IMG/VR virus record: IMGVR_UViG_3300035660_000091
Location: 1-22,363 of that record
Reading direction: 5' to 3' (one strand)
Length of the DNA stretch: 22,363 bases
DNA from: a virus
Shown here: positions 1 through 22,363 of the stretch, one piece after another
How the letters are laid out: the number at the start of each line of letters is the position of its first letter
Position numbering within the stretch: the first letter of the stretch is position 1
The notes under the pieces: model-generated
Database searches by the model: none
Told to the model about the DNA's origin: nothing
What the model saw: only the letters and a program-made list of their open reading frames with translations
Program-made: the position numbers and the translations under genes

Positions 1-2
1 CG

Positions 3-209
3 CTGACCATCCCATCGTCCCTGACCCTAGCCTTCCCCGTTGGGACGAATATTTTGGTTGAACGTCTCGGCGCGGGCACACTGACTATTGCGGGAGCGGC
101 GGGCGTAACGCTACAGGGGGCGTCATTAACAGCCCGTGTTCAGTACTCCTTCCTCGGACTTGTTTGCACAGCATTGAACACTTGGGCAGTTTGTGGAGAC
201 ACCACGTGA
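3..209 (+). CDS. Phage virion/tail-fibre-type protein, C-terminal fragment (5' truncated)
   Basis: Frame 3 is open from the window edge to a TGA at 207-209 and gives the last 68 residues of a longer protein. It has a pattern I know from the C-termini of many phage fibre and structural proteins: FPVGTNILVERLGAGTLTI, then GAAGVTL, an ARVQYS segment, and a final W-x-V-x-GD turn (WAVCGDTT). In such proteins this small beta-rich module closes the chain. Its function cannot be fixed without the upstream part. It reads directly toward the lectin-like gene starting at 224, so the two probably belong to one host-contact or decoration group. The weak points are that only a fragment is visible and that the family is recognised by pattern alone. 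Confidence 0.6.
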   Translation: MTIPSSLTLAFPVGTNILVERLGAGTLTIAGAAGVTLQGASLTARVQYSFLGLVCTALNTWAVCGDTT

Positions 210-223
210 CCCCTTGGCAGATT

Positions 224-943
224 ATGCAGACGTTGCGTTACAAGGGAACTCGGGATCCTTTTTTCGCCAATGTTCGATTTCTTCTGCACTTCGACGACCC
301 TGCAAATCCACAGATATTCCCAGACGTCATTGGGAACACTTGGGTACATCAGACCCCTGGATCGGACATCACAAATCTCCAAGTATCGAATACTCAAGCC
401 GCAGTATCTAGTGCTGGAAGTCTGCGTGTAAAGAGTGCCGGAGGAACGTCATCAGACTACACTCTTAGCGCGAGTCCCCCCATTGGAGGAAACTACTCCA
501 TGGGTGCTGGCAACCTATTCACACTAGAGGGGTGGATTTGGTGGACTGGGGACATAAACTCCAGATTAGGTCTGGCGTCCGTGTATAACTCAATATCGTC
601 AGAAATAATCGCGATAAAGTTCAACACTACTAATCAATTCCGATTTTTTACAGCATTTGGCAGCAATCACGACGGCTTTGTTAATCCCCCTCTGAATCAG
701 TGGGTACACCTAGCGATGACATATGATGGAACCACGAAGTATTGGTTCGTCAATGGTGTTCTTCAGGGATCAGTAGTGACGGGCGCTGGTGCGACGCAAA
801 CAATCGCGACCTATTTGATGCAGAGCATTGCGTCTGGAGGCAACCCTCCATATGCGTACACTGATGACGTTAGGTTTACAGTCGGAGTGTGCCGATACAC
901 GTCCAATTTTTCTGTTCCAACCGCCCCCTATCCAAACTCATGA
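224..943 (+). CDS. LamG/concanavalin A-like lectin-domain virion protein
   Basis: This encodes a 239-residue protein with a laminin-G/concanavalin-like jelly-roll. Near the N-terminus is DPFFANVRFLLHFD, the usual opening of phage LamG-like proteins. The middle has FTLEGWIWW, then WVHLAMTYDG and YWFVNGVLQG, the paired strands of LamG-3-type domains. It ends with DDVRFTVGVCRYTSNF and PTAPYPNS, also typical. Known relatives are phage structural or adhesion proteins that may bind carbohydrate, so receptor or surface-glycan contact is the likely role. I chose ATG 224 because the recognisable domain starts just after it and it clears the stop of the upstream gene at 209; a TTG at 164 would extend the protein by 20 residues that resemble nothing. 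No strong ribosome site is visible for either. The stop overlaps the next start (ATGA). Confidence 0.75.
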   Translation: MQTLRYKGTRDPFFANVRFLLHFDDPANPQIFPDVIGNTWVHQTPGSDITNLQVSNTQAAVSSAGSLRVKSAGGTSSDYTLSASPPIGGNYSMGAGNLFTLEGWIWWTGDINSRLGLASVYNSISSEIIAIKFNTTNQFRFFTAFGSNHDGFVNPPLNQWVHLAMTYDGTTKYWFVNGVLQGSVVTGAGATQTIATYLMQSIASGGNPPYAYTDDVRFTVGVCRYTSNFSVPTAPYPNS

Positions 944-1269
944 ACACAGACATCCAAGTCGTTGACACCACGCCCGACGCTGAGAACAGCCAGATGGAAC
1001 TCGTGGCGAAGATGGCTGCGCAAGTGCTGAGCACACACTACCCTGACCACATCTGGATGGTGGGATGGGCTCCGGGCAGAACGTTGATCATCAAGAACAT
1101 GGCGATCAGTGATGGGCGCTACGGATTCACAATAGATGCTGCGAAAGCAGCGTCAATCTCAGAGCTTGAGAAGGCTGTAGTCTACGGGGGTGGAGAATTG
1201 CTTGAGCGTTGTGGTGTGAAGCGTGGCGCGTGGGACGGCGAATTCATGACTCTGCAGAGTCTTAACTAG
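940..1269 (+). CDS. Conserved phage hypothetical protein, 109 aa
   Basis: The start ATG at 940 overlaps the TGA of the lectin gene (ATGA), which implies translational coupling; a longer reading from 889 would run deep into the lectin gene and is less likely. The protein is a small alpha/beta chain: an acidic N-terminus, a helix around MELVAKMAAQVLSTHYPDH, a strand pair around WMVGWAPGRTLIIKNMAIS, and a C-terminal helix with GGGELLERCGVKRG. Small proteins of this pattern (a HYPxHxW segment followed by GGELLER) occur upstream of portal genes in podovirus-like phages, but I know of no assigned function. There is no signal peptide or membrane segment. Position suggests a virion-assembly role. Confidence 0.7.
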   Translation: MNTDIQVVDTTPDAENSQMELVAKMAAQVLSTHYPDHIWMVGWAPGRTLIIKNMAISDGRYGFTIDAAKAASISELEKAVVYGGGELLERCGVKRGAWDGEFMTLQSLN

Positions 1270-1278
1270 GAGAACGGC

Positions 1279-1488
1279 ATGGCAGACAAGAAGCAAGCGG
1301 ATTTCGAGGGAGTGCTCAACCCGAAGCGCGTGGTTGAGCGGCGAGAGGCTGCGGCCTCGGAGCCTGAAGATCGGGCTAAGGGCAAAGACGCTGGTGATCT
1401 TCCTGGTCCCGGGTTTAATTTCTTCAAGGGTAAGCAGATGCCTAAGAGAGAGGCAGAGCTTGCTGAGTTGCTTAAGAAAAGGAAGTAG
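1279..1488 (+). CDS. Small basic hypothetical protein with AGDLPGP motif, 69 aa
   Basis: ATG 1279 follows an AGGAGA ribosome site (1268-1273) at suitable spacing. The 69-residue product is highly charged and probably largely disordered. It has a Glu/Arg-rich centre, the motif GKDAGDLPGPGFNFF around residues 34-48, and a helical lysine-rich tail (AELAELLKKRK). The GK-x-AGDLPGP motif recurs in the next gene (1491-1721), also just before a basic KRK end, so the two may be distant duplicates or bind the same partner. I recognise no family. It sits in a cluster of very small genes ahead of the portal gene, with only two bases to the next start. Confidence 0.6.
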   Translation: MADKKQADFEGVLNPKRVVERREAAASEPEDRAKGKDAGDLPGPGFNFFKGKQMPKREAELAELLKKRK

Positions 1489-1490
1489 TC

Positions 1491-1721
1491 ATGGTGATGA
1501 AGAAGGACAGCGGCCCAGGACTTCCGGAGAGGGCTACTTACAGCCAGAAGCACCCAAAGGGGAATATGAAAACCCGAGACCTAGTCACGGCATCAGGTAT
1601 TCCCTTAGAGGGGCAGAACGAGTATGTAGGGCCATCTTCTTCAGACGCTGGCGCTGGCCGTGGCGGCAAGAATGCTGGAGACTTGCCGGGGCCAAACAAG
1701 GACCTCATCAAGAGGAAGTAA
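1491..1721 (+). CDS. Small hypothetical protein with AGDLPGP motif, 76 aa
   Basis: The start at 1491 is preceded by AAAAGGAAG, a usable ribosome site overlapping the end of the previous gene. The product is basic, rich in Gly, Pro and Lys, and probably mostly disordered. Its C-terminus GKNAGDLPGPNKDLIKRK repeats the motif of the preceding gene. The stop TAA shares its last base with the ATG of the HAD-like gene at 1721 (TAATG), which supports coupled translation. No enzyme motif, signal peptide or membrane segment is visible and I cannot name a function. Confidence 0.6.
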   Translation: MVMKKDSGPGLPERATYSQKHPKGNMKTRDLVTASGIPLEGQNEYVGPSSSDAGAGRGGKNAGDLPGPNKDLIKRK

Positions 1722-2074
1722 TGGCTACGAATCCGCGCACTAAGGGTGATGGTTGGATTGGCGTGGACTTTGATGGCACGCTGGCGCACTACGACTATTT
1801 CCGGGGGCGTGACCACGTTGGCGCCCCTGTGGAAGAGATGGTCAAGCGTGTGCGGAAGTGGTTAGCTGAGGGGCGAGATGTGCGGCTCTTCACAGCGCGT
1901 ACTCCATCACCAGCATTGCGGCGATGGATGAAAGAGCATCTGGGCGAGATACTCCCCATTACGAATACTAAAGACTCGCACATGCAGGCTCTCTACGATG
2001 ACCGGGTAGTGCAGGTCAAGCGGAATAAAGGTACGACGCACGAAGACCATGAGAGGCAGGTATGGCAAAAATGA
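1721..2074 (+). CDS. HAD-superfamily phosphatase-like protein, 117 aa
   Basis: The protein opens with WIGVDFDGTLAHYD: the DxDGT motif I of the HAD superfamily, with D16 as predicted nucleophile and D18 as acid/base. LFTART follows, the hydrophobic-strand-plus-Ser/Thr motif II. The C-terminal part, with YDDRVVQVKRN, could hold the acidic motif IV and a lysine. Short HAD proteins of this kind are common in phages and resemble the phosphatase half of polynucleotide kinase/phosphatase or small nucleotidases; the substrate cannot be read. ATG 1721 overlaps the upstream TAA. An in-frame extension back to 1334 would overlay two small genes and adds a low-complexity arginine-rich stretch, so I reject it. 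The stop overlaps the start region of the next gene. Confidence 0.8.
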   Translation: MATNPRTKGDGWIGVDFDGTLAHYDYFRGRDHVGAPVEEMVKRVRKWLAEGRDVRLFTARTPSPALRRWMKEHLGEILPITNTKDSHMQALYDDRVVQVKRNKGTTHEDHERQVWQK

Positions 2075-2265
2075 GCCAGACAGAGTCAGTCGCTGCCATT
2101 AAGCGAGAGAATGCTCGCTGCATGCACGAGTGGGAGGCATACAAGAATATTCGCTATGCAGAGCTAAGTGTGACTGAGCAAGTCTATGCTTGTGAGCTAG
2201 CGCGTATTCAGGGTGAGCGACTTAAAAAGATCTTGGATAAGACGGAGGGTTCATGGCAGAAGTAA
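2062..2265 (+). CDS. Small charged helical hypothetical protein, 67 aa
   Basis: ATG 2062 follows a GAGAGG purine stretch (2051-2056) at good spacing; ATG 2071 in the same frame overlaps the upstream TGA (ATGA) and is the alternative. The 67-residue product is predicted to be almost all helix: KRENARCMHEWEAYKNIRYAEL followed by EQVYACELARIQGERLKKIL, with heptad-like spacing that suggests a short coiled coil or helical hairpin. No family is recognised. It overlaps the portal gene by 13 bases, so it is tightly coupled to portal synthesis; in position it could be a small head-assembly factor, but nothing in the sequence proves this. Confidence 0.6.
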   Translation: MAKMSQTESVAAIKRENARCMHEWEAYKNIRYAELSVTEQVYACELARIQGERLKKILDKTEGSWQK

Positions 2266-4178
2266 TGGGTCGGACTCAGCCCCCTACTGCACAGACAGCA
2301 GAGGGTACGGACCCAGAAACTGGCCCGACGAATTCGTCGTGGTTGGCACTGGCTCGCTCTAGTTACCGAGCAAGTACGAACTACATGGACTCCTCATACC
2401 GAAAGACGTTTGAGGATGGCATTCGTGCATTTAACAATCAGCATCCTGCAGACTCAAAGTACAATGCTCCGGCATATGATAAACGTTCGCGCCTATACCG
2501 CCCCAAGATCCGGTCAGTTATTCGTAAGAATGAGGCCGCAGCAGCGGCAGCTTTTTTCAGCAACATGGATGTTGTCAGCGTTACTGCTGGCGATCAAACA
2601 GACAAAGCGCAGATTGCAAGCGCTGAAATCAACAAGGAATTGATTCAGTATAGGTTGACCAGAACTATTCCTTGGTTCCAAACCGTGCTTGGCGGGCTAC
2701 AGGATGCCCAAACCGTGGGCTGCGCCATTGCGCACGTATACTGGGACACTTCAGAGAAGGACCGTCCTCAGGTTGAGCTCCTTCCGATTGAGAATTGCCG
2801 CTTTGATCCTAGCGCAAACTGGATCGACCCAGTCAATACGAGCCCCTATTGGATTCACTGCATGCCGATGTATGCAATGGACGTCAAAGCACGTATGAAG
2901 GCAGGAGAGTGGCTGGAGATTACGATTACTAAGTCTCAGGCATCTGAGATGGATAGCACTCGTGCGGCTAGAAATAAGGACAGGGAAGATCCATATGATC
3001 AATCCACGAGAGCAGTTGACGCTTATGACATTGTGTGGGTTCAACGGCACATCCATAGAAAGGACGGACATGATTGGGAATTCTACACCCTGGGAGAACA
3101 TGCTCTCCTGTCTGAGCCAACTCCCCTTGAAGACTCCGTTTTTCACGGCAAGCGACCGTATGTCATGGGCTGCTGCATCCTCGAGACCCACAAGGCAATC
3201 CCCGCTGGAGTGCCTCAATTGGGTAGAGGGCTCGCAGACGAAACCAACGAGATTGCCAACCAGCGAATCGACAATGTCAAATTCGCGCTGAATAAGAAGT
3301 GGTTCGCCAAGCGTGGTGTAGATGTTGATCTAGCTGGTTTGGTACGAAATGTTCCTGGCGGTGTGGTCATGATGAACGACCCCATCAACGACGTGCGTGA
3401 GATTACGTGGCCCGACGTTACAGGGTCAGCCTATCAAGAACAGCAAAGCATCAACCTTGATATGGATGAGTTGCTTGGCAACTTCAATCCTGCTGCCTTG
3501 ATGACAAGCGGCGCAGGGAACGCCCCCGCTCGCAACATGGCGATGCTTAATCAGTCGAATGGTACGCTGGTTGAGTACCTCATTCGCACTTATGTTGAAA
3601 CATTCGTGCAGCCCATCTTGCGGCAGTTAATTCTGCTTGAGCAACACTATGAGAGCGACCTTGTAATCTTGGGACTGTGTGCTAAGAAGGCACAGCTCTA
3701 CCAGAAGTTCGGCGTAAGCGAGATTACAGATGAACTTCTCAATCAAGAAATCACACTTAGCGTGAATGTAGGCATGGGCGCTACAGATCCCACGCAAAAG
3801 CTTCAGAAGTTCCTTGCTGCGTTCACAGCCTACAGCAACGCGCTCAAGAATCCTACCCCTGGCGTCAACATGGTAGAGGTAGGTAAGGAAATCTTCGGGC
3901 ATCTTGGATATAGCGACGGATCTCGCTTCTTTACTGTGGACGACCCCCAAGTTATCCAACTTCAGCAGCAACTTCAGCAAGCGCAGGGCATCATTCAGCA
4001 GCTTCAGGGGCAGGTTAAGGACAAGAACACTGCACATCAAGCCAGTATACTTCGTACAGACAAGACAAATCAGACGAGGCTTGCGATTACGAAGATTCAA
4101 GAAGAGAATGAGAACCGGCGCAATCTTGCGACACACTTCGCAGCAATAGTGAAAGCACAAAATGAGCCTAGAAAGTGA
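2253..4178 (+). CDS. Portal protein (head-tail connector), 641 aa
   Basis: The portal forms the ring at one head vertex through which DNA is packaged and leaves. The length suits podovirus portals. The N-terminal region has SSYRKTFEDGIRAFN and then RSRLYRPKIRSVIRKNEAAA followed by AFFSNMDVVSV, a signature I associate with portal or portal-like proteins of podovirus genomes. A PWFQ...GLQDA..VGCAIAHVYW region follows. The last ~100 residues are a long glutamine-rich coiled coil (LQQQLQQAQGIIQQLQGQV) and a charged helix, matching the helical barrel of P22-type portals. Position supports this: scaffold and coat follow after one small gene. A GGAGGG site at 2244-2249 precedes ATG 2253; ATG 2265 in the same frame is a second option with poorer spacing. 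Confidence 0.85.
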   Translation: MAEVMGRTQPPTAQTAEGTDPETGPTNSSWLALARSSYRASTNYMDSSYRKTFEDGIRAFNNQHPADSKYNAPAYDKRSRLYRPKIRSVIRKNEAAAAAAFFSNMDVVSVTAGDQTDKAQIASAEINKELIQYRLTRTIPWFQTVLGGLQDAQTVGCAIAHVYWDTSEKDRPQVELLPIENCRFDPSANWIDPVNTSPYWIHCMPMYAMDVKARMKAGEWLEITITKSQASEMDSTRAARNKDREDPYDQSTRAVDAYDIVWVQRHIHRKDGHDWEFYTLGEHALLSEPTPLEDSVFHGKRPYVMGCCILETHKAIPAGVPQLGRGLADETNEIANQRIDNVKFALNKKWFAKRGVDVDLAGLVRNVPGGVVMMNDPINDVREITWPDVTGSAYQEQQSINLDMDELLGNFNPAALMTSGAGNAPARNMAMLNQSNGTLVEYLIRTYVETFVQPILRQLILLEQHYESDLVILGLCAKKAQLYQKFGVSEITDELLNQEITLSVNVGMGATDPTQKLQKFLAAFTAYSNALKNPTPGVNMVEVGKEIFGHLGYSDGSRFFTVDDPQVIQLQQQLQQAQGIIQQLQGQVKDKNTAHQASILRTDKTNQTRLAITKIQEENENRRNLATHFAAIVKAQNEPRK

Positions 4179-4446
4179 AGAACTATATGCGCGGGCAGCG
4201 TTCGGGCAACAAGCGCAACAATTTTGGTCTTCACAACTAGGCGAGTACTTGCAAGGCAGGGCAAGGGAGTGCTATACTGCCGCCATTCGGGAATTAAAGA
4301 TTTGCGACCCGGCTGATGCAAAGAGAATCTCCAGACTTCAAGGAGAAGTCTGGCGTGCAGAGAGCTTTGAGGACTGGCTGTCAGAAGCCATTTTAGATGG
4401 GCTCAAGTCTTTAGATCTTATTGAATCAGGGGACTTAGATGGATGA
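4162..4446 (+). CDS. Small hypothetical protein between portal and scaffold, 94 aa
   Basis: The gene begins inside the 3' end of the portal gene (17-base overlap) and its TGA lies inside the first codons of the scaffold gene. The 94-residue product is helical and acidic: EELYARAAFGQQAQQFW, then YLQGRARECYTAAIRELK and a C-terminal helix with EDWLSEAILDGLKSLDLIE. Small helical proteins in this slot are common in podovirus-like head operons and their role is generally unknown. I see no catalytic motif or membrane segment. The overlaps at both ends make a real, coupled gene likely. Confidence 0.65.
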   Translation: MSLESEELYARAAFGQQAQQFWSSQLGEYLQGRARECYTAAIRELKICDPADAKRISRLQGEVWRAESFEDWLSEAILDGLKSLDLIESGDLDG

Positions 4447-5425
4447 CGAAGTTGTTGATGGCTCATTGAACTCTGGTGCGGTTGGCACTGGCAATGACGC
4501 ACGGCTGGCTCTGCTTGCTGAAATTAACGATCGCAATGACCGTGAGGGTGCCGAAGAGTTAGCTGATGTCAACGACGACGGCACGACGTCAGCCTTCTTG
4601 GTAGAGGGCGAGAAAAAAGAGCCTGAAGTCACTGAAGTTGAACCTGAAGTCATTGAGCCCGAACCTGTGGCTAAGGCTCCTGAACCTGAAATTCAGGCAC
4701 CTAAGTTCAAGATCAAGGTAAATGGCAAGGAAATTGAGCTTACGCAAGAGGAATTGATTGCGCGGGCGCAGAAGGTAGAGTCGGCAGATGCATATCTTGC
4801 CGATGCAGCACGGGCTAAGAGAGCGTCAGAGGCACCGCCTCCGCCAGAGGGCCCGACAGCTGAAGAAATTCAACGTCAACAAGACGAAGAAGACGCGCGA
4901 ATTGTCCGCGCTATACAAATGGGCACAGAAGAGGAAGCGAAGATAGCAGTTCGCCTGCTGACTTCGCGAGTAGCCGCACGTCCATCCGTTTCTCCGGACG
5001 ACATGTCTCGCGCTATTGACGAACGCCTCGCTTTCAATGAAGCCATCACGGATTTTCGCAAGAACTTTCCTGACATTGCAAGTGAACCCCTATTGAATTC
5101 GCTCGCCCAACAGCGAGATGCAAACCTTGTGGCATCGGGAGATACCCGCCCATACAAGGAGCGCTACGAATCAATCGGGAAAGAACTTCGCGCATGGAAA
5201 GAAGGTCTTGTTCCTGCTCCGAATGCGCAGGGAGATCCTAAGGTCCCGGACGTTTCGTTCGCGGATAAGGATGCGAAAAAAGCTGCCGCTCCGAAGACTC
5301 CTGCCATTGCGACTAAGAAAGTCGCTAAGGTGGAAGAAGAGGACGAAGATGGTGAGGAAGATACAGCTACTGTTATCGCCAACATCCGAAAGGCTCGTGG
5401 CGGTCCGCAGTGGATGAGGAACTAA
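4439..5425 (+). CDS. Scaffolding (capsid assembly) protein, 328 aa
   Basis: Scaffold proteins direct coat polymerisation into a prohead and then leave. This protein has the composition and position: directly before the major coat gene, with an acidic, proline/glutamate-rich disordered N-terminus (residues ~30-85), then FKIKVNGKEIELTQEELIARAQK, a segment I know from phage scaffold proteins, followed by long charged helices (AEEIQRQQDEEDARIVRAIQ). There is an alanine/lysine-rich linker, an acidic run (KVEEEDEDGEEDT) and a final basic segment (RKARGGPQWMRN) that could contact the coat protein, as the basic C-terminal helix-loop-helix does in P22. A GGGGACTT stretch precedes ATG 4439. Confidence 0.85.
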   Translation: MDDEVVDGSLNSGAVGTGNDARLALLAEINDRNDREGAEELADVNDDGTTSAFLVEGEKKEPEVTEVEPEVIEPEPVAKAPEPEIQAPKFKIKVNGKEIELTQEELIARAQKVESADAYLADAARAKRASEAPPPPEGPTAEEIQRQQDEEDARIVRAIQMGTEEEAKIAVRLLTSRVAARPSVSPDDMSRAIDERLAFNEAITDFRKNFPDIASEPLLNSLAQQRDANLVASGDTRPYKERYESIGKELRAWKEGLVPAPNAQGDPKVPDVSFADKDAKKAAAPKTPAIATKKVAKVEEEDEDGEEDTATVIANIRKARGGPQWMRN

Positions 5426-5435
5426 GGAGATAATC

Positions 5436-6407
5436 GTGGCAGGTCAAGTCTGGGCAGTGAATTCGCTCGGCGGCTTCATGTATAGCCGTCAGTTGAGCAA
5501 CGTGCTCCGCATGGCAGTCCAACCGCTGGTGAAGTTTCGCCAGTTTGCGGACGTCCGTGACGCGAGTCAACAAGGCAAGAAGAAGGGTGACATCTTCACG
5601 TGGGACGTGTTCTCGGATGTTGCATCGGCTGGTGGCGTGCTTTCGGAAACGAACACAATGCCTGAGACCAACTTCACCATCGTTCAGGGCACCCTGACGA
5701 TGACGGAAGCTGGTAACTCGGTCCCCTACTCGGGCAAGTTGGACAACCTGTCCAAGTTCCCGGTGATGGAACTGATTCAGAAGGTTCTCAAGAACGACGC
5801 CGTCAAGACGTTCGACCGTCTTGCATGGACGCAATTCAACCAGACCCTCCTGCGTGCAATACCCACGGCGGGCACGGATACGGCGGCAGTCACGCTGTAC
5901 ACGAACGGCACGGTGACCGGCACGAACAGCATCGCCTACGGCAATGCACACGCCAAGTCGATCGTCGACACGATGAAGGAACGGAACATCCCGGCCTACC
6001 TCGGCGATGATTACTATGCCCTGGCATGGCCGACGACGCTGCGCTCGTTCAAGAACAACCTGGAAACGATCCACCAGTATTCGGACACCGGCTTCAAGTT
6101 GATCATGAACGGCGAAATCGGGCGTTACGAAAACGTTCGCTACGTCGAGCAGACCAACATCGCCAAGGGAACCGGCACGGACGGCATCACGCAGACTCTG
6201 TGGACCAACGGCAAGTCGGACTGGATTTTCTTCTTCGGCAACGACACCGTCGCTGAGGCCATCGCAGTGCCAGAAGAAATGCGGGGTAAGATCCCGAGCG
6301 ATTATGGTCGTTCAAAGGGCGTCGCGTGGTACTACCTCGGCGGCTTCGGCATCGTTCACACTCTCGCTGCGAACACTCGCATCGTGAAGTGGGATTCTCT
6401 GGCTTAA
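5436..6407 (+). CDS. Major capsid protein, N4gp56-like HK97-fold, 323 aa
   Basis: This is the coat protein that builds the icosahedral shell. It lies right after the scaffold gene and has a strong ribosome site, AAGGAGAT at 5424-5431, ahead of a GTG start at 5436. Features of the N4gp56-like family: an N-terminal arm, KKGDIFTWDVF, the L-x-E-TNTMPETNF segment, YSGKLDNLSKFPVMELI leading into the long spine helix, YYALAWPTTLRSFKNNLE, and a C-terminal GEIGRYENVRYVEQTNI typical of the P-domain/A-domain turn. Codon use shifts here toward C/G-ending codons compared with the portal and scaffold genes, as expected of the most highly expressed phage gene. Only the subfamily is uncertain. Confidence 0.9.
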   Translation: MAGQVWAVNSLGGFMYSRQLSNVLRMAVQPLVKFRQFADVRDASQQGKKKGDIFTWDVFSDVASAGGVLSETNTMPETNFTIVQGTLTMTEAGNSVPYSGKLDNLSKFPVMELIQKVLKNDAVKTFDRLAWTQFNQTLLRAIPTAGTDTAAVTLYTNGTVTGTNSIAYGNAHAKSIVDTMKERNIPAYLGDDYYALAWPTTLRSFKNNLETIHQYSDTGFKLIMNGEIGRYENVRYVEQTNIAKGTGTDGITQTLWTNGKSDWIFFFGNDTVAEAIAVPEEMRGKIPSDYGRSKGVAWYYLGGFGIVHTLAANTRIVKWDSLA

Positions 6408-6420
6408 AGGAGGCCATGAC

Positions 6421-6831
6421 ATGACCACGAAAAACATGGCGTATGACCATCCGGCGTATCAGGCCGTTTTGGCTGTTCCCTCGGGCAACCTTGTCGGGTC
6501 TGGTGGCACGGGCACGAAGATGGCGGCATTCACCGCTATGCAGGTCAAGGCGGTGCAGATCGCTACGACCGTGCTCAGCACGTCGGCAGACGTCATCAGT
6601 GTTGTGAAGGTGACCGGCGTGGGCGGCACTAACACGACGACGAGCACGACTGCATACGGAACGATGGGTTCAGGGGCGTACATCGGTAACATGACCCCGA
6701 CCTTGGCTGCGAACCAAGTGTCCCTTCAGCAAGGCGATGTGTTCTATGCCCAGAAGGGCACGGACGCAACGGGCACCTTCGTTGGGATGATCGAACTCGC
6801 GATCCTTCCGTTGTCCAACGTCACTTCCTAA
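6421..6831 (+). CDS. Putative head decoration/stabilisation protein, 136 aa
   Basis: An AAAGGAGG site right behind the coat stop places ATG 6421 at ideal spacing; ATG 6416 gives only two codons and is not a start. The 136-residue product is rich in Thr, Val, Gly and Ala with alternating strand pattern, so it is probably all-beta: VLAVPSGNLVGSGGTGTKMA, AVQIATTVLSTSADVISVVKVTGVGG, then a Thr-rich loop, and VFYAQKGTDATGTFVGMIEL. It keeps the coat gene's codon bias, suggesting comparably high expression. Head decoration (cement) or head-fibre proteins commonly sit directly after the coat gene and are small and beta-rich, so that is my call. I do not recognise a named family. Confidence 0.55.
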   Translation: MTTKNMAYDHPAYQAVLAVPSGNLVGSGGTGTKMAAFTAMQVKAVQIATTVLSTSADVISVVKVTGVGGTNTTTSTTAYGTMGSGAYIGNMTPTLAANQVSLQQGDVFYAQKGTDATGTFVGMIELAILPLSNVTS

Positions 6832-6842
6832 GGAGAAGCAGC

Positions 6843-7193
6843 ATGGCAAGCAAGCGCGGAAATGTTCCTGGCCAAAGCGCAGGCCAGATGGCGGGGGAGG
6901 GCGGCAAGGAAAAGTTTGCTGAGCCCTTCGGTGGCGGCATGCCGAAGACCATCGGTGGTCTCGGTGGCCTGCACAACGATATTGGCGAGAAGTCTGGGTT
7001 CCAGACGGATGGCTACATCGACAAGCAAGGCACCCCCTACGGCGAGGCTGCGAAGTTCAACTTCCTGCCGCCCGGTATGGACATCAGCGACCAGGAGAAT
7101 GCGGAAATCCACACGATGCCGCTCAGGAAGCTGGTTGCCGAGTCCTACCCCGGCGACGGTTGGACTCCTGCCCCCCGTGACATCGCTGAGTAA
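6843..7193 (+). CDS. Small virion-associated hypothetical protein A, 116 aa (PPGM-x-I-x-DQ motif)
   Basis: A TAAGGAGA site precedes ATG 6843. The protein is glycine-rich and mostly without regular structure: MASKRGNVPGQSAGQMAGEG, then FGGGMPKTIGGLGGLHNDIG, and the motif FNFLPPGMDISDQ near residues 76-88, followed by an acidic MPLRKLVAESYPGDGW tail. The same F-N-x-x-PPGM-x-I-x-DQ core occurs in the next gene (FNAMPPGMEIADQ), so the two look like diverged tandem paralogues. Its codon bias resembles the coat gene, suggesting high expression. I know no family; a minor head protein or coat-binding linear-motif protein is possible. Confidence 0.6.
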   Translation: MASKRGNVPGQSAGQMAGEGGKEKFAEPFGGGMPKTIGGLGGLHNDIGEKSGFQTDGYIDKQGTPYGEAAKFNFLPPGMDISDQENAEIHTMPLRKLVAESYPGDGWTPAPRDIAE

Positions 7194-7218
7194 TCTGGCT
7201 TTGTCCTAGCGGTAGACC

Positions 7219-7244
7219 ATGAGGGGGCCGATGTGCCCCCTCAT
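7219..7244 (+). terminator. Perfect 10-bp GC-rich hairpin in an intergenic gap
   Basis: ATGAGGGGGC (7219-7228) pairs perfectly with GCCCCCTCAT (7235-7244) around the loop CGATGT. It lies in a 67-base gap, the largest in the window, between two related small genes behind the coat cluster. The stem is strong but is followed by TCACATGG, with no U-run, so it is not a standard intrinsic terminator. It could be a partial terminator, a 3' stabilising hairpin for the coat-cluster transcript, or an RNase processing site that lets coat mRNA levels differ from downstream genes. The following gene's ribosome site (GGAG at 7251) starts 6 bases after the stem. Confidence 0.55.
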
Positions 7245-7260
7245 TCACATGGAGAAATAC

Positions 7261-7632
7261 ATGCGTGCTCCTTTGCAAGAAAAGTTTCAAATTTCAGTTC
7301 CGAACAAGCCAGAGGGACCGGAGCCGTGGGCTGACTTTAAGTCCTCGCGGCAATCGCAGGCTGACGTGCCGCAAGGTAATGATCAGTTCAATGCCATGCC
7401 TCCTGGAATGGAGATTGCGGATCAGTGCTGCTTGGACTTGCCCAATATGCCGATGAGCATGGCTGGTGAGTCGGACGTGTCGGCGGACACCAACCCAACA
7501 TCATTTGCTGAGGGCTTCAAGAAGCGCGAAATGAAGGGTGTTGATGATCAATACACGGGCGAGCACGTAGATCTCTTCTATGGAGATGCGGGCGGTTTCG
7601 TGGAGAGGAATAATTACCTCGATCGAGAATAA
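7261..7632 (+). CDS. Small virion-associated hypothetical protein B, 123 aa (PPGM-x-I-x-DQ motif)
   Basis: ATG 7261 follows GGAG (7251-7254) at 6-base spacing; longer in-frame starts at 7219 and 7249 would place the coding region over the hairpin and the ribosome site, so I prefer 7261. The 123-residue product is acidic, Pro/Met-rich and probably disordered. Near residues 41-53 it has FNAMPPGMEIADQ, the counterpart of FNFLPPGMDISDQ in the preceding gene. The C-terminus (EHVDLFYGDAGGFVERNNY) may form a small ordered part. Unlike its neighbour it lacks the C/G-ending codon preference of the coat cluster, which fits lower expression beyond the hairpin. Function unknown; likely a minor virion protein. 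Confidence 0.6.
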   Translation: MRAPLQEKFQISVPNKPEGPEPWADFKSSRQSQADVPQGNDQFNAMPPGMEIADQCCLDLPNMPMSMAGESDVSADTNPTSFAEGFKKREMKGVDDQYTGEHVDLFYGDAGGFVERNNYLDRE

Positions 7633-7635
7633 GTT

Positions 7636-9366
7636 GTGGTAATGCCCCTCAGTGCGTACATACATCGTACGCAGCTAACTGATGCAAACGGTGTACAGAC
7701 CGAAAACGTTAATCAGGTAGCGACCCTAGTCTGGGACAGCATTGGTCTTGCCTGGGTCAAAGCTACTCAGGCTGGAGGGGGCGGGGGCGGCGGAACGCAA
7801 TATGCCGAGGGAACAACCATCAACCCGGCAACGGGTACGGTGGCCCTTGGAAAGAACACGTCAAATGTTGTATCCGCCCTTTCGCTTGATGGGTCCGGTA
7901 ATCTTAACGTAAACCTTGCCGCAGGGACTATCTCTGGCGGCAATGCTGCTGCGTCTCCGACTGGCGCGGCTGTTCCAGCGAGCGCGGGCTATACGGGATG
8001 GAAGTCTGGTGCGAATCTAGTTGGTGTAGAGCTAACTAACGCCCTCCCCGTTCAGCCCGGGACAGGTGCGGTCTTCCCTGCGGGGCAGAATGCCCTGATT
8101 TCCACCAACAATAGCAGCACTACTCCTCTCGGTGCTGGAGGCACATTCACAGGTACTTCTGAGGACATCACAGGATACTCCACTATCGGGATAATGGCCT
8201 TTTCCGATAAGGCTGGCACAGTATTTATTGATTACTCAACTAATAGCACGAATTGGGACTATACCGATAGTATCCCGCTGGCAGCGAACACGGCAATAAC
8301 GATTCAGAACGAGCCGCACGGGCAATACTATCGCATAAGGCTTGTGAATGGTGGCGTAGCGCAGGGTGTCTTGCGCTTGCAAACCATCTATCAGTCTCTG
8401 GCAATGACCCAGAACAAGGTGCAGATATCGGACACCTTGGCTGCGAACGATACTGCCATACTGACCAAGGGTGTCATCGTCGGGGTTACTACCGGAGGCG
8501 GTGGCGGATACGTTGATGTAAAGGTTAATCCAAGTGGCGCACTGACCGCAGACGTCACACAATCCGGGACTTGGACTGTTCAGCAAGGCACGCCGCCGTG
8601 GTCGGTATCACAGTCTGGCGCGTGGAGCATAGGCAGAACCTGGGCGCTGAGCAGTGGCACTGATTCTGTTACCGCTATCGGCACATTCTGGCAGGCTACT
8701 CAGCCCGTAAGCGGCCCGCTGACGGATACGCAACTTCGCCTGACTCCGGTGCCAGTAAGCGGAACATTCTGGCAGGCTACTCAACCCGTAAGCGGCACAT
8801 TCTGGCAGGCTACGCAACCCGTATCGCTGGCGTCTACTACCATCACGGGGTCTGTAGCAGTCACCGGGCCGCTTACAGACACGCAACTTCGTGCGTCAGC
8901 GGTGCCCGTGTCGTTGGCATCAACTACGATTACGGGATCGGTTGCAGTCACTGGCCCACTGACCGATACTCAACTGCGGGCGTCGGCTGTACCTGTTAGT
9001 CTTGCGTCCACGACCATCACTGGATCGGTTGCAGTCACCGGTCCCCTTACAGACGCTCAACTTCGCGCCACGCCAGTACCGACCAAAGAAACACGATCTA
9101 CAGCCAATGCGCGAACTAGCGTTGCGGGCGCTGCGGCGGATACTCTCATTCTGGCGTCGAACGCTAACCGACTAGGAGCTACGGTCTACAATGACTCTGC
9201 GGCAATCTTGTATCTATCGCTCGGTACTGCTGCTGCGTCTACGACTGACTTCACGGTAAAGATGGTGGCGGACGCGTATTATGAAGTGCCCTTCGGCTAC
9301 ACAGGTGCGATTAGAGGCATATGGGCATCTGCTACAGGCAGTGCTCGCGTCGGGGAGATTACCTAA
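7636..9366 (+). CDS. Repeat-containing phage virion/tail-fibre-type protein, 576 aa
   Basis: A large beta-rich structural protein. Residues 1-45 form a small N-terminal domain, followed by a seven-glycine linker. The middle is Thr/Ser/Gly/Ala-rich, including a probable beta-sandwich around YSTIGIMAFSDKAGTVFIDY and YYRIRLVNGG. Residues ~345-482 hold two repeat types: GTFWQATQPVSG three times and a 29-residue SLASTTITGSVAVTGPLTD unit three times. A compact C-terminal domain with ATVYNDSAAILYLSLGTAAAS and YYEVPFGYTGAIRGIWASA follows, a pattern I know from many phage virion proteins. Host-contact fibre or head-surface protein is plausible. The start is GTG 7636 or ATG 7642; a weak GAGA site at 7624 slightly favours 7636. 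Confidence 0.7.
   Translation: MVMPLSAYIHRTQLTDANGVQTENVNQVATLVWDSIGLAWVKATQAGGGGGGGTQYAEGTTINPATGTVALGKNTSNVVSALSLDGSGNLNVNLAAGTISGGNAAASPTGAAVPASAGYTGWKSGANLVGVELTNALPVQPGTGAVFPAGQNALISTNNSSTTPLGAGGTFTGTSEDITGYSTIGIMAFSDKAGTVFIDYSTNSTNWDYTDSIPLAANTAITIQNEPHGQYYRIRLVNGGVAQGVLRLQTIYQSLAMTQNKVQISDTLAANDTAILTKGVIVGVTTGGGGGYVDVKVNPSGALTADVTQSGTWTVQQGTPPWSVSQSGAWSIGRTWALSSGTDSVTAIGTFWQATQPVSGPLTDTQLRLTPVPVSGTFWQATQPVSGTFWQATQPVSLASTTITGSVAVTGPLTDTQLRASAVPVSLASTTITGSVAVTGPLTDTQLRASAVPVSLASTTITGSVAVTGPLTDAQLRATPVPTKETRSTANARTSVAGAAADTLILASNANRLGATVYNDSAAILYLSLGTAAASTTDFTVKMVADAYYEVPFGYTGAIRGIWASATGSARVGEIT
8680..8820 (+). repeat. Three FWQATQPV-type coding repeats
   Basis: The segment GTFWQATQPVSG begins at 8680, 8761 and 8794, the last copy running straight into the longer repeat array. 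Copies one and two are separated by a diverged single GPLTDTQLRLTPVPVSG unit. At DNA level the FWQATQPV core (ACATTCTGGCAGGCTAC and following bases) is almost identical between copies, with single third-position changes. Such motifs recur in phage fibre-like proteins and probably form beta turns in a repetitive shaft. Confidence 0.85.
8821..9081 (+). repeat. Three tandem 87-bp coding repeats, conserved as protein but not as DNA
   Basis: Units lie at 8821-8907, 8908-8994 and 8995-9081, each encoding a 29-residue V-SLASTTITGSVAVTGPLTD-x-QLRA-x-x-VP unit. Units one and two are identical in all 29 residues, yet I count 22 of 29 codons that differ, all synonymously. Unit three has three residue changes, all at the C-terminal end (T to A, S to T, A to P). 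The units have no gap between them and form a regular shaft-like array. Confidence 0.9.
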
Positions 9367-9794
9367 TGCCTCTGTTTCCACCAGCATCGAGCGGCGGTGG
9401 CGTAGCTACGCAAGACGAGGGAACGCCGCTTGGTACTACGACAAGCTTGAACTTCACGGGCGCGGGCGTCACTGCGTCAGGCATCAACCCTACCGTGGTG
9501 AATGTGCCTGGGGGTGGTGTTGGCAGCGTATCACAGGTGGCGGCTACGCTGACAGGCATACCCTATAATACTCAGTATGCTGAAGTCACTGTGACAGACG
9601 CTAATATCAGCGGCACGTCGAAAGTAATCGTTGGGTGGGGTAACATCACAGATGCCGACGAAAACACGCCAGATTTCGATGACGTGGAGTTCAATGCTGT
9701 GCCTGCTGCTGGATCTATGGTGGTGCGAGTCTCTGCTAGAGACTTCATACACAGAATCGGTGGCAGCTACAAGATCAACTACTTGATAGGGTAA
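9366..9794 (+). CDS. Small beta-rich phage virion protein, 142 aa
   Basis: ATG 9366 shares a base with the TAA of the repeat protein (TAATG) and has GGGGAG seven bases upstream; the longer reading from 9321 would run inside the upstream gene and lose this arrangement. The protein begins PLFPPASSGGGVATQDEG, then TTSLNFTGAGVTASG and VVNVPGGG, a glycine-rich beta module I recognise from phage fibre and structural proteins. The C-terminal half (YAEVTVTDANISGTSKVIVGWG, DVEFNAVPAAGSMVVRVSA, YKINYLIG) looks like a small beta-sandwich. It is probably a minor virion or fibre-tip component. No enzyme motif is visible. Confidence 0.65.
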   Translation: MPLFPPASSGGGVATQDEGTPLGTTTSLNFTGAGVTASGINPTVVNVPGGGVGSVSQVAATLTGIPYNTQYAEVTVTDANISGTSKVIVGWGNITDADENTPDFDDVEFNAVPAAGSMVVRVSARDFIHRIGGSYKINYLIG

Positions 9795-9797
9795 ATC

Positions 9798-10601
9798 ATG
9801 TCTCAAATTCTCGACGCACGCGGCAACCCATTCCAAGGGTCGCTTGACTCTATTACTGGTGAGACGCTGACAGATGCTCGTGCAGCATCAGCTACACTCG
9901 CAGCACTTAATGCTGAGTCCCTCATTGATATTCAGGGTAAGGCAGTTGTCCGCGTAGACATACGGACTGCGGCTGGTGCTCTTACAGTAGTTGCGGAAGC
10001 TACTGTAGATGGTACGAATTACTTCGCGCTGCCAATGTTTGCAGAGCAGCAACTCCTTGTTGCTGCCATTGTTCAAGAAACATTCGTTGCTAGTGTCGTA
10101 GTTGCTACAACTACTTCCGGCACATATATTGTTGGAGTTAGTGGATTCCGCCGTATGCGGATAAGGGTTTCCGCATATACTTCGGGGAATATCATAGTTA
10201 CTCTGCGGGGTAGCGCGGCGGATGAGATTATCAATGTACGCCTCCTTCCCTCCAATCTTCATGTTACGGCTACTGCTGCGGCGAACACTGCCGCAACGGC
10301 GACGCTTCCTGCTGTGGCGGGGTTGTTCCACTATATTACGCACATCAACATCGTGCGCAATGCCACGGCAGCACTTGCGGGTACAGCGACGCTCATTCAC
10401 ACTAGCACGAATCTACCGGGTACTCCAGCGTGGTCGGTAGGTAATGCAATGGTTGCAGGGGGCACGCAAGAAGATGTAAACTATACCCCAACCACACCGC
10501 TGAAGTCTTCGGTCGCAGGTACGGCGACGACAGTCGTAGCGGCGGCTGCTGGTCTTGCGGTATTGGGTCGGGTCAACGTTAGTTATTATCTGGGCGCCTA
10601 A
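9798..10601 (+). CDS. Phage virion-associated beta-rich protein, 267 aa
   Basis: The gene starts four bases after the previous stop with a weak AGGG site. The 267-residue product has two apparent halves. The first (residues ~45-150) looks like a beta-sandwich, with VVRVDIRTAAGALTVVAEATVDGTNY and MRIRVSAYTSGNIIVTLRGS, similar to modules seen in phage baseplate or fibre proteins. The second half is Ala/Thr-rich and contains HYITHINIVRNATAALAG and a C-terminal VLGRVNVSYYLGA. The lack of charge and the alternating strand pattern suit a structural protein. There is no signal peptide. It most likely works with the two preceding proteins; the exact role is unknown. Confidence 0.6.
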   Translation: MSQILDARGNPFQGSLDSITGETLTDARAASATLAALNAESLIDIQGKAVVRVDIRTAAGALTVVAEATVDGTNYFALPMFAEQQLLVAAIVQETFVASVVVATTTSGTYIVGVSGFRRMRIRVSAYTSGNIIVTLRGSAADEIINVRLLPSNLHVTATAAANTAATATLPAVAGLFHYITHINIVRNATAALAGTATLIHTSTNLPGTPAWSVGNAMVAGGTQEDVNYTPTTPLKSSVAGTATTVVAAAAGLAVLGRVNVSYYLGA

Positions 10602-10642
10602 TAAGCATCCATGTCTCTGTGAAGTTCAACCTAAGGATTATC

Positions 10643-10996
10643 ATGAAACACAGTATTCTCGCACTCTCTCTCGCACTTGTGGCTGCTATTCCGGCCTACG
10701 CGGCGAATCAGGCTGTACTCGCGTGGACCGCACCAACGACCTACGAGGACGGCACGCCGATCGGCGCTGGCCTGACGTTCAACGTGTACCAAGGTCTGCA
10801 GGGAGCGGCTAAGGTCAAAGGTCCGAACGTGAGCGCCACCACGGTCACGATCAACACCGGCCTGCTCTCAGGCAAGACCTACTGCTGGAACGTCACCTCG
10901 GCCCTTAACTCGTTGGAGAGCGTGCCTTCCAACGAAGCGTGCAAGACCTTTCCGCAAAGCGCACCGTCCGCACCGGCGTCACTCACAGCACAATAG
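10643..10996 (+). CDS. Secreted Fn3-like small protein with signal peptide, 117 aa
   Basis: ATG 10643 follows TAAGGA at 5-base spacing; a GTG at 10619 would only add eight residues in front of the signal. The N-terminus MKHSILALSLALVAAIPAYA is a classical Sec signal with a good cleavage site after AYA (residue 20). The mature ~97 residues look like one fibronectin type III-like domain: AVLAWTAPTTYEDGTPI, TFNVYQG, a TGLLSGKTYCWNVTSA strand, and VPSNEACKTF. The two cysteines could pair in the periplasm. About three quarters of codons in the mature part end in G or C by hand count, like the coat gene and unlike the flanking genes. It may act in the periplasm or at the host surface. Function not established. 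Confidence 0.7.
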   Translation: MKHSILALSLALVAAIPAYAANQAVLAWTAPTTYEDGTPIGAGLTFNVYQGLQGAAKVKGPNVSATTVTINTGLLSGKTYCWNVTSALNSLESVPSNEACKTFPQSAPSAPASLTAQ

Positions 10997-11004
10997 GAGA
11001 TAGT

Positions 11005-11256
11005 ATGGATGGCAGTGAAATCCGGAAGCAATCGCTGGTAATTTCTCGGCATTGGGATAACCCAACAATCGTGGTTACTATCCGCGATGAGGGTATCTCG
11101 CTTGAGTGTTCGCTCGACGACTTCTTGCTTGCGCTTGCTGAGGAAATCAAGCACCCCCTAGTGTCTTTCACGAAAGGTCGCATGCTGGCTGACCTACAGG
11201 ACGCGAAAAGTGTAGTCCTGGACAAGATAAAGCAGGCCTCTACCTTTGCAGCTTAG
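11005..11256 (+). CDS. Hypothetical protein, 83 aa
   Basis: ATG 11005 follows AGGAGAT placed right after the stop of the Fn3-like gene; a longer reading from 10939 would overlap that gene. The product has an N-terminal beta part (SLVISRHWDNPTIVVTIRDEG, ISLECSLDDFL) and a C-terminal helix pair (LLALAEEIKHPL, MLADLQDAKSVVLDKIKQA). The pattern of a small strand pair followed by helices is compatible with a compact regulatory or chaperone-like protein, but I recognise no family. It opens the stretch that leads to the methyltransferase genes and is followed by a gene with its own ribosome site. Confidence 0.6.
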   Translation: MDGSEIRKQSLVISRHWDNPTIVVTIRDEGISLECSLDDFLLALAEEIKHPLVSFTKGRMLADLQDAKSVVLDKIKQASTFAA

Positions 11257-11264
11257 GAGTTAAC

Positions 11265-11630
11265 GTGAGCAAACTAGACCGAGAGCGCCCCTATGCCACG
11301 ATTGTTGGCCACTCCATTGCTCGGTATGAGCAAAATGGGCTTCTGTATGCGGGAAATGATGAGCTGATTGGCACACCTAAGACAGTCGCAGCCAGTGTGC
11401 AGGTTGAGGATAGTTCCCGCATAATGACTGATAGTCTTGCTGGTGCGATGCTTTTTCTTAGAAATGTGCTGAAGGAAGGACCACTTTCTAAGGCTGTCGT
11501 GTACAAAGAGTCAGAAAACAACCTTCAGTTTTGGGATAGCGTGCGTGATGCAGCCTTAGAGTTGAAAGTACACAAGTTCACCTATAAGGGCAACGAAATG
11601 TGGAAATTGCCAGATGAGGAGATGGCGTGA
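11265..11630 (+). CDS. Hypothetical phage protein, 121 aa
   Basis: It starts at GTG 11265 with TTAGGAGT upstream. The N-terminal part RPYATIVGHSIARYEQNGLLYAG looks like a small strand-rich domain carrying an aromatic ARYEQ-x-G-x-x-Y segment found in other small phage proteins of unknown role. A helix (LAGAMLFLRNVLKEGPL) and a lysine-rich C-terminal strand (LKVHKFTYKGNEMWKLP) follow. The stop overlaps the GTG start of the methyltransferase gene (GTGA), so the two are probably translated together. No catalytic motif is visible. Confidence 0.6.
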   Translation: MSKLDRERPYATIVGHSIARYEQNGLLYAGNDELIGTPKTVAASVQVEDSSRIMTDSLAGAMLFLRNVLKEGPLSKAVVYKESENNLQFWDSVRDAALELKVHKFTYKGNEMWKLPDEEMA

Positions 11631-12169
11631 AACCACTTTCTCTAGTTGGAGAAGATGCGCAGGAGAGTATGATCCTCGCCGCTTCAACAACCCCACTAGA
11701 AGGATGTATCGTTGAGGTAGGTGTATACCGAGGGGGAACGGCGTGGCAGCTTGCGGCCCTAGCCCGAGTGCGCGGCGTTCCACTCTACTTGTATGACACG
11801 TTCACTGGTATTCCATATCGAAATGTGGAGAAGGGAGATACTCATGTGGTTGGCGATTTTTCGGACGTCAACGAGGCGGAAGTGCGGGCGGCTATACCCG
11901 ACGCCATTTTCTGCAAGGGCGTGTTTCCTGATACCCTTGTGGAAATGGGGCCTATATCATTTGTCCATTGCGATTGTGATCAATACCAAGCAGTTAAGGA
12001 CGTGATCACGCACCTGTACCCAAAACTACTCCCTGGAGGCATGATAGTGTTCGATGACTATGCGTGTCTTGAGGGAGCTACCCGCGCAGTAGACGAACAC
12101 TTCGTGATCACTGAGGCCACAAAGAGCAACAAGGTTCTGATTCGTGCTGGTGTAACGGAGACAAGATAA
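11627..12169 (+). CDS. TylF-like SAM-dependent methyltransferase, 180 aa
   Basis: A class I methyltransferase similar to the TylF/macrocin O-methyltransferase family, whose members methylate sugar hydroxyls. Seen: the SAM-binding glycine loop VEVGVYRGGTAWQLA (residues ~29-43), LYLYDTFTGIP (TylF proteins carry DTF-x-G-[LI]-P), then VHCDCDQYQAVKDVITHLYP and LLPGGMIVFDDY, matching the family's D-x-D-x-Y and PGG-x-x-x-x-DDY region that supplies metal-binding acids. At 180 residues it is shorter than typical TylF proteins (~250) and lacks the usual N-terminal extension. The start is GTG 11627 with GAGGAG upstream, overlapping the previous stop; the TAA overlaps the ATG of the fusion enzyme. Methylation of a sugar or glycan fits; the acceptor is unknown. 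Confidence 0.8.
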   Translation: MKPLSLVGEDAQESMILAASTTPLEGCIVEVGVYRGGTAWQLAALARVRGVPLYLYDTFTGIPYRNVEKGDTHVVGDFSDVNEAEVRAAIPDAIFCKGVFPDTLVEMGPISFVHCDCDQYQAVKDVITHLYPKLLPGGMIVFDDYACLEGATRAVDEHFVITEATKSNKVLIRAGVTETR

Positions 12170-13731
12170 TGGTCTGGAAAATTGACAATCCGCAGTGCAA
12201 CGAGTCTAAGAAGATCGTCTGGGAGGTTGCCCCCTATCTGCGTGGCCGTGGAGTTGATTTGGGAGCGGGGGACTTTAAGATTCTCCCGCACGCCATAAGT
12301 GTGGATAACATGAACCACGCTCAGTTCGGGTTCACTCAAAAGCCGGACATTCTTGCAGATGTGTCAAAGCTAGATATGCTTGCCAGTGGGTCCATGGATT
12401 GGGTCTACAGCAGCCACACGCTAGAGCACGTGGAGGATATGGGAGCCACTCTTCGTGAATGGTGGCGCATTGTCAAGCAGGGTGGTCTGCTGATTATGTA
12501 CCTTCCACATGCGGACTTTTACCCGAACATGGGCCAGCCGGGAGCCAATCCTGACCACAAGCGCGACTTTCGGCCAAAGGACGTCATTGCCGCTATGCCC
12601 TCCCACGGATGGGACTTGCTTGAATGCCAAGAGCGGAACGAAGACTTTGAATACAGCTTCCTTCTGATCTTCAAGAAGATGCCTGGGCGCATAACCTCAG
12701 AGTCTTGGAAGCGCCCCAAACCTACGAAGACTGCGTTAGTTGTCCGATATGGTGCGTTTGGTGACTTAATGCAGGCGTCCAGCGTCATCAAAGGGTTGAA
12801 GGATCAAGGGTTCCATGTGACTCTGCATTGTGCACCCCCTGGATGTGTCGTGGTCGAGACTGACCCTAACATCGACCAGATGATTCTGTTTGATAAGGAT
12901 CAAATACCCAATACTAATCTTGGGGATTTCTGGGCATGGCAGCGTAAGAAATACGACCGCTTTGTCAACCTTAGTGAGTCGGTCGAGGGTTCCTTGCTAG
13001 CCATGCCAGGACGGGCTCAACATGCTTGGTCTCCCGCAGTTCGACACAGCATGATGAGCCGAAACTATCTGGAGTTCCAGCATGCCATTGCTGACGTACC
13101 CCACAAGCCACAGGTCAAATTCTATGCCACATTGGAGGAGAAGGGGTGGGCCAGGAAAGAGCGCGCAAAGATGGGCGCTGGCCCCATTATCATGTATTCG
13201 TTGTCTGGTAGCAGCGTCCATAAGACGTGGGCGGGGCTGGACAATATCATTGCTAGCGCTCTTTTGCACTTCCCAACGTCTCAGATTGTCCTCTGTGGTG
13301 GGCCGGAGTGTGTGATACTGGAGCAAGGGTGGGAGAAAGAGCCCCGCGTAACCGAGACCAGCGGTAAGTGGTCCATCCGTCAAAGTCTGGCGTTCTTGGA
13401 GCAGGCGGACCTTGTGATTGGGCCTGAGACTGGTGTTCTCAACGCTGCATCCTGCATGCCTATGCCGAAGGTCATTTTCCTTAGCCACTCCAGCGAAGAG
13501 AACCTGACCCGAGATTGGGTAAATACATCTGCCCTATGGGCAAAGAAAACCGAGTGTCCTGGCCGGTCTGCGGGTGTGCCTGCCTGTCACCAGATGCATT
13601 ACGGATGGGCGCACTGCAAATTAGATCCAGTGACTAGCACAGCGCAGTGCCAAGCGGATATTTCTGTAGAGGACGCATGGAACGCCGTGGCCTTCCATCT
13701 ACTAGAGCTTACTAAGGAGAAGGTGGCATGA
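12169..13731 (+). CDS. Methyltransferase-GT9 glycosyltransferase fusion protein, 520 aa
   Basis: Two enzyme domains in one chain. Residues ~12-175 are a class I methyltransferase: GVDLGAGDFK (29-37, SAM loop), SSHTLEHVED (81-90, the LEH-x of Methyltransf_11-type enzymes), and WRIVKQGGLLIMYLPH. Residues ~185-515 match glycosyltransferase family 9 (ADP-heptose:LPS heptosyltransferase-like): ALVVRYGAFGDLMQASSVI near the domain start corresponds to the GDxL loop, and VIGPETGVLNAASCMPMPKVIF (~416-437) to the donor-binding D-T-G-x-x-H-x-A region. Here the loop histidine is replaced (ETGVLNAA), so catalysis or donor choice may differ. GGAG (12157) precedes ATG 12169. GT9 enzymes act on lipopolysaccharide core sugars in bacteria; in a phage, a related sugar-nucleotide donor is likely but unproven. 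Confidence 0.8.
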   Translation: MVWKIDNPQCNESKKIVWEVAPYLRGRGVDLGAGDFKILPHAISVDNMNHAQFGFTQKPDILADVSKLDMLASGSMDWVYSSHTLEHVEDMGATLREWWRIVKQGGLLIMYLPHADFYPNMGQPGANPDHKRDFRPKDVIAAMPSHGWDLLECQERNEDFEYSFLLIFKKMPGRITSESWKRPKPTKTALVVRYGAFGDLMQASSVIKGLKDQGFHVTLHCAPPGCVVVETDPNIDQMILFDKDQIPNTNLGDFWAWQRKKYDRFVNLSESVEGSLLAMPGRAQHAWSPAVRHSMMSRNYLEFQHAIADVPHKPQVKFYATLEEKGWARKERAKMGAGPIIMYSLSGSSVHKTWAGLDNIIASALLHFPTSQIVLCGGPECVILEQGWEKEPRVTETSGKWSIRQSLAFLEQADLVIGPETGVLNAASCMPMPKVIFLSHSSEENLTRDWVNTSALWAKKTECPGRSAGVPACHQMHYGWAHCKLDPVTSTAQCQADISVEDAWNAVAFHLLELTKEKVA

Positions 13732-14687
13732 GTACTTCTGGCACCTATGCGTTCGCAGTAACCCGCGACGACATTATTCGGCAAGCTATGCTGAATATTG
13801 GCAAGTTAGATCCTTATGAGAGCCCCACTGCTGTCCAGACGCAGGACATTGGTATTGCTCTCAACATGATGGTTAAGCAGTGGATGGGCAAGGTAGACTT
13901 TGCTCCCGGTTTGAAGATGTGGACCCGTAAGCATGGGCATCTATTTCTTCAGAACAACACTGGCAGATATGTGATTGGTCCTGGCAGCACGACGGGGTGG
14001 ACTAATGACTATGTCTATCCGACTCTTACCGCTACGGCAGCGCCTGCTGCGACAACACTCGTGTTGTCTAGCATTTCTGGAGTAGCTGTAGGATACTATA
14101 TCGGCATTGTGCTTGATAGCGGGGCGCTGTATTGGACGACTGTAGCCACTGCTCCCTCGGTTACGATTACGATTACTGCGGGTCTTCCTAGCCAAGCAGC
14201 CGCGAACGCGCAAGTCTTTGTTTTCCAGACTATTGCTCAGCAGCCTCTGTTCATCGAGACCGCTGTGCTTCGGGACACAAACTTCAGTGATACGCCCTTG
14301 AGGATGATGACTGTGCAGGACTACGATTTTCTGCCAAACAAGGCTGACTCAACAAATCTTCAAGATCCCACTGCAATTTACTATGAGAATCAACTAGGAA
14401 ACTCATTCTTGTATACCGACGCAGGGGCGTCTCAGGACGTCACTAAGCATCTCGCCCTGACCTATATGGAGCCTGTGCAAGATTTCAATACTGCGCTGGA
14501 TAATCCGTATTTTCCGCAAGAGTGGTATCTGCCTCTGTGTTGGGGACTGGCGAAGAATATATGTCCGCAGTTCAACAGGCCGTGGACCCCACTTATGGGA
14601 GAGAACTTCATTACTGCCCTAAGGATTGCTCAACAAAAGGATGCGGAGAAGACTGGCATATACTTCCAGCCCGGTGCGGAGGACTAA
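13728..14687 (+). CDS. Head-closure/tail accessory protein, P22 gp4-like, 319 aa
   Basis: In P22-type phages gp4 binds the portal after packaging and starts assembly of the tail hub. This protein opens with VTRDDIIRQAMLNIGKLDPYE and ALNMMVKQWMGK, the helical N-terminus I associate with gp4-like connectors. Residues ~100-172 form an inserted Ala/Thr-rich beta domain (TTLVLSSISGVAVGYYIGIVLDSG, TVTITITAGLPSQAA) that occurs in several phage connector proteins. The C-terminal helices (WYLPLCWGLAKNICPQF, FITALRIAQQKDAEKT) complete it. AAGGAG at 13714-13719 precedes ATG 13728, which overlaps the upstream TGA. Adjacency to a gp10-like gene supports the call. Confidence 0.7.
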   Translation: MSTSGTYAFAVTRDDIIRQAMLNIGKLDPYESPTAVQTQDIGIALNMMVKQWMGKVDFAPGLKMWTRKHGHLFLQNNTGRYVIGPGSTTGWTNDYVYPTLTATAAPAATTLVLSSISGVAVGYYIGIVLDSGALYWTTVATAPSVTITITAGLPSQAAANAQVFVFQTIAQQPLFIETAVLRDTNFSDTPLRMMTVQDYDFLPNKADSTNLQDPTAIYYENQLGNSFLYTDAGASQDVTKHLALTYMEPVQDFNTALDNPYFPQEWYLPLCWGLAKNICPQFNRPWTPLMGENFITALRIAQQKDAEKTGIYFQPGAED

Positions 14688-16118
14688 ATGCGCCCAATTC
14701 CTTTGTTCGGGTCTAGCTTAAAGTCACTCAGCTCCTCTGTGTCAGCACAGAGGAGAGTAAACTGCTTCTACGATGTCCGTCAAGATGAAGACAAGACGAA
14801 GATTGTTCTGCGCGGCACGCCAGGAGCATTCGCGGCTGCAAGTGTTCCGGATCAACCTATTCGGGGATGGCGGGTAGTTGGCGACTATCTGTATGTAGTG
14901 GCGGGGAGCAGTGTATTTCAGGTCGCCTCTGACCTGACAAGCGTGCTGCTCGGCACGATAATCAATAGTGGGCAGTATGTTGATGTAGACGACAATTCGC
15001 TTCAACTTACTCTAGTGGATGGAGTTCGGGGATACTATCTTACCCTCCCGTCTGGAGCGCCCACACTCATTGCAGATGTCAACTTCCCCAATGGGTGCAG
15101 AACAATCTGTACCCTAGATAGCCGATCTATTGCAGGCGCGCCGAATAGCCGTATTTTCTACGTTAGTGAGCAGTTGAATAGTTCATTGTGGACCCCGGCT
15201 ATCTTTGGTGCGAAGGAAAATACGAGTGATAATCTCGTTGCAGTTGACGTTCTGAACGGCGCTCTGGTGTTGTGGGGTGTGCAGAGCATAGAGTTCTGGC
15301 AGGATGTGGGCGCAGCGCCTAACCCATACCAACGCATCAATGGTGCATCGCAGACATGGGGGCTAGCCGCTATTTGGAGCAGGGCGGCGCTCAACAACAC
15401 GATGATTTTCCTTGGGCAAAATCCGCAGGGTGGAATCCAAGTGCTGATGCTGCATGGCTACGTGCCGACTAGGGTCAGCAATTCGGACCTTGAGAACATT
15501 ATCACAGGATTTCCAGTCTATAGTGACGCAGTGGCGCTGACGTATATGATAGATGGGCACCCCATGTATCAGCTTACGTTTCCATCTGCGGGGCGGTCAT
15601 TCTTGTTCGACGCATCTACAGGCTTCTGGTTTGAGACACAAACGGGAGTGACGGATTACACTCGGCACTTTGGAAACTTGAGCGTAGTGTTCAACACCAA
15701 GAATTATATCTGTGACTCTACTACTGGCACGATCTATCAGCTTAGGAACAGCCAGTATACAGACAATGGAACTCCCATTAAGCGAATAGCTACGAGCCGC
15801 CACGTTCGGCTAGATGGCAATGAGTTTGGTGTATCTGAACTCGTGCTCGAAATGGACACTGGCTCTACTCTTCTGTCTGTGGGTCAAGGGTCTAATCCGC
15901 AACTCATGCTAAAGATAAGCAAGGACAATGGGAAAACCTTTGGTCCTGAGCGATGGGCTAGTATGGGCAGGATAGGGGAGTATCAAAGGCGCGTCATTTG
16001 GGATCAACTTGGGTCTGCAAGAGACTTTGTGTTTCAGTTTTCACTTACTGACCCTGTGCCGTTTACCATCAACTTAGCTGAGGCTACGGTTAGTCCTGGC
16101 ACAGAGGTAGGACAATGA
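14688..16118 (+). CDS. Packaged-DNA stabilisation protein, P22 gp10-like, 476 aa
   Basis: gp10 of P22 forms the hub that plugs the portal and carries the tailspike. The match is best at both ends. The N-terminus SSVSAQRRVNCFYDV is the conserved opening of this family. The C-terminal third has LMLKISKDNGKTFGPERWASMGRIGEY and then RVIWDQLGSARDFVFQFSLTDPVPFTI, the most conserved block of gp10 proteins. The middle is a beta-propeller-like repeat rich in W/F strands (ALVLWGVQSIEFWQDVG, FLGQNPQGGIQVLML). The length is near that of P22 gp10 (472). GGAGG lies five bases before ATG 14688, and the stop overlaps the next ATG. A 10-bp hairpin lies inside codons 15-23. Confidence 0.85.
   Translation: MRPIPLFGSSLKSLSSSVSAQRRVNCFYDVRQDEDKTKIVLRGTPGAFAAASVPDQPIRGWRVVGDYLYVVAGSSVFQVASDLTSVLLGTIINSGQYVDVDDNSLQLTLVDGVRGYYLTLPSGAPTLIADVNFPNGCRTICTLDSRSIAGAPNSRIFYVSEQLNSSLWTPAIFGAKENTSDNLVAVDVLNGALVLWGVQSIEFWQDVGAAPNPYQRINGASQTWGLAAIWSRAALNNTMIFLGQNPQGGIQVLMLHGYVPTRVSNSDLENIITGFPVYSDAVALTYMIDGHPMYQLTFPSAGRSFLFDASTGFWFETQTGVTDYTRHFGNLSVVFNTKNYICDSTTGTIYQLRNSQYTDNGTPIKRIATSRHVRLDGNEFGVSELVLEMDTGSTLLSVGQGSNPQLMLKISKDNGKTFGPERWASMGRIGEYQRRVIWDQLGSARDFVFQFSLTDPVPFTINLAEATVSPGTEVGQ
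14732..14755 (+). other. Perfect inverted repeat inside the 5' end of the gp10-like gene
   Basis: CTCCTCTGTG (14732-14741) and CACAGAGGAG (14746-14755) pair perfectly around the tetraloop TCAG, about 45 bases into the coding region. It overlaps codons for the conserved SSSVSAQRR segment. The second arm ends in GAGGAG, a ribosome-site-like sequence that would be hidden in the stem. It may affect translation or transcription pausing, or be chance within coding sequence. Confidence 0.6.
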
Positions 16119-16516
16119 TCTTTCCTCCACCTATCGACGCGCTAGTGCTAGGGCAAGACAAAGAGTTTAATGCTGCCTGGAAGAAGTGGTTTAACCAGGT
16201 CTTCTTTTCTATATTCGCAGTACAGAACTATGCCAAGTATTTCTATACACTTTCGCCTAGCTACCCACTCCAATTTCCAGCAAACACTGAAATACTACAG
16301 ATAGATGCGGCTGGCGTTATCGCTGCTGCTACTGTCGCGCTCCCTGCATACCCCGTTGATGGGCAACGAATCTATATTGCAAGCACGCAAACCATCACGG
16401 CGCTTACACTCACGTCAGCGTACACGATAAAGAACGCCCCCACTGCTGGAGTTGCAGGCGTGTGCATCGCGTACTACTTTTCGAAGACAAATCTTACTTG
16501 GTATAGGCTGGCGTAG
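16115..16516 (+). CDS. Small phage structural protein with C-terminal beta module, 133 aa
   Basis: ATG 16115 overlaps the TGA of the gp10-like gene and has GAGGTAGG upstream. The first ~50 residues contain a tryptophan/phenylalanine-rich helix (AAWKKWFNQVFFSIFAVQNYAKYF) that could anchor to the tail hub. From residue ~60 there is a module of the form ILQIDAAGVIAAATVALPAYPVDGQRI, STQTITALTLTSAYTI and a terminal TWYRLA, which I recognise from the C-termini of many short phage proteins. The position, directly after the stabilisation protein, suggests a tail-hub or fibre-attachment part (compare P22 gp26), but I see no long coiled coil, so that is only a guess. Confidence 0.6.
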   Translation: MIFPPPIDALVLGQDKEFNAAWKKWFNQVFFSIFAVQNYAKYFYTLSPSYPLQFPANTEILQIDAAGVIAAATVALPAYPVDGQRIYIASTQTITALTLTSAYTIKNAPTAGVAGVCIAYYFSKTNLTWYRLA

Positions 16517-16517
16517 C

Positions 16518-16997
16518 ATGCTACAATTAGAACTATTCTCGGCACTGAATATGGTGGGGGTTACGCCCTATGACATTAGAGCCAAAATATGTCTGCTTGA
16601 GCGCGAAATGTTCAAGCTTGCGGACCACTATACGGAGCTTCCTACGGAGCATATGTTTGCTCCGGGAGTCTACATTCGTAAGGTGTGGCTACAGAAGGGA
16701 CACACCTACATTGGTAAGATTCACAAGCATGAGCACGCCAGCATTATATCTTCGGGCAAGGTGGCTGTAGTGACCGAATTTGAGCCCTACCAAGTCATTG
16801 AGGGGCACAAGATGTTTATGTCTCCCAGCGGCACTAAGCGTGCGATCATTGCCCTTGAGGATACTGTGTGGTCGTGCATCCATACGAATCCAGAGAATAT
16901 TCAAGATCTGGCAAAGCTTGAAGACTTCAACATTGCGAAGTCGTACACTGAACTAGGGATGGCAGACCCCGTCCCACTTCTTGAAGGAGAATGCTAA
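16518..16997 (+). CDS. Cupin-fold protein, 159 aa
   Basis: The clear element is GKIHKHEHASIISSGKVAVV (residues 66-85), with histidines 69, 71 and 73 in the layout of cupin motif 1 (G-x5-H-x-H-x-x-x-G). A second part, MFMSPSGTKRAIIALEDTVWSCIHTN, resembles cupin motif 2. Cupins bind metals and include sugar epimerases, oxygenases and binding proteins; such small cupins do occur in phage virion operons, with no role known to me. ATG 16518 lies one base past the upstream stop with only a weak AGG; ATG 16551 is an alternative start. A longer reading from 16452 overlaps the previous gene and is rejected. The stop overlaps the next ATG. Confidence 0.65.
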   Translation: MLQLELFSALNMVGVTPYDIRAKICLLEREMFKLADHYTELPTEHMFAPGVYIRKVWLQKGHTYIGKIHKHEHASIISSGKVAVVTEFEPYQVIEGHKMFMSPSGTKRAIIALEDTVWSCIHTNPENIQDLAKLEDFNIAKSYTELGMADPVPLLEGEC

Positions 16998-17893
16998 TGG
17001 CATGGGCAGCAGTCGCGGCAGGCGCCGCAAGTGTCATTGGTGGAGCTATCAGCTCTAATTCAGCCAAAAAGGCTGCGAATACGCAGTCCGATGCCGCCAA
17101 GCAAGCGGCGGCGACGTATCAACAGGGAGTTCAACCATATATTGATGCTGGCAAGACTGGCATCAACAACATGGCGGCGAGCGTAGCGCCTGGAGGTCTT
17201 GCCACTCAACGCTTTAGCATGGCTGATGCTACGAACAGTCCTGCTGAACAGCACGCACTTCAACAGGGCGAGCAGGCTATTCAGAACAGCGCGGCTGCGA
17301 AAGGTGGGCTCATTAACAGCAATGTGATGCAGGGCTTGACTGAGTTTGGGCAGAAGAATGCTGCGCTGTATCAGGGTCAGGCATTTGATCAGTGGAAACA
17401 ACAACAACAGATGGAACTTGGCGCTAATCAGAATCTAGCTAATGTTGGCGTGAACGCAGCGACTGGAAATGCCACCACGCAGGCGAATGCTGTCAATGCT
17501 GCGGGGGGCGCACAGGCGGGTGGACAGATTGGGCAGGGCAATGCCATGACCAACACGATGGGGCAGCTTGGTGACATCTTGGGACAGTCAGACCTCTTTA
17601 AGCCTGCGATTGCAACTGTGCCTCCTGTGAGTATGGGCAGCGACCCCAATGGGTATCAGGGCACGCAAAATAACCCCTCTGCGTTTGTGCCCTCTGACGA
17701 GCGGCTTAAGGAAGATATCTCCCACGTCGGCATGACGCACGATGGTCTGCCGATCTACACCTTCCGCATGCGGGGCAGCGGTGGTCCTAAGCAGATGGGG
17801 GTGATGGCACAGGATGTTGAGAAGATGCAGCCGCAAGCGGCAGCGCGTGGATCACACGGCTACCGTATGGTGGACTACGGAAAAGTGAGGTAG
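16997..17893 (+). CDS. DNA ejection/virion protein with C-terminal S74 intramolecular chaperone, 298 aa
   Basis: Residues 1-~60 have an Ala/Gly-rich hydrophobic start (AWAAVAAGAASVIGGAISS) followed by SAKKAANTQSDAAKQAAATY, a pattern of small podovirus ejection proteins such as P22 gp7. The middle is Gln/Ala/Asn-rich helical. From residue 233 there is SDERLKEDISHVG, then DGLPIYTFRMRG, MGVMAQDVEKMQPQA and HGYRMVDYGKV: a full Peptidase_S74/intramolecular-chaperone signature. S233 and K238 have the five-residue spacing of the catalytic Ser/Lys dyad, so self-cleavage just before S233 is predicted. AAGGAGA at 16984-16990 favours ATG 16997 over ATG 16991, and 16997 overlaps the upstream TAA. Confidence 0.8.
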   Translation: MAWAAVAAGAASVIGGAISSNSAKKAANTQSDAAKQAAATYQQGVQPYIDAGKTGINNMAASVAPGGLATQRFSMADATNSPAEQHALQQGEQAIQNSAAAKGGLINSNVMQGLTEFGQKNAALYQGQAFDQWKQQQQMELGANQNLANVGVNAATGNATTQANAVNAAGGAQAGGQIGQGNAMTNTMGQLGDILGQSDLFKPAIATVPPVSMGSDPNGYQGTQNNPSAFVPSDERLKEDISHVGMTHDGLPIYTFRMRGSGGPKQMGVMAQDVEKMQPQAAARGSHGYRMVDYGKVR

Positions 17894-17897
17894 TATC

Positions 17898-19787
17898 ATG
17901 TCCGTTGACTTTGGTCTTCTCTCCAGTGCAGCTAGGGTGCCCATGTCGGGGCGACCCATGCAGATGAATACCCCCGTTGAGAATCAAGCGATTAAGTTTG
18001 ACATGCAGGGAAAACAGATCTTGGCTCAGGAGAGGCAGCAAGAGTTTGACCGATCTAATCAGGACCGTAGCACGGCTAACGCAGCACTTCAAGAAGAGGG
18101 GGTAGACCTCGCAACTGTTGATGGTACGCAGAAGTATCTTGAGAAGATTAAGGGCAAGACTAGTCCAGACTTCTATCTTAAGCAAGCGGACCACGCAGCT
18201 AAGATTCAGCAAAATGCAGTGGCAAATCAGCAAGCTATCCTTAACTTGAATGATGCTCAACGGGGGGAGTATGCGAAGGCCATTGAGCCTATGGTTAGCG
18301 AGCTACGGGCTATTGATGAGGCGCACACTGCGGAATACAAGCAAAACCCCGAGATGGCGGACGCAAATCTCAAAGCAAAGGCTGGACTTCTAGCTAAGAA
18401 ATATAGCGCAATGAAGGGTCCGACTGGTGCACCCCTCACCCCTCCTCAACTTATTCAGGACTTGGAGAATGCTCCTACGCATCTAATTCATGGATGGGTG
18501 GCTAACTCTAAGGAGGAAGTAAGCAGGGTTCTTAATGCCGAGCGCATTGCGAAGACTAAAGAGTACGAGGCTAAGGCAGCGAAAGACACTGCGGAAGCAG
18601 ATATTCTTTCTGGTGGAGTTTCCAAGGGCTCTAAGATGTATACTGTGCCGAATGATCCGGACTCGTACATTTCTACTCCCTACGGAAAATACTATCGTAA
18701 GAGCGCGGCCTCTGGTGAGCTCGTAGAGATTCCTAGAATTCCAGATGGGGCGACCTCCATTGGAGCCACGCCAAAGATTCTGCCTCAGTCGGTTATTGAC
18801 ACTGCGATGGACTTTGATAAAAAGCCCCCCACAGCGGAAGAACTATTCCAAGCTAAGGAAATGGCGCTTACTGGAAAGATGCCTGCCCTTGGTGCTGGCG
18901 CCGCAGTTGCTCCTGCGAGAATGCGGCTTAATGCTTTGGCTGTGAAGGCAAAGATTGAGGCTGGTATGGATCCAAATGAGGCCGTGCAGCTTGCGAACAT
19001 GGTAAAGACCTCTCAGGAAGGGATTAAGAGGCTTACAACGCAACATGCACAGATTAGCTCTGGGGAAAAGAACGTAAAGGGCGTGCTTAATGTTATGGAG
19101 GACGAGATTAGGAAAGCAAAGCTTTCTGGTTCTCCTAAGTGGGACCAATTTTGGTCGTCACAAAAGACTGATTGGCTTGGTGATCCAGACTACATCGGCA
19201 TTGCGCAGGCATACAAGGACTTGGTAGAAAGTTCTGCGCGGGTATATTCAGGTGTTACCGGAGCATCGGGTACGCCCGTGTCTTTTTTGCAGTTGGCTGA
19301 AAAAGACATGCCAGAGAAGCCTACTCTGGCTCAGGTTGCAAAGCTTAAGGATGTGTTGCCTAAGCTGTTTGACATTCGTAAGAAGGCAACTGAAGAAGAA
19401 ATCACTACCCTCTCTAATCTCTCTACACTCCCAACTAAGAAATCTAGCGAGCCGTCACCCACTACCTCTACTGGCGGCACGTCCCTAACCGACCGTAAGG
19501 TTTCTGACAGCGAACAAAAGGCGCGGGATGCTGATGCTAAGGCGATACAAGAGAAGGAGATGCCCAAGAAGCTCGCAGCATACAACGAAGCTAAAGATCC
19601 TCTAGAAAAGGAACGTGCTTGGAATGATGTGCGAGAAATTAGGCACAGCCAGAAAACTCAGCGCACGCTAGTTGAGATCTCAGAGGCTGACCTAGCTGCC
19701 GGGAAAGCACAGGTTGGAGATGTATTCAACGGAAAAATCTTTAAGGGTGGCATCGCTAAGAATAAGGCGAATTGGGAGAAACTTTGA
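17898..19787 (+). CDS. Large helical DNA ejection-type virion protein, 629 aa
   Basis: GAGG (17887-17890) precedes ATG 17898. The protein is long, charged, Ala/Lys/Gln-rich and predicted mostly helical, with coiled-coil stretches such as MQGKQILAQERQQEFDRSNQ, AAKIQQNAVANQQAILNLND and EEVSRVLNAERIAKTKEYEA. A flexible Ser/Thr/Pro linker around residue 520 (KKSSEPSPTTSTGGTS) separates a C-terminal helical part and a last small domain (ISEADLAAGKAQVGDVFNGK). This is the size, composition and place of the internal ejection proteins of podoviruses (P22 gp20/gp16 type), which leave with the DNA and help it cross the cell envelope. Homology was not tested, and no enzymatic motif is visible. Confidence 0.65.
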   Translation: MSVDFGLLSSAARVPMSGRPMQMNTPVENQAIKFDMQGKQILAQERQQEFDRSNQDRSTANAALQEEGVDLATVDGTQKYLEKIKGKTSPDFYLKQADHAAKIQQNAVANQQAILNLNDAQRGEYAKAIEPMVSELRAIDEAHTAEYKQNPEMADANLKAKAGLLAKKYSAMKGPTGAPLTPPQLIQDLENAPTHLIHGWVANSKEEVSRVLNAERIAKTKEYEAKAAKDTAEADILSGGVSKGSKMYTVPNDPDSYISTPYGKYYRKSAASGELVEIPRIPDGATSIGATPKILPQSVIDTAMDFDKKPPTAEELFQAKEMALTGKMPALGAGAAVAPARMRLNALAVKAKIEAGMDPNEAVQLANMVKTSQEGIKRLTTQHAQISSGEKNVKGVLNVMEDEIRKAKLSGSPKWDQFWSSQKTDWLGDPDYIGIAQAYKDLVESSARVYSGVTGASGTPVSFLQLAEKDMPEKPTLAQVAKLKDVLPKLFDIRKKATEEEITTLSNLSTLPTKKSSEPSPTTSTGGTSLTDRKVSDSEQKARDADAKAIQEKEMPKKLAAYNEAKDPLEKERAWNDVREIRHSQKTQRTLVEISEADLAAGKAQVGDVFNGKIFKGGIAKNKANWEKL

Positions 19788-21628
19788 TGAAAGAGCCCTG
19801 GGAAGTCGCGGCAGGCGGGGGAGAAGATACGCCCGACCCGGCCAGTAAAGAGCCCTGGGAGATTGCGGCGGGAACTTCGGTTACACCGAAGTCTGCTGGC
19901 GCTGGTCGTGGATTCGTGCGCCCCTCTCCACCCGAGGAAAAGCCGGGGTTCTTAGCTAGGGCTAAGAAAGAGATTCTTGATGTGCCAGCCACGGGCAGGA
20001 AGTTAATCTCTGACCTTAGCAGCACGTTGTCTGAAAGCCTTACGCCTCCCAAGGAGCTTACAGACGAAACACCCAAAGGCTCTCAGACGCCCTGGGAGGG
20101 CTTAAAAACCCTGGCAGGGGGTAAGGGCCTAGGTGGTATTGTTGAGGGCGTAGGAGCGGGCGTAGCGGGCGCGGCGGGCGCTATAGGAGGCGGGCTTGCC
20201 GGGGCTGGACGTGCGGCGGGCGGCTACCTGCTTGGAGGTGAGTCAGCAGACACAGCACTGCAAGCGGGAGCGGACGTAGTGGAGGGTGCGCGTAAATTTA
20301 CTGAGTATGAGCCCAGAACCCCGATGGGCAAGTACACCACTCAAGTTCTAGGTGCTCCTATAGCAGTTGCGAAGACCATAGGTGGAGCAGAGGGTGCGCT
20401 GTACGGACGCCTTGCTGGAAACGAGGAAGCTGGCCGCGCCATAGGGGAGGCGGGAGGTGAGGGAGCCGCATCCATCGCAGGGCTGCTCAAAGCTAAGTCT
20501 GTGGCTAAGGCTGCTGATCGCGGACCTGCGCGTGCATTACCTCAGCATGACGCTGCCATTAAAGAGGCCATGGATGCGGGGTATAAAGGAATGCCCGAGG
20601 GGCAGACCATGCTTTCGCTCGCTAAGGAGCCCGAGCTTAAGAACAAGATAACACTAGAAAACCAAACGACGTCTGACCGACTCATGCGTAAGCACGGGGG
20701 CTTTGCAGTAGATGAGGTCATAAATGCGGACACGATTGCTGCGAAAGAGGCACCGCACAATGCGGTCTATCAAGAATTGCGGGACATCAAGGGCTACCAT
20801 ACGATAGACAAGAAGGTCATTGATGCAGTCAACGACCTAAGCAAGAAAGATCGGAGAATTCAGCAATACTCGCCAGAGTGGCAAATTGACCCCGAGCTCT
20901 CTAGGCTACAGGGCACCATCACTAAGATGAAGACTGCCCCGCCTGACGTACTTCTTGACATGATGAAGAAGCTACGCAGTGAGGCACGGCATGACCTTTC
21001 ACGCAAGAACATGATTGGGGAATCGCAAGTAGACCTAGCGCACGCTAGGCTGAAAGCCGCCTCTGCGATCCAAGACATGATGGATAGGCAACTGACGCAA
21101 GCAGCCAAGCGTCGGCCTGATATCTCTCACGACGTCATCCCGCGTCTTCAAGCTGCTAGAGAAGCACTTGCCAAGATTGCAGATGTTGAGCGGTACACTA
21201 ACCTTGAAACTGGGAAAGTAAACGCATCCAAGATTAAGACTGATTTCAAAAACGGTAAGAAGATGAGCGGTGAGTTGCTTACCATCGCTAAGGCAGCAAA
21301 CTCGATGAAGGGTAATGTAGTTCGCAGCACTGAGGGTATGATTCCTGCCTCTGAAATTAAGATGAGCGATACTGCTAGGGCTGGATTCTCTATGGGCGCT
21401 GCCGCACTTAAAGGACATGGGGCCATTAAGACTGCGGGCGTCTTAGGCGCGATGACTGGTCCTGTTGCGCGAAAAATTGCTGCTAGTGACACATACCAGA
21501 AACACTTTGTCAAACCTAGCGATCGCCCTACGGCTAAGGGTAAGGCTCAGGCCGCGACCGGAGCACTGACAATGGGTGCCGCACAGAATACGCCATGGAG
21601 GCCACAAGATGAAGGTCCTGATCGTTGA
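19787..21628 (+). CDS. Large ejection-type virion protein with PWE repeats and glycine-rich hydrophobic region, 613 aa
   Basis: ATG 19787 overlaps the previous TGA and has GGGAG eight bases upstream; a TTG at 19772 is weaker. The N-terminus repeats KEPWEVAAG and KEPWEIAAG 19 residues apart, and TPWEGL follows near residue 100. Residues ~116-152 are a Gly/Ala-rich hydrophobic stretch (VEGVGAGVAGAAGAIGGGLA) that could insert into a membrane, then EPRTPMGKYTTQVLGAPIAVA, a segment I have seen in large podovirus internal proteins. The rest is charged helix (KKLRSEARHDLSRKNMIG and similar). It probably is the third ejection protein and may help form the channel through the host membrane. No lytic-transglycosylase motif is visible. 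Confidence 0.65.
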   Translation: MKEPWEVAAGGGEDTPDPASKEPWEIAAGTSVTPKSAGAGRGFVRPSPPEEKPGFLARAKKEILDVPATGRKLISDLSSTLSESLTPPKELTDETPKGSQTPWEGLKTLAGGKGLGGIVEGVGAGVAGAAGAIGGGLAGAGRAAGGYLLGGESADTALQAGADVVEGARKFTEYEPRTPMGKYTTQVLGAPIAVAKTIGGAEGALYGRLAGNEEAGRAIGEAGGEGAASIAGLLKAKSVAKAADRGPARALPQHDAAIKEAMDAGYKGMPEGQTMLSLAKEPELKNKITLENQTTSDRLMRKHGGFAVDEVINADTIAAKEAPHNAVYQELRDIKGYHTIDKKVIDAVNDLSKKDRRIQQYSPEWQIDPELSRLQGTITKMKTAPPDVLLDMMKKLRSEARHDLSRKNMIGESQVDLAHARLKAASAIQDMMDRQLTQAAKRRPDISHDVIPRLQAAREALAKIADVERYTNLETGKVNASKIKTDFKNGKKMSGELLTIAKAANSMKGNVVRSTEGMIPASEIKMSDTARAGFSMGAAALKGHGAIKTAGVLGAMTGPVARKIAASDTYQKHFVKPSDRPTAKGKAQAATGALTMGAAQNTPWRPQDEGPDR

Positions 21629-22363
21629 CCAGGATGGGGTGGGCCTCTCATTCGCGCTTCGGGCGTACGAGGCAGGACATCAGGTACGCTGGTTTATTAA
21701 GCCGAAGCCCTCTATTTCTAAAGAGACGGGTCTGGGCGTTAAGGGTGTCGAGAAGGTAGACGCTTGGATCCCCCATGTTGCATGGGCCGATCTAAGAATT
21801 TCAACGTCGAACGACGACTACATCCCCAAGATGGAGTTCTTTGCCAAGAGGGGCATGCCTTTCTTTGCGCCTAGCCCCGCCTCAGCAGGACTAGAGATTT
21901 CCCGCGCCAGTGGGATGAAACTTCTTGAGTCCGTAGGCATTGAGTGTGCTCCGTACAAGACATTCAAGACAATGCAGGAGGCCGAGCGTCACGTCATTAA
22001 GGCGGATGAGCGCTTTGTCTTCAAAACGCTTGGGGACAACGAGGACAAAGCACTGACTTACGTCAGCAAGTCGCCAGCAGACTTAGTTGCTTGGATACGC
22101 CGCACCCCTCCCCCAAAGGGAGAGGTCATGCTACAGACTTTCATTGATGGCATTGAGATGGGGGTGTCCCGCTTCCTTGGCAAGTCTGGGTGGGTGGGGC
22201 AATGGAATGAGAGTTTCGAGCATAAGAAATTGATGCCGAGTAACTATGGTCCGAATACGGGCGAAATGGGGACAGTTGCCTACTTCACAGAGACGTCGAA
22301 GCTCGGCACTGAGACGTTAGGAAAGCTTGAGAAGAAGCTTCTGGCTTTAGGACATCGTGGGGA
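21609..22363 (+). CDS. PurD-like ATP-grasp ligase, 5' part (3' truncated by window end)
   Basis: The frame is open from ATG 21609 to the end of the window (251 codons), with GGAGG (21597-21601) at ideal spacing, inside the last codons of the previous gene. It begins MKVLIVDQDGVGLSFALRAY, a dinucleotide-fold-like start as in glycinamide ribonucleotide synthetase. Then come LEISRASGMKLLESVGIECAPY, FVFKTLGDNEDKALTYV (the ATP-grasp lysine and loop), EVMLQTFIDGIEMGVSRF, and GPNTGEMGTVAYF, all in PurD order. ATP-grasp ligases join a carboxylate to an amine using ATP. Full-length PurD has about 430 residues, so the catalytic end lies outside. Free-standing ATP-grasp proteins occur in other phages, but the reaction here is unknown. 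Confidence 0.8.
   Translation, partial: MKVLIVDQDGVGLSFALRAYEAGHQVRWFIKPKPSISKETGLGVKGVEKVDAWIPHVAWADLRISTSNDDYIPKMEFFAKRGMPFFAPSPASAGLEISRASGMKLLESVGIECAPYKTFKTMQEAERHVIKADERFVFKTLGDNEDKALTYVSKSPADLVAWIRRTPPPKGEVMLQTFIDGIEMGVSRFLGKSGWVGQWNESFEHKKLMPSNYGPNTGEMGTVAYFTETSKLGTETLGKLEKKLLALGHRG

Follow-up and report, generated by a model that had tools for sequence, protein, structure and literature searches.

A predicted exported Fn3-fold protein with a leader-coupled cysteine pair in uncultivated phages

The Fn3-like gene and its neighbourhood

The window, a stretch of 22,363 nucleotides covering positions 1 to 22,363 of the IMG/VR virus record IMGVR_UViG_3300035660_000091, carries in its virion-gene region a short gene whose product is predicted to be exported and to consist of a single Fn3-like domain (Table 1). 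The open reading frame, its Sec-like signal with cleavage after AYA and its two cysteines are as a first-pass annotation of the sequence had described them. The N-terminus (MKHSILALSLALVAAIPAYA, followed by ANQ after the predicted cut) comprises a basic n-region, a hydrophobic core and an AXA site, and is recognized as a signal peptide with n-, h- and c-regions by a rule-based test; the mature part has 97 residues, with C81 and C100 as its two cysteines. Comparison with the 94% identical copy in L002 (dN 0.033, dS 0.224; NG86, whole gene) indicates that the gene is under purifying selection, the leader being less constrained than the mature part (NG86). A near-identical copy is also present in a sister contig of 30.7 kb. 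No local promoter or terminator was detected around the window gene.

Table 1. Features of the Fn3-like gene and the codon-usage reference in the window
Feature	Position	Strand	Basis
CDS, predicted exported single Fn3-fold protein, 117 aa	10643..10996	+	ORF; relatives; purifying selection against L002
Shine-Dalgarno AAGGA, 5 nt before ATG	10633..10637	+	Sequence; same context in L002
Signal peptide, predicted cleavage after AYA (residue 20)	10643..10702	+	Sequence; leader in nearly all relatives
Mature Fn3-like domain, strands B to G, no A strand	10703..10954	+	AlphaFold model; Foldseek and VIA-align Fn3 matches
Codon of C81 (strand F)	10883..10885	+	Sequence, model; Cys pair conserved in family
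Codon of C100 (strand G)	10940..10942	+	Sequence, model; Cys pair conserved in family
C-terminal tail QSAPSAPASLTAQ, Fn3 A-strand-like	10955..10993	+	Unpaired in monomer model; L022 tandem alignment
Major capsid protein and next gene (reference for coat-like codons)	5436..6831	+	phrog_1357; GC3 0.77, 0.75

The gene is preceded by a structural-zone gene (9798-10601) and followed, still within the virion region, by a small accessory island encoding proteins of 83 and 121 residues, a TylF-type methyltransferase and a product that combines a methyltransferase with a GT9 (heptosyltransferase) domain. The last two, at 11627-13731, are unmatched in the equivalent region of Vibrio phage D279. The capsid proteins of D279 and of the window phage are 54% identical, and that of the window phage matches the major head protein family phrog_1357 with an E value of 2e-18. 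Upstream, at 7636-9366, a 576-residue protein contains repeated GTFWQATQPVSG / LASTTITGSVAVTGPLTDTQLR segments and weakly matches a PHROG of unknown function.

About three quarters of the codons had been counted as ending in G or C, unlike those of the neighbours, and a coat-like codon bias had been noted. Both observations were confirmed, with a GC3 of 0.71 compared to 0.45-0.61 in the flanking genes, 0.77 in the major capsid gene and 0.75 in the two genes that follow it. Using the capsid gene and its neighbour as reference and holding amino-acid composition fixed, the likeness to capsid codon usage reached z = 5.2 relative to the other genes of the phage, comparable values being restricted to the coat cluster (15.5, 8.6 and, for the gene at 6843, 5.5). 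This value falls to 2.2 once GC3 is matched; GC3 alone accounts for about half of the signal, and part of the bias could thus reflect base composition instead of selection for expression. From its codon usage, the protein is probably abundant in this phage. Codon bias as a conserved trait of the family was considered and rejected, since the Fn3 genes of related phages are not systematically coat-like and coat-like codon use is absent in the relatives with a recognized capsid gene. The gene at 6843-7193, located after the capsid cluster, combines coat-like codons with the lack of any PHROG match, and its product is possibly an abundant virion protein.

The Fn3 family: distribution, fold and leader

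More than 40 single-domain relatives were identified, all of them in IMG/VR contigs of uncultivated phages. A tblastn search of 50,697 named phage records with six family members returned no full-length relative, the few matches being partial, Fn3-like and mostly located in tail proteins. The window protein had nothing significant in PHROGs and Pfam, a plasmid search with one family member returned nothing, and a scan of bacterial genomes with a single pattern, of limited sensitivity, retrieved just two large Bacteroidetes Fn3 proteins. Acquisition from a bacterium, which had been suggested from the sequence, is not supported by these searches, as they placed the relatives in viral contigs only. 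While exported phage envelope proteins and phage Fn3 domains are both already known, no literature on secreted Fn3 phage proteins was found and, as far as these searches show, an exported stand-alone Fn3 family devoid of the A strand is apparently undescribed.

The Fn3-like domain proposed from the sequence is supported by structure prediction. The AlphaFold model has a pLDDT of 84 (92-95 in the domain blocks, strands B to G), and its PDB matches in Foldseek and VIA-align, which reach Z about 10 with an rmsd close to 2 in most cases over 75-84 residues, are Fn3 domains. According to this model, the window protein is an Fn3 beta-sandwich. At the gathering score of Pfam fn3 (cut-off 25) it gives no hit, and its relatives L050 and L051 score 27.6 and 29.7. 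In five relatives, the fn3 match begins at profile position 11-13 of 84, and structural alignments start only around residue 20 of known Fn3 domains, which indicates that no A strand follows the leader. Instead of a full A-G set with an N-terminal A strand, a similar segment is found at the C-terminus. In most members, the C-terminus is a tail of the type P.AP..ITVxx, a loose version of this pattern fitting 35 of 44 members compared to 28% of shuffled tails, and the tail of the window protein is unpaired in the monomer model. In L022, a natural two-domain relative, the equivalent segment aligns with the interdomain linker and is predicted as a strand (145-151) that immediately precedes the second domain's strand B (158-163). 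The absence of an A strand, together with an A-strand-like tail, makes head-to-tail strand exchange possible, and on these models it is plausible that the tail serves as A strand for another copy.

Variations on the single-domain architecture also occur. Single Fn3-like genes are found as tandem pairs in L096 (5623-5970 and 5995-6297), L106 (5604-5912 and 5923-6291) and L102 (5953-6312 and 6325-6585). In L033, L034, L039 and L098, a C-terminal extension of about 70 residues brings a second cysteine pair, for a total of four cysteines.

A leader was detected by the rule-based test in 38 of the 44 family members, compared to 43 of 696 other genes (6%) from 14 related contigs, or 17 of 243 in the class of 90-200 residues. 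Three of the six misses (L096, L109 and L120) are leaderless. L046 has no early basic residue but a lipobox-like leader, L049 is read as a matter of start-codon choice and L119 has a hydrophobic N-terminus which nevertheless fails the rule. Lipobox-like leaders, present in L046, L005 and L030 and absent from the window protein sequence, would point to an envelope location. Two cysteines are kept in the mature domain of nearly all leader-bearing members, the exceptions being L106 and L111, which have none, and L119, whose two cysteines are both in the tail. In L004, L040, L046 and L100, the strand-F cysteine is replaced and a new one appears in an N-terminal extension, so that the count remains two. 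In the window protein, the pair sits on adjacent strands, F and G, and is likely to form a cross-strand disulfide in the mature domain. The first-pass annotation had held that relatives lacking the signal peptide would speak against secretion. Three such relatives do occur, but all of them are devoid of cysteine, which in fact supports the export of the leader-bearing members.

Leader-bearing gp80 proteins as a second case

L004 and L046 were found, by chance, to carry as well homologs of podophage GP4 gp80 that bear a leader. This virion-type family is unrelated to the Fn3 family and provided an unplanned control. Its members are annotated as podophage GP4 fiber I or as head protein (phrog_240), and the seven homologs from named phages all lack both the leader and the internal cysteine pair. 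Among viral contigs, nine of the ten leader-bearing gp80 proteins have exactly two domain cysteines, while none of the 79 leaderless ones has two or more (p = 1.6e-11, or 2.9e-8 at 70% non-redundancy; as the counted sequences are related, these values overstate independence even after filtering). The cysteines occupy two different position pairs, suggesting at least two origins. Like the window protein, these are short late phage proteins with a Sec-like leader and a matching cysteine pair; they differ by belonging to an unrelated sequence family, most members of which have neither leader nor cysteines. The leader-bearing protein is the only gp80 copy in its contig. Examples (PF23140) are located at L004:3964-4488, L046:5755-6396, L125:1411-1926 and L137:1501-2025, among others. 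That exported Fn3 and gp80 proteins always occur together was considered and discarded, as only one of the 29 gp80 contigs searched (an exported-gp80 contig) had an Fn3 hit. Within the searches made here, exported gp80 proteins and the coupled gain of leader and cysteines are apparently undescribed.

The assumption that virion-type proteins lack Sec signals is too strong, since gp80-family (head/fiber) proteins carry them in several phages. The coupling of leader and cysteine pair in two unrelated families makes export to an oxidizing compartment very likely. Secretion, as initially proposed, is consistent with this coupling and with the leader found in nearly all relatives, and Sec export of the window protein is predicted with high confidence. 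More broadly, the leader-linked gain or loss of a cysteine pair is a signature of export readable from sequence alone, which could help to uncover further phage proteins of this kind.

Candidate roles for the predicted exported domain

The overall explanation, given an even chance of being correct, is that of a late exported periplasmic Fn3 binder whose most likely role is superinfection exclusion. The late accessory protein would be exported by Sec to the periplasm, where, once the leader is cut after AYA, its single Fn3-like domain would fold with an F-G cross-strand disulfide. As codon use suggests, it would be made at near-coat levels in this phage, and an abundant small periplasmic beta-domain is best explained as a stoichiometric binder and not as an enzyme. 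Such a binder would occupy an envelope receptor, or the tail or lysozyme of an incoming phage, in the manner of T4 Spackle and T5 Llp. What the data support in this explanation is the presence of the leader, the covarying cysteines, the fold and the codon bias; actual export, the disulfide, abundance and the target are inferred. Of the two roles proposed from the sequence, superinfection exclusion stays a candidate through the Spackle and Llp precedents, and release through the lysis genes that neighbour the Fn3 gene in several relatives.

Spackle (PMC7677548) and Llp (PMC9586334) show that proteins of this kind can exclude superinfecting phages. T4 Spackle is a cleaved, disulfide-bonded periplasmic protein and, as predicted here for the window protein, a small phage protein with a cleaved export signal, two cysteines and no lipid anchor (PMC7677548). 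However, it is an alpha-helical bundle encoded by an early gene, whereas the window protein is modelled as an all-beta sandwich, thus outside the Spackle family of helical bundles that bind tail lysozyme, and its gene is located with late genes. T5 Llp, a lipoprotein of the periplasm (PMC9586334), along with Cor, resembles the window protein as a small exported phage protein, stoichiometric in the envelope (predicted for the latter); the window protein differs by having no lipobox, although some relatives (L005, L030, L046) may have one. Superinfection exclusion itself ranks first among the functions considered but is only a tentative assignment, rather improbable taken singly. Against it, the window gene is located among virion genes and does not adjoin a recognized receptor-binding gene, and the lysis-gene neighbours of several relatives could indicate a lysis role instead.

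Indeed, the place of the Fn3 gene varies among relatives, from the portal region to the fibre region or the lysis genes. Nine contigs hold a family member together with a lysozyme, GH108 or M15 domain, and in these the two are separated by 232-941 bp (combined p of 4e-4 over eight contigs, a value biased by short contigs and by the few families searched). In L045, the Fn3 gene directly follows an Rz-like spanin gene containing an Rz1-like lipoprotein frame, and in L105 it is preceded by a lysozyme and followed by an Rz-like gene. These Rz-like spanins, with a third one in the phage of L049, point to a Gram-negative host context. An exported Fn3 protein acting late in infection on holin, endolysin, spanin or peptidoglycan, as a lysis accessory or regulator, has a precedent in T4 antiholin RI, a secreted lysis regulator which is periplasmic with a cleavable signal peptide, as predicted for the window protein (PMC8385771). 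Accessory genes are, however, frequently inserted near lysis cassettes regardless of their function, and most relatives, including those of the window phage and of L049, are not beside recognized lysis genes; in addition, searches of the 30.7-kb sister contig with PF00959, PF05838, PF13539 and PF01510 revealed no endolysin. Lambda bor is an example of an accessory gene beside a lysis cassette, and RI is not known to be an Fn3 protein. A lysis role is thus unlikely, if less so than the remaining alternatives. Substitution for the outer spanin Rz1 was rejected, as L045 has its own Rz1-like frame and the window protein has no lipobox.

Virions commonly carry Fn3/Ig-like domains as decorations. 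The window protein could likewise decorate virions after having formed its disulfide in the periplasm, attaching to them as lysis mixes the compartments. The frequent location of its relatives among structural genes, the coat-like codon use of the window gene and the leader-bearing, cysteine-paired members of the virion-type gp80 family are consistent with this reading. Known phage Fn3/Ig-like decorations, such as those of major tail proteins, share the Fn3-type fold and are weakly matched by relatives in PHROG and tblastn comparisons, but they are parts of virion proteins assembled in the cytoplasm, in contrast to the predicted exported, stand-alone domain without A strand. Dilution at lysis disfavours such late assembly and no tailed-phage precedent was found in the literature, which leaves this reading quite unlikely.

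Still more doubtful is a self-assembling exported fibre, in which the tail of each subunit would fill the A-strand place of the next one to build head-to-tail polymers on the cell. The late starts of the fn3 profile and of the structural alignments, the strand predicted in the L022 linker and the existence of a crystal of an Fn3-type scaffold whose N-terminal strands are swapped (4m6a) are compatible with this model. Nevertheless, the tail may instead fold back or bind a different partner, the same architecture is found in leaderless relatives, and the extended L033, L034, L039 and L098 proteins do not terminate at the tail. Finally, an ordinary virion protein with a hydrophobic N-terminus unrelated to export, as the structural-gene position and the three leaderless relatives might suggest, is highly improbable given the AXA sites, the nearly universal leader and the way leader and cysteine pair are coupled in both unrelated families.

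A broader proposal, which we regard as speculative and somewhat less probable than superinfection exclusion, is that some tailed phages route virion-type beta domains (Fn3, gp80) via Sec into the oxidizing periplasm in order to form disulfides, the products then either coating the virion or the cell at lysis or acting as soluble decoys, with the Fn3 proteins possibly forming head-to-tail A-strand-exchanged fibres. If virion-type proteins are indeed exported, the rule of cytoplasm-only assembly of tailed phages may have exceptions. Only a small number of extracytoplasmic phage proteins are understood, model phages being the main source of those known. The Fn3 family, unmatched among the named phage records, recurs in phages from many metagenomes.

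Signal-peptide-like leaders were also observed on other large, fibre-like or unassigned proteins of Fn3-carrying phages. These proteins are encoded at L044:6288-7778, L051:309-4934, L102:6582-7922, L055:17213 onward (G018, 918 aa) and L079:2371 onward (G007:22371, 345 aa).

What the first reader, a model, noticed from the sequence alone, without database searches (positions are those of the whole stretch)
11627..13731. Sugar-modification cassette embedded in the virion operon
A TylF-like methyltransferase and a methyltransferase-GT9 fusion sit back to back (TAATG overlap) between a fibre/secreted-protein cluster and the P22-like tail-hub genes, in the same orientation. TylF enzymes methylate sugars and GT9 enzymes transfer heptose-like sugars in lipopolysaccharide, so the pair could build or cap a methylated glycan on the virion or on the host surface (for example to block superinfection or mask antigens). 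That purpose is inferred from context.
Basis: partly seen in the sequence, partly recalled or inferred. Interest (0 to 1): 0.75.

Follow-up and report, generated by a model that had tools for sequence, protein, structure and literature searches.

The report
Phage methyltransferase-glycosyltransferase in capsid operon
A large group of uncultured bacterial viruses carries, as a fixed part of the gene block that builds the virus shell, a two-in-one enzyme that attaches a sugar and adds a methyl group, so these viruses probably decorate their own particles (or possibly the host surface) with methylated sugars; the target has not been shown.

Summary
A TylF-family methyltransferase (11627-12169) overlaps, by TAATG, a 520-aa fusion (12169-13731) of a class I SAM methyltransferase (res. 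1-173) and a GT9/GT-B glycosyltransferase (res. 184-518). The GT9 catalytic Asp and Lys and a C-terminal four-Cys motif are kept. The two genes differ sharply in status. The fusion (MTGT9) is a core gene of the window's phage group: in loci fetched by capsid gene alone, 45 of 45 that reach downstream head/tail genes carry it. The same fusion sits directly after the capsid gene in an unrelated lambda-like siphovirus lineage, which the tree explains by one transfer, and in prophages of Paraburkholderia and Aromatoleum. TylF, and in other loci a GT2, are accessories, mostly adjacent to MTGT9. No full-length relative turned up in GenBank phages, and no paper was found. The best reading is a late, virion-directed glycosylation/methylation enzyme, functionally like the O-methyltransferase plus glycosyltransferase block of Corndog-type mycobacteriophages, whose capsid and tail tube are reported glycosylated. 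Acceptor and donor were not shown, so host LPS remains the main rival. I rate it a new variant of a known kind.

The parts
12169..13731 (+). MTGT9: fusion of class I SAM methyltransferase (res. 1-173) and GT9 glycosyltransferase (res. 184-518); core gene of the phage group
   Evidence: Pfam; structure model and fold matches; alignment A1; universality
11627..12169 (+). TylF-like O-methyltransferase; accessory gene, usually adjacent to MTGT9 when present
   Evidence: Pfam TylF 1.2e-19; placement; alignment A6
11265..11630 (+). O121: small protein of unknown function, recurrent just upstream of MTGT9 (or of the fibre slot)
   Evidence: synteny; no family match
13728..14687 (+). Q319: protein directly downstream, probably head-tail adaptor by position (phrog_12985, unknown function)
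   Evidence: synteny
14688..16118 (+). Hc3: head closure / packaged-DNA stabilisation protein (P22-type)
   Evidence: phrog_578 1.4e-89
5436..6407 (+). MCP: major capsid protein of the PTXU04/N4-like kind, candidate acceptor
   Evidence: 54% identity to annotated capsid protein of PTXU04 and Vibrio phage 219E41.1
6421..6831 (+). G136: Ser/Thr-rich jelly-roll protein after MCP, probable capsid cement/turret protein, candidate acceptor
   Evidence: structure model, HFTV1 turret Z 8.7 and KHP40 cement Z 8.0, both borderline; 24% Ser+Thr
7636..9366 (+). J576: repeat-rich, Ser/Thr-rich fibre-like protein in the variable slot, candidate acceptor
   Evidence: sequence; 24% Ser+Thr; no Pfam match

Best explanation
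MTGT9 is a late-expressed, bifunctional glycan enzyme of the virion-assembly operon. Its GT9 half transfers a sugar from a host-made nucleotide sugar (most likely ADP-heptose, by family) to an acceptor made at the same time, most likely a capsid, cement or fibre protein. Its fused methyltransferase half O-methylates that sugar. TylF adds a second methylation in the phages that have it, and GT2 an extra sugar in others. The result would be virions carrying a short methylated glycan. Shown here: the two domains, conserved catalytic positions, fixed place in the head module, universality in the group, and a shared position in a second head type. Inferred: expression timing, enzymatic activity, donor, acceptor and purpose.
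For: Universal in the window's lineage: 45/45 capsid-fetched loci with downstream markers, plus L102 and L144 on checking their contigs. Same slot (capsid gene, MTGT9, connector) in an unrelated lambda-like head module, one clade in the tree; stays next to the head genes when the tail type changes. Distances track portal and other core genes. Catalytic Asp199 and Lys352 aligned to WaaF, SAM motifs invariant. TylF and GT2 accessories cluster at it. Precedent: cluster O mycobacteriophages carry O-methyltransferase plus glycosyltransferases among head genes (PMC4351075) and such enzymes are reported to modify capsid and tail tube (PMC11600133 citing Freeman et al. 2023). A GT9-fold enzyme with protein acceptors exists (TibC, PMC4358343).
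Against: No direct evidence of a glycan. No capsid residue separates lambda-like phages with and without MTGT9. Closest sequence matches are LPS heptosyltransferases, though weak. Related PTXU04-like capsids and 14 lambda-like loci manage without it. Two loci have it upstream of the portal.
Confidence: 0.55

Rival explanations
1. Host-surface modification: MTGT9 (with TylF) caps or alters the host LPS core during the late phase, so that released progeny do not stick to debris or superinfecting phages cannot adsorb.
For: GT9 is the family of LPS heptosyltransferases; best sequence and fold matches are WaaF/WaaC-like. Hosts that could be named are nearly all LPS-bearing Proteobacteria.
Against: Scores far below the LPS heptosyltransferase I and III cutoffs, 18.6 vs 185 and 15 vs 170 bits. 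Fixed placement among head genes in two head types is not how known serotype-conversion genes are placed (own knowledge). One fragment in a Conexibacter MAG (Actinomycetota, no LPS) exists, but it is a 3.3-kb contig and may be mis-binned.
Confidence: 0.27
2. The enzyme modifies phage DNA bases (glycosylated, methylated hypermodification) rather than protein or LPS.
For: Phage glycosyltransferases of GT-B fold that act on DNA bases exist (own knowledge).
Against: No base hydroxymethylase or nucleotide-modifying gene was recognised among the window genes scanned, though the window is partial; the gene lies in the head module; the closest fold is heptosyltransferase.
Confidence: 0.04
3. The fusion is a repurposed enzyme fold that serves as a structural or assembly protein of the head, without catalysis.
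For: Fixed position among head genes.
Against: Catalytic and cofactor positions of both halves are invariant over diverse relatives; in a subgroup the halves are separate genes, both kept; other sugar-enzyme genes cluster beside it.
Confidence: 0.07

Closest known systems
Virion-glycosylation genes of cluster O (Corndog) and F1 (Che8) mycobacteriophages
   Same: O-methyltransferase plus glycosyltransferases; in cluster O they lie inside the virion-structure operon, and the enzymes were not found in virions (PMC4351075); capsid and tail tube reported modified (PMC11600133)
   Different: Actinobacterial hosts; separate genes rather than an MT-GT9 fusion; homology to MTGT9 not tested residue by residue, and the primary 2023 paper was not held; here the modification itself is unproven
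TibC / bacterial autotransporter heptosyltransferases (BAHT)
   Same: GT-B heptosyltransferase fold (Z 20.3); catalytic Asp and Lys; four C-terminal Cys
   Different: No N-terminal beta-barrel (an MT domain instead); Cys spacing differs (C-x2-C-x9-C-x10-C in the lambda-like set vs C-x2-C-x15-C-x11-C); acceptor unknown
LPS heptosyltransferases WaaF / WaaC (GT9)
   Same: Fold (Z 23.7 and 20.3) and catalytic positions
   Different: Far below the NCBIfam cutoffs for heptosyltransferase I and III; fused MT; phage-borne in a head operon
TylF macrocin O-methyltransferase family
   Same: Pfam match and conserved acidic motifs of the 180-aa neighbour
   Different: Phage-borne, accessory, short version; substrate unknown

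Membership tests
Glycosyltransferase family 9 (fold/superfamily level) | GT-B fold with GT9 profile match | tested here: met
   Pfam Glyco_transf_9 23.1 bits vs cutoff 22; Z 24.7 to 3tov, 23.7 to WaaF
Glycosyltransferase family 9 (fold/superfamily level) | Catalytic Asp in the N-lobe Gly-Asp motif and phosphate-binding Lys in the C-lobe | tested here: met
   D199 invariant in A1, A2 and A4, K352 likewise, aligned to WaaF Asp and Lys
LPS heptosyltransferase I/II/III (equivalog level) | NCBIfam curated score cutoff | tested here: not met
   18.6 vs 185.3 bits for I, 15 vs 170.2 for III; no match to II listed
Bacterial autotransporter heptosyltransferase (BAHT, TibC) | Four-cysteine iron finger in the C-lobe | tested here: inconclusive
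   Four Cys invariant but different spacing; metal not testable; motif may be general in GT9
Bacterial autotransporter heptosyltransferase (BAHT, TibC) | N-terminal beta-barrel needed for activity | tested here: not met
   Residues 1-173 fold as a class I methyltransferase
Class I SAM methyltransferase | Rossmann-like MT fold with glycine-rich motif I and acidic residue after strand 2 | tested here: met
   Pfam Methyltransf_11 1e-9; G32, G34, D46 invariant; Z up to 16.4
TylF O-methyltransferase | TylF profile with conserved D-x-D and DD metal motifs | tested here: met
   1.2e-19, 71 bits vs cutoff 23; D116, D118, D143, D144 invariant
Phage virion-glycosylation system | MT and GT genes inside the virion-structure operon, conserved in the phage group | tested here: met
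Phage virion-glycosylation system | Glycans covalently on virion proteins, lost when the GT gene is removed | not testable with these tools
   Needs virions and mass spectrometry; here only gene content and position are comparable

The most novel reading that the evidence does not exclude
MTGT9 is the founder of a phage protein-glycosyltransferase family: a self-contained glycosylate-and-methylate fusion that uses host ADP-heptose to heptosylate capsid-surface proteins, core to one uncultured phage group and moved once into an unrelated lambda-like head module. It would be a Gram-negative, heptose-based counterpart of the glycan coats of mycobacteriophages.
Probability: 0.3. Interest if true: 0.82.

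Novelty: new variant of a known kind. Interest (0 to 1): 0.64.

Why it matters
Glycosylated phage particles are documented in the papers found here only for mycobacteriophages. A fused MT-GT9 that is obligatory in one large uncultured phage group, and retained in the head module of a second, would make virion glycosylation in Gram-negative phages directly testable. Named isolate prophages (Paraburkholderia rhynchosiae WSM 3937, Paraburkholderia sp. C35, Aromatoleum anaerobium LuFRes1) carry it. It also gives annotators a marker: 200 full-length copies were in hand here, with no full-length relative among GenBank phages.

Tried and rejected
1) Fixed two-gene cassette: rejected, TylF is optional and changes side. 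2) Mobile isolated insertion: rejected for MTGT9. 3) Locating the acceptor by comparing lambda-like MCPs with and without MTGT9 (54 vs 7 dereplicated): no Ser/Thr/Asn/Tyr/Lys column or insertion separates them, at 51% mean identity. 4) Ser/Thr-richness of G136 as an acceptor signature: not discriminating, since PTXU04_00012 is 24% as well. 5) BAHT membership: the C4 motif is suggestive, but the N-terminal beta-barrel is absent. 6) A converse scan with a single lambda-like MCP returned 4 loci and was redone with an alignment. 7) An early gap of 4 b between MCP and MTGT9 in lambda-like phages was measured to the open frame, not the start codon; from the start codon the median is 106 b. 8) dN/dS for window/L003 and L035/L036 used unaligned codons and is discarded. 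9) Literature on heptosyltransferase with phage-encoded virion glycosylation: no hit.

Full report
OBSERVATION. The window is a 22,363-base virus record. The two genes are present as described: TylF 11627-12169 and a 520-aa fusion 12169-13731 sharing TAATG. TylF matches Pfam TylF at 1.2e-19. The fusion matches Methyltransf_11 (1e-9) and Glyco_transf_9 (5e-5), both above Pfam cutoffs. The junctions O121/TylF (GTGA) and MTGT9/Q319 (ATGA) also overlap, so four genes read as one coupled block.

DOMAINS. An AlphaFold model from 28 relatives has pLDDT 88.6 and pTM 0.87. Residues 184-518 match GT9 heptosyltransferases (3tov Z 24.7; WaaF Z 23.7; WaaC and TibC about 20) and residues 1-173 match class I methyltransferases (Z up to 16.4). 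Invariant positions include G32, G34, D46 and D77 of the MT half, and the 'RYGAFGD' Asp199, Lys352, E420-T-G422 and four C-terminal Cys of the GT half. Profile alignment puts D199 and K352 opposite the WaaF Asp and Lys. Scores are far below the cutoffs for LPS heptosyltransferases I and III. dN/dS against the nearest relative is about 0.036 for the fusion and 0.04 for TylF.

CONSERVATION, WINDOW LINEAGE. A scan with the fusion found 45 IMG/VR loci. In those that hold the neighbouring genes, the order MCP - small head genes - variable fibre slot - MTGT9 - Q319 - Hc3 recurs. To avoid ascertainment, loci were also fetched with the capsid protein and with Hc3 alone. Of the capsid-fetched loci, 45 of 45 that reach downstream markers carry MTGT9. 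The rest end too early, except L102, whose contig has it further along; L144 from the Hc3 scan likewise. These counts are contigs, some closely related, not independent events. In one subgroup the fusion is split at residue ~172 into two genes with both halves kept. Distances of MTGT9 correlate with portal (Mantel r 0.79), Q319 (0.70), Hc3 (0.71) and MCP (0.61) over 29 non-redundant loci. It therefore behaves as a vertically inherited core gene. The GenBank phages with the same capsid kind (PTXU04, HelliStehle_Bas95, Vibrio 219E41) have no such gene in the fetched head region, and no full-length relative was found in 50,697 phage records.

SECOND LINEAGE. The GTDB scan returned 21 loci. Several lie in prophages or contigs with the window's capsid kind (Paraburkholderia, Aromatoleum, Pseudothauera; Zoogloea, Polaromonas, Nevskia MAGs). 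Others lie in a different architecture: GpA terminase, lambda portal, a protease-HK97 capsid fusion, then MTGT9, then Phage_attach, tail tube and tape measure. A profile scan found the same order in most of 80 further viral loci. There MTGT9 starts a median of 106 b after the capsid stop. Fetched by capsid alone, 54 loci have MTGT9 and 14 more distant ones (capsid 52-57% identical) go straight from capsid to connector; four of their records searched in full lack it. In a tree of 114 copies the lambda-like set is one clade (SH-aLRT 99, one change). One transfer between head types followed by retention at the same slot is the simplest reading. A third tail type, with an SU10 adaptor, follows MTGT9 in L041 and L162. 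In two loci (L222, L225) the gene lies upstream of the portal instead. Thus the gene follows the head genes, not a tail type. In a sample of 398 Burkholderiaceae genomes only the query prophage had it.

ACCESSORIES. TylF is overlapping or within 600 b of MTGT9 in 16 of 21 contigs that hold both, upstream or downstream, in both lineages (my count); the phage TylFs share 42-53% identity with the window's. A GT2 glycosyltransferase sits just upstream in six loci. The variable slot otherwise holds mostly fibre-like, often Ser/Thr-rich proteins. This suggests a core enzyme with optional glycan tailoring.

MECHANISM. The best-supported account is virion-directed glycosylation with methylation. Direct precedent: in cluster O mycobacteriophages an O-methyltransferase and three glycosyltransferases lie between portal and protease and are not in virions (PMC4351075), and the capsid and tail tube are reported modified (PMC11600133 citing Freeman et al. 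2023; also PMC11256854). GT9-like enzymes can use protein acceptors: TibC heptosylates autotransporters and carries a four-Cys iron finger (PMC4358343), and MTGT9 has an invariant C4 motif. That motif is not diagnostic and TibC's beta-barrel is missing, so BAHT membership is not claimed. The acceptor is unknown. Capsid columns do not discriminate. The probable cement protein G136 (jelly-roll, HFTV1 turret Z 8.7, KHP40 cement Z 8.0, both borderline) is Ser/Thr-rich, but so is its counterpart in PTXU04, which has no MTGT9 in its head region. Host LPS modification is the main rival.

VERDICT. It works like a virion-glycosylation system; membership in that class needs mass spectrometry.

Noticed in passing
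window 21576-22363 (cut by window end); full copy at L144:4657-6018: A PurD-like ATP-grasp protein (GARS_A 2.1e-7, plus GARS_C in the full copy; purD 43.6 bits vs cutoff 288) recurs downstream of the internal-protein genes in about 20 loci. A second recurrent enzyme gene of this operon, function unexplained.
   Followed up: partly
L156 (MCP parts at 7091 and 8381) and L165 (2471 and 3754): The major capsid gene is interrupted at the same residue (~95) by about 1 kb in two distant hosts, Aromatoleum and a Thermodesulfobacteriota MAG: looks like an intron, intein or homing-endonuclease insertion.
   Followed up: no
L222, L225: In two lambda-like contigs MTGT9 lies between terminase and portal rather than after the capsid gene.
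   Followed up: no
L155:3343-6058: MTGT9-like open frames occur in tandem after a TylF gene, apparently a duplication.
   Followed up: no
L075, L085-L088, L091, L129, L132, L136, L138, L143: Where the fusion is split at the domain boundary, 11 loci hold the same 88-aa ORF of unknown function between the two halves.
   Followed up: partly
L315:14081-15853 and 16127-16495: The P. rhynchosiae prophage ends with a large DUF7657 protein next to a DUF6538 fragment that may be an integrase remnant; the DUF7657 gene could be a separate surface-modifying gene, which was not tested.
   Followed up: partly
window 164-943: LamG/ConA-like lectin domain protein (Laminin_G_3 8.2e-9) upstream of the head genes; relatives recur in a few loci.
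   Followed up: no
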